Of a stretch of DNA of 49,665 bases, positions 1 through 49,665 are shown in pieces. Within the stretch, counting starts at the first letter, position 1, and every line of letters starts with the position of its first letter. Source of the DNA: an uncultured Lachnoclostridium sp. (GTDB lineage Bacteria > Bacillota > Clostridia > Lachnospirales > Lachnospiraceae); contig CALWDO010000018.1 of assembly GCA_944376715.1 (NCBI GenBank), positions 1 through 49,665 on the forward strand, read 5' to 3'. The notes below the pieces were generated by a model, which was not told where the DNA came from, ran no database searches, and saw nothing but the letters and a program-made list of their open reading frames with translations. A program made the position numbers and the translations under genes.

Positions 1-1907
1 GGAGACAGCGGATAGTCCAGATAATATTTCTGGCCGTCGCACGCGCCTTTCTGAGCCTCATAGATCTGTGGCTTCTCCCGTCCGTTGCCGCCGAACTCCG
101 GGGAATCGCCGTCCAATACCAGCTTATATTTTTTCTTCTTCGGAACTCCCACCCGGTAATCAGACCGCTCCATCGGAGTAAAATTGATCACAAACAGCAG
201 GCTCTTCCTTTTTGTCTTGCTGTAACGGACAAAACTAAAAATACTCCGGAAACAGTCGTCTGCATTGATCCACTGGAAGCCTTTCCAGCTGTCGTCCAAT
301 TCATACAGGCAGCGGTATTTGGTATACATATGCAGAAGCGCCTTTACAAAATTCTGCATCTCTTTGTGCAGATCTTCTTTCAGCAGGTACCAGTCCAGTT
401 CTCTTGCCTCGCTCCACTCTCTCAACTGGGCAAACTCATTACCCATAAACAAAAGTTTCTTTCCCGGATGCCCGAACATGAACGCATAGCCGGCACGCAG
501 ATTTGCAAATTTATCCACCAGATACCCCGGCATCTTATTCAGCATAGAACACTTCAGATGCACCACTTCGTCATGGGACAGCACCAGAATATAATTTTCA
601 CTGTACGCGTAACTCATGGCGAAGGTCATTTTATTATGGTTGTCCTTCCGGAAATACGGATCCAGTTTCATATATTCCAGGAAATCGTTCATCCAGCCCA
701 TATTCCACTTAAAGGTAAATCCCAGCCCGTCTTCTTCCACACTTTTCGTGACACCCGGCCATGCGGTGGATTCTTCCGCAATAATCATGGAACCGTCTTT
801 TCTGCCGGCAATGACCGAATTCAGATGGTGGAAAAACCAGATCGCGTCCAGATTTTCTTTTCCGCCATACTTGTTGGGAAGCCACTGACCGTCTCTCTTT
901 CCATAATCCAGATACAGCATGGAGGCCACCGCGTCCACCCGCAATCCGTCGATGTGATACTGATCCAGCCAGTACAGCGCATTAGCGATCAGGAAATTGC
1001 GCACTTCAGATTTTTCATAGTTGAAAATCTTCGTTCCCCAGTCCGGATGCTCGCCCCTGCGGCTGTCCGGATGCTCAAACAGCGGCGTGCCGTCGAAATT
1101 CGCAAGACCGTAGCTGTCTCTCGGGAAATGAGCCGGTACCCAGTCCAGGATCACGCCGATATTGTGTTTATGCATATATTCTATCATATACTGAAAGTCC
1201 GCCGGCGTGCCATATCTGGAAGTGGGCGCGTAATACCCGGTCACCTGGTATCCCCAAGAACCGTCAAAGGGATGCTCGGCGATTCCCATCAGCTCCACAT
1301 GGGTATAACCCATCTCTTTCACATATTTCGTCAGCTCTACCGCCAGCTCCCGGTAATTGTAAAAACCGTCTTCATCCTCTTCATGAGGATGGCGTTTCCA
1401 GGATCCCGGATGCACTTCATAGATCGTCATGGGCTCTTCCGGGCCATTCCAGCTCTTTCTGGCTTCCATCCACTTTTCATCGCTCCATGTGAAATGATCA
1501 ATGTCTGCCACACGGGACGCATTCCCCGGACGCTTCTCTGCGTAAAATGCAAAAGGATCCGCTTTATAAAGGTATTCCCCTTTTTGTGTCTCAATCAGAT
1601 ATTTGTACATACAGCCTTCTTTCAGACCTGGCACAAACACCTCATAGATTCCCAGCGGTTCCAGGCGGGTCATCTCATATCCGTCGGTCCCCCAGCGGTT
1701 GAACTCGCCGATCACGCGCACACGTTTCGCGTGCGGGGCCCATACGGCGAAATAGACTCCCTTTTCTCCGTCATACTCCGTCAGATGCGCACCCAGCTTT
1801 TTGTAGATCTCATAGTGGGTTCCCTGACCGAACAGATACTGATCCATGTCTGTCACCATACACCACGGACGCTCTTTAGCTGCTGCGTTTTCTACATTCT
1901 TACCCAT
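1..1907 (-). CDS. glgB: 1,4-alpha-glucan branching enzyme, 3' end cut by window edge
   Basis: The enzyme cuts alpha-1,4-glucan chains and rejoins them through alpha-1,6 links, making glycogen branches in the cytoplasm. Reading the minus strand from the ATG at 1907 gives about 635 residues with no stop before the window edge, so the C-terminus is missing. The N-terminal part holds a CBM48-like domain (GVYFAVWAPHAKRVRVIGEFN). The GH13 barrel shows HPGSWKRHP, the nucleophile region GLRVDAVASML, the acid/base region IIAEEST, and LSHDEVVH as the transition-state site. These are typical GlgB motifs, and the length already fits a clostridial GlgB of about 640 residues or more. It starts 13 bases after the stop of the upstream GH13 gene and is probably co-transcribed with it. 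No signal peptide is visible. The family call is secure. Confidence 0.95.
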   Translation of the reverse strand, partial: MGKNVENAAAKERPWCMVTDMDQYLFGQGTHYEIYKKLGAHLTEYDGEKGVYFAVWAPHAKRVRVIGEFNRWGTDGYEMTRLEPLGIYEVFVPGLKEGCMYKYLIETQKGEYLYKADPFAFYAEKRPGNASRVADIDHFTWSDEKWMEARKSWNGPEEPMTIYEVHPGSWKRHPHEEDEDGFYNYRELAVELTKYVKEMGYTHVELMGIAEHPFDGSWGYQVTGYYAPTSRYGTPADFQYMIEYMHKHNIGVILDWVPAHFPRDSYGLANFDGTPLFEHPDSRRGEHPDWGTKIFNYEKSEVRNFLIANALYWLDQYHIDGLRVDAVASMLYLDYGKRDGQWLPNKYGGKENLDAIWFFHHLNSVIAGRKDGSMIIAEESTAWPGVTKSVEEDGLGFTFKWNMGWMNDFLEYMKLDPYFRKDNHNKMTFAMSYAYSENYILVLSHDEVVHLKCSMLNKMPGYLVDKFANLRAGYAFMFGHPGKKLLFMGNEFAQLREWSEARELDWYLLKEDLHKEMQNFVKALLHMYTKYRCLYELDDSWKGFQWINADDCFRSIFSFVRYSKTKRKSLLFVINFTPMERSDYRVGVPKKKKYKLVLDGDSPEFGGNGREKPQIYEAQKGACDGQKYYLDYPLS

Positions 1908-1920
1908 AAGCTTTCCCCTC

Positions 1921-3276
1921 TTATTCGAACAGGAAAATACTGCCCGAGTTCTCGTCTAATGATACAGCTATTTTATCACATTCTGCTGATTTTTCACACC
2001 CTAAAAATACATCTTTACAGCAATTTTTACCAACTGGATTGGGAAAACTGAACTGTGCAGGCGCGTCGTCGCAGTTCACCGCTATCACGGCCGCAGTCCC
2101 GTCCAGGATCCTCGCATAAGCATACTGGCGGTTTGTAAGATACAGCTCCCGGTACACTCCGTCCGTCAGACATGGACATTTCTTTTTCAGATCCCCCAGC
2201 GTCTTCAAAAGAGCGGGAAGTTCCTTGACCGGCGGAGCCGCCTGCATCTCTTTCAGGTTCAGCGCCGGACGTAAGGGATCATCGTTGGCCCCCTCTTTTC
2301 TTCCTTCGATCCCCCATTCGCTTCCATAATATATAGACGGAATCCCGGGCAGCGTATACAGAAGCATCCATACCAGCGGCAGATGCTTTTTCTCATTCAA
2401 TTTGCTGGCGATCCGGTCCACATCATGGTTGTCCACGAAAGAATATAACCTGCGGCCGCGGTAAATCCCTCCGTTTGCATCAAACTGGCGCCGGATCGTA
2501 TGGGCGATCTCAAAATAATTGTGGTCATTATGGCCGGAATACAGTCCCTTATGCAGTTCATAATTGGTCACAGAATGAAGCAGTCCGTCCGCCGTCCAGC
2601 GGCTGTAATCCCCATGGATCACTTCGCCCATGAGCCAGAAATCTTCTTTCGCTTCATCCGTTACCCTGCGCAGATCCCGCATGAAATCAAAATCCAGACA
2701 ATCCGCGCAGTCCAGACGGATTCCGTCGATCCCGAATTCTTGAATCCAGAAACGCACCACATCAAACAGATACTCGCGTACTCCCTGGTCCCTCAGATTC
2801 AGGTTAGCCAGTTCAAAACAGTTTCTCCAGGCTTTGTACCAGAATCCGTCATGATAGCAGGTATCCCCCTGAAAATTCAACTCCTGGTACCAGCCGCAGT
2901 ACGGCGACCGTTCCCGGTTCTGCTGAATATCGCGAAACGCCCAGAACTCTCTGCCCGTATGGTTGAAAACACCGTCCACCACCACACGTATATTGTTTTC
3001 ATGGCAGTACTTTACAAACTGTTTAAAATCTTCGTTGTCCCCCAGGCGGCGGTCTACCAGCTTATAATCTCTGGTATCATATCCGTGGGAAGTCGATTCA
3101 AACAGCGGTCCGATATAGACTGCCGTACATCCCAATTCCCGGATGTGATCCACCCAGGGCAGCAGGTCCGGAAACCGGTGCCTGACTTCTCCTTCTTGAT
3201 TCTGTTTCGGCGCTCCCAGCATCCCCAGCGGATACATATGATAGAACACCGCGCTTTCATACCATTTCCCCATCAT
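1921..3276 (-). CDS. cytoplasmic GH13 alpha-amylase-family glycosidase
   Basis: A 451-residue GH13 glycoside hydrolase with no signal peptide, so it should act on intracellular maltodextrin or glycogen-derived oligosaccharides. The four GH13 regions are intact: DGVFNH at about 101-106, GIRLDCAD with nucleophile D189, MGEVI with acid/base E218, and FVDNHD with D285. The protein is short, with no CBM48 and a small C-terminal beta domain. That fits the cyclomaltodextrinase/neopullulanase-like or oligosaccharide-specific GH13 members common in Lachnospiraceae; the exact specificity cannot be read from the sequence. The first of two tandem ATGs (3276) lies 6 bases after an AAGGAGGG ribosome site. 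It leads an operon with glgB from its own promoter (3306-3334). Confidence 0.88.
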   Translation of the reverse strand: MMGKWYESAVFYHMYPLGMLGAPKQNQEGEVRHRFPDLLPWVDHIRELGCTAVYIGPLFESTSHGYDTRDYKLVDRRLGDNEDFKQFVKYCHENNIRVVVDGVFNHTGREFWAFRDIQQNRERSPYCGWYQELNFQGDTCYHDGFWYKAWRNCFELANLNLRDQGVREYLFDVVRFWIQEFGIDGIRLDCADCLDFDFMRDLRRVTDEAKEDFWLMGEVIHGDYSRWTADGLLHSVTNYELHKGLYSGHNDHNYFEIAHTIRRQFDANGGIYRGRRLYSFVDNHDVDRIASKLNEKKHLPLVWMLLYTLPGIPSIYYGSEWGIEGRKEGANDDPLRPALNLKEMQAAPPVKELPALLKTLGDLKKKCPCLTDGVYRELYLTNRQYAYARILDGTAAVIAVNCDDAPAQFSFPNPVGKNCCKDVFLGCEKSAECDKIAVSLDENSGSIFLFE

Positions 3277-3305
3277 TGATGCCCTCCTTGTTATGGTCTC
3301 TTACC

Positions 3306-3334
3306 AGTATATCCGAAACCCGCAGGTTGGTCAA
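3306..3334 (-). promoter_or_regulatory. sigma-A promoter of the GH13-glgB operon
   Basis: On the minus strand TTGACC (3329-3334) is followed after exactly 17 bases by TATACT (3306-3311). Each hexamer matches consensus at 5 of 6 positions. It lies just downstream of the terminator of the preceding operon and about 30 bases before the GH13 start codon. Confidence 0.75.
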
Positions 3335-3341
3335 CCAATCG

Positions 3342-3369
3342 AAAAAAGGAACGGCTGCCGCGCCGTTCC
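3342..3369 (-). terminator. intrinsic terminator after the regulator/IIB/M28-like operon
   Basis: A perfect 8-bp stem (GGAACGGC/GCCGTTCC) with a 6-base loop runs into a T6 tract on the minus strand. It ends the operon whose last gene stops at 3390. Confidence 0.88.
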
Positions 3370-3389
3370 CCTGTCTTTTTCTATCAACT

Positions 3390-4304
3390 TTATACCAGTT
3401 TCAAAATCCCATCGCGGATTTGTTCCATCCGCTCTATATTCAGATCCATATCTGCCGAAGTGCGGGCATGCCGCACATATATTTTTCCGTTTCTTTCTTC
3501 TCCCGCAGTAAGCAGATATCCATTCTGAAAACCTTCCAACAGAGTATTTTTATATTCTTCCTCAGTCAGAGGCCATATGCGTATCCGGCAGGGAAACGCC
3601 TTTGCCATTTCCTCGGCTTTCTTTTTATTCTGCTCCCTGCAAGCCAGAAAAAGCTCTCCGTCTCCGGCCACGCTGTCCAGAACCACTGCCTCCTGGCCCT
3701 TCAATCGTTCGGATATCTCATAGAAACCCTGGTTGCTCACAACGCCGTTATCCACGAAAAGGAAGCATCCGTTTTTGGCCTTTTCCGCGCATGAATACAG
3801 CACTGCTACTGCTCCGCTGTTTCGGTTCATATTGACTTTATTATCCGGTTTTTTCATCCATCGGAACACTAGCAGAACCGCAATGATATCCGCCGCCACA
3901 ATCAACGCGCGTACAGCCATGGTTCCGCCCCAGAACGTTCTGGTCAGATACACTGCCAGCACCGCTATGATCAGCGTCAGCAGAGAATACGCCGCTATGT
4001 TTTTCATTTCTCCCCGGAAATTCCGCTTGGAATCAAGCGGCATGTAACGATATCCCGGAACCAGCATCTTACTCCCGGTGTCATAGGCCGCAAGGAAGAT
4101 TCTCCGGCTCTTATTCAGATCTCCCGTCACCAGATGATGACTCTGACTGTGCTTATCCCCCGCTTCCATCATATCCATCCGGCATCCTGCCTCCTTCAGA
4201 CAGCTCACCAGCCGGTTCATGAAACGGTATTTATCGCGATTTGATCTTCTCCTGGAAAAGTGGATTCCCACCTCTTCAATCTTATCTCTCATATTATTCT
4301 CCAT
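3390..4304 (-). CDS. two-helix membrane protein resembling a degenerate M28 peptidase
   Basis: No named function can be given. The protein has about 304 residues: a soluble N-terminal part, two membrane helices at about 103-123 and 131-149, and a cytoplasmic-looking C-terminal half. The order of short motifs recalls zinc aminopeptidases of family M28, with the expected metal ligands replaced. FLAAYDTGS stands where M28 has GAHYDS, NRNSGAVAVLY where it has DNASGVAALLE, FVDNGVVSNQGF where it has an EE pair, and VVLDSVAGDG where it has LDMVG. The helix pair is inserted between the first and second motif. If the comparison is right this is a catalytically dead binding or sensing protein; it could also be unrelated. 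The ATG at 4304 overlaps the upstream stop as TGATG, so translation is coupled to the IIB-like gene. A GTG one codon earlier is possible. Confidence 0.6.
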   Translation of the reverse strand: MENNMRDKIEEVGIHFSRRRSNRDKYRFMNRLVSCLKEAGCRMDMMEAGDKHSQSHHLVTGDLNKSRRIFLAAYDTGSKMLVPGYRYMPLDSKRNFRGEMKNIAAYSLLTLIIAVLAVYLTRTFWGGTMAVRALIVAADIIAVLLVFRWMKKPDNKVNMNRNSGAVAVLYSCAEKAKNGCFLFVDNGVVSNQGFYEISERLKGQEAVVLDSVAGDGELFLACREQNKKKAEEMAKAFPCRIRIWPLTEEEYKNTLLEGFQNGYLLTAGEERNGKIYVRHARTSADMDLNIERMEQIRDGILKLV

Positions 4305-4780
4305 CACTTGCAGAAACTCCCATAGTCCTTTGCCTGAAACGGCGTAGTCTGAAAATAAAACCGGATATTCTGCTTCTGAATATACTCGATATCCGCCAGT
4401 TCTTCTTCCGAAAAATAATCTGCCAGATTCTTAGACGCCACCGAGAGAGTAGGATAGGGCATCTGGATCTCATCCACATGAAATCCTCTCTTCACGCTTT
4501 CCCGGACACTGGCCAGATCTTTAAAGATGACAAGCACTGTCGTCGTCCTGGGAGAATCATTCTGGTTCAGGAAATCCAGAAGACCTTCTTCTGTCAGGAT
4601 CTTTACCTTCATCGTTTTAGGAAGACATAACTGCATAACGCTGACAATAAAGGGATCATTGTCGTATTCCGACCCCACAACAGCCACATAATCTGCATTC
4701 AAAAAGGGGTCGCAGTTCAATGTAACGGTTGCGTGCAGCAGTCTCTTGTCCACACGCGCCAGCACAATCTTCATACTCAT
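4304..4780 (-). CDS. orphan, divergent mannose-family PTS IIB-like protein
   Basis: This protein has 158 residues and the size and fold pattern of PTS IIB of the mannose/fructose/sorbose family. It opens with KIVLARVDKRLLHATVTLN and ends with IRFYFQTTPFQAKDYGSF, matching the IIFFQTTPD-type end of true IIB proteins. The phospho-accepting histidine is kept (H16 in RLLHATV). The following residues, normally GQV, are changed, and the central region GxGPGRK-type motif of the complete IIB at 9072-9554 is absent. No IIC or IID is encoded with it. It is coupled to the CdaR-type regulator upstream (ATGA overlap, 4777-4780) and to the membrane protein downstream (TGATG). This suggests it is a phosphorylation-state sensor or regulatory domain rather than a transport subunit. 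That role is inference. Confidence 0.8.
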   Translation of the reverse strand: MSMKIVLARVDKRLLHATVTLNCDPFLNADYVAVVGSEYDNDPFIVSVMQLCLPKTMKVKILTEEGLLDFLNQNDSPRTTTVLVIFKDLASVRESVKRGFHVDEIQMPYPTLSVASKNLADYFSEEELADIEYIQKQNIRFYFQTTPFQAKDYGSFCK

Positions 4781-5859
4781 AACTCTTCACCCACCCGCCG
4801 TCTTTTCCGATACTCTTTCAGAGACGCAGAAATCAGGACAAATAAAAACCTGCCCTTAAAATCTCCTCTGATATCAATATGGAATGACTCTTCGTATTTT
4901 TTTAATTTATATACAAGAGTATTTTTATGCAGATACAGGCTTTCCGCAGTCTGGGAAATATTAAAATTGTTGGACAGAAGAGAATCCGCAATCTGAATCA
5001 GCTCGTCAATATCCGTGTCTTTGCCAAAGTCATGATAATAGTCAAAAACATCCCGCACATCGTTCAGTCTGATTTCCGACATGAAATAGTCATACAGAAA
5101 ATCCATAAACCATACGATCTTGTCCCGGCTTTCCTTTTCATTGTCCTTCAGCCAGAGACAATGGCGATAACTCTCCTTATAATTCCGGAGCTTTCTCTGA
5201 ACCGATCCGATCCAATAACCATCCCCTGTTACATCCAGGTCTTTCAACATTCGCAGGAACTTTCCAATATAGCTTTTCATCTGCTGATTTTCCAGATTCT
5301 CCGGAACCGCCTTGAAGATCAGCAGCGCATACCGGCTCAGCAGAGAACACAGGTTCCCTTCTCCTTCCGGCATCAGCTTCAGTTTCGCGATCTTACGGTT
5401 ATCAAATCCCTGTTCGTTTACAATATAAATCGCGACCCTTGACCGGGTCTGATCAAATCCCATCTCCTCGATCAGACCCAGAATGCGGTTCATATCAAAC
5501 GATTCATCATCCAACAGCAGTTTCACCAGCCTGTCGTCTTCCGTGATATTTTGTTTCAATGTGCTCTGTGTAATTTCATACGTGAGACGGATATTCAGAG
5601 AATCGCTGATCAGATTTCCCATCAGACTCAGGTTCTCGTCTTTGCCATTCAGCCACAGATATCCGTAGTCAAAATTTTTCGCTTTGACAGGATAATACAG
5701 GTTATATGGATCCGGACTGCTGATATCCCTGTGCCCGCCGATCAGCGCGGCGTCGCTGCAGTCCACCACATCTCCTTCTCCGTTCAGAAGCCCTATCGTA
5801 TAGTTTTTGTTTTCACGCACCACATTGATAAACTCTTTAAAAACGCTGTCAATAATCAT
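4777..5859 (-). CDS. CdaR/PucR-type transcriptional regulator
   Basis: A regulator of about 360 residues. The N-terminal segment (FKEFINVVRENKNYTIGLLN onward, about residues 5-120) resembles the sugar-diacid-recognition domain of CdaR. The C-terminus has the PucR-type helix-turn-helix, with NISQTAESLYLHKNTLVYKL followed by a conserved hydrophobic stretch. An upstream in-frame GTG at 5901 would give 374 residues, but it has no ribosome site and falls about 14 bases from the likely transcription start. The ATG at 5859 is preceded by AGAGGGG at a 4-base spacing and starts where the family homology starts. It heads the operon with the IIB-like and membrane genes. Its target may be the adjacent mannose-family PTS operon, which has no LevR-type activator beside it. 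The ligand is unknown; family members sense sugar acids. Confidence 0.82.
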   Translation of the reverse strand: MIIDSVFKEFINVVRENKNYTIGLLNGEGDVVDCSDAALIGGHRDISSPDPYNLYYPVKAKNFDYGYLWLNGKDENLSLMGNLISDSLNIRLTYEITQSTLKQNITEDDRLVKLLLDDESFDMNRILGLIEEMGFDQTRSRVAIYIVNEQGFDNRKIAKLKLMPEGEGNLCSLLSRYALLIFKAVPENLENQQMKSYIGKFLRMLKDLDVTGDGYWIGSVQRKLRNYKESYRHCLWLKDNEKESRDKIVWFMDFLYDYFMSEIRLNDVRDVFDYYHDFGKDTDIDELIQIADSLLSNNFNISQTAESLYLHKNTLVYKLKKYEESFHIDIRGDFKGRFLFVLISASLKEYRKRRRVGEEL

Positions 5860-5921
5860 TTTGCCCCTCTGCCGTATCTTCTCTACGGAACGAACTCCCA
5901 CACATCAATGCTCATCTGATT

Positions 5922-5950
5922 ATTATAGCAGAATTCATTTTTTTTGTATA
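5922..5950 (-). promoter_or_regulatory. promoter of the CdaR-type regulator operon
   Basis: TATACA (5945-5950) and a perfect TATAAT (5922-5927), 17 bases apart, read on the minus strand. The predicted start near 5915 leaves a leader of about 55 bases before the ATG at 5859. This argues against the GTG at 5901 as the start codon. Confidence 0.7.
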
Positions 5951-6003
5951 CAGGTCTTTCTCAGGGGTCTATCTGCTCATCGGACAGCAGGAAGCAGGTC
6001 TCC

Positions 6004-6423
6004 TTACTCTTCAGTATCCAACCGTTTATTGGTGTGCACACCGCTTTCTTTCAGTGTTGCGATGCAGTTTTCTGCCAGCTCGTCCACATTTACTTCGCTG
6101 TCGTCCATATTCAGCGTACTTACATACAGATCGATCAGCATGGACAAGTTTACGCCGCTTACCACATCATGATGGTATTTCCGGCTGAGCGCCGTAAATA
6201 CGTTGCAGGGAGTTCCTCCAAACAGGTCGGTCAGCACGATCATGGGCTGCTCTGTATTGGCAAGTATCTCATCTGCCTGTTTCATAAAATCTTCGAATGA
6301 CATGGTCGGGAGCAGAGAAAGTACCTGTACATTCTCCATCTTTCCGGTAATCATCTCTGCAGATTTAACCAGCTCCTCACCAAATCTTCCATGGGTTGCG
6401 ATTACAATATTAAATTTTGCCAT
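6004..6423 (-). CDS. PTS mannose-family IIA component
   Basis: This 139-residue cytoplasmic IIA takes phosphate from HPr and passes it to IIB. It starts MAKFNIVIATHGRFGEEL, with H11 in the ATHG motif as the phospho-site, and contains the family signature LTDLFGGTPCN near residue 65. Length and motifs match stand-alone EIIA-Man. It is the last gene of the operon IIB-IIC-IID-dehydrogenase-IIA, 25 bases after the dehydrogenase stop. Only weak secondary structure follows it, and no clear poly-T terminator was seen before the regulator promoter. Confidence 0.95.
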   Translation of the reverse strand: MAKFNIVIATHGRFGEELVKSAEMITGKMENVQVLSLLPTMSFEDFMKQADEILANTEQPMIVLTDLFGGTPCNVFTALSRKYHHDVVSGVNLSMLIDLYVSTLNMDDSEVNVDELAENCIATLKESGVHTNKRLDTEE

Positions 6424-6448
6424 TTTTCTCCTCCAGAAACACTATTTC

Positions 6449-7381
6449 TTATTTGCCAAGCAGATGTTCCATCACGATCTGGGAAGACATCTCGCAGGTT
6501 CTTCTCTCAGATTCTTTCGAACGCGCTGCGGTATGAGGGGTCAGCAGGAAGTTGTCCAGAGCAACCAACGGGTCGTCTGCTTTCGGCGGTTCCTCGCTGT
6601 ATACATCAAAGCATGCGGAACGGATCTCATGATTTACCAACGCTTCATACAGGGCCTTTTCATTGACAATGCCGCCTCTGGCCGCGTTAATCAGGCACGC
6701 GTCTTTTTTCATTCTCTTTAATTCATTCGTAGAGATCATGTCTCTGGTGGAATCCAGCAGCGGCACATGCAGGGAAATAAAATCGCTGTTCTCGATGATT
6801 TCGTCCTGAGTTGCTTTCGTTACATGATACTGTTCTGCCACTTCATCCGGGATCTCAAATACATCGTACGCCAGTACTTTCATCCCCAGTCCGACTGCGA
6901 ACTCTGCCAGATGCTTGCCAATCTGTCCGAATCCGATGATTCCCAGCGTCTTGCCGCTGATCTCACGGCCGGTAGGTTTGTTCCATCCGTGATTCTTCAC
7001 ATCGCGGATACTGGTGTAAAGGTTTTTGGACTCTGCAAACATCAGCGCGATCACATGCTCAGCCACTGCTTTGGAGTTGGAACCCACGGTCCTTCCCACA
7101 AAGATTCCTCTTTCTTTTGCGTAATCCAGGTCAATATTGTCAGTACCTACACCAAATTTGCATACAACCTTCAGATTCGGGCACTGTTCCATCATAGCGC
7201 GGTCCATCACGTCTACGCCCACAATGATACCGTCCGCATCTTTAGCCAGCTCCAGGAACTGTTCCGGCGTATACTGTTTTCCGGTATTGTTATAATGTAC
7301 CGTAAGTCCCTTTGCTTCCATCTCTTTTACAATATCCACGCCATAATTGGCGAACCCTCTCGGGGTAATCAAAACTTTCAT
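6449..7381 (-). CDS. D-isomer-specific 2-hydroxyacid dehydrogenase (phosphoglycerate-dehydrogenase-like)
   Basis: A 310-residue NAD(P)-dependent dehydrogenase without an ACT domain. The Rossmann motif is GIIGFGQIG (147-155). The catalytic triad is present: R235 in NAARGG, E264 in SEEPP, and H283 in LTPHTA. The family reduces 2-keto acids or oxidises D-2-hydroxy acids. SerA-like sequences of this length with no regulatory domain often act on sugar acids such as 2-keto-gluconate, glyoxylate or hydroxypyruvate. Its position inside a PTS operon, between IID and IIA, suggests it processes the imported and phosphorylated compound rather than making serine. The start is supported by an ATAGGAGG ribosome site 8 bases upstream. 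The substrate is not known. Confidence 0.88.
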   Translation of the reverse strand: MKVLITPRGFANYGVDIVKEMEAKGLTVHYNNTGKQYTPEQFLELAKDADGIIVGVDVMDRAMMEQCPNLKVVCKFGVGTDNIDLDYAKERGIFVGRTVGSNSKAVAEHVIALMFAESKNLYTSIRDVKNHGWNKPTGREISGKTLGIIGFGQIGKHLAEFAVGLGMKVLAYDVFEIPDEVAEQYHVTKATQDEIIENSDFISLHVPLLDSTRDMISTNELKRMKKDACLINAARGGIVNEKALYEALVNHEIRSACFDVYSEEPPKADDPLVALDNFLLTPHTAARSKESERRTCEMSSQIVMEHLLGK

Positions 7382-7449
7382 CAGTCTATCCTCCTATATT
7401 CAGCGGGGCAAACCCGCCTTTGCAGGTTTGCCCCACGTACTCATTTCGA

Positions 7450-8301
7450 TTAGAGAATTCCAAAGAATGTCAATATAATCGCGATAACCATGGTATAAAC
7501 CATCAGTCTCAAATACTTCGGTCCGCGTTTGGTTATGTACAGATACATGCCCATAACTACACAGAACGGCAGAAGATTAGGAAGAATGCCATCCAAAGTA
7601 TCCTGAAGCGCGACGGTCGTATCGTTATTCACATACGTCAATGCCGTTGTCACCTTCACATACGATGCCGACAGACAGCCGATCATGAACAGACCTACGA
7701 TACTTGCGATGTCGATTACTTTCTTGATCATACCGGAGTGCAGGATCTCAAGCACTGCTTTTCTACCAAGCGAATAGCCTTTCTGGAACAGGAACCAGGA
7801 CCAGCCGTAGGACCATGCCAGATAAATGAGACCCGGCATGAATGCCGCCCAGACGCTTCCGTTCAGAGCCATCGGGACGAAGATTGCCAGAGGGATCGTA
7901 GCCACGATACCCTGGTCCACGCTGTCGCCGATACCTGCCAGAGGTCCCATAAGACCAAGTTTCAGAGACTGGATCACTTCCGGAGAGATATCCTCGCCGG
8001 CAGCACGCTGCTCCTCCAGGGAGATCGTGATACCATGGATGATGCTGCCCCAGTCACAGTTCGTATTGAACATAGAGTGATGACGTCTCATGGCATTTTT
8101 CAGCTCTTCCGGATCGTCTTTGTAAAGTTTTCTCAGGATCTTGTTCATGGAATAACCAAATGCAAGAGCCTGCATTCTGTCGAAACTTACAGGTACCTCA
8201 ACGGCGGTACACCATTTAAACCATGCTTTCAGCAGGTCCAGCTTTGTGATCACAGATTTCTTTTCCTCTGTCGCTGCCTGCGTCGTCGTTACTTCGCTCA
8301 T
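7450..8301 (-). CDS. PTS mannose-family IID component
   Basis: This 283-residue membrane subunit forms the sugar channel together with IIC. Family marks include the N-terminal soluble part (KLDLLKAWFKWCTAVEVPVS), ALAFGYSMNKILRKLY, LKLGLMGPLAGIGDSVDQG, and a hydrophobic C-terminus with several helices ending in AIILTFFGIL. GPLAGIGDS is a hallmark of EIID-Man. Its start codon overlaps the IIC stop by 4 bases (8298-8301), which couples translation of the two channel subunits. The substrate is undetermined; family substrates include mannose, sorbose, amino sugars and sugar acids. Confidence 0.95.
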   Translation of the reverse strand: MSEVTTTQAATEEKKSVITKLDLLKAWFKWCTAVEVPVSFDRMQALAFGYSMNKILRKLYKDDPEELKNAMRRHHSMFNTNCDWGSIIHGITISLEEQRAAGEDISPEVIQSLKLGLMGPLAGIGDSVDQGIVATIPLAIFVPMALNGSVWAAFMPGLIYLAWSYGWSWFLFQKGYSLGRKAVLEILHSGMIKKVIDIASIVGLFMIGCLSASYVKVTTALTYVNNDTTVALQDTLDGILPNLLPFCVVMGMYLYITKRGPKYLRLMVYTMVIAIILTFFGIL

Positions 8302-9050
8302 GCTCCTACCTCCTCATCAGTCTGTACAAAGAGTGATGCGATCATTGCCAGGCACATAGCCAGTACTGCGCCTGTCAGCATCGAGAATCCCAGGATGGAA
8401 TACAGGAAGAATCCAAGCACGAAGAACGGCAGATACTTCTGTTTTCCCATTACCACGATCGTCAGTGCAAAACCTAATGCCGGAAGCATATTTCCTGCAT
8501 TGGTCAGACCGTCCATCGCCCACTGCGGCACTGCGTTGATAAACGCCTGTACCACGTTATTTCCTAACCAGGTAGCGATGAACACCGGAGTGAAATAAAG
8601 AACTCCGTTGGTCAGCCACGGAAGGATGAAGCACATTTTGGATACTTTGTCGTACTCTCCTCTTTCAATGAACTGGTCAGCTTTCGTGTTGTAGAAAGAG
8701 TTGATCGTACGTCTTACATTGTTAATCAAAACGCCCAGCGCGCCGAAAGGCACTGCCAGCGCTACGGCTGCTCCTGCGTCCAGGTTGCCCATGATGGCCG
8801 CCGGCACTGCGATACAGGTTGCCAGACCCTGGTCGCTCGGGATATTTCCTCCTGCCTCGATACCGCCCATCCACATAAGCTGGATTGTTGCTCCGTAGAG
8901 CAGACCTGCCTGTACATCTCCAAATACCAAACCGATGAACACACCAAGCACTACCGGTTTACGGAATGCAAATGAGAAATAGTACTGAGCCCGCCCCATG
9001 GAGATCCAGTAGAGCAAGCCTACCAATGCGGCTTTTACTATCATATCCAT
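8298..9050 (-). CDS. PTS mannose-family IIC component
   Basis: A 250-residue polytopic permease subunit of the mannose-family PTS. It has about seven hydrophobic segments and the family motifs FGDVQAGLLYGATIQLMWMG and GGNIPSDQGLATCIAVPAA. IIC and IID together make the membrane channel. The gene starts 21 bases after the IIB stop and overlaps IID by 4 bases. Length is normal for EIIC-Man/Sor. Confidence 0.95.
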   Translation of the reverse strand: MDMIVKAALVGLLYWISMGRAQYYFSFAFRKPVVLGVFIGLVFGDVQAGLLYGATIQLMWMGGIEAGGNIPSDQGLATCIAVPAAIMGNLDAGAAVALAVPFGALGVLINNVRRTINSFYNTKADQFIERGEYDKVSKMCFILPWLTNGVLYFTPVFIATWLGNNVVQAFINAVPQWAMDGLTNAGNMLPALGFALTIVVMGKQKYLPFFVLGFFLYSILGFSMLTGAVLAMCLAMIASLFVQTDEEVGA

Positions 9051-9071
9051 TTCTTTAGTCCCCCTCTGTAA

Positions 9072-9554
9072 TTAAAGTTTTGCTACCGCTTTATCCAATG
9101 TCATGGACGGATAATCCGGTGTGGTCTGGAAATAGATCTTGATACCGTCTTTTTCCAGATCCAGCAGCATATCCGCGTCTGCGCGGTCAAGCGTGATCGC
9201 ATTATTGACTGCTTTTCTGCCTGGTCCGCCTCCCAGTCCGCCGATCTGGACTTCTTCCAGCTTCAGCCCGGCTTTGCATGCATCGCTCAGTTCTTTCACG
9301 CTCTTGAACAGAACTAAGACACGGTTCGCCTCGAACGCGCCTTCCTGCTGCTGTTTTACCGCCGTATCAATGTCAAGGATTTTGATCTTTACTCCTTTTG
9401 GAGCTGCCATTTTGAACACGTCCTGCATGAACTCATCCTTGCTCAGAGCGGTGTCGATTGTTACGATTTCGTTGATCTGGCACTGGGTCAGCCATCTGGT
9501 GATCACCTGTCCGTGGATCAGACGGAAATCTACTCGAGTTAATACAATACTCAT
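9072..9554 (-). CDS. PTS mannose-family IIB component
   Basis: A 160-residue cytoplasmic IIB that transfers phosphate from IIA to the incoming sugar. It shows the complete active-site motif IVLTRVDFRLIHGQVITRW with phospho-His14, and the GGLGGGPGRK loop near residue 105. It ends YFQTTPDYPSMTLDKAVAKL. An AAGGAGG site lies 8 bases before the ATG. It is the first gene of the PTS operon. Compared with it, the orphan IIB-like protein at 4304-4780 has lost the glycine-rich loop. Confidence 0.95.
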   Translation of the reverse strand: MSIVLTRVDFRLIHGQVITRWLTQCQINEIVTIDTALSKDEFMQDVFKMAAPKGVKIKILDIDTAVKQQQEGAFEANRVLVLFKSVKELSDACKAGLKLEEVQIGGLGGGPGRKAVNNAITLDRADADMLLDLEKDGIKIYFQTTPDYPSMTLDKAVAKL

Positions 9555-9757
9555 ATCTCGTTCCTCCTTTTAATGATATCTTATCAAAAGGGAGTCCCCT
9601 TTCCTATGTTCGTCTGACCCAAAAAAGAGGGGCATTTTTATGTTTTTGTACAAATTATTTAACAGATATTTTATAATTAATTTCTGATTAGGTATTTTTT
9701 ATTTATATTTTAGGGTGTATTTTTGCTCGAGCCGTCATTTTGTTTTATATAACCCAT
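9555..9757 (-). promoter_or_regulatory. AT-rich leader of the PTS operon with alternative hairpins
   Basis: About 200 bases separate the IIB start from the terminator of the aldolase gene. No convincing sigma-A pair and no GG/GC-type sigma-54 site was found by eye, although many mannose-family PTS operons use sigma-54. Near the gene there is a perfect 6-bp hairpin, AAAGGG-GACT-CCCTTT (9587-9602). Its G-rich arm could also pair with CCCCT at 9628-9632, so two exclusive structures are possible. Confidence 0.35.
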
Positions 9758-9788
9758 AAAAAAAGCGGGCGGATTGTAACATCCGCCC
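9758..9788 (-). terminator. intrinsic terminator of the aldolase gene
   Basis: On the minus strand GGGCGGAT and ATCCGCCC (9767-9774 and 9781-9788) form a perfect 8-bp stem with a 6-base loop, followed by GC and T7. It isolates the aldolase transcript from the PTS operon. Confidence 0.92.
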
Positions 9789-9813
9789 ACAAGCCTTTTG
9801 TCTTTGTATAAAC

Positions 9814-10452
9814 TTATTTCTGTCTGTATGCCGCGATGATATCATGGATCTTCTTAGCATTGGCAGCGATATCTTCAGAGGTTCCTTTGGTCAGCAAGCC
9901 GCCGAATCCGCATACATCCGCACCGCTCTCCAGCCAGGTCTCCAGATTGTCCAGATTAATTCCGCCGCTTGCCATGATCGGCATGGTCGGGATCGGAGTC
10001 TTGAAGACTTTCGCCAGCTTCGGACCATAAAAATCAGAAATTGGAAATGCCTTGATGAAAGCCGCTCCCATGCTCAGAGCGTTCACTGCCTCTGTTACAC
10101 TTGTGCATCCCGGAGCATACGGGATCTGATAACGGTTGCACACCTTTGCCACGCCTTCATCATAGTTCGGAGCAATGATAAACTGAGCGCCGCAGAGAAC
10201 CGCATGTCTTGCAGTCTCGGCATCCAGTACCGTACCGGCTCCCACGATCAGGTCGTCGCCGTATTTTTCTCTCAGGCCTTTAATAATCTCGCCTGCATTG
10301 TTCAGCGTGAAGCTCATCTCCATTACAGGAACGCCGCCTTTGATGCAGCCTTCTGCAATCTCGCTGGCCCTCTCCAGGGTCTCTGCTCTTACTACTGCGA
10401 GAGCTCCCACTTCATACATCCTTCTCGTGATTTCCATTTTCTGCATTTTCAT
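9814..10452 (-). CDS. eda: 2-dehydro-3-deoxy-phosphogluconate (KDPG/KDGP-type) aldolase
   Basis: This class I aldolase cleaves 2-keto-3-deoxy-6-phosphogluconate, or a related keto-deoxy sugar acid phosphate, to pyruvate and glyceraldehyde 3-phosphate. Reading from the ATG at 10452 gives 212 residues. The catalytic Glu45 is in VMEMSFT, and the Schiff-base Lys134 in AFIKAFPIS. GAGTVLD, IIAPNYD, APGCTSVTEA and MASGGIN are the phosphate- and substrate-binding loops of the family. A longer GTG-started frame at 10461 begins inside the ribosome site (GAGGTGG), so the ATG is preferred. The gene has its own promoter and terminator. Its closeness to a mannose-family PTS and a CdaR-like regulator suggests sugar-acid breakdown, as in enteric glucosaminate (dga) operons where such an aldolase accompanies a mannose-family PTS. 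That link is inference. Confidence 0.9.
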   Translation of the reverse strand: MKMQKMEITRRMYEVGALAVVRAETLERASEIAEGCIKGGVPVMEMSFTLNNAGEIIKGLREKYGDDLIVGAGTVLDAETARHAVLCGAQFIIAPNYDEGVAKVCNRYQIPYAPGCTSVTEAVNALSMGAAFIKAFPISDFYGPKLAKVFKTPIPTMPIMASGGINLDNLETWLESGADVCGFGGLLTKGTSEDIAANAKKIHDIIAAYRQK

Positions 10453-10479
10453 TTCTACCACCTCAATACTATACTATTT

Positions 10480-10531
10480 GTTACATCTAACGGTTACATT
10501 TTTATTTTACCGTAAATATTCCACTTGGCAA
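10480..10531 (-). promoter_or_regulatory. promoter and repeated element upstream of the aldolase gene
   Basis: TTGCCA (10526-10531), 16 bases, then TAAAAT (10504-10509) on the minus strand. Immediately downstream, TGTAAC occurs twice in direct orientation with 7 bases between (within 10480-10498), covering the predicted transcription start. This is a possible operator for an unidentified regulator. Confidence 0.6.
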
Positions 10532-10579
10532 TTGTTCATTCTCACATAATTGAGCCTTTGTTTTTGTGCGCCCTTTGCA

Positions 10580-11290
10580 TTATTCGCCCAAATACGCCGA
10601 CTGTACGGATTTATTATTCAAAAGCTCTTCTGCTTTACCTTCCAGCACAATCCGCCCCGTCTCCAGCACATAACCTCTGTCTGCGATGGAGAGCGCTTTT
10701 TTCGCGTTCTGTTCCACCAGCAGCACTGTCGTTCCGCTGGCGCTGACCTCTTTGATAATGTCAAAAATCTCATTTACCAGAATGGGGGAAAGGCCCATGG
10801 AGGGCTCATCCATCAAAATAATACGGGGATTAGACATCAGCGCGCGTCCCATGGCAAGCATCTGCTGTTCCCCTCCCGAAAGTGTTCCCGCCGGCTGGTT
10901 CTTTCTTTCTTCCAGTCTCGGAAATCTCTTATAAACTTTCTGAAGACTTTCTTCTATCTCTTCCTTGCTGTTTCTTGTATATGCGCCCAGCCGCAGATTC
11001 TGGAGCACGCTTAAAGAAGCGAAAACTCTCCGGCCTTCAGGCACATGCGCCATACCCATAGACACAATCTTATGTGCCGGAGTCTTTGTAATATCCTGTC
11101 CTTCAAAAATCACGCTGCCGCCCTTCGGTGCGATCAGCCCGGAAATCGTATGGAGCGTCGTTGTCTTTCCGGCTCCGTTCGCGCCGATCAATGCGATAAC
11201 TTCTCCTTCGTTGACTTCGAAAGAAATCCCTTTTAACGCCTGAATTACGCCATAATAGACGCTCAGGTCTTTGATCTCAAGCATAGCCAT
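10580..11290 (-). CDS. livF: branched-chain amino acid ABC transporter ATP-binding protein LivF
   Basis: A 236-residue ATPase, the second nucleotide-binding subunit of the LivFGHM importer. It has Walker A GANGAGKTT, signature LSGGEQQ, and Walker B IILMDEPSMGLSP. The start MLEIKDLSVYYGVIQALKGI is typical of LivF, as is the short length without the C-terminal extension seen in LivG. It is the last gene of the liv operon, 13 bases after livG. No clear terminator was seen between it and the aldolase promoter. Confidence 0.95.
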   Translation of the reverse strand: MAMLEIKDLSVYYGVIQALKGISFEVNEGEVIALIGANGAGKTTTLHTISGLIAPKGGSVIFEGQDITKTPAHKIVSMGMAHVPEGRRVFASLSVLQNLRLGAYTRNSKEEIEESLQKVYKRFPRLEERKNQPAGTLSGGEQQMLAMGRALMSNPRIILMDEPSMGLSPILVNEIFDIIKEVSASGTTVLLVEQNAKKALSIADRGYVLETGRIVLEGKAEELLNNKSVQSAYLGE

Positions 11291-11303
11291 CTTCGCGTCC
11301 CTC

Positions 11304-12068
11304 CTATTCTCCCAGATATGCGGTGATCACCTTCGGATCTTTCAGGACCTCCGCGGTGTCTCCGCTGGCAAGAATCTGACCGAAGTTCAATACCGTCAGT
11401 CTCTCGCAGATACCGGATACCAGTTTCATATCATGTTCGATCAGAAGGATCGTCATGTCAAATTTATCCCGCACAAACCGGATCGTATTCATCAGGCTTT
11501 GCGTCTCATTCGGGTTCATGCCAGCGGCCGGCTCATCCAGCAGCAGAAGCTTGGGATTCGTCGCCATAGCTCTGGCAATCTCCAGCTCTCTCTGTTTTCC
11601 ATAAGGTAAATTAGAAGCCTTATAATCCGCCTCTTTATCCAGACCGAAAACTTCCAGAAGCTCCATGGCACGGGCATCCATCTCCTTTTCCAGTCGATAG
11701 TACCGGGGCAGACGCAGTATCCCTGTCAAAGTAGAATAAGTATATTCTTTCTGATTGTGAAGCGCCACTTTTACATTGTCCAGCACAGACAGATCTGAAA
11801 AAAGACGGATATTCTGAAATGTTCTTGCGATTCCTTCTTTATTCAGTTCAATAGTCCTTTTACCAGTCACATCTTCTCCGTCCAGAAGGATCTTTCCATC
11901 TGTAGGCTTATATACTCCCGTCAGCATATTGAAAACAGTGGTCTTTCCGGCTCCGTTGGGACCAATCAGTCCGTAAAGCTCTCCTTTTTCAATCGTCAGG
12001 TTGAAATCATCAACCGCGCGAAGTCCTCCAAAAGAGATACCAAGGTTTTTTACTTCCAGCATAGACAT
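11304..12068 (-). CDS. livG: branched-chain amino acid ABC transporter ATP-binding protein LivG
   Basis: A 254-residue ATPase with Walker A GPNGAGKTT. The LivG-specific stretch GIARTFQNIRLFSDLSVLDN is present. A LPYGKQRELEIARA segment replaces the canonical signature, as usual for LivG. Walker B is LLLLDEPAAGMNP, and the C-terminus is LNFGQILASGDTAEVL. It pairs with LivF under the LivH/LivM channel. It starts one base after the livM stop, so translation is likely coupled. Confidence 0.95.
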   Translation of the reverse strand: MSMLEVKNLGISFGGLRAVDDFNLTIEKGELYGLIGPNGAGKTTVFNMLTGVYKPTDGKILLDGEDVTGKRTIELNKEGIARTFQNIRLFSDLSVLDNVKVALHNQKEYTYSTLTGILRLPRYYRLEKEMDARAMELLEVFGLDKEADYKASNLPYGKQRELEIARAMATNPKLLLLDEPAAGMNPNETQSLMNTIRFVRDKFDMTILLIEHDMKLVSGICERLTVLNFGQILASGDTAEVLKDPKVITAYLGE

Positions 12069-12069
12069 G

Positions 12070-13143
12070 TTACTGCACCTCCTTCTCTTTTCTTCGCAGC
12101 AGTTTCAGCGGAGAATACCGTTCCCTCAGTTCGATCGCCTTCGGGCTCCAGGTCAGGATCATAGCTGCGATCAACACAATTGCATAGATCAGCATTCGGT
12201 ACTCGTCCAGAGAACGAAGCATCTCCGGAAGCATCGTCAGGATCACTGCCGATATCATGGAACCGCGGATACTTCCAATACCGCCCAGCACAACAAATAC
12301 AAGGATTGTGATGGACATGTTGTATCCGAAGTTTTTCGGAAGCGCTGTAAGCGTAGTCAGGTTATGGGCATACAGAACCCCCGCCGCGCCTGCCATAGCG
12401 GCTGAAATGCTGAAAGCCATAATCTTATATTTCGTAATATTAATGCCGATAGACTCCGCCGCAATCCGGTTGTCGCGAATCGCCATAATCGCACGGCCTG
12501 CTCTGGAATTGATCAGATTCAACACGATAAAAAGAGTGATCAGCAGCATAATAATGCCCAGAGTAAAGTTCGAGTCGGACGGCGCCCCGGTAATTCCCTG
12601 CGCACCGTTGATTATGACCATCCCATCCGCTTCCATATTCAGCGCAAGCATACTTTTCATGGAAAGATGGAATCCGTTGCTGTCAACTCCCAGATAAATT
12701 GCGTTTACCAGGTTTTTGATAATCTCGCCGAATGCCAGCGTCACAATTGCCAGATAATCTCCTCTCAGACGAAGCACCGGAATGCCTACCAGGATCCCGC
12801 AGATACCTGCACAGACTACGCCGATCAGCACAGCGATGATAAAACGGACCGTAGGAACCGGAATCGCCTGTTCCATACATTTGGTAAACGCGGCGCTGGC
12901 GAATGCTCCTACACACATAAATCCTGCATGTCCCAGGCTCAACTCTCCCAGGATACCCACCGTCAGATTCAGGGATACCGCCAGAATCGCGTATACACAG
13001 AGAGGCACTAAAAGACCTTTCATCAGACTGGACATATTCCCAAATCTCATCCATATCTCACATCCGACATATGCCAGGATTACAATTCCATAAGTAATCA
13101 GGTTGCTCCTGGCTGTTTTCGACATCTTTTTCATCTCTCTCAC
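12070..13143 (-). CDS. livM: branched-chain amino acid ABC transporter permease LivM
   Basis: A 357-residue polytopic permease. LivM-type features are SLNLTVGILGELSLGHAGFM, a GIPVLRLRGDYLAIVTLAFG motif, RAIMAIRDNRIAAESIGINI (the EAA-like ATPase contact), and FVVLGGIGSIRGSMISA. It has about nine or ten membrane segments and sits between livH and livG with very short spacers (6 and 1 bases). Confidence 0.95.
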   Translation of the reverse strand: MREMKKMSKTARSNLITYGIVILAYVGCEIWMRFGNMSSLMKGLLVPLCVYAILAVSLNLTVGILGELSLGHAGFMCVGAFASAAFTKCMEQAIPVPTVRFIIAVLIGVVCAGICGILVGIPVLRLRGDYLAIVTLAFGEIIKNLVNAIYLGVDSNGFHLSMKSMLALNMEADGMVIINGAQGITGAPSDSNFTLGIIMLLITLFIVLNLINSRAGRAIMAIRDNRIAAESIGINITKYKIMAFSISAAMAGAAGVLYAHNLTTLTALPKNFGYNMSITILVFVVLGGIGSIRGSMISAVILTMLPEMLRSLDEYRMLIYAIVLIAAMILTWSPKAIELRERYSPLKLLRRKEKEVQ

Positions 13144-13149
13144 CTCCGC

Positions 13150-14040
13150 TTACACCTTTTCCTGGATTTCTTTTCCCATCAGACCGGTAGGCCGTACCAC
13201 CAGCACGATGATCAGTACAGAAAAGACGATCGCGTCCGACAGCTGAGAAGAGATGTATGCTCTTGCCAGGATCTCGATGATGCCCAGCAAAACGCCTCCC
13301 ACAAATGCTCCGGGTATGGAACCGATACCACCAAACACGGCCGCCACGAAGGCTTTAATACCCGGCATGGAACCGGTATACGGAGTCAGGGACGGATACG
13401 CAGAGCAAAGCAGCACTCCTGCAATAGCAGCCAGCGCGGATCCGATCGCGAAGGTCAGCGAGATAGTCCTGTTTACATTAATTCCCATCAGACGCGCCGC
13501 GCCGTCATCCTCAGACACTGCCAGCATCGCATGTCCCGCCTTGGAATACTTTATAAACGCCATCAGGCCAGCCATGATTACAACGCATGCCAGGATTGTC
13601 ACAATCGTCTCTCCTGAAATATTCAGCTGGCCTCCCGCCAGACTAAGCGGTTTAATCGGAACCACAGAGGTAAAAGACTTCGTATTAGCGCCAAAAATCA
13701 AGAGCGCCATATTTTGTAAAAAATAACTGACACCGATTGCAGTGATCAGCACAGCCAGTTTGGACGCATGACGGAGCGGACGATACGCAATTCCTTCAAT
13801 CACCACGCCCATTACCGTACAGACCACCACCGAGAGCAGTATCGCAATCGGAATAGGAAGTCCCATATTGTTAATCGCCACAAACGCCACATAGCTTCCG
13901 ACCATGATAACGTCGCCATGCGCAAAGTTCAGCATCTTCGCGATGCCGTAAACCATCGTATATCCCAATGCAATAATCGCATAAACGCTGCCAAGGCTGA
14001 TGCCGTTCAACAGATAGGATATAAAGCTCATTTCATTCAA
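13150..14040 (-). CDS. livH: branched-chain amino acid ABC transporter permease LivH
   Basis: A 296-residue permease beginning SYLLNGISLGSVYAIIALGYTM, with the LivH motifs NFAHGDVIMVGSY, the ATPase-contact region around DDGAARLMGINVNRTI, and VFGGIGSIPGAFVGG. It is the first gene after the binding-protein gene, from which it is separated by a strong hairpin terminator. Permeases are therefore probably expressed below the level of the binding protein by partial read-through. Confidence 0.95.
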   Translation of the reverse strand: MNEMSFISYLLNGISLGSVYAIIALGYTMVYGIAKMLNFAHGDVIMVGSYVAFVAINNMGLPIPIAILLSVVVCTVMGVVIEGIAYRPLRHASKLAVLITAIGVSYFLQNMALLIFGANTKSFTSVVPIKPLSLAGGQLNISGETIVTILACVVIMAGLMAFIKYSKAGHAMLAVSEDDGAARLMGINVNRTISLTFAIGSALAAIAGVLLCSAYPSLTPYTGSMPGIKAFVAAVFGGIGSIPGAFVGGVLLGIIEILARAYISSQLSDAIVFSVLIIVLVVRPTGLMGKEIQEKV

Positions 14041-14137
14041 CTCCTCTTCTCTTACAGTTTCATTCCGGCTCTTTTGCCCTTATCCGCCAATTATAGCATA
14101 GAATAAAAAGCAACACAAGACGACATGTTTTTATTTT

Positions 14138-14174
14138 CAAAAAAAGAGACGTCCCCCGTAAGGGGAACGTCTCT
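14138..14174 (-). terminator. terminator/attenuator between the binding-protein and permease genes
   Basis: AGAGACGT and CCCC (14145-14152, 14154-14157) pair with GGGG and ACGTCTCT (to 14174) around a 4-base loop, with one internal mismatch. A T7 run follows on the minus strand. Its place inside the liv operon fits partial termination that raises binding-protein mRNA over permease mRNA. Confidence 0.88.
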
Positions 14175-14205
14175 GTTCTAAACCTGCTTCTGTCTGCAGT
14201 ATAAA

Positions 14206-15435
14206 TTACATTGCAGTGTAAGCGCCGTCTACGATTTGTACTGCTTTCGGCTCTTTGGTCGGCTCGCCGTCTGCGGACCAGGTAATACCCTGGCCGGTCA
14301 GGCCATCTACCGTAATCTCGGTCATAGCTACTTTCATAGCTTCGCACATATCGGAAACGCTCATATCAGCGGTGATGCCTGCCTGCTCTGCTGCTGCTTT
14401 GATGATGTAGATTGCATCGTAAGCGTCTGCTGCGAACTGGTTCGGAGTATCGCCATACGCTTCCTGATAAGCTGCAACGAAAGTCTGGGTAGCCTCATCA
14501 TCCGCATCTGCTGCGAACGGAGTCAGAAGCATAACGCCTTCTGCCAGAGAAGTATCAAAGTTTTCAACGCCCAGGATACCGTCCAGTCCGTCGCATCCGA
14601 AGAAGATCGGATCATAACCCATACCGTTTGCCTGGGTCAGGATAATGGAAGCTTCGGTGTAGTAAATCGGCAGGAATACAAGCTCTGCGCCTGCTTCTTT
14701 TGCCTGCTGAAGCTGTACGGAGAAATCGGTATTGTTGTCTGCGGTAAACGCGGATTCAGATACGATCTCGATACCCTGATTTGCAGCTTCTGCTGCGAAG
14801 GTCTGGTAAATGCCGCTGGAGTATACGCTGGAGCTGTCATAGATCACAGCCACCTTTGTAGCCAGGTCATGCTCGCCGATGTACTGAGCGGATGCTCTAC
14901 CCTGGTTCGGGTCAGAGAAGCATACACGGAACGCATTCGCCGGAGCGATACTCTCTACTGCAGATCCGGACGGAGTCAGCATAAACATATTGTCTGCCTC
15001 AGCCTCAACTGCAACCTGAGTACACGGTGTAGAAGTAACGGTACCCATCAGCATCTGCATACCCCAGTCTTTCAGGGTGTTGTATGCGTTGATGGATCTC
15101 TCAGCGTCGTTCTCATCATCTTCAAACCGGAACTCGATCTGCATACCATTGATACCGCCGGCAGCGTTGATCTCGTCCACAGCCATCTGAGCTGCGTTCA
15201 TAACAGCGGTTCCGTAAATAGCTGCGCTTCCGGTAGTCGGTCCGATACCGCCGATCTTCAGCGTACCGCCTTCGGTAGTGGCTGCTGCGTCGCTGCTGTC
15301 AGCCGCATCCGTATCTTCCGCTGCAGACGCATCATTGGATGTGGTGCTGTCTGTCGCTGCAGAATCGGAGCTGCCGCAGGCAACTGCAGAAAAAGCCAGA
15401 ACTGCTGTCAGTGCAAGACAAAGTAACTTTTTCAT
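14206..15435 (-). CDS. livJ: branched-chain-type amino acid ABC transporter substrate-binding lipoprotein
   Basis: This 409-residue lipoprotein captures the substrate outside the membrane for LivFGHM. The signal peptide MKKLLCLALTAVLAFSAVAC ends in a lipobox with Cys20. A Ser/Asp/Ala-rich acidic linker of about 40 residues follows, then a Peripla_BP_6 type I fold starting LKIGGIGPTTGSAAIYGTAV. QMAVDEINAAGGINGMQIEF and the GTVTSTPCTQVAVEAE region are typical of LIVAT-binding proteins. Family members also bind urea, short amides or other amino acids, so leucine/isoleucine/valine specificity is only probable. It is the first gene of the operon, with an AGAGGAGG site 8 bases upstream of the ATG and a palindrome covering the promoter start. 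Confidence 0.92.
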   Translation of the reverse strand: MKKLLCLALTAVLAFSAVACGSSDSAATDSTTSNDASAAEDTDAADSSDAAATTEGGTLKIGGIGPTTGSAAIYGTAVMNAAQMAVDEINAAGGINGMQIEFRFEDDENDAERSINAYNTLKDWGMQMLMGTVTSTPCTQVAVEAEADNMFMLTPSGSAVESIAPANAFRVCFSDPNQGRASAQYIGEHDLATKVAVIYDSSSVYSSGIYQTFAAEAANQGIEIVSESAFTADNNTDFSVQLQQAKEAGAELVFLPIYYTEASIILTQANGMGYDPIFFGCDGLDGILGVENFDTSLAEGVMLLTPFAADADDEATQTFVAAYQEAYGDTPNQFAADAYDAIYIIKAAAEQAGITADMSVSDMCEAMKVAMTEITVDGLTGQGITWSADGEPTKEPKAVQIVDGAYTAM

Positions 15436-15459
15436 AATGTTATCCTCCTCTTAAAATAA

Positions 15460-15490
15460 GATATCCGATGTATAAAATACATCGGATATC
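15460..15490. promoter_or_regulatory. perfect 13-bp inverted repeat at the livJ transcription start
   Basis: GATATCCGATGTA (15460-15472) and its exact complement TACATCGGATATC (15478-15490) flank a 5-base loop. The element directly abuts the -10 box and spans about -6 to +25 relative to the predicted start. That is a classic repressor-operator position. It could also form a stable hairpin in the leader. Confidence 0.75.
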
Positions 15491-15519
15491 ATGATAAATC
15501 CAGACTTTTGATTTGTCAA
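15491..15519 (-). promoter_or_regulatory. sigma-A promoter of the liv operon
   Basis: Perfect TTGACA (15514-15519), 17-base spacer, TATCAT (15491-15496) on the minus strand. The palindrome at 15460-15490 starts at the next base. Confidence 0.85.
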
Positions 15520-15566
15520 TCTTTTTCGTCGATTTCCTCGACTTTCCTTTGTTTTCCGAAGATTTT

Positions 15567-16775
15567 TTACCAGTATCTGCGGATACTGCGGATACTGCGG
15601 TAATACATATTGCTTACCTTAATGCCGGTGGACGCGGTACTGGCATGTACAATCTGATTATTGCCTATGTAAATACCCACATGTCCGTAGTAGCAGACCA
15701 GATCTCCCGGCATCTTTTCAGAGTCGCTGACCGCTCTTCCTCCGCTTGCCTGCGCGCCGGAAGAATGCGGCACCGAGATGCCGAAGTGAGCAAGCACTGA
15801 CATGGTAAATCCGGAACAGTCCGCTCCGTTCGTCAGACTGGTCCCGCCCCACACATAAGGATTCCCCACAAACTGCAGTGCATAGGATGCAATGGATGAT
15901 CCCGATCCGCCTCCGCTGGAACTGGAAGAGCTGCTGCCGGAAGAACTGCTTCCCGATGAGGAGCTTCCCGAAGAAGAACTCGAAGAACTGCTTCCGCCGG
16001 AAGAAGAAGTACCGCTGCTTCCCTTGTTGGCCGCTGCCGCCGCTTTTTTCGCCTCTTCCTGCAGTTTCTTAATCTGGTCATTCTGTTCTTTGATCTTTTT
16101 CTGATATTCCTGCGCCTTTGCGCGGGCGGAACTGAGCTGGCTGTCAAAATCCGCAATCTCGCTGCGCTTCTTGGCAATCATCGACTCCAGATTTGCTTTG
16201 TCCTCTTCCAGCTGATCCTCCATCTCCAGAAGTTCGGATTTTTCTTGTTCCAGCTGGACCTGGAGGTCAATCACTGCCTGCTTTGCCGCTTTATATTCTT
16301 CCAGAAGCCGCCGGTCATATTCCTGAAGCTCCTCGGCATAATCTACTTTATTCATCAGATCCGCCACACTGTCGGAGGTAAGCAGCATCTCAATGTAACT
16401 TTCCTGATCCGCTTCATACAGATACTGAATCCTCAGCTTCATGGACTCGTACTGCTCTTCCTCCGTAGCCTTCGCTTCCTCGTAATCTTCCTGCGCTTCC
16501 TGAATCTGGACTTCCTTATCTGCCAGATCGCTCTCCAGCACTTCTATATTTAAAATCGTATCCGTCAATTCATCATTCAGACTGTTCACCTCGCTGCTGA
16601 GAGAGCTTTTCTGGCTCTCCAGGCTGCTGATCTTGGACTGGATACTGTTCAGCTGTTTTTCATTTTCCGCTTTCTGGGACTGGATGCTGTTGATCGTGGC
16701 TCCCGCAGTCATGGAGACCGTCTCCCACGCCATCAGCACCGCCAGCAAAATGATGCATATTCTTTTCCGTCTCAT
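15567..16775 (-). CDS. secreted NlpC/P60 peptidoglycan hydrolase with coiled-coil N-terminus
   Basis: A cell-wall endopeptidase of about 402 residues. From the ATG at 16775 (GGAGG 8 bases upstream) it has a signal peptide, MRRKRICIILLAVLMAWETV. A long heptad-rich coiled coil of about 210 residues follows, like PcsB/CwlO proteins, with KAENEKQLNSIQSKISSLES and further Glu/Gln/Lys stretches. Next comes a Ser/Gly linker of about 45 residues. The C-terminal NlpC/P60 domain has the catalytic Cys in GADCSGFTM, His in YYGHVGIYIG, and a third polar residue near QIVHAS. The upstream in-frame ATG at 16823 overlaps the promoter and is not used. CwlO-like hydrolases usually depend on FtsEX for activation; no FtsEX is next to it. 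Confidence 0.92.
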   Translation of the reverse strand: MRRKRICIILLAVLMAWETVSMTAGATINSIQSQKAENEKQLNSIQSKISSLESQKSSLSSEVNSLNDELTDTILNIEVLESDLADKEVQIQEAQEDYEEAKATEEEQYESMKLRIQYLYEADQESYIEMLLTSDSVADLMNKVDYAEELQEYDRRLLEEYKAAKQAVIDLQVQLEQEKSELLEMEDQLEEDKANLESMIAKKRSEIADFDSQLSSARAKAQEYQKKIKEQNDQIKKLQEEAKKAAAAANKGSSGTSSSGGSSSSSSSSGSSSSGSSSSGSSSSSSSGGGSGSSIASYALQFVGNPYVWGGTSLTNGADCSGFTMSVLAHFGISVPHSSGAQASGGRAVSDSEKMPGDLVCYYGHVGIYIGNNQIVHASTASTGIKVSNMYYRSIRSIRRYW

Positions 16776-16794
16776 TGGTAAATCCTCCATTGAC

Positions 16795-16823
16795 AGGATA
16801 ACATAAGACCTGCGGATTTTCAA
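16795..16823 (-). promoter_or_regulatory. promoter of the NlpC/P60 gene
   Basis: TTGAAA (16818-16823), 17 bases, TATCCT (16795-16800) on the minus strand, about 20 bases before the preferred ATG at 16775. Its position rules out the longer reading frame. Confidence 0.6.
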
Positions 16824-16861
16824 CCGCCACTTCCTGCATTTTGCACAAAAAACAGAACTTT

Positions 16862-18154
16862 TTATTCGTATCTGAGCGCTTCAATGGGATTCAGTTTCGC
16901 CGCTTTATTGGCCGGATAATAACCAAAAAACACTCCGATAAATACAGAGAAACTGACGGACAGCACAATCCCCGTAACAGACGGGCTGACTGCGTATCCC
17001 AACATATTGGTCCCTGCCGCCGCCAGAGCAATTCCCAGCACGATTCCAATGGCTCCTCCCACCAGACAGAGCACGATTGCTTCCGTGATAAACTGCAGGC
17101 GGATCGAACCGTTTGTCGCGCCCAGCGCCTTCCTGGTGCCGATTTCTCTGGTCCTTTCCGTAATGGATACCAGCATAATGTTCATCACACCGATTCCTCC
17201 CACCAGAAGCGAGATCCCGGCAATCGCCGCAATCGCCAGAGATACCGTAGACAGCATCTCTGTCATGCTTTCCACCACTGACTCCAGCGTCATGGTGCCG
17301 ATCTCATAGCTGTTATTGTTCCTGTAGTAACGGCTGTTCATATATTCTTCTATGGTCGTGCTCAGTTCCGATGCACTCACGCCGTCTGCCGTCAGAACTG
17401 TGAACTGACTGTAGCCTGACGTATTGTGGTTCTGGTCTCTGGCCGTCTGCAGCGGCATATACATGGTTGTCTCCGTATCCTCTGCGGAACTGGAGGAAAA
17501 GCCCAGGCTGGACTCTTCATATTCGTATACGCCCACGATAGTATACGCATAATACCGCTCTTCGAACAATACGTTTATGGTCTTTCCTACCGCTTCTATA
17601 TTAGATGTTCCCAGCAGATTCTCCACCAGGAGATCAGAAACCAGCACCACTTTCCGCGCCTCCTCCTGATCTCTCTCTGTCAGTGTCCGGCCCGCCAGCA
17701 GGGTCAGATCTGTATTTTCCAGAGCATCCGCATTCAGTCCGGTTGCAGTCACATATGCATATGCGCTGCCCTCCCGGGCGGTTCCTGATCCGACGCTTTC
17801 CGTCAGGGAAAATCCATCTATCGAATCCGCATACCGTTCCTCCAGATCCTGGAGCATCTCATCCGTCACATAATCCTCGTCCGACATTTCTGTCCCCCGT
17901 GGGCCCATGGAGAATGTCATCCCGCTTTCTGTGGTTTCTTCTGTAGTGCTTTTCTGCTGCAGTCCTACAGTAATATTGTTGGCTCCCATGGAAGACATGG
18001 ACTCCGTCACGGAACTGCTGATAGAGTCGCCCAGCGTCATAATGGCGATCACCGACGCGATGCCGATAATAATGCCCAGCATAGTCAGAAGCGACCGCAT
18101 CTTGTTTGCCCGAAGGCCGCTCAGGGCCAGAAGGACATTTTCTAAGAACAGCAT
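16862..18154 (-). CDS. MacB-like ABC transporter permease (FtsX-type)
   Basis: A 430-residue permease with one N-terminal membrane helix (SLLTMLGIIIGIASVIAIMT), a large extracellular MacB-PCD domain (about 45-290), and three C-terminal helices of the FtsX domain. The FtsX region includes LLVGGIGVMNIMLVSITERT and REIGTRKALGATNGSIRLQF, the usual motifs of MacB/LolE-type exporters. It overlaps the ATPase gene by 13 bases and is the third gene of an adaptor-ATPase-permease operon. Such three-gene sets in Gram-positive bacteria export peptides, antibiotics or lipids; the substrate is unknown. Confidence 0.93.
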   Translation of the reverse strand: MLFLENVLLALSGLRANKMRSLLTMLGIIIGIASVIAIMTLGDSISSSVTESMSSMGANNITVGLQQKSTTEETTESGMTFSMGPRGTEMSDEDYVTDEMLQDLEERYADSIDGFSLTESVGSGTAREGSAYAYVTATGLNADALENTDLTLLAGRTLTERDQEEARKVVLVSDLLVENLLGTSNIEAVGKTINVLFEERYYAYTIVGVYEYEESSLGFSSSSAEDTETTMYMPLQTARDQNHNTSGYSQFTVLTADGVSASELSTTIEEYMNSRYYRNNNSYEIGTMTLESVVESMTEMLSTVSLAIAAIAGISLLVGGIGVMNIMLVSITERTREIGTRKALGATNGSIRLQFITEAIVLCLVGGAIGIVLGIALAAAGTNMLGYAVSPSVTGIVLSVSFSVFIGVFFGYYPANKAAKLNPIEALRYE

Positions 18155-18855
18155 CCGCTTCCCCTCCTCTCTCCGATGATTTCTCCGTCTTTCAGCGTCA
18201 CGATACGCCCGGTCTCCTCTGCAAGTTCCTGAGAGTGGGTAATCAGTACAATCGTCTTGCCCTGTTCCCGGTTCAGTTTCTGAAAAATATCCATAATCAT
18301 CCGTCCGGTTTTGGAATCCAGCGCGCCGGTAGGTTCATCGGCCAGAATAATAGACGGATCGTTGGCCATGGCGCGGGCAATCGCCACACGCTGCTTCTGT
18401 CCTCCGGACAGTTCATCGGGATTGTGCGCCATACGGGTCTCCATGCCCACCATTTCCAACAGCATTTTTGCCCGCTCCGTCCGCTCTCTCTTCCCGGCAG
18501 ACGCATAAAGCATAGGAAGTTCCACATTTTTAAGGGCGCTGGTCCGGCTGATCAGGTTATAAGTCTGAAATACAAATCCAATCTTCTGGTTCCGGATATG
18601 GGACAGCTCCTTGTCTTTTGCCTGTGATACATCCACGCCGTCTAGGATGTATTCGCCCTCCGTCGCCCGGTCCAGTACGCCGATAATATTCATCATTGTG
18701 GTCTTGCCGGATCCGGATGAACCCACGATGGAGACAAACTCCCCTTCCTTTACCTTAAGATCAATTCCATGCAGGATCTCCAGTTCATTGGGAGAGCCGA
18801 TATAGAATCTTTTCACTATCTTTCTCAGGTCAATAATCGTTTTTCTTTCTTCCAT
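18142..18855 (-). CDS. MacB/LolD-type ABC transporter ATP-binding protein
   Basis: A 237-residue ATPase with Walker [11 protein letters not shown]-loop region [20 protein letters not shown], signature [14 protein letters not shown], Walker [15 protein letters not shown] and H-loop [12 protein letters not shown]. This is the typical LolD/MacB N-terminal ATPase as a separate protein. The GGAGG site lies 6 bases before the ATG. It follows the adaptor gene by 9 bases and overlaps the permease gene, so the three are one transcription unit. Confidence 0.94.
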
Positions 18856-18864
18856 GGCCGCCTC

Positions 18865-20517
18865 CTAGAAACCGCCTCCCCGGCCGCCTCCGCCGGGCAT
18901 TCCGCCTCCGCCGCCAGACATTCCTCCGCCGCCGGGCATCGCGCCGCCGTCATTGGTAATCGTGACAGCCGCGCCGGAATCATCTGCAGCATCTGAAGTT
19001 CCGCTGTTGATCAAAGGCGTATTATAGTAGACCATTGTATTCTCATCCAGGCCGTCTCCGGAAACTTCTACATAATAATCTCCCTGCATGCCTACTTCTA
19101 CGCTGACCGCAGTCCTCTCACCGTCCTGATCCACGTAGACCACAGAATTGCCGTCCTCATCCGTCTCCACGCAATCATACGGTACCGTCAGCACATCATA
19201 TGCAGCCTCCAGCACGATACTTGCCTGGGCAGTCATCCCGATACGAAGATCTGTATTTGCGTCGTCCAGAGCAATCTCTATGGCGTAAGCAGAACTGCCC
19301 ATACTGGACGTTGTCACTGTCGGAGAAACAAAGGATACAGTCGCAGGCAGTTCATCTTCACTTAATGCCTCCACAATGACTGCTGCCTCCATACCCCCGG
19401 AAATGCTGCTGATATCGTATTCGTCCACGTTTGCGGACACAACAAAATTCTCATTGTCCGCCACGCTGAACAATGCGCTGTTCTCACCCATATAGGTGTC
19501 GCCCACTTCCACATTCATAGCGGTAATCACGCCGGAAATCGGCGCCGTCACCGTACAGCTTTCGATCTGCTCCTGGTAGCTCTCGATAGTCTGCTGGCTG
19601 CTGTCATTGGAATACTGGTGCTGTACCTGGGCCTGTTCCAACTGGTCCGCCGCATTGTTGATATTCCGGTCATTGTTTTTCTGGGCTGTGGTCAGATTCT
19701 CGGACGCTGTTTCATAAGCGTCAAGCGCCTGCTCCTCCGCTGCCGCTGCCGCTTCGTATGCCTGATGGGCTTCGGTGTAAGATGCCTGAGCTTTATTCAC
19801 CGCCAGCGCCGCGGCCTCATACGCATCTTTTGCCGCTTTCGCCTCTTCGGAGGTATCGTTTTCATCAAAAGCCGAGAACGCAGCATATGCCTCTTCCTGA
19901 GCTGTTTTTGCCTCATTATAAGCTTCTTCCCTGCGTTTCAGCCGGTCCGCCGCGTCGCTCAGTTCTGCCTCTGCATCCTGCAGCGCTTCTTTTGCGTCCG
20001 CCTCATTTTTCACTGCCGTATTATAAGTATCTGTTCCGTCTTCCACGGCCTCATTATAGTTTTCAGTGGCGGTTTCGATAGATTTGTTTTCCGTATATTC
20101 ACTCAGTGCCTGGCTGTTCTGCGCCTGTGTCAGGCTGTCTTCCAGACTGGAAGAGTCCAATACGACGATTACATCTCCTGCGTTCACATAATCTCCCACA
20201 TCGTAATTGACTTCCAGCACTTCCACATTGCTGGCGCTGGCAGACACATCCCGGGCGTCAGCGCTCGCGATCGTACCTGTCACGCTGATAGAATCGATCA
20301 GGTTTTGTCTTTTCACCTGCACTGTCTCCACCTGGCCCGCGCTCTCGCGCATGGCCTCCATGGCCCGTCTCCGATTATATGACATCCAGAGCCAGAAACC
20401 TGCAATTACAATGAGTACAGCCAGAACCGTGAGCATAATTTTTTTCTTCCTGCTCATACGCTTCCTTTTGATCTTGGTCGGCTGCTCCGGCAGCTCTTCT
20501 GTCGTCTTCTTTTTCAC
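18865..20517 (-). CDS. MacA/HlyD-like membrane-fusion adaptor of the ABC exporter
   Basis: An adaptor of about 550 residues. The start is best placed at a GTG (20517) six bases after AAGGAGG; a GTG at 20535 lies within the ribosome site. A basic cytoplasmic stretch is followed by one membrane helix (KKIMLTVLAVLIVIAGFWLW). Next come a lipoyl-like half (ISVTGTIASADARDVSASAS), an unusually long Ala/Glu-rich coiled-coil hairpin of about 200 residues, the second lipoyl half (CTVTAPISGVITAMNVEVGD) and beta-barrel domains. The C-terminus is a Gly/Met/Pro-rich tail of about 27 residues. It should link the MacB-like permease to extracellular factors or hold substrate at the cell surface. The glycine tail is uncommon in family members I know. 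Confidence 0.9.
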   Translation of the reverse strand: MKKKTTEELPEQPTKIKRKRMSRKKKIMLTVLAVLIVIAGFWLWMSYNRRRAMEAMRESAGQVETVQVKRQNLIDSISVTGTIASADARDVSASASNVEVLEVNYDVGDYVNAGDVIVVLDSSSLEDSLTQAQNSQALSEYTENKSIETATENYNEAVEDGTDTYNTAVKNEADAKEALQDAEAELSDAADRLKRREEAYNEAKTAQEEAYAAFSAFDENDTSEEAKAAKDAYEAAALAVNKAQASYTEAHQAYEAAAAAEEQALDAYETASENLTTAQKNNDRNINNAADQLEQAQVQHQYSNDSSQQTIESYQEQIESCTVTAPISGVITAMNVEVGDTYMGENSALFSVADNENFVVSANVDEYDISSISGGMEAAVIVEALSEDELPATVSFVSPTVTTSSMGSSAYAIEIALDDANTDLRIGMTAQASIVLEAAYDVLTVPYDCVETDEDGNSVVYVDQDGERTAVSVEVGMQGDYYVEVSGDGLDENTMVYYNTPLINSGTSDAADDSGAAVTITNDGGAMPGGGGMSGGGGGMPGGGGRGGGF

Positions 20518-20597
20518 ACTTTTCCTCCTTACCACTGCGGAATTACCTCAAAATAATAACAGGTTTATTCTAAGTGCTAAGTGTGTTGGAAAATTGT

Positions 20598-21434
20598 TCA
20601 ATTTGTGTTTTCTCTGTGAACCGGGATCCCGCCGTAAGTCCTTCCGGACTCCTCAAAACCCGTTTTTTCGCGTTCTTTTCCATCGTCTATCTGCTGCAAA
20701 ACGGTCCTATATTCCTGCTCCAGCATTTCCAGATCAGCATCCAGCGACTCCATAATCAGATCTTGCATCTCCAGATCACTCATCCAGTCTTCCAGCACCA
20801 GGAGATTCCACGCCATTTTCCTGCATAACTGTTTCAGCTTCTGCTCGTCATACACAGTCAGCTCTTTTCCCGAGACGCCGGCATGCAGCGTTTCAGGAAT
20901 GTCATAGATCATCAGATACTTCAGCGCATCTTGTTTTTCCTTTTTCTCCCGCTCTTTTCCCAGAAAACCGTAAAACAGGAACGGAAGGAACAGAACCATT
21001 CCCATCTCCCGAAGCCTCTCGGCGGAGAGGTCTGCCAGCGTAACCGTACAGACGGACAGACTCACACACTCTTTACCAGAATACTCCCGGATCTCCGTCC
21101 CCCTTTCTTCAATATTTTTTCCATAGTAAGAAAAACCGGGCTCCCTCACCCGGTCTGCCGTGTAAACAGGCTTCTCGCCTTTATGCCGGCGATCTTCCAG
21201 CTCTGACGCCTGCACTTGAAAGCAGCCATATTCATGGATCAGCCGGTATTCATACCGGTCTGTACACCCAACCGTCAGACAGACGCATAATGGCTCCTCT
21301 TTGGTCCATTCCCGTTCCACCTCTGTCTCCGGCTTGTATTCTTTCCCGAACATATGATTGATCATCCGTGTCAGCGCAAAGTCAGACAGACAAAATATTT
21401 TTTCCATCATCCCTGCATCTTCTTTCAGATACAT
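20598..21434 (-). CDS. uncharacterised cytoplasmic protein, possibly Rpn/PD-(D/E)XK-like
   Basis: This 278-residue protein is not firmly recognised. It begins MYLKEDAGMMEKIFCLSDFA and has no signal peptide or clear membrane helix; a hydrophobic stretch MVLFLPFLFYGFLG lies near residue 144. The succession of NHMFGKEY near the N-terminus, an RYEYRLIHEYGCFQVQ strand region, and a LREMGMVLFLPFLFYGF segment resembles a family of Lachnospiraceae proteins related to Rpn recombination-promoting nucleases. That resemblance is from memory and weak. The catalytic D-ExK core is not obvious; a QVQASE segment may occupy its place. The ORF has a good GGGGAGG site 9 bases upstream of the ATG and sits alone between the exporter operon and HPr. 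The C-terminal third is charged and helix-rich. Confidence 0.55.
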   Translation of the reverse strand: MYLKEDAGMMEKIFCLSDFALTRMINHMFGKEYKPETEVEREWTKEEPLCVCLTVGCTDRYEYRLIHEYGCFQVQASELEDRRHKGEKPVYTADRVREPGFSYYGKNIEERGTEIREYSGKECVSLSVCTVTLADLSAERLREMGMVLFLPFLFYGFLGKEREKKEKQDALKYLMIYDIPETLHAGVSGKELTVYDEQKLKQLCRKMAWNLLVLEDWMSDLEMQDLIMESLDADLEMLEQEYRTVLQQIDDGKEREKTGFEESGRTYGGIPVHRENTN

Positions 21435-21633
21435 GACTCTTTACCTCCCCGTATCCAGGCTGCAGCGCTTTTCTGTTTTATACAAAACTGGGATTTTCTG
21501 CCATAGAATATGGCGTTCGACTTATTTCTTCAGACAACTACAGAATATCTTAAATTTCGCGGTTCTGTCAAGCAGGAAATAGAGCTGCCTGGTCCGACCG
21601 ATTTTCCATCAGGCAAACCGCAGCTCTGCTGTC

Positions 21634-21891
21634 CTACTCCAAATGCGCGATAAAATCCGTGATCCGTTCCAGATCCTGTTCTTCGTCCTCGCCTTCACAC
21701 TCGATGGTCACTTCATCGCCAGGAGGAACCGGAAACGCCAGAAGACTCATCAGGCTCTTGCAGTTCATCTTATGCTCGCCATGGATCATCATAATATGAG
21801 AACGGCACCTGTTCGCTTCCCCAACCAGAAGTCCGGCCGGCCGCATATGCAGTCCGGTCTTGTTATTCAGGACGATCGTTCTGCAAACCAT
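21634..21891 (-). CDS. HPr-family phosphocarrier protein
   Basis: An 85-residue protein of normal HPr length. Phospho-His15 is in TGLHMRPAG and a serine sits at the regulatory position 46 (NCKSLMSLLAF). The C-terminus is very acidic (ECEGEDEEQD). HPr carries phosphate from enzyme I to PTS IIA proteins, and in Firmicutes the Ser46-phosphorylated form serves CcpA. Keeping His15 rules out a Crh-type protein. The ATG at 21891 follows a GGGGGG stretch; longer in-frame starts lack support. It is monocistronic, with no ptsI nearby. Around Ser46 it differs from the usual KSIMGVMSLG, so it may be a secondary HPr. The mannose-family PTS in this window would need some HPr. Confidence 0.88.
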   Translation of the reverse strand: MVCRTIVLNNKTGLHMRPAGLLVGEANRCRSHIMMIHGEHKMNCKSLMSLLAFPVPPGDEVTIECEGEDEEQDLERITDFIAHLE

Positions 21892-21939
21892 AAAAACCCC
21901 CCTTTTCATTTGCAAGTCAGCAGATAGAGTATACCACAA

Positions 21940-21963
21940 CGGGGCGCATTTGTATGCGCCCCG
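21940..21963 (-). terminator. GC-rich hairpin downstream of the sugar ABC permease gene
   Basis: A perfect 10-bp stem, CGGGGCGCAT/ATGCGCCCCG, with a 4-base loop lies about 65 bases after the permease stop. No poly-T tract follows on the minus strand (TTGTGG comes next), so it may be a 3'-end stabiliser or weak terminator. A TGGTATACT extended -10 for the HPr gene follows directly. Confidence 0.5.
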
Positions 21964-22029
21964 TGAAAAGATTCACACATTGTTTACAATTTAGGATGAA
22001 TGCCCTGGCACGGAACCATTGGGCTTTCA

Positions 22030-23223
22030 TCAATGTCCGCTCTTGCGGTTGGATACCACGTCGAAGATGACAGCCACCAGAAGTACGCCGCCCTTGACCA
22101 CGTACTGCCAGGAATCACCGATACCCATGATAGACATACCCATATTGATTACGCCCAGCAGAAGAGCGCCGATGATCACGCCCGGGATTGTTCCGCTTCC
22201 GCCGTATGCAGATGCGCCGCCGATGAAACAGGAGCCGATGGCATCCATCTCGAAGGAGTTACCGGTCTGACCGTTTACAGATCCCACACGGGCCAGGCAG
22301 AGAAGACCGCAAAGGCCTGCCAGGAATCCCATGTTCGTATATGCGATAAAATATACTTTATTGGTATTGATACCGGATAACTGAGTCGCTTTCTCATTGC
22401 CGCCCACTGCATAGAAATAACGTCCAAACGCGGTCTTGGAGGTAATGAAATGGTAAATCAGGCAGATTGCCACCACCCATACCAGCATAACAGAGATACC
22501 TCTGTACTGGCAAAGCATCCAGCAGTAGATCATAAGTACGACAGAGATGATGATGCTGCGTCCGAAATCAGATACCGCGCTGTTCTGACGGTATCCTTTC
22601 TTTGCTTTTTTGGTACGGGAGGAAATTGTGCTGTAAAAAATGAAGACAACAATCAGCGCGCCTACCACAAGCGGGGAAAGGATTCTTTCATCCGTATCCA
22701 GTCCCGGAATTTTAATATATGCGGTGAAGATATTCAGGAACGCCTGATTCTGTACTGCTACAGTCTTGCTGTCCAGTACCAGACGTCCAAAACCGCGGAA
22801 GATAAACATGCCGCCCAGGGTTGTGATGAACGGAGGGATCCTCACATAACCGATCCAGTATCCCTGCCATACACCGGCTGCCACGCCAATGAGCAGACAG
22901 AGGATGATTGTCAGATAAACGTTAAAATTATAGTTGGTAATCAGGACCGCCGCGATACCGCCTACCATACAGATTACGGAACCGACAGAAAGGTCGATGT
23001 TACCGCCGGTCAGGATACAGAGCAGCATACCGCAGGCCATAACCAGCACATAGCCGTTCTGAAGCAACAGGTTGGACATATTCTGCGCGTACAGAAGACG
23101 TCCGTCTGTCAGGAAATAAAATAAAATAAATACGACAACAAGAGCGATGACCATACTGTTTTTGGTCAGGAAAGCTCCCAGATTGAACTGAGCGCCGCTC
23201 TGAGTTTCTTTCTTATTTGCCAT
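22030..23223 (-). CDS. sugar ABC transporter permease (XylH/GguB-like)
   Basis: A 397-residue polytopic permease of the ribose/xylose/galactose class. Family motifs are GGNIDLSVGSVICMVGGIAA, GYVRIPPFITTLGGMFIFRG, and FGRYFYAVGGNEKATQLSGI. The last stretch is a YAVGGNxxAAxLSGI-type motif and contacts the ATPase. The ending SIMGIGDSWQYVVKGGVLLV is typical. Its larger size compared with RbsC, with an inserted hydrophilic loop around residues 190-220, matches XylH/GguB/MmsB members. It is the third gene of the importer operon, 20 bases after the ATPase. Confidence 0.92.
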   Translation of the reverse strand: MANKKETQSGAQFNLGAFLTKNSMVIALVVVFILFYFLTDGRLLYAQNMSNLLLQNGYVLVMACGMLLCILTGGNIDLSVGSVICMVGGIAAVLITNYNFNVYLTIILCLLIGVAAGVWQGYWIGYVRIPPFITTLGGMFIFRGFGRLVLDSKTVAVQNQAFLNIFTAYIKIPGLDTDERILSPLVVGALIVVFIFYSTISSRTKKAKKGYRQNSAVSDFGRSIIISVVLMIYCWMLCQYRGISVMLVWVVAICLIYHFITSKTAFGRYFYAVGGNEKATQLSGINTNKVYFIAYTNMGFLAGLCGLLCLARVGSVNGQTGNSFEMDAIGSCFIGGASAYGGSGTIPGVIIGALLLGVINMGMSIMGIGDSWQYVVKGGVLLVAVIFDVVSNRKSGH

Positions 23224-23243
23224 TATTTTGATACTCCTTTCAT

Positions 23244-24779
23244 TTAATTGTCGGCGCTGATAATGAAGCTCATGATCCGCTCCTGAGTCGCCTCTTTCGC
23301 ATCCAGTTCTCCCTTCAGTTCGCCTTCATTCATAACATAAATACGGTCGCACATACCGATCAGCTCCGGCATTTCCGAAGAAATCATAATCACAGATTTT
23401 CCTTCGTCAACCATCTTATTGATCAGGCAGTAGATATCATACTTGGCTCCCACATCGATACCGCGGGTCGGTTCGTCCAGGATCAATACGTCCGGTTCCG
23501 TGAACATCCATTTGCCCAGCAGCGCTTTCTGCTGGTTTCCTCCGGACAGATTGCCTACTTTCTGTTCGATGGACGGAGTCTTGGTACCCATGGCCTGGGT
23601 CATATCTTCCGCCGCTTTTTTCTCAGCCGTCGTATCTATGATTCCTTTATCACAGACTTTATCCATACGGGCCAGAGTCGTATTGAAGCGGATCGTCTCT
23701 CCCAGGATCAGTCCGTTAGTCTTTCTGTCCTCTGTCACGTATGCCAGTTTGTGACGGATCGCCTGCTCCGGCGTCTTCAGATCTACTTTTTTGCCGTCCA
23801 GATAGAGTTCTCCGGAAATATTCGTGCCGTAGCTCTTGCCAAAGATCGACATGGCCAGTTCTGTACGCCCTGCTCCCTGCAGTCCGGAGAATCCGACCAC
23901 CTCTCCTTTATGTACCTTGAAAGAAATATCTTTGTCCACCACTTTTTCATGATACAGCGGATGATGTACCGTCCAGTGTTTTACTTCCAGTCCGATCTCC
24001 GGCCGCACATTGTGTACGCGGGATGGATAACGGTCATCCATGGGACGTCCTACCATACCTTTGATGATACGGTCCTCGCTGAATTCATCTACCCCTTTGA
24101 CCAGAGTCTCTATGGTGGAACCGTCACGGATAATTGTAGCTTTATCCGCGCAGTAAATAATCTCGTTTAATTTATGTGTGATGATGATGGACGTCAGGCC
24201 GTTTTTCTTAAACTCAATCAGAAGATCCAGAAGCATCTTCGCATCCTCGTCATTCAGTGAAGAAGTCGGCTCGTCCAGAATCAGCAGTTTTACGTTCTTG
24301 GAGAATGCCTTTGCGATCTCCACCAGCTGCTGTTTGCCGGTACCAATATCTTTAATCAGAGTCTGGGCGGATTCATGCAGTCCCACCTGGCTCATATGTT
24401 TTTCTGCTTCATTATTCGTCAAGTCCCAATCGATATGACCGAATCTGTTCTTCTTTTCATTTCCCAGGAACATATTCTCACCGATGGTCAGAAGCGGGAT
24501 CAACGCCAGTTCCTGGTGAATAATCACGATCCCCTTTGCCTCGCTGTCTTTCAGCGTCTTAAACTGGCAAAGTTCTCCATTGTAATAAATCTCCCCCGTA
24601 TAACTGCCCACCGGATATGTACCGGACAGCACGTTCATCAGAGTAGATTTTCCCGCGCCGTTTTCTCCGATCAGCGCATGGATCTCTCCCCTTTCCACGA
24701 CCAGGTTCACATTATCCAGCGCTTTCACTCCAGGGAACTCTTTGGTGATAGATTTCATTTCCAAAATAATATCAGCCAA
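23244..24779 (-). CDS. sugar ABC transporter ATP-binding protein, duplicated ATPase (XylG/GguA-like)
   Basis: About 511 residues with two fused ATPase domains. The first has Walker [10 protein letters not shown], signature-like [14 protein letters not shown] and Walker [13 protein letters not shown]. The second has a degenerate Walker A ([10 protein letters not shown]), [14 protein letters not shown] and [17 protein letters not shown] at 24779, eight bases after AAGGAGG, gives the expected N-terminus ([21 protein letters not shown]). The ATG at 24815 adds twelve atypical residues and lacks a good ribosome site. It energises the XylFGH-like importer. Confidence 0.92.
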
Positions 24780-24828
24780 AAATTCTTCCTCCTTTCCCTC
24801 ATTTCCTGTAACCATATCTCTGACCTAA

Positions 24829-24857
24829 GAAAGGCGGGACAGACGCCCCGCCCTTTC
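24829..24857 (-). other. stem-loop between binding-protein and ATPase genes
   Basis: GAAAGG(G)CGGG pairs with CCCGCCTTTC around a loop of about 8 bases, with one bulged base, and no T tract follows. It probably protects the upstream binding-protein mRNA segment from 3' decay rather than ending transcription. Confidence 0.55.
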
Positions 24858-24887
24858 CAAGGTCATTTTCAGTTATTTCCCTATAAT

Positions 24888-26102
24888 TTACTGTACTGCG
24901 GACAGATATCCGTCTTCACCCATGGTGTACAGCCCGGTATCTACCAGATCCTGCAGATTGTCTTTGGTAATTACATTCGGAACCAGCAGGAAGGACGGGC
25001 ACGGATTGCCTTCGGAAGTCTCATAGGACTCAACATCATAAGAGCACTCGATACCGAAGGACGGGATCAGGGACTCGTCAATGGTGTCTCCGTTCAGGAT
25101 AGCCTGTGCCAGGCCCAGAGTAACGACAGACTCGTTGCTTACGTTCTTGTAAACAGTCATGGTCTGGATACCGTCTACAATATTCTTCAGGTTTGCTTCG
25201 TCTCCATCCTGACCGGTGATCAATACGGTATTGGAACCAGCATAGTCAGAGGTCACTGCCTGAGATACGCCCAGTGCGGTGGAGTCATTGGAGCAAAGCC
25301 ATACATCCAGCTGAGTTCCATCTGCATAGTAGGAAGACAGGATGTTCTGTGCTCTTTCAAGAGCGGTATCGGTGCTCCACTGAGCTGTTGCAACCGTATC
25401 GAAATCGGTCTGACCGGATACTACATTCAGAGTACCTGCATCGATGTACGGCTGAAGTACGTCCATAGCTCCCTGATAGAAGTACGGCGCGTTGTTGTCA
25501 GCCGGGTCGCCAGCGGTGATCTCCATGTTGTAAACCTTATCGCCGGCATTCTCAAGATCCAGGGTGTCTACGATGAACTGTCCCTGCAGAGTACCTACAG
25601 AATAGTTATCGAAGGATACATAATAAGAAACTGCGTCGTTCAGAATCAGACGGTCGTATGCGATAACCGGAACCCCTGCATCTGCCGCTTCGTTCATGGC
25701 GGTATTCAGAGCCTCGCCGTCGATAGCTGCAACGATCAGAAGATCAACGCCGTCAGCCAGCATGTTCTGGATATCGTTTACCTGTCTTGCGGAGTCATTG
25801 TCAGAGTAGGTAAGCACGGTCTCATATCCTGCTGCCTGGAACTGCTCGTCCAGATATGCGCCGTCACGGTTCCAGCGCTCCAGAGACTGGGTCGGCATGG
25901 AAATACCGATCTTTCCGCCTGCTGCCGCGGTATCTGCGCTTTCGTCTGCGGTATCTGCCGCTGCGGCATCGTCAGTCGTAGTTTCTTCCGTGTCGGCAGC
26001 CGTATCTGTAGAGGTTGTGCTGCTGGATGAAGAACCGCAGCCCGCTACCAGAGTAGCTACCATTGCGACGCTCAAAAGAACGCCAAGTACTTTTCTTTTC
26101 AT
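24888..26102 (-). CDS. sugar-binding lipoprotein of the XylF/ChvE type
   Basis: A 404-residue lipoprotein whose signal peptide ends LVAGC. A Ser/Thr/Asp/Ala-rich linker follows, then a Peripla_BP_4 fold starting GKIGISMPTQSLERWNRDGA. LLIVAAIDGEALNTAMNEAA, PVIAYDRLILNDAVSYYVSF and VLITGQDGDEANLKNIVDGI are the XylF/ChvE-type binding-cleft motifs. It is the first gene of the importer operon and captures the sugar for the ATPase and permease that follow. The linked isomerase and xylulokinase-like kinase suggest a pentose or 6-deoxyhexose. It is clearly paralogous to the protein at 26268-27299 (same RWxRD, VAID and AYDRLI blocks). Confidence 0.92.
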   Translation of the reverse strand: MKRKVLGVLLSVAMVATLVAGCGSSSSSTTSTDTAADTEETTTDDAAAADTADESADTAAAGGKIGISMPTQSLERWNRDGAYLDEQFQAAGYETVLTYSDNDSARQVNDIQNMLADGVDLLIVAAIDGEALNTAMNEAADAGVPVIAYDRLILNDAVSYYVSFDNYSVGTLQGQFIVDTLDLENAGDKVYNMEITAGDPADNNAPYFYQGAMDVLQPYIDAGTLNVVSGQTDFDTVATAQWSTDTALERAQNILSSYYADGTQLDVWLCSNDSTALGVSQAVTSDYAGSNTVLITGQDGDEANLKNIVDGIQTMTVYKNVSNESVVTLGLAQAILNGDTIDESLIPSFGIECSYDVESYETSEGNPCPSFLLVPNVITKDNLQDLVDTGLYTMGEDGYLSAVQ

Positions 26103-26144
26103 TTTGGAAAATTCCTCCCTTCATTTGATATCTAAAATATATCA

Positions 26145-26210
26145 CAAGTTCCGCAGGACAAACTTGCTTTCTTCTGTACATTTTATACAGCACACTCCGA
26201 ATTTTTCCAA
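26145..26210 (-). promoter_or_regulatory. promoter and inverted repeat upstream of the sugar importer
   Basis: TTGGAA (26205-26210), 17 bases, TATAAA (26182-26187) on the minus strand. Downstream in the leader, CAAGTT and AACTTG (26145-26150, 26161-26166) form an inverted repeat with a 10-base centre. This may be a regulator site or a leader hairpin. It is a candidate target of the adjacent YesN-type regulator. Confidence 0.5.
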
Positions 26211-26211
26211 T

Positions 26212-26251
26212 AAAAAACAGGACAAATTTGTGCTTTACAAATCTGTCCTGT
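26212..26251 (-). terminator. terminator between the sensory operon and the importer operon
   Basis: ACAGGACA and ATTTGT pair with ACAAAT and TGTCCTGT, with one mismatch and a short loop, followed by a T6 tract on the minus strand. It separates the signalling genes from the importer genes, which have their own promoter. Confidence 0.88.
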
Positions 26252-26267
26252 ACAAAAAAATCCAGTT

Positions 26268-27299
26268 CTACCGGTCTCTGATATTCAGATAGATGTCGCT
26301 TTCTTCATGGTATTTCCCCGTAATGACTTCATCCATATTATCTTTGGTAACGGCGACCGGATCCAGCCGTTCATAAGGAACGTCATAACTCCCGTCGTTC
26401 ATCGTCTCGGTAGCTGCGACCATATTTCCCTCAGCCAGCCCCACGGTCAGCTCCGCCGCCCGCCGCGCCAGTTTCTCCACCGGTTTGTACACAGTCATAC
26501 ACTGGGTGCCCTCCACGATCCGCTGACAGGCGTCCAGATCCGCATCCTGCCCGACTACACAGACGCTCCCTGCCAGACGCTGTTCAGAAAGGGCTCTGAT
26601 CGCCTGCCCGGCGATACTGTCGTTGCCGCACATGATGCCGTCCGGTATCTCCCCTGTATCCAGATAAGCATCTGTGGCGGCGAACCCGGTCTCCGCCAGC
26701 CAGCCTTCTGCATGTTCCGTCCCAATAACGGTAAGATTACTGTTTTCCAATGCTTCCGCAAACCCTTTCATCACCAACGATACATTGTTGTCTGCAAGAG
26801 GGCCGCATATTTGAAGTATATTTCCGCCCTCAGCCAGGTGTTCTTTCATATGCTCTCCCATAAGACGGCCTACCTCTTCATTATCGAAGGAAATATACAG
26901 ATCCACATCCGCGTCACAGATCAGACGGTCATATGCCACCACCGGAATTCCCGCCCGATGCGCCTCTTCCACCGCCTCCGAAAGTCCTCCTGAATCAATC
27001 GCCACGATTACGATCACGTCCATGTCTTTCTGGATAAAATACTCGATCTGCGAGATCTGTTCTTCAAGATCTCCGTTCGCGTTCTGGACATTCACTTCCG
27101 CTCCCAGTTCCTGCGCTGCCGATACAAACACATCCCGGTCCCTCTGCCAACGTTCGAGCAAAAAAGAATCAAAAGTCATACCGATCTCAATCCGGCTCTC
27201 CTCTTCCTCTATATTCTCTTTTTTTACCGTTTCCCCGGCGCATCCCGCAAGAAGACAGACCGGCAGCAGCAGCAAAAATATTCTATACTTCTTCCACAT
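26268..27299 (-). CDS. second XylF-like sugar-binding lipoprotein, coupled to the two-component system
   Basis: 343 residues from the ATG at 27299, which lies 6 bases after AGGGGGC. The signal peptide MWKKYRIFLLLLPVCLLAGC ends in a lipobox. A Peripla_BP_4 fold follows (IEIGMTFDSFLLERWQRDRD, VIVIVAIDSGGLSEAVEEAH, PVVAYDRLICDADVDLYISF). It is paralogous to the transport binding protein at 24888-26102, but it is placed in the sensory operon and its start overlaps the response-regulator stop by 17 bases. In Clostridium beijerinckii a XylF-like protein (XylFII) binds xylose and controls a LytS/YesN pair. By analogy this protein may be a sensor for the histidine kinase rather than a transport component. 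That role is inference. Confidence 0.85.
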   Translation of the reverse strand: MWKKYRIFLLLLPVCLLAGCAGETVKKENIEEEESRIEIGMTFDSFLLERWQRDRDVFVSAAQELGAEVNVQNANGDLEEQISQIEYFIQKDMDVIVIVAIDSGGLSEAVEEAHRAGIPVVAYDRLICDADVDLYISFDNEEVGRLMGEHMKEHLAEGGNILQICGPLADNNVSLVMKGFAEALENSNLTVIGTEHAEGWLAETGFAATDAYLDTGEIPDGIMCGNDSIAGQAIRALSEQRLAGSVCVVGQDADLDACQRIVEGTQCMTVYKPVEKLARRAAELTVGLAEGNMVAATETMNDGSYDVPYERLDPVAVTKDNMDEVITGKYHEESDIYLNIRDR

Positions 27300-28902
27300 G
27301 TTTCTGCCCCCTCGTCCCCTCTCGGTACTCTGTCGGGGTAAGTCCTGTATTTTTCTTAAAAATCCGGCTGAAATAATTAGGATCACTGTATCCTACTTCA
27401 GCGCAGATCTCCTTCATACTGCATTTTTCCTGGCTGAGCATCTCTTTTGCCCGCCCGATCCGAAGATTCGTTACATACTCTACAAAATTACTTCCGGTTT
27501 CCTCCTTGAACAGTTTGCTGAAATAGTAAGGGCTCAGATCCAGCTGTCTGGACACCTCGTCCAGAGAAAGATCCCTGTGATAGTTTTCCCGGATGTATTC
27601 TTCCGCCCGGACTACCAGCTGATTGGCATGTTCCTCTTTCTTTGTGCGCATATTCCGGCAGGCCTCTCCGAACTTTTCCACAAACCAGTTCTTTAAATCG
27701 CTGTTTTTCTCTGCGTTCACCACCAGCGGCAGATAATTTTCCCGCTCCTGAAAATGATAAGTCAGACCGCCGTTCAGATATACCGTATGCTCTGCCCAGA
27801 GCACGAACTCCAGGGTTTTGAGTTTCACGCTCATGTTATCTTCTCCATATGTATCCAGCATCCAGTCAAAAAATCTGCCGGCTTCACGCATACATTCTTC
27901 CTGGTTCCCGTTGCGGAGCGACGCGAACAGTTCGTTTTCCAGATCAATGGGATATTCCTTATCATACCGGCATTGAATAGGAAGGTCATCCACATGAGCC
28001 ACGCTTCCCGTGGAATTTACCAGCGCTTTCAACGCTTCTTCATAAGAAATCATACTTTCATCAAGCCTGCGAACCGAACCGATACCTACGCGGAATGTAA
28101 TATCCGTAAGTTTCCGAAGTTTTCTTGCCAGCTCCCTGCAGACGTCAATCATCTCGATCCGCTCTTCATAATCCATCTTGATATTCCCGCAGGGAAGAAA
28201 CACCGGGATTTTATTGGAGATGACGGATCCCACCACACAGTTCCATGTTTCTTTCAGCGTCTCTCTTACTTTGGCGTAGTTTTTCTGAATTCTTACGCTG
28301 GCGCCCACCGCATTAGTCATATAATTTCCATGCTGATCGTCTCCCATGACCAGAGCCAGCATACAGCCGTAATCCGCGTCCAGACTCAAAAGATTTTTAT
28401 AATTCTGGATGTCTTCTTCGTATGCTTCCTGAAACATGATGGAATAAATGAATCCATTTTCAATAATCGGCGTCACCGTCTCCATCTTTTCTTTGATCAG
28501 GAGATCATCACTGCGTTTCTTCCTTTTTGACTCGATCAGTTTCATGGCCTTCTCCAGCACTTCCACGATCACAGACGCGCTGAACGGCTTATTGATATAT
28601 TCCATGACTCCCAGATTGATCGCTTCTCTGGCATAATCAAACCGGTCGTAGGCAGACAAAATGATAAATTCCATGGAAGGATTATTTTTCTGAATCTCCC
28701 GGATCGCCTCTATCCCGTTGATGCCGGGCATCTGAATATCCATAAAGGCAATATCCGGCCGGAACTGTTCCGCCAGTTCGATCACATCCCGTCCTGTTTT
28801 TGCCGTCTCCACCTGACATTGCCCAGGAAAATGTTTTTCTATGATCATTTTCAGAGAATCCAGCACAATTCCCTCATCATCCGCCAGCATTACCCGATAC
28901 AT
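27283..28902 (-). CDS. YesN-type response regulator with AraC DNA-binding domain
   Basis: A 539-residue regulator with an N-terminal receiver domain (DD at 8-9, phospho-Asp55 in AFMDIQMPG, and a conserved Lys in YINKPFS). A large middle region of about 250 residues follows, containing GIGSVRRLDESMISYEEALK, as in YesN proteins. The C-terminus is an AraC-type double helix-turn-helix (LSLDEVSRQLDLSPYYFSKL and MKEICAEVGYSDPNYFSRIF). It should be phosphorylated by the YesM-type kinase encoded next to it and activate sugar-uptake genes. The ATG follows a GGAGGAGG ribosome site. Confidence 0.94.
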   Translation of the reverse strand: MYRVMLADDEGIVLDSLKMIIEKHFPGQCQVETAKTGRDVIELAEQFRPDIAFMDIQMPGINGIEAIREIQKNNPSMEFIILSAYDRFDYAREAINLGVMEYINKPFSASVIVEVLEKAMKLIESKRKKRSDDLLIKEKMETVTPIIENGFIYSIMFQEAYEEDIQNYKNLLSLDADYGCMLALVMGDDQHGNYMTNAVGASVRIQKNYAKVRETLKETWNCVVGSVISNKIPVFLPCGNIKMDYEERIEMIDVCRELARKLRKLTDITFRVGIGSVRRLDESMISYEEALKALVNSTGSVAHVDDLPIQCRYDKEYPIDLENELFASLRNGNQEECMREAGRFFDWMLDTYGEDNMSVKLKTLEFVLWAEHTVYLNGGLTYHFQERENYLPLVVNAEKNSDLKNWFVEKFGEACRNMRTKKEEHANQLVVRAEEYIRENYHRDLSLDEVSRQLDLSPYYFSKLFKEETGSNFVEYVTNLRIGRAKEMLSQEKCSMKEICAEVGYSDPNYFSRIFKKNTGLTPTEYREGTRGQKHVEEV

Positions 28903-28912
28903 TTTCCTCCTC

Positions 28913-30397
28913 CTATTCCTCCGGTATCAGTATCTGTACTTCTGTTCCCTTATCTTTTCCCTCGCTCCATATGGAGAACTCCGCGTCCCCATGAAAATAA
29001 AGTTTCAGCCGCTCCATTACGTTCCGAATGCCGACCCCGTTAGAACCGGAAGAAATATCGTCTTCTTTTATCTCTCCCTCCAACACCTGACGGATTCTCT
29101 CCTGTTCCATTCCGGCGCCGTTATCCCAGATGCAGATGCAGATCCTGCCGTCTTTCTGATACACGGACAATTCGATCCTTCCTTCCCGGTCAAGGCCCCG
29201 TATGCCATAATTGACCGCGTTTTCCACCAGCGGCTGAAGGATCATACTGGGAACTCTTACATTCAGCAGACTTTCATCCACATCTTTCGTAAAATGGATC
29301 TCTCCCGCAAACCGCACGTTCAGGATATAAACATAATTGTCCACCAGTTGAATTTCCTCTTCCAGCGACGCGTCCTGATCATGTTTGCGCACATTATATC
29401 GGAAGAATCCCGCCACGTTTTCCAGAAATTCCCCGGTCCTGCCGGCATCTTCCATCATGGCGAGCTGCGCGCCCGCGTTCAGTGTATTGAAAAGAAAATG
29501 AGGATTGATCTGCGCCTGAAGGTATTTCAGCTGGGCGTCTTTTAAGTGGCTCTGCATCATAAGTTCCCGTTCTTTCAGCTGATTTTCCCTCTCCATGGTT
29601 TCTGTAAGCTGTTCAATATAATTGCGGATACTCTCCACCATCTGGTTAAACGCTCCGGTCACAACGCCCACTTCATCCATGCTCTGTACCGGTATCTTTT
29701 CAATATCGAAATTCCCTCTGGCGACCTCATCGGCGGATTCCGCCAGGCAGTGCAGCGGTTTGGTCACCATTCGGGTACTGACCATGATCAGGCTGATATT
29801 TCCCAGGAATACTACCAGAAGCACCGCGATCGTCACCAGCTCTGTATAACGCAGAGAATTCATCAGGATCTGATAAGTTTCTGAATTATTCTTAAACTGT
29901 TCATTATTAAGACTGTAGATAAACGTATGGATCTCTTCGTACAAGACGCATGCTTCTTCATACAGGCTGCCGTACCGCTCTACATTTCTTCCCCTCTTCG
30001 CCTGAATGATGTCCGCCATGAGATCCAGATAATTTTCCGACAGCCCGCGGATATTTTTCTCTGTGAGCAGCAGCACATCATCTGTCACCTGTGTGTTCAG
30101 TTCCTCGATCTGTCTGCGGAATTCCTGCTCACTCCGGTAATAATCCTCCATTGCTTCCGAACTTTTCGTGTTCAGATATTCTTCCGTACTGCTCTGTACC
30201 CGATCAAGCGCGGAAGACAATTCATTCATACGCACGTTGCTCACGTATACCTCATCCACTCTTCCCGTCATTCCATTGATGATGGCATACATGTAAAGAT
30301 TCACTGCAAGGATCATCACCGCAGTCAGCACGAATACCAGCGTCAGCTTCTGCTGAAGCGACATTGTCTTCCATTTCTCCAGAATTCTGCTTTTCAT
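28913..30397 (-). CDS. YesM/LytS-type sensor histidine kinase
   Basis: A 494-residue membrane kinase. The first membrane helix is at about 18-40 and the extracellular sensory part at about 41-183, mostly helical. A second helix lies at about 185-208 and a HAMP domain at about 208-262. The His_kinase domain has phospho-His300 in QAQINPHFLFNTLN, followed by an HATPase_c domain (PLVENAVNYGIRGL, CIWDNGAGM, NGVGIRNVMERL). The extracellular domain has no obvious ligand fold, consistent with signals arriving through a binding protein. Its start codon overlaps the stop of the anchored sugar-binding protein by 4 bases (ATGA), and the response regulator follows by 10 bases. Confidence 0.94.
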   Translation of the reverse strand: MKSRILEKWKTMSLQQKLTLVFVLTAVMILAVNLYMYAIINGMTGRVDEVYVSNVRMNELSSALDRVQSSTEEYLNTKSSEAMEDYYRSEQEFRRQIEELNTQVTDDVLLLTEKNIRGLSENYLDLMADIIQAKRGRNVERYGSLYEEACVLYEEIHTFIYSLNNEQFKNNSETYQILMNSLRYTELVTIAVLLVVFLGNISLIMVSTRMVTKPLHCLAESADEVARGNFDIEKIPVQSMDEVGVVTGAFNQMVESIRNYIEQLTETMERENQLKERELMMQSHLKDAQLKYLQAQINPHFLFNTLNAGAQLAMMEDAGRTGEFLENVAGFFRYNVRKHDQDASLEEEIQLVDNYVYILNVRFAGEIHFTKDVDESLLNVRVPSMILQPLVENAVNYGIRGLDREGRIELSVYQKDGRICICIWDNGAGMEQERIRQVLEGEIKEDDISSGSNGVGIRNVMERLKLYFHGDAEFSIWSEGKDKGTEVQILIPEE

Positions 30398-31386
30398 AAC
30401 TGTTCCATCAGTTCCTCCGCTTCGCCGGGAGTGATTACATGAATATCCACTGACATATAACCGTTGGTATATCCCGTCTCCACATATTCATCCAACGCTT
30501 TTACGCTTAGTTCTCCCATCTGGGCTGTGTCCAGCGCGACAGTCGCCTGAATAATATTTTTTGATACCGCATCCAAAATCGTGTCCGAATCATAATATCC
30601 GATCATCTGTACCGTGCCTACTTTGTTATAATCCACCGCCGCGGAATAAGCACAGCGCGTATGTACCGCATTCAGGCATACCAGCACATCCGGCAAATCC
30701 TCACTCAAAAATATATCCCGGATAGATTCTTCCGCGCTGAAATCCCTGCTGCTTTCAATAGCGTAGGTGTCTACCTCAACCGCATCCAGGCTGCCAAGCG
30801 CCTCTTCCAACGTCTCGCGGATCGCCAAAAGGATCAGATTCTGGCTGCTGTCCGTGCGGTTTTCATCCAGCAGCACTAACACCTGCCCGGAGCCTTCCGG
30901 AAGCATCTTAAGGATCTGCCTCCCATACTCCTGCCCGATATTATAATTGTTAGAACCTACGAAGCACTGTCTCCTGCTCTCGATGCAGTCGTTCAGAACC
31001 GTCACCACCGGTATCCCCATATCCACCGCTTCATCGATCAGTTCCACGGTCTCTTCCTCATCATCTCCCGTGACGATAATCCCATCCACGGAAGCGCGGA
31101 TCGCCATATCCAGCAGCTCTGTGCGGTCATAATCCACCGCCAGATTCTCCCCGAAGCGTTCTACGTAAACGTCTCTTTCTTTTCCTTCCGCAAGAGCGCT
31201 CTCATAGACTTCTGTCCAGAAATCCTCGTCTCCGCTGCCTGTGATCATGGCGTAGTGGCGGCTGTAGGTGGAATATTCTCCAGGTTCTCCGCCTCCCACC
31301 CGGTTTCCAAACCAGTAGAGCAGCAGAAAGACCGCCAGGAATAAGAAAGGCAGAAAAATAAACGCCCCGTTCTTTTTATTTTTCAT
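30394..31386 (-). CDS. membrane-anchored sugar-binding protein of the sensory system
   Basis: About 330 residues from the ATG at 31386, 8 bases after GGAGG. One N-terminal membrane helix (GAFIFLPFLFLAVFLLLYWF) has no lipobox or clear cleavage site, so the protein is probably anchored. The rest is a Peripla_BP_4/LacI-like fold: DGIIVTGDDEEETVELIDEA, GIPVVTVLNDCIESRRQCFV, GSNNYNIGQEYGRQILKMLP. Translational coupling to the YesM-type kinase implies a 1:1 partner that presents sugar to the kinase, as described for XylFII-LytS. It is not closely similar to the two XylF-like proteins nearby, so it may sense a different ligand. The role is inference from context. Confidence 0.85.
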   Translation of the reverse strand: MKNKKNGAFIFLPFLFLAVFLLLYWFGNRVGGGEPGEYSTYSRHYAMITGSGDEDFWTEVYESALAEGKERDVYVERFGENLAVDYDRTELLDMAIRASVDGIIVTGDDEEETVELIDEAVDMGIPVVTVLNDCIESRRQCFVGSNNYNIGQEYGRQILKMLPEGSGQVLVLLDENRTDSSQNLILLAIRETLEEALGSLDAVEVDTYAIESSRDFSAEESIRDIFLSEDLPDVLVCLNAVHTRCAYSAAVDYNKVGTVQMIGYYDSDTILDAVSKNIIQATVALDTAQMGELSVKALDEYVETGYTNGYMSVDIHVITPGEAEELMEQL

Positions 31387-31420
31387 CCCTTTCTCCTCCA
31401 TTTTCACTAAAAATACCTGC

Positions 31421-31468
31421 AAAAAGACTGTCTCGAAATGGCAGAATCCGCCATTTCTTGACAGTCTT
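31421..31468 (-). terminator. terminator after the isomerase gene
   Basis: AAGACTGTC and AAATGGC pair with GCCATTT and GACAGTCTT, with a small internal mismatch and a 6-base loop, and T5 follows on the minus strand. It sits only about 35 bases upstream of the sensory operon start codon, leaving little room for a separate promoter. Confidence 0.88.
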
Positions 31469-31480
31469 CTCCTTGATTAC

Positions 31481-32965
31481 TTATGCGAACGGATTCTCAG
31501 TCGGATAGCGTACGCCTGCCGGCTGGTTGTAACCAATCTCCTTTACGTCCACGCCAATGTATTTAAATACTTCATACAGCGCCTTGCCATAATGTCCGAA
31601 TGCAACTGCTCCGTGATGCGGGAAATTGCCTTCGATCAGCACATGACGGTAGAACCGCTTCATCTCCGGAATCGCAAAGATGCCGATGGCTCCGAAGGAA
31701 CGGGTCGCTACCGGAAGCACCTCGCCGTTTGCCACATATGCGCGCAGCTTGTTGTCAGCAGTACTCTGCAGACGGAAGAAGGTAATATCGCCCGGAGTAA
31801 TGTCTCCTTCCAGTGTTCCCTGAGTTACTTCTTCTGGAAGGCTTCTCGCCATGATCAACTGATATTTCATCTGGCAGAAGGACAGTTTCTTGCTGCTGGT
31901 ATTGCCGCAGTGGAAGCCCATGAACACATCATTGCTCTTGTAATCATATTTGCCCTTGATGTCTTCGTCATAGATATCATACGGAACTGTATTATTGATA
32001 TCGAGCAGAGTCACCACATCATCGCTGACACAGGTTCCGATAAACTCGCTCAATGCGCCGTAGATGTCCACTTCACAGGATACCGGGATGCCTCTTCCGG
32101 TCAGACGGCTGTTCACATAACAGGGAACGAATCCAAACTGGGTCTGGAATGCAGGCCAGCATTTTCCGGCGATAGCCACATATTTCCGGCTTCCCTTATG
32201 ATCCTCGATCCAGTCGAGCAGAGTAAGCTCATACTGCGCCAGTTTCGGAAGGATCTCCGGTTTCTTATTGCCCTCTCCTAATTCGGCTTCCATATCCTTA
32301 ACTACATCCGGGATTCTGGGATCTCCCGCATGTTTGTTGTATGCTTCGAACAGATCCAGCTCAGAGTTCTCTTCGATCTCCACGCCCAGATTGTAGAGCT
32401 GTTTAATCGGCGCATTACATGCCAGGAAGTTCAGCGGTCTTGGGCCAAAGCTGATGATCTTCAGATCGGAAAGTCCGATGACGGCTCTTGCGATCGGAAT
32501 AAATTCATGAATCATATCTGCGCACTCTTCCGCGGTTCCCACCGGGTATTCCGGAATGTACGCGCGGATATTGCGCAGCGCCAGATTGTAGCTTGCATTC
32601 AGCATACCGCAGTATGCGTCGCCGCGGCCCTGTACCAGGTCTTTGCCGGTCTCCTCCGCTGCAGCCACAAACATCTTCGGCCCATCGAAATATTTGGCAA
32701 GCATAGTCTCTGAAATCTCCGGACCGAAGTTGCCAAGATATACCACCAGGGCATTGCAGCCTGCGGCTTTAACGTCTTCCAGCGCCTGCATCATGTGGAT
32801 TTCGCTCTCTACGATGCAGACCGGACATTCATAAATGTCTGCCGCATCATATTTAGCCTGGTAAGCGTCCACCAGCGCTTTTCTTCTGTTCACGGACAGA
32901 GATTCCGGGAAACAGTCGCGGCTTACTGCCACGATACCAATTTTTACTTTTGGAATGTTCATCAT
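31481..32965 (-). CDS. L-fucose/L-arabinose isomerase-family sugar isomerase
   Basis: A 494-residue cytoplasmic isomerase of the FucI/AraA fold. The N-terminal domain starts KVKIGIVAVSRDCFPESLSV, and a two-layer centre follows (NALVVYLGNFGPE, GLSDLKIISFGPRPLNFLAC). Likely metal-site segments are SCEVDIYGALSEFI, LLDINNTVPYD and MGFHCGNTSSKKL; AFGHYGKALYEVFKYIG lies near the end. It converts an aldose to a ketose using a divalent metal. It is neither a typical FucI (about 590 residues) nor a typical AraA but belongs to the shorter related family found in Firmicutes, so its substrate is open. It follows xylB and the DUF4867 gene in one operon and has an AGGAGG site 9 bases before the first ATG. 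Confidence 0.87.
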   Translation of the reverse strand: MMNIPKVKIGIVAVSRDCFPESLSVNRRKALVDAYQAKYDAADIYECPVCIVESEIHMMQALEDVKAAGCNALVVYLGNFGPEISETMLAKYFDGPKMFVAAAEETGKDLVQGRGDAYCGMLNASYNLALRNIRAYIPEYPVGTAEECADMIHEFIPIARAVIGLSDLKIISFGPRPLNFLACNAPIKQLYNLGVEIEENSELDLFEAYNKHAGDPRIPDVVKDMEAELGEGNKKPEILPKLAQYELTLLDWIEDHKGSRKYVAIAGKCWPAFQTQFGFVPCYVNSRLTGRGIPVSCEVDIYGALSEFIGTCVSDDVVTLLDINNTVPYDIYDEDIKGKYDYKSNDVFMGFHCGNTSSKKLSFCQMKYQLIMARSLPEEVTQGTLEGDITPGDITFFRLQSTADNKLRAYVANGEVLPVATRSFGAIGIFAIPEMKRFYRHVLIEGNFPHHGAVAFGHYGKALYEVFKYIGVDVKEIGYNQPAGVRYPTENPFA

Positions 32966-32997
32966 GATAGATATCCTCCTATGATTTTATATTTTTG

Positions 32998-33624
32998 TTA
33001 TAATGAATCCTTGATATCAATATTTTCTCCCACCAGACCGATATAGGAGCCTTCCGGGAGCCCGCCTTCCGCATGGCCGATCAGCCATTTATTCTTCGCT
33101 GTGATCAGGGCGTCTTCCCATTCCGCATGCTTTTCATCCAACGGCAGATTTGTGTCTTTGGGAAGCACGATCGCCACCCGGAAACCGCTCTCATGGACAC
33201 AGCAGGGCGCATAATGAAGCGTTGTCGCGTAAAGCTCTACTGCAGTCCCTTTCGGCAGATAAAAAGCCTCTACCAGAGAAGTATCATAGGTAAAATCATC
33301 TGTAATATCCTGCTGGGAGCCCACCAGAAGCACAGCGTCCTCACCCGCCACATCGATCTCGGAGGAGCGGTGATATTCCAGGGCGTTCAGCTTATAGTTT
33401 TTGCCGTTGCAGTAACCGATCTGGATCGGCAGTTCGCCGTATCCCTTTTTCTGGAGCTCCGCGTATACCGGAAGCGCTTCCAGTTCCGGTATAGACGGTT
33501 CATAGACCACGTCATCCGGAAGCGGCGTGGATTTCAGCGCCTCCACAAGTCCGGAAAAATCCACATTCTGCACGACTCTGCCGTATTTCCGGAATGCGGC
33601 GTCTGTCACTTTCTGAATCTTCAT
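32998..33624 (-). CDS. DUF4867 family protein, cupin-like
   Basis: A 208-residue cytoplasmic protein matching, from memory, the DUF4867 family that accompanies sugar kinases in Firmicutes. The pattern fits a small beta-barrel (cupin) enzyme. ALEYHRSSEIDVAGEDAVLL and YLPKGTAVELYATTLHYAPC contain the His/Glu residues such a fold would use. The function is unestablished. Its position between a FGGY kinase and an aldose isomerase suggests a sugar mutarotase, epimerase or isomerase, or a regulator of the pathway. It follows xylB by 17 bases and is preceded by a GGAGGAA ribosome site. Confidence 0.8.
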   Translation of the reverse strand: MKIQKVTDAAFRKYGRVVQNVDFSGLVEALKSTPLPDDVVYEPSIPELEALPVYAELQKKGYGELPIQIGYCNGKNYKLNALEYHRSSEIDVAGEDAVLLVGSQQDITDDFTYDTSLVEAFYLPKGTAVELYATTLHYAPCCVHESGFRVAIVLPKDTNLPLDEKHAEWEDALITAKNKWLIGHAEGGLPEGSYIGLVGENIDIKDSL

Positions 33625-33641
33625 GATTCCTTCCTCCTGTT

Positions 33642-35111
33642 TTATTTAATAATCTCAAACAACGGTTTGCAGGCCGGATAGATCTCCTTGAACTGCTGAT
33701 AACGCTCTTCGTATTTTGCAGCCAGTTCCGGATCCGGATCCACCGTATCGATCACTTTAACCAGTTTCGCAGCCGCCTCTTCTACAGTCGCGTATTCGCC
33801 GCACGCCACCGCCGCCAGCATAGCTCCGCCGAGCGCCGGCCCTTCTTCGCTTTCGATCACATCCACCTTGATATTCATCACATTGGCGATGATTTTCTTC
33901 CACAGCGGGCTCTTGGCGCCGCCGCCGCAGATCTTTGTTCGCTCAATATGGATGCCCAGGGATTTCGCCACTTCAAAAGAATCCCGAAGAGCAAATGCCA
34001 CGCCTTCCAGCACCGCCTGAGTCATATCCGCTCTGGTGGTATCCATGGTCATTCCGATGAAGGTTCCTCTTGCATTAGGATTATTGTGCGGCGAACGCTC
34101 TCCCATCAGATAGGGCAGAAAGTACACATGATTTTCGCCTAATTTGGTGATCTTTGCCTGCTCTCCCGCGTAATCCGTCGTACCTATGATCTCGTCCATC
34201 CACCATTTATTGCAGGAAGCCGCGCTCAGCATACATCCCATCAGATGGTAATGCCCGTCCGCATGAGCAAAAGCATGCAGCGCATTATTTTTATCCACTC
34301 CGAATTTTTCAGAAGAGATAAAGATCGTCCCGCTGGTTCCCAGGGAAATGTTGCACATGCCGTCGCCGACCGTACCGGTTCCCACTGCGGCCGCCGCATT
34401 GTCTCCGGCTCCCGCCACGACTTTGACGGTCTGCGGAATATCCAGTTCTGCCGCGATCTTGGGAAGCACGTTTCCGACCGCCTCATAAGATTCATAGACC
34501 TTCGCAAGCTGTTCCTCACGGACTCCGCAGATCTCCATCATCTGTTTCGACCAGCAGCGGTTCTTCACATCAAAAAGCAGCATGCCGGACGCGTCGGATA
34601 CATCCGTACAATGTACGCCGGACAGCCGGTAAGCGATATAATCCTTCGGAAGCATAATCTTTTCAATGCGGGCGAAATTCTCCGGTTCTTTATTCCTCAC
34701 CCAAAGGATCTTCGGAGCCGTAAATCCTGTAAAGGCAATATTTGCCGTGTATTCTGAAAGCTTGTCCTTTCCGATCACATTATTCAGGTAATCGCACTCT
34801 TCATAGGTACGTCCGTCGTTCCAGAGAAGAGCCGGGCGGATCACTTTATCGTCTTTATCCAGAATCACAAGTCCATGCATCTGTCCTCCAAAACTGATGC
34901 CTGCCACCTGGCTTCTGTCGCAGTCTGCCAGAAGTTCTTTCAGCCCGTCCATAGTCTGGTTGAACCAGTCTTCCGGATTCTGCTCTGACCATCCCGGATG
35001 CGGGAAATAAATCGGATATTCTCTGGACACAATCTTTTTGATCGTCCCATCGCCTTCCATAAGAAGCAGCTTCACGGCGGAAGTCCCCAGATCCACACCA
35101 ATATACAGCAT
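33642..35111 (-). CDS. xylB: xylulokinase-like FGGY carbohydrate kinase
   Basis: A 489-residue ATP-dependent kinase that phosphorylates a ketose, most likely D-xylulose. It has the N-terminal phosphate motif YIGVDLGTSAVKLLLMEGDG and the substrate region ISFGGQMHGLV with PALLWNDGRT, both typical of XylB. The catalytic Asp is probably in VVAGAGDNAAAAVGTG, and the FGGY C-domain has GVAFALRDSFEVAK and KICGGGAKSPLWKKIIA. The ATG at 35111 follows GAGGAGG at 8 bases; a frame opening at 35141 adds ten unsupported residues and overlaps the leader. It is the first gene of the operon with DUF4867 and the isomerase, behind a promoter covered by a palindromic operator. Confidence 0.9.
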   Translation of the reverse strand: MLYIGVDLGTSAVKLLLMEGDGTIKKIVSREYPIYFPHPGWSEQNPEDWFNQTMDGLKELLADCDRSQVAGISFGGQMHGLVILDKDDKVIRPALLWNDGRTYEECDYLNNVIGKDKLSEYTANIAFTGFTAPKILWVRNKEPENFARIEKIMLPKDYIAYRLSGVHCTDVSDASGMLLFDVKNRCWSKQMMEICGVREEQLAKVYESYEAVGNVLPKIAAELDIPQTVKVVAGAGDNAAAAVGTGTVGDGMCNISLGTSGTIFISSEKFGVDKNNALHAFAHADGHYHLMGCMLSAASCNKWWMDEIIGTTDYAGEQAKITKLGENHVYFLPYLMGERSPHNNPNARGTFIGMTMDTTRADMTQAVLEGVAFALRDSFEVAKSLGIHIERTKICGGGAKSPLWKKIIANVMNIKVDVIESEEGPALGGAMLAAVACGEYATVEEAAAKLVKVIDTVDPDPELAAKYEERYQQFKEIYPACKPLFEIIK

Positions 35112-35153
35112 TGATTCATCCTCCTCTTTTAATCCATACACTGTTCACGTTTT

Positions 35154-35207
35154 GCGTGCACGTGCACGCTATATGTTTATATTACCCCTTTTGCTTTTAA
35201 TTTTCAA
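35154..35207 (-). promoter_or_regulatory. xylB operon promoter with 16-bp palindromic operator
   Basis: On the minus strand TTGAAA (35202-35207), 17 bases, then TAATAT (35179-35184). Directly downstream of the predicted start lies the perfect palindrome GCGTGCACGTGCACGC (35154-35169). This is a LacI-type operator placed to block initiation. The divergent LacI-family gene is the obvious candidate binder. Confidence 0.8.
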
Positions 35208-35339
35208 CAGAATGACACGTTTTTTCTTTACAATCTTTTATTTTTGTAAATCTTATACAAATTTAAGGTCAAAAAATACCTCTGCGTCCAGTTTTTATGT
35301 GCATATTATCTGATTTTTATTTTTTGTTCTCCCAACAGA

Positions 35340-35351
35340 GTGCACGTGCAC
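35340..35351. promoter_or_regulatory. second copy of the GTGCACGTGCAC operator
   Basis: The 12-bp perfect palindrome GTGCACGTGCAC recurs here, 184 bp centre to centre from the copy at 35154-35169. It lies just upstream of the -35 box of the LacI-type gene. Two copies in one divergent region suggest cooperative or looped binding and autoregulation. Confidence 0.78.
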
Positions 35352-35363
35352 GCTCCGGCCGCA

Positions 35364-35392
35364 TTGACAGTTTCCCAAATTTCATGTATGTT
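35364..35392 (+). promoter_or_regulatory. promoter of the LacI-type regulator gene
   Basis: Perfect TTGACA (35364-35369), 17 bases, then TATGTT (35387-35392) on the plus strand, with the ATG at 35422. The second operator ends 12 bases upstream of the -35 box. Confidence 0.7.
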
Positions 35393-35421
35393 TACAGTAG
35401 AAAAAAAAGAGAGGGATCTCT

Positions 35422-36435
35422 ATGACTACTATCAAAGAAATCGCAGATCTTGCCGGCGTGTCCAGAGGAACGGTGGACCGGGTGCTCAACAACCGGGGAG
35501 CGGTCAGTCCCAAGACTGCCGAAAAGATCATGGACATTGTGCGGGCTATGGATTACCGGCCCAACCGGGCAGGGATCACACTGGCCGCCCAGAAAAAAAA
35601 GTACAAAATCGGAGTCATTCTTTTCAGTGAAAACAACCCCTTTTTTGATGAGGTGATGGAAGGCGTCCGTATCAAAGCCGCCGAGCTTCAGGACTATGGC
35701 ATCACCACATTGACCCGGAGAGTGGAATTCGATGTAGAAGCCCAGTTAGCCGCCGTGGACGAATTGTTAGACGAGGGGATCCACGGACTGATGCTGGCCC
35801 CCTATAACCATATGCGCATTCAGGAAAAAATAGACGAGCTGGTAGAACTTCAGATACCTGTGGTAACCGTCAATACTGACATCGACGGTTCCCGCAGGCT
35901 TGCCTATGTGGGAAGCGATTATTTTCAGGGCGGATGTACAGCGGCAGGACTTTTTGCCCTGATGACTTCAGGACCCGTAGAGTTGGGAATCATCACCGGA
36001 TCTTCCAATGTACTCTGCCACACAGAGAGGATCCGCGGTCTCAGGCATACACTGGAATTTACCTATCCCCGCATCCAGATCGCCGAAATCCTGGAAAACC
36101 ATGATGACGAATTTGAGAGTTATGCGCTTACCAGACAGCTGCTGGAACAGTATCCGCGTCTGGACGCAGTCTTCTTCTCGGCAGCGGGCGTCTACGGAGG
36201 ATGCCGCGCCATCCAGGAAGCAGGACGACATCCGAAAGTCATTACTTTTGATGAAGTTCCCACGACTCTGGAGATGTTGAAAAACGGAGTGATCTCCGCT
36301 ACCATCAGCCAGCAGCCGGTACGGCAGGGATCCCGTTCGCTGGATATTCTTTTTGAATATCTCACCTCCGGCATCCTTCCGGATCAGGAACAGAATTTTG
36401 TAGAATTGTCTATAAAAATACGGGAAAATATCTGA
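35422..36435 (+). CDS. LacI-family transcriptional regulator
   Basis: 337 residues. An N-terminal LacI helix-turn-helix (TIKEIADLAGVSRGTVDRVL) is followed by the hinge NRAGITLAAQ. A sugar-binding type I fold comes next (KIGVILFSENNPFFDEVMEG, EGIHGLMLAPYNHMRIQEKI, AYVGSDYFQGGCTAAGLFAL). The binding domain resembles Peripla_BP_4 proteins more than classic LacI. It is transcribed away from the xylB operon and is probably its repressor, binding the GTGCACGTGCAC palindromes. The inducer is probably the imported sugar or its ketose. The gene ends inside a hairpin shared with the convergent transglutaminase-like gene. Confidence 0.92.
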   Translation: MTTIKEIADLAGVSRGTVDRVLNNRGAVSPKTAEKIMDIVRAMDYRPNRAGITLAAQKKKYKIGVILFSENNPFFDEVMEGVRIKAAELQDYGITTLTRRVEFDVEAQLAAVDELLDEGIHGLMLAPYNHMRIQEKIDELVELQIPVVTVNTDIDGSRRLAYVGSDYFQGGCTAAGLFALMTSGPVELGIITGSSNVLCHTERIRGLRHTLEFTYPRIQIAEILENHDDEFESYALTRQLLEQYPRLDAVFFSAAGVYGGCRAIQEAGRHPKVITFDEVPTTLEMLKNGVISATISQQPVRQGSRSLDILFEYLTSGILPDQEQNFVELSIKIRENI

Positions 36436-36462
36436 CGCTGAGCTGTTTACCAGCTCAGCGTC
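36434..36462. terminator. hairpin shared by two convergent gene ends
   Basis: GACGCTGAGCTG (36434-36445) and CAGCTCAGCGTC (36451-36462) form a perfect 12-bp stem with a 5-base loop. The left arm begins in the stop codon of the LacI-type gene. The right arm encodes the last residues of the opposite gene. No T tract follows on either side, so termination may be bidirectional but imperfect. Confidence 0.65.
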
Positions 36463-37607
36463 AACACGTGCAGATTTTCATTTTCCATATATCGAAAACT
36501 TGTTATGTCCGGACAATATTCCGCGATACGGCTGTCTGCCACCAATGCCTGTCTCGCCTGCCCGTAAGCTTCCCCGCTTCCGAAGCGAAGCCCCGCATGG
36601 CGCAGTCCGCTTTCATCACACCGCCGGAGCGCCGTTCCCGCGGCATCTTCTTCAAACACCTCGAAAAACAGTCCCTCCTGCACATAATAATTGAATTCCG
36701 TCTTCGTACATTCCGGAAGGTCCAGATCCATATCCGCCGTATGAGTGATCCCCAGATCCGAATCTGTCAGGTTCAGGTATTCGTATGAGCATGCCCCCAG
36801 TACAGATGACGCGCTGTTCCCCCAGGTAGCGTCCATCAGATAGGGATCTCCTTCGATCATGACCAGATTCCAGGCATGGCTCTCTCCTCCTGCGTCTCCA
36901 TATACAATCATACAGGGCACATCCAGGTATGACAGCAAATACTGGGCAGCAGCGGCGATTCCGTTGCACACAGACTGCCCTCCCAAAAATACACTCAGGA
37001 TATTCTGATTTTCCACCGCGTCCGGATTATACCTCACATTCAATGACAGATTTTCATAAACCGCTTTTACCTTCTCATAGTCAGAGCCGTTTTGTTCCGC
37101 CCCGTACAAAAAAGGCGCCAAAGCGCGGCTCACCTGCTCCTGATATTCCGCTCTCTCATCCTGTGTCATCGTATAGGAAGGTATAAAACGAATCTTAATC
37201 GTCTGGCCGGCCAGGCTTTCTTTTACATACTGATAGCCGTTCACCCAGAATATTTCTCCATGGTCGCTGGTCAGCGCCTCAAAAGCCCGGGGAAGCGCTT
37301 CCTCATCCGTAGTGGGCAGATCTGTTTCCTTCCCATGATTCATCAGAGTAGCCAGCATCTGATCATAAACTGCCCGCGTATCTTTATCCAGCAGCTCGTA
37401 CGCCAGCCTGCCCACAGATGATGCTTCCGCAGATATATCTTCTGCCGATTCTGCCAGGGACAGCCGCTCTTTTTCCGACTCGTCTGCCGTTCTGACCGGC
37501 TCCAGCCTCTCCGACTGGGGCAGTAAGACGGATGCCAGACATACCGCCCCGGCTCCCAGTCCCAGACAAATCAAGAAGGCTGCCAGACCATTCAAAAATT
37601 TTTTCAT
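36447..37607 (-). CDS. extracytoplasmic transglutaminase-like protein
   Basis: 386 residues with an N-terminal membrane or signal segment (FLNGLAAFLICLGLGAGAVC). Then comes a region of about 150 residues without a recognised domain, and a transglutaminase-like cysteine-protease fold. The triad is visible: Cys214 in QSVCNGIAAA, His244 in ESHAWNLVMI, Asp259 in YLMDATWGNS. Such proteins act outside the cell on peptides or wall proteins, as proteases or amide-forming enzymes. It is the last gene after yqeG and the DUF3298 lipoprotein, 18 bases downstream of the latter. Its final codons form half of the hairpin at 36434-36462. Confidence 0.85.
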   Translation of the reverse strand: MKKFLNGLAAFLICLGLGAGAVCLASVLLPQSERLEPVRTADESEKERLSLAESAEDISAEASSVGRLAYELLDKDTRAVYDQMLATLMNHGKETDLPTTDEEALPRAFEALTSDHGEIFWVNGYQYVKESLAGQTIKIRFIPSYTMTQDERAEYQEQVSRALAPFLYGAEQNGSDYEKVKAVYENLSLNVRYNPDAVENQNILSVFLGGQSVCNGIAAAAQYLLSYLDVPCMIVYGDAGGESHAWNLVMIEGDPYLMDATWGNSASSVLGACSYEYLNLTDSDLGITHTADMDLDLPECTKTEFNYYVQEGLFFEVFEEDAAGTALRRCDESGLRHAGLRFGSGEAYGQARQALVADSRIAEYCPDITSFRYMENENLHVLTLSW

Positions 37608-37625
37608 ATCCTGTCTCCGGTCCGG

Positions 37626-39230
37626 CTACCCTGCATAAGGAAGCATTTCAAAATAATAAGTCTCCGGCTTCCCATCCACATACAAAGTCCAGGTGTCATC
37701 TGCCCCGTCTCCGCGCACGTATGAGATGCTGCCTTCTTCTCCGCTTTCATCCACGCGGAAGTACGCCAGGCCCTGATTATCCGTCCCGGTGATCCGGATC
37801 CGGCTGCCGGCTGGCAGTACGCTTTCCCGGCCATCTATCGTCACCGGAAGATCCTGAATAACCGTCAAAAGGTATGCATCCGAATCATTTCCCACAATCC
37901 GGAAGGTATCGGACTGCTGCGCCAGCATTCCGTTTTGGTCGATTTTATAATCCATCATCCCGTAGTAAGTGCCGAATACATTCAGACTCATACGCAGAGT
38001 CAAAAGTTCCGTATTGATCGCCCCGTCCGACAGGCTGATACCCTCCAGACGACTTCCTTCCTTGATCACGCCTCCTGTAATCTCATATAAAAAAGTGACA
38101 TAATCATCCGAGGCATAATCCGCATCCAGAAGCACAAAGCTGCGCCCGTCCGTCAGGTTCAGCAAATATGCCCTGTCCATTCGCCCAAAGGTTCCTGCCA
38201 CGATACTGGAATCCCCTAATTCCAGCGTAATCTGCGTCTCGCCATTTTCTTCATCGGCCTCTGTACGGATATTCAGGCGCTGCTGCGAACTGTCTTCCGG
38301 CGCCAGCGTCAGATAGACGTCTGTATTCTCCGGAAGAGCTGCTGTCCCGGCTCCAGTTGTCCCTGCATAAGCATCTTCCATATACGCTCCGAATACATCA
38401 TAGGGAAGTGTTACCTCCGCTGCTCCCATGGCATATGGTCCTACTTCATAAGGGTTGAATATAAATGTGATGCCTGCCCCGTCCAGATACCAGGCCGGAC
38501 CGGATTCCCACATACCTTCCACGGTGCTCTCATATTCAGGAAACAGCCCGTCTCCGTAACGGACTTTCAGCTCCTCGGTAATATATCCTGCAGCTTCCTG
38601 CTGAAATCCTTCCTCATCCTTCAGAATGTCATCCAGAGACAGCAAAGCTCCCGTCTGCGAGTCAAACACAATGCCTGTATACCCATAATTGCCGTGCGCG
38701 CCTCCGGTATAGTCACTGTTCAGTTCCCGCAGGCTGATTACCTGACTGTCTGCACGCATCACTTCCAATTCCTCAAATATACTGTAGTAATAAGAATCTG
38801 CAGACGCGTTTTCACTCAACGCCGCTTCCTCACTGGCAGTCGGATACAGTCCTTCTCCATAGGACAGCAGTTCTTCCGCCCTCTGGCCGGACCACTGGCT
38901 TACACTCTCTGCCGCCGCTTCGAAGCCTTCGCCCCGCACCTCTGCCCTGTCATACTCCAGATGCAGGGCCCATTTGCCGCTTTCCTCATCAAACCAGTCT
39001 TTTTCTTCTCTGGCAAACGTCACCTGCGGGGCCGTCTCTCCTGCAGCATCTTCCTCCGGTTCAGACGTCTCCTCCTCTCCGGCGCTGACCGCCGCTTCTG
39101 TATCTTGCTGTTCATTTACAGAAGGAATCTCTTCTTCCCCATTTTCCCCGTTGTGGGAACACCCTCCCAGGGCAAATGCGCCGCACGCGGCCGCAAGCAG
39201 CATCCAAACTGTCCATTTTCTTCTCTTCAT
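37626..39230 (-). CDS. lipoprotein with DUF3298/PdaC-like domain
   Basis: A 534-residue lipoprotein with signal MKRRKWTVWMLLAAACGAFA and lipobox ALGGC. A Glu-rich linker follows. Next comes a DUF4163/DUF3298 pair of the kind found in PdaC and RsiV: ELNSDYTGGAHGNYGYTGIV, SLDDILKDEEGF, then ITFIFNPYEVGPYAMGAAEV with TLPYDVFG. The C-terminal 220 residues are of unknown type; the end (VLPAGSRIRITGTDNQGLAY) may form an SH3-like domain. The DUF3298 part of RsiV binds lysozyme and that of PdaC neighbours a deacetylase domain, so a role at the cell envelope is likely. Its start overlaps the yqeG stop (ATGA, 39227-39230). Confidence 0.82.
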   Translation of the reverse strand: MKRRKWTVWMLLAAACGAFALGGCSHNGENGEEEIPSVNEQQDTEAAVSAGEEETSEPEEDAAGETAPQVTFAREEKDWFDEESGKWALHLEYDRAEVRGEGFEAAAESVSQWSGQRAEELLSYGEGLYPTASEEAALSENASADSYYYSIFEELEVMRADSQVISLRELNSDYTGGAHGNYGYTGIVFDSQTGALLSLDDILKDEEGFQQEAAGYITEELKVRYGDGLFPEYESTVEGMWESGPAWYLDGAGITFIFNPYEVGPYAMGAAEVTLPYDVFGAYMEDAYAGTTGAGTAALPENTDVYLTLAPEDSSQQRLNIRTEADEENGETQITLELGDSSIVAGTFGRMDRAYLLNLTDGRSFVLLDADYASDDYVTFLYEITGGVIKEGSRLEGISLSDGAINTELLTLRMSLNVFGTYYGMMDYKIDQNGMLAQQSDTFRIVGNDSDAYLLTVIQDLPVTIDGRESVLPAGSRIRITGTDNQGLAYFRVDESGEEGSISYVRGDGADDTWTLYVDGKPETYYFEMLPYAG

Positions 39231-39730
39231 GCTCTTCCCCTCCTCCTGCGTTCTCTCCGGAAAGGTCTTTCCAGGAAACGCTTGATCACAATCTGAATCT
39301 CGTCTGTAGACCGGTCTACAGGATCCGTTAATATTGTATCCATCCCGGCACGGTTTGCCCCCCAGATATCCGTAAATATCTGGTCCCCTACAAACAAGGT
39401 CTCCCCCGCGTCAGTCCCCATCTTCTTCATGGCTTCCACATATCCGCGGATCCCCGGTTTTCCGGCATCATATACATAACCGGACCGCACCCGGTCCGCA
39501 AAGGGTTTCACCCGTTCTTCTCCATTATTTGATACCAGCATGGTGCGCAGGCCCAGCTCGTGTATCCGGTCAAAAAGCCTTATCGCCCGCTCGTCCGCAG
39601 GCGCCCCGTGGGGAACCAGGGTATTGTCGATATCGAAAATCACTCCTTTGTAACGTCCTGCCAGTTTCTCCCAATCCAGGCCATAGACAGAATCCGTCAT
39701 ACGGTCCGGATAAAGATCTCCCAGTCCCAT
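39227..39730 (-). CDS. yqeG: YqeG family HAD-type phosphatase
   Basis: About 167 residues. HAD motif I is GVIFDIDNTLVPHG, motif II LVSNN, and motif III/IV the region KPGIRGYVEAMK with FVGDQIFTDIWGANRAG. This matches the YqeG subfamily of HAD IIIA phosphatases, whose physiological substrate is unclear. The ATG at 39730 sits 6 bases after AAGGAG; an ATG at 39754 lies in the shared promoter region and is not preferred. It is the first gene of the operon with the DUF3298 lipoprotein and the transglutaminase-like protein. Pairing a cytoplasmic phosphatase with two envelope proteins is not usual for yqeG. Confidence 0.9.
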   Translation of the reverse strand: MGLGDLYPDRMTDSVYGLDWEKLAGRYKGVIFDIDNTLVPHGAPADERAIRLFDRIHELGLRTMLVSNNGEERVKPFADRVRSGYVYDAGKPGIRGYVEAMKKMGTDAGETLFVGDQIFTDIWGANRAGMDTILTDPVDRSTDEIQIVIKRFLERPFRRERRRRGRA

Positions 39731-39756
39731 AATATTCTCCTTTTTCAGATTCATAC

Positions 39757-39785
39757 TTGAAAGCGCTTTCCTCCAGTGCTATAAT
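39757..39785 (+). promoter_or_regulatory. tRNA-Ala promoter overlapped by a CRE-like palindrome
   Basis: TTGAAA (39757-39762), 17 bases, perfect TATAAT (39780-39785) on the plus strand, 11 bases before the tRNA. TGAAAGCGCTTTCC (39758-39771) over the -35 box matches the catabolite-responsive element consensus at all but the last position. It also lies about 28-41 bases upstream of the yqeG start on the other strand. Confidence 0.7.
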
Positions 39786-39796
39786 AAAGCTTGCAT

Positions 39797-39869
39797 GGGG
39801 ATATAGCTCAGTTGGGAGAGCGATGCGTTCGCAACGCATAGGTCACGAGTTCGAGTCTCGCTATCTCCA
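39797..39869 (+). tRNA. tRNA-Ala (CGC)
   Basis: A 73-base cloverleaf without an encoded CCA. The anticodon loop is TTCGCAA (CGC, reads GCG). The acceptor pairing includes G3-U70, the alanine identity element, and the discriminator is A. One T-stem pair (49-65) is A-C. A T7 tract follows immediately after the gene. Confidence 0.93.
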
Positions 39870-39899
39870 TTTTTTTGCGCCCTTTTTCAGGGCAGTCGT

Positions 39900-41165
39900 T
39901 TATCTGTCTTCGTAGACAGTCTTCCCGCCGCAAATGGTAAAGTGCACCCGCCCGGGAAGTTCCCATCCTAAAAACGGTGAATTGGACGCCTTCGATACGA
40001 AATGATCCGCCTTCCATAATTCTTTTTCCCCGAAAACAACCAGATCAGCCGGTGCTCCCGGACGAATGCCGACCGGATTCAGACGATAGAATTCCGCCGG
40101 ATTTTTACTCATAAGGGCCATCAGTTCCATCAAAGTAAGGTATCCCGGCTCCACCAGTGATTTTATGCCAAGACCCAGAGAAGTCTCCAATCCGATAATC
40201 CCGCTGGGGGCTTCCGCCATGGATCTTGCCTTTTCTTCGGAACTGTGCGGAGCATGATCTGTCACGATCATGTCGATCGTTCCGTCCTGCAGTCCGGCGA
40301 TGATCGCCTGTCTGTCTTTTTCTTCCCGCACCGGCGGATTCATCCTCGCCATAGTACCGTATTCCAGGACCGCTTCATCCGTCAAAGTAAAATGATGAGG
40401 CGTCGCCTCCGCATGGACATCCGCTCCAAGCTTTTTCGCCGTGCGCACCAGTTCCACAGAGTTTGCCGAACTGATATGCTGAATGCACACGGACGCGCCT
40501 GTATGGAGCGCCAGGATACAGTCTCTCGCTACCATCACATCTTCGGCAGTCCGGGATGCGCCCCCATATCCCAGCTTTTCCGACACCTTCCCCTGGTGAA
40601 CGCCAGGCTCAGAGACAAACAGCGGATCCTCTTCATGCAGGCTGACCGGCAGATTCAGTTCCTTTGCCTTTTCCAGCGCCTTCACCAGCAGGGCTTCATC
40701 CATTAAAGGAATCCCGTCATCCGTAAAACCCGCGGCTCCGGCGGCCGCCAGCGCTTCCATGTCTGTCAGCTCCCGGCCTTTAAGCCCGCGGCTCACACAG
40801 GCTGCCTGCATCACATGGATCCCGGTCGTTTCTCCTTTTTCCAGCACATATCTCAGCGTTTCCTCCTGATCCACAGGCGGCTTCGTATTCGCCATACAGA
40901 CCACTCTGGTAAATCCGCCTCTGGCCGCCGCTTTCGCTCCCGTCTGTATATCCTCTTTATAAGTAAGACCGGGATCCCTGAAATGCACATGCGCATCCAT
41001 CAGGCCCGGAGCAACTGTAAGGCCGTCCGCATTCAGCACCCGGGCATCTCCCGGGGCAAGGCCTTCTCCGACTTCCACGATCTTATCCCCGTCAATCAGA
41101 ACATCCAACACCTGATCCGTTCCGTTTACCGGGTCTAACACTCTCCCATTCTGAATCAGTATCAT
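39900..41165 (-). CDS. pyrC: dihydroorotase
   Basis: 421 residues, type I dihydroorotase; it interconverts carbamoyl-aspartate and dihydroorotate in pyrimidine synthesis. Zinc ligands His59 and His61 are in MDAHVHFRDPG. Family marks are CMANTKPPVD, DDGIPLMD, LHEEDPLF, ICIQHISSANSVELV-type histidines (CIQHISSANS), AEATPHHFTL and MIVTDHAPHS. Length is normal. It stands alone with its own promoter and a GGAG site 6 bases before the ATG. It is not clustered with other pyr genes, and no PyrR-binding leader was recognised. Confidence 0.95.
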   Translation of the reverse strand: MILIQNGRVLDPVNGTDQVLDVLIDGDKIVEVGEGLAPGDARVLNADGLTVAPGLMDAHVHFRDPGLTYKEDIQTGAKAAARGGFTRVVCMANTKPPVDQEETLRYVLEKGETTGIHVMQAACVSRGLKGRELTDMEALAAAGAAGFTDDGIPLMDEALLVKALEKAKELNLPVSLHEEDPLFVSEPGVHQGKVSEKLGYGGASRTAEDVMVARDCILALHTGASVCIQHISSANSVELVRTAKKLGADVHAEATPHHFTLTDEAVLEYGTMARMNPPVREEKDRQAIIAGLQDGTIDMIVTDHAPHSSEEKARSMAEAPSGIIGLETSLGLGIKSLVEPGYLTLMELMALMSKNPAEFYRLNPVGIRPGAPADLVVFGEKELWKADHFVSKASNSPFLGWELPGRVHFTICGGKTVYEDR

Positions 41166-41209
41166 ACGTCGCTCCTGTCCTCAGCTGTGAAGCTGAACTG
41201 TTACTTTTC

Positions 41210-41238
41210 ATTATATATAAAACCCATCTGTATTTCAA
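41210..41238 (-). promoter_or_regulatory. pyrC promoter
   Basis: TTGAAA (41233-41238), 17 bases, perfect TATAAT (41210-41215) on the minus strand. The leader carries a short hairpin, TCAGCT-tcac-AGCTGA. Confidence 0.82.
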
Positions 41239-41248
41239 TGCGATTTAT

Positions 41249-41257
41249 TGGTATAAT
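41249..41257 (+). promoter_or_regulatory. extended -10 promoter of the CapA-like gene
   Basis: TGGTATAAT on the plus strand gives an extended -10 element with no good -35, about 50 bases before the ATG at 41306. It lies just upstream of the divergent pyrC promoter. Confidence 0.6.
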
Positions 41258-41305
41258 GAGCACAGCGCATGAATTATACCATCAAATGATAATGGAGAGG
41301 AATCT

Positions 41306-42505
41306 ATGAAATCACTACTGAAAGGCATCTGTATCGGTCTGGGCATCGGCATCATCCTGCTGGCCGGACTGTATCTTTATCTCACACTTTCCGGGAATCA
41401 TCCGTACTCCCCGGAAAACACAGCAGAGAGTTCAGAGAACCTGTCGGAGCCGGCAGATGAAACCGTCTCTTCTCAGGAACCTGCCCGTGAAGAAACCATA
41501 TCTGAGCCTCCCGCCGCGGAAACTGCGGAAGAACCGGCAGAAGAGCTGCCGGAAGAGCCGGAACCCGAGCCGGATGTCACTCTCTCATTCGCAGGAGACG
41601 TCATGTTCCCGGATCATTATCTGTCCGCCTATGATGCAGGCGGGATCCAGGCCATCGCCGACAGCGGCATGCTGTCCCACATGCAGGATTCGGATCTGTT
41701 TTTACTGAACGAAGAGTTCCCCTTCAGCCTGCGTGGAGAACCCATGCCCGACAAGCAGTTCACCTTCCGTACAGATCCCAAATACGTCCGTATCTTTCAG
41801 GACCTGGGCGTGGATATCGTCACAGTAGCAAACAACCATGCCCTGGATTTTGGGCAGGACGCTTTCTGCGACACTCTGGATACTCTTCAGCAGGCTGATA
41901 TCGCCTGTATCGGCGGCGGTTACAATATCGCCCAGGCGTCTGCCCCCGCCATCCGTACCGTCCACGGACAGACCTTTGCTTTCCTGGGCGCGACCAGAGT
42001 CTCCCCCGCATACGAATGGTATGCCACCGACTCCCAGCCCGGACTTTTCCAGACCTATGATCCCGCCCTTCTGAATCAAAGGATCGCGGAAGCCGACGCC
42101 CAGTATGATCACGTCATTGTATTTGTACATTGGGGAATCGAAAGAAACGAGACGCCGGAGGAATACCAGCGTGTTCTGGCGCAGGGATATATAGACGCCG
42201 GCGCGGATCTGGTCGTAGGATGCCATCCGCATGTGCTGCAGGGATTTGAATATTACCAGGGAGTTCCCATCGTTTACAGTCTGGGAAATTATCTGTTCGA
42301 CAGCCGCACAGGAGAGACTGTGCTTCTGAAAGCTGTCTTTTCTCCGGAAGGAGATCTTTCTCTGCAGCTGATACCATGCCGCCGGGAATCCGAAGTCCTG
42401 ACGCAAATAAAAGACCCGTCCTCCCTCTTTCAGCACTTGGAAGATATCTCCTTTGGCGCTGAAGTCGCAGAAGACGGGACTATTACAGAAGGCGGCACTG
42501 ATTAG
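41306..42505 (+). CDS. CapA-family (poly-gamma-glutamate capsule type) membrane-anchored phosphoesterase-like protein
   Basis: 399 residues. An N-terminal membrane helix (GICIGLGIGIILLAGLYLYL) is followed by a Glu/Pro/Ser-rich spacer of about 50 residues and a PGA_cap domain with metallophosphoesterase-like motifs. These are LSFAGDVMFP, FLLNEEFPFS, VTVANNHALDFG, VIVFVHWGIERNE, VVGCHPHVLQG and VYSLGNYLFD. The conserved Asp, Asn-His and His residues expected for a metal site are present. In Bacillus CapA helps export or assemble poly-gamma-glutamate. Solitary copies in Clostridia have no proven role and no capBC genes are nearby. Its stop overlaps the convergent cstA stop by 4 bases. Confidence 0.88.
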   Translation: MKSLLKGICIGLGIGIILLAGLYLYLTLSGNHPYSPENTAESSENLSEPADETVSSQEPAREETISEPPAAETAEEPAEELPEEPEPEPDVTLSFAGDVMFPDHYLSAYDAGGIQAIADSGMLSHMQDSDLFLLNEEFPFSLRGEPMPDKQFTFRTDPKYVRIFQDLGVDIVTVANNHALDFGQDAFCDTLDTLQQADIACIGGGYNIAQASAPAIRTVHGQTFAFLGATRVSPAYEWYATDSQPGLFQTYDPALLNQRIAEADAQYDHVIVFVHWGIERNETPEEYQRVLAQGYIDAGADLVVGCHPHVLQGFEYYQGVPIVYSLGNYLFDSRTGETVLLKAVFSPEGDLSLQLIPCRRESEVLTQIKDPSSLFQHLEDISFGAEVAEDGTITEGGTD

Positions 42506-44190
42506 TGCTCAGCCTTCTTTGTTATAAGTTCTTTTCCGGAGGTAACCACAATCGTCACTCCCAGGATCATCAACAGGACCGCTACGATCAGCTGAAGTCC
42601 TTCCACCATGAAGACTCCGGTGCCTGCCGTGAACGCTCCTACCAGCGCGATAAATCTCTGTACCAGCGCCGTGAACGTTACGATCAGCATAATCACAAAC
42701 GGAGGAACGAGGGTTCTCATCTCTCTGCCTGTCACTTTCAGGAATACGCACAGCGTAATCAGAACCAGCGCGCTCAGAAGCTGGTTGGCGCTTCCGAACA
42801 GAGGCCAGATGTTGGAATATCCCACCTGCGTCAGAATATACCCGAACGCCAGAGTAATCAGAGTCGCAAAATATTTATTGCAGAGTACCTTTCTCCATCC
42901 TTCCGCGTGTTCCATATCATCCGTACTGAATAATTCCTGGAAGGACATACGGCCGATACGGGCCACAGAATCCAACGTAGTAAACGCCAGCGCGGATACG
43001 CACATGGTCATAAAACTCTGGGCTACAAAAACCGGAATTCCGAACATCTCCAGGAATCCTGCCACTCCGGAAGAGAAGATCTGGAACGGAGTTCCCACTG
43101 CTGCCGTACCGTCCGCACTGGCTGCGGCGCCGGCCACACACAGCGCGATAACCGCCAGGAGACTTTCCAGTACCATGGCTCCGTATCCAACCTTCAGCAT
43201 ATCCTTTTCGTTGGAGATCGTCTTGGAGGAAGTTCCGGAGGACACCAGGCTGTGGAATCCGGATACCGCACCGCAGGCAACTGTTACAAACAGAATCGGG
43301 AATAACGTTCCCAGGCTGTCATTCCGGAAACCGGTATATGCCGGAAGGTTCATGGTCGGATGTGCAAAAATCAGTCCCAGTACAGCGCCGACGATCATAC
43401 CTACAAACATAAACGTGGACATATAGTCACGAGGCTGCATCAGGAACCACATAGGAAGTACCGCAGCCAGGAAGATATAGGCAAATGCAATGTATACCCA
43501 CATCTCTTTTCCCAGGATCACCGGCAGATTCATTCCGCATACAAACGCAAGCACCGTACATACCAGGCCGAAGACTACTTCTTTCCAGCCGGTCAGTTTT
43601 GCCTTTCTCTGAACCAGTCCGAAAACAGCCGCAAACAGGATGAAGAACAAGGAGATGCTTCCTGCCGCGCCGTTTACCGTCGCATTTTCTGCAAGCGTCG
43701 TCACGCCGTCTGTTACCACATAAGCATTGAAGGTATCTGCCACCATATCCGCGAACGCCGCCATGACGATCAGCGTAAACAGCCAGCAGAATCCCAGAAA
43801 TAATTTACGTCCGGCTTTTCCGATATACTTTTCGATCAGAAGTCCCATGGATTTTCCGTCGTTCTTTACGCTGGCATACAGCGCGCCAAAATCAGTCACG
43901 GCGCCGAAGAAAATACCTCCCAGGATAATCCACAGAAGAACCGGCAGCCATCCGAACGCTGCGGCCTGGATCGCTCCCGTCACCGGTCCTGCTCCGGCGA
44001 TCGACGAAAACTGGTGCGCAAATACCGTCCATCCGTCTGTGGGCACATAGTCCTGCCCATCGTTATGTACTACTGCGGGGGTCTTCGCATTCGGATCAAT
44101 TCCCCATTTTTTTGCCAGCCACCTTCCATACAGCGTGTACGCTGCCACCAGGCATACTGCGGCAATCAGCACAATTACAAGCGTGTTCAT
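42502..44190 (-). CDS. cstA: carbon starvation protein CstA family transporter
   Basis: 562 residues from the ATG at 44190; the longer open frame upstream belongs to the T-box leader. It is a polytopic membrane protein with CstA motifs: GRWLAKKWGIDPNAKTPAVV, DGWTVFAHQFSSIAGAGPVT, a GAVTDFGALYASVKNDGKSM segment, VACGAVSGFHSLVSSGTSSK and ARIGRMSFQELF. CstA proteins import peptides or, in E. coli (CstA, BtsT), pyruvate. Its length is typical for Firmicutes and shorter than the E. coli protein. A complete T-box leader upstream ties expression to uncharged tRNA, favouring an amino acid or peptide-related role here. Confidence 0.93.
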   Translation of the reverse strand: MNTLVIVLIAAVCLVAAYTLYGRWLAKKWGIDPNAKTPAVVHNDGQDYVPTDGWTVFAHQFSSIAGAGPVTGAIQAAAFGWLPVLLWIILGGIFFGAVTDFGALYASVKNDGKSMGLLIEKYIGKAGRKLFLGFCWLFTLIVMAAFADMVADTFNAYVVTDGVTTLAENATVNGAAGSISLFFILFAAVFGLVQRKAKLTGWKEVVFGLVCTVLAFVCGMNLPVILGKEMWVYIAFAYIFLAAVLPMWFLMQPRDYMSTFMFVGMIVGAVLGLIFAHPTMNLPAYTGFRNDSLGTLFPILFVTVACGAVSGFHSLVSSGTSSKTISNEKDMLKVGYGAMVLESLLAVIALCVAGAAASADGTAAVGTPFQIFSSGVAGFLEMFGIPVFVAQSFMTMCVSALAFTTLDSVARIGRMSFQELFSTDDMEHAEGWRKVLCNKYFATLITLAFGYILTQVGYSNIWPLFGSANQLLSALVLITLCVFLKVTGREMRTLVPPFVIMLIVTFTALVQRFIALVGAFTAGTGVFMVEGLQLIVAVLLMILGVTIVVTSGKELITKKAEH

Positions 44191-44221
44191 AATCTTCACT
44201 CTCCTTCGTTCTGTTTTGGGC

Positions 44222-44572
44222 TTTTTATCCCACAAAAAAATCGCCCTCCGGCAGATCGCTCTGTCAGAAGACGAAGTACATTTCCTCCGCGTTACCACTT
44301 CTATTACCGGATACAGTTCCGGTCCCTCAGTCCCGTCGGCCGGCTGCATCCCAAATCGCTTCTCATTAAGCGCAGGTCCTATCTGCCGGATTAACAGGTT
44401 TCCTTATAACGGAGGAATTCCGGTCCGGGCTACTGGTTCTGCCGTTCGCCCCGACTGCTCGCAGGTGATAACCGCCCTGACCATGCTGTTCCCTCACACC
44501 ATCCGGGAACTCTCTGAAAACACTTCTGTCCGGGAAGTCCTGTCCTGTTCAACGCATTGTTTTTTGAACACA
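44222..44572 (-). ncRNA. T-box riboswitch leader of cstA
   Basis: The leader holds the Stem I landmark CAGAGAG (about 44510-44516), an apical stem GTTCCC/GGGAAC, and the T-box GAAGTGGTAACGCGG around 44286-44301. It ends with a terminator (TCGTCTTC pairing with GGAGGGCGA around a CAGA-GCGA-TCTG hairpin, then T7) at 44234-44274. In the usual position before CACCTGCGAGC, the codon followed by A is ATC (44467-44469), suggesting tRNA-Ile. The T-box bulge UGGU requires a tRNA with discriminator A, which fits Ile but not Ser. The terminator forms when the tRNA is charged; uncharged tRNA lets cstA be read. The specifier is the least certain element. Confidence 0.88.
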
Positions 44573-44577
44573 GGTTT

Positions 44578-44605
44578 ATTATAGCTCAAAAATGAAGAAT
44601 GTCAA
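44578..44605 (-). promoter_or_regulatory. promoter of the T-box-cstA transcript
   Basis: Perfect TTGACA (44600-44605) and perfect TATAAT (44578-44583) with a 16-base spacer on the minus strand, directly upstream of the T-box leader. Confidence 0.88.
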
Positions 44606-44650
44606 CAAAAAATTATTTCTGGAATCGAGGGACATGCAACACGAAATGCG

Positions 44651-44687
44651 GCATAAAAAATAAAAAGTCCCATTTACAGGGACTTTT
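44651..44687 (-). terminator. terminator after tRNA-Leu
   Basis: AAAAGTCCC and GGGACTTTT form a perfect 9-bp stem with a 7-base loop, followed by TATTTTTT on the minus strand. Confidence 0.88.
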
Positions 44688-44691
44688 ACCA

Positions 44692-44771
<80 letters not shown>

Positions 44772-44820
44772 TTGCCTTATCTATGTTATCATCTGGCATC
44801 CCAAAAGTCAATTATCATTC

Positions 44821-45570
44821 TCAAAGCACGCCAAGCAGAGCCGCCGCCTCCAGCGCCGCCATCACTACCGGCTGATGCAGCAGATAAATGATAAGACTAT
44901 GTCTTCCCAGCCACTCCAGCCCCCGGATCCTGCAGGATAATACGCGTCGTATTCCTTCGCCCTTCATCAGAATCCTGTACAGAAAATACCCGCACAGAAA
45001 CAGAAAAAACCAGGGAAAGAAAGAAAAATAATCCCCCGACCAAAAATCAGGTTCCGGAAATCCCAGAAATGTAAGCAAAAGCCCGCGGTAGAGGCTCTCC
45101 GGCACCACGCCCAGGCGGAGCGCCCCAAATCCCCAGAATCCCGCATTTATATCTCTGGTAAGTATAAACAGCAACGCGCTTCCGATCAGGCCTGCCCATG
45201 CGGGCAGTTTATCCAGCAGGCGGGAGAGCGGAATCTGCACCAGCATGGCGCTCCCCAGGAAGGTAAGAATACCGAATAAAATCCGCTGAGAAGGCATAAA
45301 AAGAAAAGTGACCGCTGTCACCAGTATCCCGCCGCCGAATACAGTCAGCCCCCGCCTCAGCGGGTGTTTCCCCAGATTCCAGCAGAAACCGGACAGCAGG
45401 ATAAACGTCCAGCAGACGCTCTGCTGCCACACACGCCCCGGCATGTCCCAGAACCAGGAGACGCCCGCTCCGTAGATCTCCACCAGATCGTACATCCCAT
45501 GGTAAGCAATCATGCTGATCAGAGTCAGCCCTCTGAGCGCATCCAGCAGGTGATACCGCTCCCGCGTCAT
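44821..45570 (-). CDS. DUF1624 / heparan-alpha-glucosaminide acetyltransferase-like membrane protein
   Basis: A 249-residue integral membrane protein with about seven helices. The N-terminal motif RYHLLDALRGLTLISMIAYH carries the conserved Asp-Arg-Gly and His of the acyltransferase-3-like DUF1624/HGSNAT group. WLGRHSLIIYLLHQPVV near the C-terminus is the second family motif. Eukaryotic HGSNAT transfers acetyl from cytosolic acetyl-CoA to sugar amines across a membrane; the bacterial substrate is unknown, possibly wall or capsule sugars. Its start overlaps the thioesterase stop by 4 bases (45567-45570), so the two are co-translated. Confidence 0.88.
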   Translation of the reverse strand: MTRERYHLLDALRGLTLISMIAYHGMYDLVEIYGAGVSWFWDMPGRVWQQSVCWTFILLSGFCWNLGKHPLRRGLTVFGGGILVTAVTFLFMPSQRILFGILTFLGSAMLVQIPLSRLLDKLPAWAGLIGSALLFILTRDINAGFWGFGALRLGVVPESLYRGLLLTFLGFPEPDFWSGDYFSFFPWFFLFLCGYFLYRILMKGEGIRRVLSCRIRGLEWLGRHSLIIYLLHQPVVMAALEAAALLGVL

Positions 45571-45995
45571 GCCTGCTCCTCCTGATCCGGTGCCATAGCT
45601 TCTTTCATTTTTTCATAAAGCGCCGGAAGTTCCTTTTTGATCGTGACCGGACGGCCATTTTTATTCAGATAACAGTGGCGGGACGTTCCTATCGCACGCA
45701 CTTCTCCGGTCTTTTCATCCTTCATCACATAGGACAACGCGTATTTGATCCCATTAAATGAAGTCAGTTTCACCTCGATAACCACCCGGTCTCCGAAATG
45801 GGTCATGGATTTATATTCACATTCTACCGCCAATACCGGGCTTATGATTCCCGCTTCCTCCACTGCGCTGTATGGAAAATCCATCTCATCCATGTACGCG
45901 ATTCTGGCCTCCTCCATCCAGCGGATGTAATTGGAATGATGAATAATGCCCATTTGATCTGTTTCATAATACTGTGCCTGATGAATATATGTCAT
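45567..45995 (-). CDS. YbgC/FadM-type acyl-CoA thioesterase (hotdog fold)
   Basis: 142 residues of the 4-hydroxybenzoyl-CoA thioesterase family. YYETDQMGIIHHSNYIRWME contains the catalytic Asp and the His/Asn substrate motif, followed by the helix WMEEARIAYMDEM. The enzyme hydrolyses short-chain or aromatic acyl-CoA in the cytoplasm. It is coupled by a 4-base overlap to the DUF1624 membrane acyltransferase, which could connect the pair to acyl-group handling. Confidence 0.9.
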   Translation of the reverse strand: MTYIHQAQYYETDQMGIIHHSNYIRWMEEARIAYMDEMDFPYSAVEEAGIISPVLAVECEYKSMTHFGDRVVIEVKLTSFNGIKYALSYVMKDEKTGEVRAIGTSRHCYLNKNGRPVTIKKELPALYEKMKEAMAPDQEEQA

Positions 45996-46021
45996 AATTT
46001 TTCTCCTCCATATATAGAATC

Positions 46022-46046
46022 AGCAGAAGCCGCAAGGGCTTCTGCT
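46022..46046 (-). terminator. hairpin at the end of the histidine kinase gene
   Basis: AGCAGAAGCC and GGCTTCTGCT form a perfect 10-bp stem with a 5-base loop, overlapping the kinase stop codon. Only GATTCTATAT follows, so it is a weak terminator for the two-component operon. Confidence 0.65.
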
Positions 46047-47391
46047 AATTCATTGTATCATCTTTATCCGCATTTTCAAAGAGAATTGTGATCCGGGTAC
46101 CTTTTCCCGGTTCGCTTTCCAGCTTCAGTTCCGCTTCATGCTGCGCTACTATGTGCTTTACAATCGCCAGTCCCAGTCCGGTGCCTCCGGTGGCCTTGGA
46201 ACGGCTCTTGTCCACCCGGTAAAACCGCTCGAAGACATGGCTCTGATGCTTTTCCGGGATACCGATACCGGTATCCTCTACGCAGAGACATACTTTCTCG
46301 CCTTTCGGCTCCACACGAACAGTCACGCTTCCGTCAATATTATTGTAGCGGATCGCGTTATCGCAGAGATTGTAGAGTACTTCGTCCACCATCTCCCGAT
46401 TTCCCATAATATAAGCGGGCTCTCCTTCCAATTTCAGCGTTACCTGATGCTTCTCCGCGTTGACCTGAAGCATATCCACACAATTTTCCGCCATCTGATA
46501 AAGCGGCAGCCGGTCAAGCACCAGCGTCGTCGTCTCCATCACATCCAGCTCCGACAGCTTGATGATATCGTTGATGGTCGTGAGCAGCCTGGTAGCGCTG
46601 CGGTGAATCTCGCCTGCAAATCTGGGAATATCCGTCTGCGACACCATATTATGCTCAATCAGTTCCGCGTATCCGGAAATGGAGGTAAGCGGAGTCTTCA
46701 GCTCGTGAGATACATTCGCCGTAAAATCCTGGCGCATCTTGGCATTTCTCATAATATCGTCATGCTGCTTGCGGATCGTATTGACAAAGGGAATCATCTC
46801 TTTGTATACTGGTATGGCCTCTTCTTCGTCCAGATGTTCCGCCAGCTGTGTGATAGGCGCCATCAAAGACTTTGTCGCCCGCGCCGACAATAAGATACAG
46901 AGAATCAGAATCAGCAGCGCCAAAGCAAGCGATATGGGCAGTGCGCTTCTAAATATATCCCATACGCTGGAAGCTTCCTTCGCCACACGCAATACCGTCC
47001 CGTCCTCCTGCTGCACCGCATAATAAAACGCATCTCGATCCAGAGTATTTGACCTGCGGACCGCCTGTCCTTCTCCCTGTTCCGAAGCTTGCTCCACCTC
47101 CGGACGGTCTCCGTGATTGTCCAGGCCTCCTATTGCCACATCATTGTCATAGAGCACTGTCCCATCCTCACCGATCAAAGTGACACGCAATGCGTCTATT
47201 CCCAACTTTGTATAGTCTTCTTCCTGGCCCTCAAAAACTCCCGCGCTCTGAATCACACGGGCGCAGGTCCTCAGTTCATCTACGATCTCATTCCGGAAAA
47301 AACCATAAAAGACCGCCGTCACAAGGACGGTGGTCAGCAGGATGCTTGAAAGAGCCACCAGAATAAATTCACGCTGTATTTTATTTTTCAT
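46045..47391 (-). CDS. PhoR-like sensor histidine kinase
   Basis: A 448-residue kinase with membrane helices at about 9-32 and 150-170. Between them is a 115-residue extracellular domain resembling a PAS-like sensor (TLIGEDGTVLYDNDVAIGG). A short linker follows, then a HisKA domain with phospho-His229 in ANVSHELKTPLTSISGYAEL and an HATPase_c domain (LYNLCDNAIRYN, VEDTGIGIPEK, GTGLGLAIVKHIVA). This arrangement fits PhoR/WalK-type kinases of Firmicutes. It overlaps the response-regulator gene by 4 bases (47388-47391). With PhoP-like boxes upstream, phosphate sensing is the best guess, but neither protein is distinctive enough to be sure. Confidence 0.88.
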   Translation of the reverse strand: MKNKIQREFILVALSSILLTTVLVTAVFYGFFRNEIVDELRTCARVIQSAGVFEGQEEDYTKLGIDALRVTLIGEDGTVLYDNDVAIGGLDNHGDRPEVEQASEQGEGQAVRRSNTLDRDAFYYAVQQEDGTVLRVAKEASSVWDIFRSALPISLALALLILILCILLSARATKSLMAPITQLAEHLDEEEAIPVYKEMIPFVNTIRKQHDDIMRNAKMRQDFTANVSHELKTPLTSISGYAELIEHNMVSQTDIPRFAGEIHRSATRLLTTINDIIKLSELDVMETTTLVLDRLPLYQMAENCVDMLQVNAEKHQVTLKLEGEPAYIMGNREMVDEVLYNLCDNAIRYNNIDGSVTVRVEPKGEKVCLCVEDTGIGIPEKHQSHVFERFYRVDKSRSKATGGTGLGLAIVKHIVAQHEAELKLESEPGKGTRITILFENADKDDTMN

Positions 47392-48059
47392 TCAATCATA
47401 TACCCCACATTACGTACTGTTTTAATCAGCGATCCCGCGCTTTTCAGCTTCTGGCGCAATGTTTTGATATGCACATCCAACGTTCGGGATTCTCCTTCAA
47501 AATTGATCCCCCAGATCCTTTCCATGATCACATCACGGGACATGACAATCCCCTGGTTCTGAATCAATAATTTCAACAGCTCATACTCCTTGAAGGTCAG
47601 GTCGCAGGGTTCGTCTTTCACATACACCATATGTTTTTCTCCGTCCAGGAAAACATCTCCGGTAGAGAGGAATTTCTCTTCCTCCATATTCATGCTGCGG
47701 CGCAGCAGCGCTTTCACCCTTGAGATCAGCTCCATTACTCCAAACGGCTTCGTTATATAGTCGTCCGCCCCCATATCCAGGCCCTTGACCTTGTCGATCT
47801 CTGTCGTCTTAGCCGTCACCATCATCACCGGTACCTTTTTCGTGTCCGGGATACTGCGCAGCTTCCTCACAATCTCCAGCCCGTCCTCATCCGGGAGCAT
47901 AACATCCAGCAGGATCAGATCCGGAACCTTCTCCGCGATCTGATGGAAAAAGTCCTTGGCGCACTCATAACCGCTCACCTGATAACCGCTGTTCTTCAGC
48001 GCAAAACTCTCGATCTCCCTGATATTCTGATCATCTTCCACAATATAAATCAATGCCAT
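47388..48059 (-). CDS. OmpR/PhoP-type response regulator
   Basis: 223 residues. The receiver domain has acidic residues ED-D at 8-10, phospho-Asp52 in LILLDVMLPD, and the conserved Lys in DDYITKPFGVMEL. A winged-helix Trans_reg_C domain follows (LTFKEYELLKLLIQNQGIVM, GESRTLDVHIKTLRQKL). It is the first gene of a pair with the histidine kinase. The upstream region has repeated TTTACA motifs with helical periodicity, a pattern bound by PhoP in Bacillus, which suggests autoregulation. Confidence 0.9.
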   Translation of the reverse strand: MALIYIVEDDQNIREIESFALKNSGYQVSGYECAKDFFHQIAEKVPDLILLDVMLPDEDGLEIVRKLRSIPDTKKVPVMMVTAKTTEIDKVKGLDMGADDYITKPFGVMELISRVKALLRRSMNMEEEKFLSTGDVFLDGEKHMVYVKDEPCDLTFKEYELLKLLIQNQGIVMSRDVIMERIWGINFEGESRTLDVHIKTLRQKLKSAGSLIKTVRNVGYMIE

Positions 48060-48141
48060 CTTCCAACAACCTCTCCAGATACCATTTTTAATCTATAATT
48101 CTCAAAATATTTTTTAATCGAACATCATACTATAATACAGC

Positions 48142-48180
48142 TGTAAATTCCAGGAGGTATCCATGTAAAATCCATGTAAA
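48142..48180 (-). promoter_or_regulatory. PhoP-like direct repeats upstream of the response-regulator gene
   Basis: On the minus strand TTTACA occurs at 48175-48180, 48164-48169 and 48142-48147. The steps are 11 and 22 bases, so all face the same side of the helix. The outer two sit within a perfect 11-bp direct repeat (TCCATGTAAAA on plus). Bacillus PhoP boxes are TT(A/C/T)ACA repeats of this periodicity. A TATTAT/TATAGT -10-like sequence follows and no good -35 is present, as in activator-dependent promoters. Confidence 0.65.
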
Positions 48181-48212
48181 ATTTGTTCCAAATCTGCTCA
48201 CGCGGCAAAAAC

Positions 48213-48259
48213 GCAGGAAACGGCCGCGGCGATTTTACTCCTTCGGAGATGTTTCCTGC
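48213..48259 (-). terminator. hairpin terminator after the GNAT gene
   Basis: GCAGGAAAC and GTTTCCTGC form a perfect 9-bp outer stem enclosing a small CTCC-GAA-GGAG hairpin. GTTTTTGCC follows on the minus strand. Confidence 0.65.
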
Positions 48260-48297
48260 AGATTGGACATATGACGGATACCATACATCCGCCTCTC

Positions 48298-48822
48298 TTA
48301 TAAGAGCAGTTCGTAGAGTTTAAACTGCATAGGAACACCTATATCCGCATAGATAATATCTACCGTATCCACATACTCAAAGCCAAAAGACGTATATACT
48401 TTCACCGGCACATCGTTTCCAACGATACAGTCCAAACGTATTGCCTTCTGCTCCCGGCTTTTTGCGGTCCGGATTGCGTGCTCCACCAGCTGCTTCGAAT
48501 ACCCCCGGCCGCCATAGTCCGGCAAAACTCGCAGTGCATGAAGGACAACAACTTCGTTTTCCGCCGCATCAATATGCCATTGAACGGTATGATAGGCGCT
48601 GTCACAATCGTGATTCATAATATAGGCGGCGATAATTTTACCGTCTTCTACGCCAACAAACTGCGATCCGCTGTAAATAGCCTCCTTTACCATGTCCCGA
48701 GAAGGGAATCCGCCTTTGTCCCCATCAGGCAGGAAATCTTTTTCTCCGAGGAATTTACACATTACATCATAAAAGGACATGATTTTCTCGAAATCACACA
48801 TTTCAGCTTGCTTAATCTTCAT
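48298..48822 (-). CDS. GNAT family N-acetyltransferase
   Basis: A 174-residue acetyl-CoA-dependent acetyltransferase of the GCN5 fold. It begins MKIKQAEMCDFEKIMSFYDV. Motif A, the acetyl-CoA pyrophosphate loop, is LRVLPDYGGRGYSKQLVEHA. A KVYTSFGFEYVDTVDI segment completes the fold. The acceptor substrate cannot be predicted. The gene is monocistronic, with an AAGGGAAG ribosome site and its own downstream hairpin. Confidence 0.88.
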   Translation of the reverse strand: MKIKQAEMCDFEKIMSFYDVMCKFLGEKDFLPDGDKGGFPSRDMVKEAIYSGSQFVGVEDGKIIAAYIMNHDCDSAYHTVQWHIDAAENEVVVLHALRVLPDYGGRGYSKQLVEHAIRTAKSREQKAIRLDCIVGNDVPVKVYTSFGFEYVDTVDIIYADIGVPMQFKLYELLL

Positions 48823-48952
48823 TATTTTACTTCCCTTATACGCAGGTTTAAAGATAGTCTACCACAGAAACGTAAATATTTCCACTTAACACAAAATAAC
48901 CGCAGGCATCGATAATTTGGCAATTCATTTTTACCGCGTATAAGCAGAAAAC

Positions 48953-48991
48953 GCAGAAGAACCAGAGGCGGGGGACCTCTGGTTCTTCTGC
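48953..48991. terminator. perfect 16-bp inverted repeat, probable terminator
   Basis: GCAGAAGAACCAGAGG and its exact complement flank a G-rich 7-base loop. GTTTTCTG follows on the minus strand and AACAACTTTTATG on the plus strand. It is likely an intrinsic terminator, but no gene lies directly upstream on either strand except the distant tRNA cluster. Confidence 0.55.
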
Positions 48992-49158
48992 AACAACTTT
49001 TATGTATATTTATCGAAGACACTGCATAAAAGAATAATCAAAAGGGAGGGTTTATTCATAAAGGGGGATTAGGGGGTTGCAGTATCCTCATTCATACACG
49101 ACAAATGAGAGGATAACTTCATGTGATATCGTTCTCACTTGACGTTTATTATTATACG

Positions 49159-49186
49159 TCGTGAATGTATAATTGTACATTGACGA
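49159..49186. repeat. imperfect palindrome in the AT-rich stretch
   Basis: TCGTGAATGTA and TACATTGACGA are complementary except for one position, with a 6-base centre TAATTG. It looks like a regulator site, but there is no identifiable gene for it to control. Confidence 0.45.
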
Positions 49187-49265
49187 AACGCATAAAAATT
49201 TGTCGAATTTCCAGATATTATGAAACAAAAAGAACAATGCAAAATAACGGCTTAGTCTTATTGTA

Positions 49266-49309
49266 TAAAAAAATACCGCGAAACCAATCATTTATTGATT
49301 TCACGGTAC
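49266..49309 (-). terminator. terminator of the tRNA cluster
   Basis: TACCGTGAAATCA pairs with TGGTTTCGCGGTA, with G-U and one unpaired base, around an AT loop, and T7 follows on the minus strand. It lies 6 bases after tRNA-Lys. Confidence 0.88.
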
Positions 49310-49314
49310 TTTTA

Positions 49315-49387
49315 TGAGACATCGGGGATTCGAACCCCGGACAACTTGATTAAAAGTCAAGTGCTCTACCAACTGAGCTAATATCCC
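49315..49387 (-). tRNA. tRNA-Lys (UUU)
   Basis: A 73-base cloverleaf. Anticodon loop CTTTTAA between CTTGA and TCAAG; acceptor GGGATAT with ATGTCTC (two G-U pairs); discriminator A; CCA not encoded. Last gene of the four-tRNA cluster. Confidence 0.95.
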
Positions 49388-49414
49388 ATTCAGCATTATT
49401 TCTGCATGCCCAAA

Positions 49415-49487
49415 CTGGGCTAGCTGGATTCGAACCAGCGTGATGCAGGAGTCAAAGTCCTGTGCCTTACCGCTTGGCGATAGCCCA
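49415..49487 (-). tRNA. tRNA-Gln (UUG)
   Basis: A 73-base cloverleaf starting TGGGCTATCGCCAAGCGG. Anticodon loop CTTTGAC (UUG); acceptor ends TAGCCCA with discriminator G, as expected for tRNA-Gln; CCA not encoded. Confidence 0.95.
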
Positions 49488-49502
49488 TTATCTTTGATTC
49501 AG

Positions 49503-49577
49503 GGTGGATACAGGGACTCGAACCCTGGGCCTCCAGAGCCACAATCTGGCGCGCTAACCAACTGCGCTATACCCACC
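49503..49577 (-). tRNA. tRNA-His (GUG)
   Basis: Anticodon loop TTGTGGC between CCAGA and TCTGG. The extra 5' G(-1), opposite discriminator C73 and characteristic of tRNA-His, is present in the sequence and included in the coordinates. CCA not encoded. Confidence 0.95.
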
Positions 49578-49590
49578 ATATTCATTTAAA

Positions 49591-49664
<74 letters not shown>

Positions 49665-49665
49665 G

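Follow-up and report, generated by a model that had tools for sequence, protein, structure and literature searches.

A CdaR-like regulator, a diverged orphan IIB and an M28 peptidase-related membrane protein encoded beside a probable sugar-acid PTS cluster of Lachnoclostridium

We analyzed a stretch of 49,665 nucleotides from an uncultured Lachnoclostridium sp., referred to here as the window. Three overlapping genes, which we call REG, IIBx, and M28x, lie in it on one strand, together with candidate transcription signals:

5922..5950, minus strand: promoter-like site upstream of REG, TATACA-17-TATAAT with TG before the second hexamer; conserved in 3/3 species that carry the trio
4777..5859, minus strand: REG, a relative of CdaR and the sugar-diacid regulators, with an HTH of the PucR type at the C terminus and an N-terminal sensor domain that is shortened
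4304..4780, minus strand: IIBx, an orphan IIB-like protein of the mannose/sorbose family (PF03830, E 5.8e-21)
3390..4307, minus strand: M28x, a predicted two-helix membrane protein related to M28 peptidases, with the metal-site residues replaced; a member of what we term the pseudo-M28 or M28x family
3345..3372, minus strand: terminator-like hairpin 3' of M28x; present in An196, the third species not being alignable there

The original prediction described three coupled reading frames, and the comparison of three species bears this out, as the gene order on one strand and the overlaps are preserved in all of them. The most likely start of REG is the ATG at 5859, preceded by AGAGGGG. With the end of REG at 4777 and the start of IIBx at 4780, the predicted 4-base overlap (ATGA) is confirmed, and it is identical in the three species. 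The second overlap had been given as a single base (TGATG), but the ATG at 4304 on which this depends is absent from the third species, whereas a start at 4307 is kept in all three (GTG, GTG, and ATG), making this overlap 4 bases as well. Both downstream genes are under strong purifying selection, with dN/dS values of 0.03–0.05 for IIBx and 0.05–0.10 for M28x at a dS of at least 0.8 across the three species.

Upstream of the trio, the window encodes a mannose-family phosphotransferase system (PTS) and two enzymes:

6004..6423, minus strand: PTS IIA, mannose family (PF03610, E 5.2e-21)
6449..7381, minus strand: HADH, a D-isomer-specific 2-hydroxyacid dehydrogenase (PF02826, E 1.6e-59)
7450..8301, minus strand: PTS IID (PF03613, E 1.2e-87)
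8298..9050, minus strand: PTS IIC (PF03609, E 5.1e-72)
9072..9554, minus strand: canonical PTS IIB (PF03830, E 9.6e-44)
9641..9652, minus strand: conserved element TGTACAAAAACA upstream of IIB, common to the region upstream of the KDPG aldolase
9765..9790, minus strand: terminator-like hairpin between the KDPG aldolase and IIB genes, conserved in 3/3 species
9814..10461, minus strand: KDPG/KHG aldolase (PF01081, E 2.9e-33)

The trio had been credited with its own promoter and terminator. The promoter-like site and the hairpin behind M28x agree with that claim, but we found no terminator-like site in the interval between IIA and REG. A fully separate transcription unit is therefore doubtful, and the trio probably forms the distal end of the mannose-family PTS operon.

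Because a KDPG aldolase and a 2-hydroxyacid dehydrogenase are part of the cluster, we propose that its substrate is probably a sugar acid, candidates being 2-ketogluconate and related hexonates. A KDPG-type aldolase also belongs to the D-glucosaminate PTS of Salmonella. Relatives of 6PGDH and UxuA were looked for in the window, and none were found. The element TGTACAAAAACA occurs in two exact copies in the entire assembly, and its copy upstream of the KDPG aldolase in the window carries 2 mismatches. At a width of 12, none of 300 column shuffles attained the score of the IIB-KDPG pair. A three-way score that included the region upstream of REG was reached by 0/40 shuffles at width 10 and 1/40 at width 12, and it was carried by the IIB-KDPG pair; paired singly at width 12, the REG region gave nonsignificant scores (reached by 130/300 shuffles with IIB and 44/300 with KDPG). 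Autoregulation of REG through TGTACAAAAACA was dropped for this reason.

REG had been called a CdaR-type regulator. Its PucR-type HTH is recognized by HTH_30 (PF13556) at E 6.7e-11 and 42 bits (cut-off 27), and REG aligns at full length with CdaR-like homologues in profile comparison (hhalign probability 99.9, E 4.6e-31, 336 columns). The assignment holds on this homology, although REG differs from CdaR and the sugar-diacid regulators (PF05651 plus PF13556) in its sensor domain. This domain shows a 21-column gap against the homologues, corresponding to about 20 missing residues, and Diacid_rec (PF05651) was not listed for REG at E values up to 10; the scores of Escherichia coli CdaR and three scanned distant REG homologues against this family range from 2e-20 to 2e-49. 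The loss of some 20 sensor residues makes an input from outside REG more plausible. PRD, EIIA, and AAA families were likewise absent from the REG matches at E values up to 10. A by-eye reading of the neighborhoods of 12 of 13 distant homologues (L046 was left out) placed some beside TRAP transporters or glycerate kinase, and none of the 13 surrounding stretches contained a mannose-family PTS match.

IIBx matches PTSIIB_sorb (PF03830) over its whole length with 75.8 bits (cut-off 27). Six columns are fully invariant among the 35 other IIBs compared, and at these IIBx resembles and departs from the family at once. It retains Arg-9, Asp-11, Arg-13, and His-16 in all three species, each of them invariant in 35/35 other IIBs, and it has lost Gly-17 and Gln-18. 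Trp-23, Asp-37, and Gly-108 are gone as well, with Ala-17, Thr-18, Cys-23, and Pro-108 found at four of the altered positions, and the glycine-rich loop is missing in all three species. Thus, the claims that the phospho-histidine is kept and that the GQV motif and the glycine-rich loop are lost both stand, the loss in GQV being that of its G and Q. Over the 13 columns that are at least 85% conserved in the 35 other IIBs, IIBx retains 7 (54%), compared with 64–100% for the others, and among the 45 PF03830 matches from 150 family genomes it scores lowest. Its branch in the IIB tree is very long, at 1.7 substitutions per site, and joins the cluster that contains the canonical IIB of the window (support 0.93). 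IIBx therefore likely arose by duplication of a IIB of this group, although a branch placed from sequences of this divergence may reflect long-branch attraction.

The absence of a IIC or IID belonging to IIBx, also part of the original prediction, agrees with the assembly (88% complete), which has a single IID match for two IIB matches. IIBx might nevertheless be a second transport IIB that gives the single IIC/IID a different specificity or serves it as a spare phosphate donor, with REG an ordinary pathway regulator and the coupling incidental. The family match and the four retained phosphotransfer residues fit this explanation, as does the single IID, which IIBx would then have to use. We consider it improbable, however, given the five residues replaced in 3/3 species, a retention below that of all 35 other IIBs, a canonical IIB already encoded beside IIC, and a gene coupled to a regulator instead of to IIC/IID.

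Among PTS proteins with regulatory roles, several work through protein contact. IIBx could thus be an allosteric partner that is no longer phosphorylated, titrating IIA and signaling through protein contact alone; the loss of Gly-17 and Gln-18 right beside His-16 could impair phosphotransfer. This seems rather unlikely to us, as Arg-9, Asp-11, Arg-13, and His-16 have been retained in three species despite their changed neighbors. We favor a IIBx that can still be phosphorylated.

Neither Pfam nor NCBIfam yields a match for M28x at E values up to 1. It is 24% identical to a two-helix protein from another genus (L050) that matches peptidase family M28 (PF04389) at E 1.4e-15, and an HMM of the M28x family detects this protein at 65.8 bits. 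PF04389 was absent from the matches of eight scanned M28x-family members (E up to 1). Unlike the M28 peptidases, all 10 intact members have replaced the metal-site positions when aligned with one true M28: the His by Ala, Tyr, or Asn, the Asp by Arg, and the Glu-Glu by Gly-Val/Cys, positions that we take to be the metal ligands and the catalytic Glu of M28 enzymes. Invariant in 10/10 instead are Tyr-74–Asp-75–Thr-76, Asn-158, the pair Arg-161–Asn-162, Asp-185, Gly-187, and Asp-210. Structure prediction gave a mean pLDDT of 48 for M28x and also for REG (57–85 in blocks of its first 100 residues), and both models consequently support little. Foldseek returned two matches for the low-confidence M28x model at E values up to 0.001, both TET3 aminopeptidases with a TM score of about 0.25, and none for the low-confidence REG model at this threshold. 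As judged from these alignments, the M28x family is one of predicted two-helix membrane proteins related to M28 peptidases and unrecognized by Pfam and NCBIfam.

Relatives of M28x point to the PTS. With a sensitive family profile, whose counts cover the class sample and another family of the class (that of genome G310), the M28x family proved uncommon, being detected in 7 of 206 genomes of G310's family and in 3 of 291 class-sample genomes, including the window's own and a weak match in G389; the G389 stretch examined contained no M28x match. In G310's family, each of the eight loci adjoins mannose-family PTS genes. Three gene orders occur; four loci have the M28x-family gene between IIB and IIA, and in a further two it neighbors IIA. 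Seven of the eight also show genes for 6PGDH, 2-hydroxyacid dehydrogenase, HAD, UxuA, or KDPG aldolase, and an RpiR regulator is present in seven. Synteny with mannose-family PTS genes is thus seen for the M28x family; REG or a second IIB was found in 0/8 of these loci, and the M28x family is therefore linked to the PTS independently of both. A like arrangement, with an M28x-type position beside mannose-family PTS genes, occurs on an Enterococcus faecium plasmid, pVB3378_p4. Its gnd/2-hydroxyacid-dehydrogenase/uxuA PTS cluster shares with our locus the sugar-acid enzymes and has the order IIC-IID-IIB-(pseudo-M28 position)-IIA, but it differs in having an RpiR regulator and one IIB, and the pseudo-M28 position is annotated there as two hypothetical proteins. 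As a control, nine other 20-kb PTS neighborhoods (L053–L056 and L100–L104) contained no pseudo-M28, so it is not part of every such locus. The true M28 of G096 had no mannose-family PTS match within its 19.5-kb stretch.

Because the M28x type stands beside similar PTS genes in distant bacteria, it may be an unrecognized part of such systems. Mannose-family enzymes II are usually counted complete with IIA, IIB, IIC, and IID; that an unrecognized membrane family accompanies their genes in two families of bacteria, and also on a plasmid from Bacilli, suggests that a component of the PTS is missing from this count. Alternatively, M28x might be catalytically active with a new chemistry, for instance on the sugar phosphate that the PTS imports. 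The conservation of YDT, RN, DxG, and Asp-210 at the former active site in 10/10 members and the clustering of the relatives with catabolic enzymes would suit such a function, which we judge unlikely in view of the replaced His, Asp, and Glu-Glu positions, the predicted membrane anchor, and the placement of the family gene between IIB and IIA or next to IIA. We retain the reading of M28x as a PTS accessory or sensor.

The trio itself is rare. Searches with REG covered 17 genus and 150 family genomes: REG is present at 90% identity or more in 3 of the 17, and its query matched 12 of the 150, the other 11 at 22–28% identity. The M28x query matched 2/150 family genomes, the window's own and the one with the true M28 in G096. 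The IIBx query matched 9/150, all except the window's own IIBx at 19–31% identity, and an IIBx profile matched 5 of 391 class genomes, the best besides IIBx being the window's canonical IIB (51 versus 356 bits). The three-gene neighborhood is thus kept in three species of the genus (3/17 genomes) and was found in none of the other genomes sampled, which speaks against a widespread three-gene system. With the trio found in one genus only, deep co-evolution gives no support to the REG-IIBx pair. As the M28x family occurs without REG and a second IIB, the view of the trio as one discrete, general system is not supported. M28x is more readily understood as a PTS accessory, with REG-IIBx added locally for regulation.

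That the trio was found in one genus only could also mean that an accessory operon of an ordinary kind was put together there recently from genes that share no function, its coupling a matter of compact gene packing. We give this little credence, since order and overlaps have survived in 3/3 species at dS values of at least 0.8 (IIBx and M28x) and the M28x family is independently tied to PTS genes.

A working model, to which we assign somewhat less than an even chance, keeps the three genes functionally connected: a sugar-acid PTS cluster with a distal REG-IIBx-M28x segment, in which the phosphorylation state of IIBx reaches REG and M28x is a membrane accessory. M28x would be a two-helix accessory of the cluster's PTS that faces the cytoplasm, its metal site rebuilt around the invariant Arg-Asn pair; it would probably bind an anionic ligand, a sugar acid or sugar phosphate, or dock soluble IIA/IIB at the membrane. 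IIBx would be a nontransporting, phosphorylatable IIB copy. With the transporter idle, IIA would phosphorylate IIBx; with sugar flowing, IIBx would lose its phosphate. This state would be reported, presumably by direct contact, to REG, whose ligand domain is cut back, and REG would set how strongly its own genes, and probably those for the PTS and the aldolase, are expressed. The signaling step from IIBx to REG is one that we infer. Of the PTS-linked sensory unit first envisaged, what survives is its position beside a likely sugar-acid cluster, the retained phosphotransfer residues, and a REG that could take the signal, but not its standing as a discrete, general unit. The REG-IIBx pair offers a simple test case for how the phosphorylation state of a PTS might be passed to a regulator without a detected PTS domain.

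A bolder extension strikes us as doubtful. Here the M28x family would comprise unrecognized PTS subunits derived from catalytically dead M28 peptidases, with a helical-hairpin membrane anchor inside the fold and a former metal site turned into an Arg-based anion site, and they would sense the ligand or help to assemble sugar-acid PTSs of the mannose family in Clostridia and Bacilli; in this genus they would be joined by a phospho-relay in which a decommissioned IIB takes over from the ligand pocket that the CdaR-type regulator has lost.

Among the literature matches listed, no title or abstract start concerns this composition or an M28-like PTS protein. The D-glucosaminate PTS of Salmonella (dgaABCDEF) is comparable: a mannose-family system that transports a sugar acid and has its own regulator, the LevR-like DgaR, which is reported to be under EII-dependent control (PMC4987338). 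Unlike REG, which is CdaR-like and in which no PTS domain was found, DgaR is a sigma54 activator of the LevR kind that carries PTS regulation domains; the window also adds the orphan IIB and the pseudo-M28 protein. In G104, an orphan IIB lies, as read by eye, directly behind a LevR-like regulator. By analogy, the control of DgaR and this orphan IIB may serve as precedents for signaling from a IIB to a regulator.

Reading the ORFs of the window at 3390–5859, we identified three overlapping genes on the minus strand:

4777–5859, minus strand: REG, CdaR-like regulator of 360 aa (start ATG 5859) with a PucR-type HTH (Pfam)
4304–4780, minus strand: IIBx, orphan IIB-like protein of 158 aa, a PTSIIB_sorb protein (Pfam)
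3390–4307, minus strand: M28x, pseudo-M28 membrane protein of 305 aa (start GTG 4307), no match in Pfam or NCBIfam at E up to 1

The REG-IIBx and IIBx-M28x junctions each overlap by 4 bases, and these overlaps are kept in all three species, in agreement with the original prediction of three coupled genes, apart from one corrected start. Upstream on the same strand lie, in order, genes for KDPG aldolase, IIB, IIC, IID, a D-2-hydroxyacid dehydrogenase (HADH), and IIA. The order Liv genes-KDPG-IIB-IIC-IID-HADH-IIA-REG-IIBx-M28x-amylase also occurs in Lachnoclostridium sp. An196 and one uncultured Lachnoclostridium MAG. The predicted promoter of the trio is supported by a conserved promoter-like site 5' of REG. 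A wholly separate unit is doubtful, as no terminator-like site was found between IIA and REG in the window; transcription of the PTS operon therefore probably also extends through the trio as its last three genes.

The upstream regions of IIB and KDPG aldolase have TGTACAAAAACA in common (width 12; score reached in 0 of 300 column shuffles), and the 2.9-Mb assembly holds two exact copies of it. The aldolase and PTS genes are likely under a common regulator, perhaps REG. The sole other exact copy in the assembly is at G000:C6:19456–19467. The REG upstream region carries TGTATACAAA, for which pairwise shuffle tests were not significant. The IID-HADH gap (7382–7449) contains a strong inverted repeat, GGGGCAAACC...GGTTTGCCCC, conserved in all three species and followed by no T-run; it may act in stabilizing or processing the transcript.

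M28x and close REG orthologues were found in the same 3 of 17 genus genomes. Among 150 family genomes (one per genus), IIBx is present in the window's own genome alone; nine genomes matched in the search, the other eight at 19–31% identity. An IIBx profile detected no second orthologue in 391 class genomes. Ratios of dN/dS (NG86) were 0.03–0.05 for IIBx and 0.05–0.10 for M28x, leaving out one M28x pair with saturated dS and hence no ratio; these values mark both as maintained rather than decaying genes.

We compared IIBx with 35 other IIBs from the fetched loci, after removing identical sequences and any copy of the window's IIB. Arg-9, Asp-11, Arg-13, and His-16 are invariant in these 35 and retained by IIBx in all three species, whereas the equally invariant Gly-17 and Gln-18 are Ala and Thr in all three. 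Trp-23 (97% in other IIBs), Asp-37 (89%), and Gly-108 (94%) are also replaced. At 75 bits, the PF03830 score of IIBx is the lowest of 45 matches in the 150 family genomes, the second lowest being 99. The window's assembly has one IID match. Retention of phosphotransfer residues with loss of others is the pattern expected of a phospho-sensor or relay, suggesting such a function for IIBx and making a regulatory role plausible. A parallel exists in genome G104 (L054:7582–10246), where by eye an orphan mannose-family IIB lies directly behind a LevR-like regulator; unlike IIBx, it has the full RxDxRLIHGQ motif. An IIB/IIC/IID set lies ~8 kb away on the opposite strand. At locus L064, the end of a LevR-like regulator, IIA, and IIB precede an aminopeptidase-P-like gene (by eye); the 3.4 kb available there contain no IIC/IID match.

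REG aligns with distant homologues (20–23% identity) over 336 columns (hhalign 99.9). The Diacid_rec domain is clear in the three homologues scanned (2e-20 to 2e-40) and in Escherichia coli CdaR (2e-49); Pfam listed none in REG, which is without ~20 residues inside this region (21 alignment columns). Its first 100 residues are predicted to form a helix, two strands, two strands, and a long helix (block pLDDT 57–85). A ligand pocket reduced in this way would suit a regulator whose signal comes from a partner protein, as we infer for REG. Glycerate kinase or TRAP transporter genes adjoin some of the distant homologues (L037–L048, by eye).

M28x shares 24% identity over 228 columns with a 313-aa protein from another genus that matches Peptidase_M28 (E 1.4e-15). 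Hydrophobic stretches at ~103–121 and ~129–147 (numbered from ATG 4304) separate the first metal-site motif from the second and have basic residues on their outer sides; by the positive-inside rule, both soluble parts should be cytoplasmic. A profile of the three M28x orthologues matched in 3 of 291 class genomes: the window's own, G389 (weak, E 8e-4; no confirmation in its locus, L099), and G310, of another family (313-aa protein, E 6e-4). The G310 locus, five of whose genes were assigned by Pfam, comprises KDPG aldolase, IIC, IID, IIB, IIA, a 2-hydroxyacid dehydrogenase (36% identity to HADH), HAD phosphatase, the pseudo-M28 protein (psM28), 6-phosphogluconate dehydrogenase (6PGDH), and an RpiR regulator.

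In G310's family, a profile built from the G310 protein and the three M28x sequences had eight hits, spread over 7 of 206 genomes, and mannose-family PTS genes adjoin psM28 at every one of them.

Genes at pseudo-M28 loci (orders on the gene strand)
L098: HADH-HAD-psM28-6PGDH
L113: IIB-IIA-psM28-6PGDH; IIB match in two pieces, IID fragment
L114: HADH-HAD-psM28
L115–L118: IIC-IID-IIB-psM28-IIA, then KDPG aldolase; UxuA between IIA and aldolase in L115 (Pfam) and L117 (by eye)
L119: 6.7-kb contig of G583 (which also has L112); second, broken psM28 copy with one in-frame stop; IIA and RpiR are the only other genes shown

RpiR relatives occur in seven of the eight loci, the exception being L114. 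None of the eight has a REG match at E up to 0.001, and every IIBx match in them is an ordinary IIB. A discrete three-gene system is thus not borne out; of the proposed PTS-linked sensory unit, a tie to the PTS and a regulatory function of the IIB are still plausible. The pseudo-M28 family is likely a PTS component, a stronger novelty than the three-gene unit.

The intact members number 10, three from the window's genus and seven from G310's family (G310, G583, G738, G699, G701, G562, and G700). Asp-7, Arg-19, Lys-25, Phe-28, Glu-47, Gly-61, Lys-65, Tyr-74, Asp-75, Thr-76, Asn-158, Arg-161, Asn-162, Asp-185, Gly-187, Gly-193, Leu-209, and Asp-210 are invariant in all of them. Compared with one true M28 protein, His is replaced by Ala, Tyr, or Asn, Asp by Arg-161, and Glu-Glu by Gly-187-Val/Cys, whereas Asp-75, Asp-185, and Asp-210 are unchanged. 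A former metal site that is rebuilt yet conserved argues for a new binding role against decay. Pfam and NCBIfam gave no convincing family: the lowest E was 0.0015, and no weak family appeared in more than two members. Among solved structures, the closest match by sequence had an E of 0.14.

These data are compatible with a scheme in which a hexonate such as 2-ketogluconate would be imported and phosphorylated by the PTS, reduced by HADH, whose role is presumably KguD-like, and finally split by KDPG aldolase. While no substrate drains phosphate, IIA would phosphorylate IIBx. IIBx might then control REG, as EII controls LevR-like activators such as DgaR (PMC4987338). M28x could aid enzyme II at the membrane or sense the anionic substrate.

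Nine other 20-kb PTS neighborhoods were devoid of psM28. Matches to psM28 cover most of the query in three plasmid records and part of it in a fourth. The cluster on Enterococcus faecium plasmid pVB3378_p4 (L120/L121) includes gnd, genes for a 2-hydroxyacid dehydrogenase and an alcohol dehydrogenase, the series IIC-IID-IIB-(psM28 position)-IIA-uxuA-HAD, and an RpiR regulator gene. Between IIB and IIA of this plasmid, psM28 matches two annotated hypothetical proteins, and the gene therefore looks interrupted in that record.
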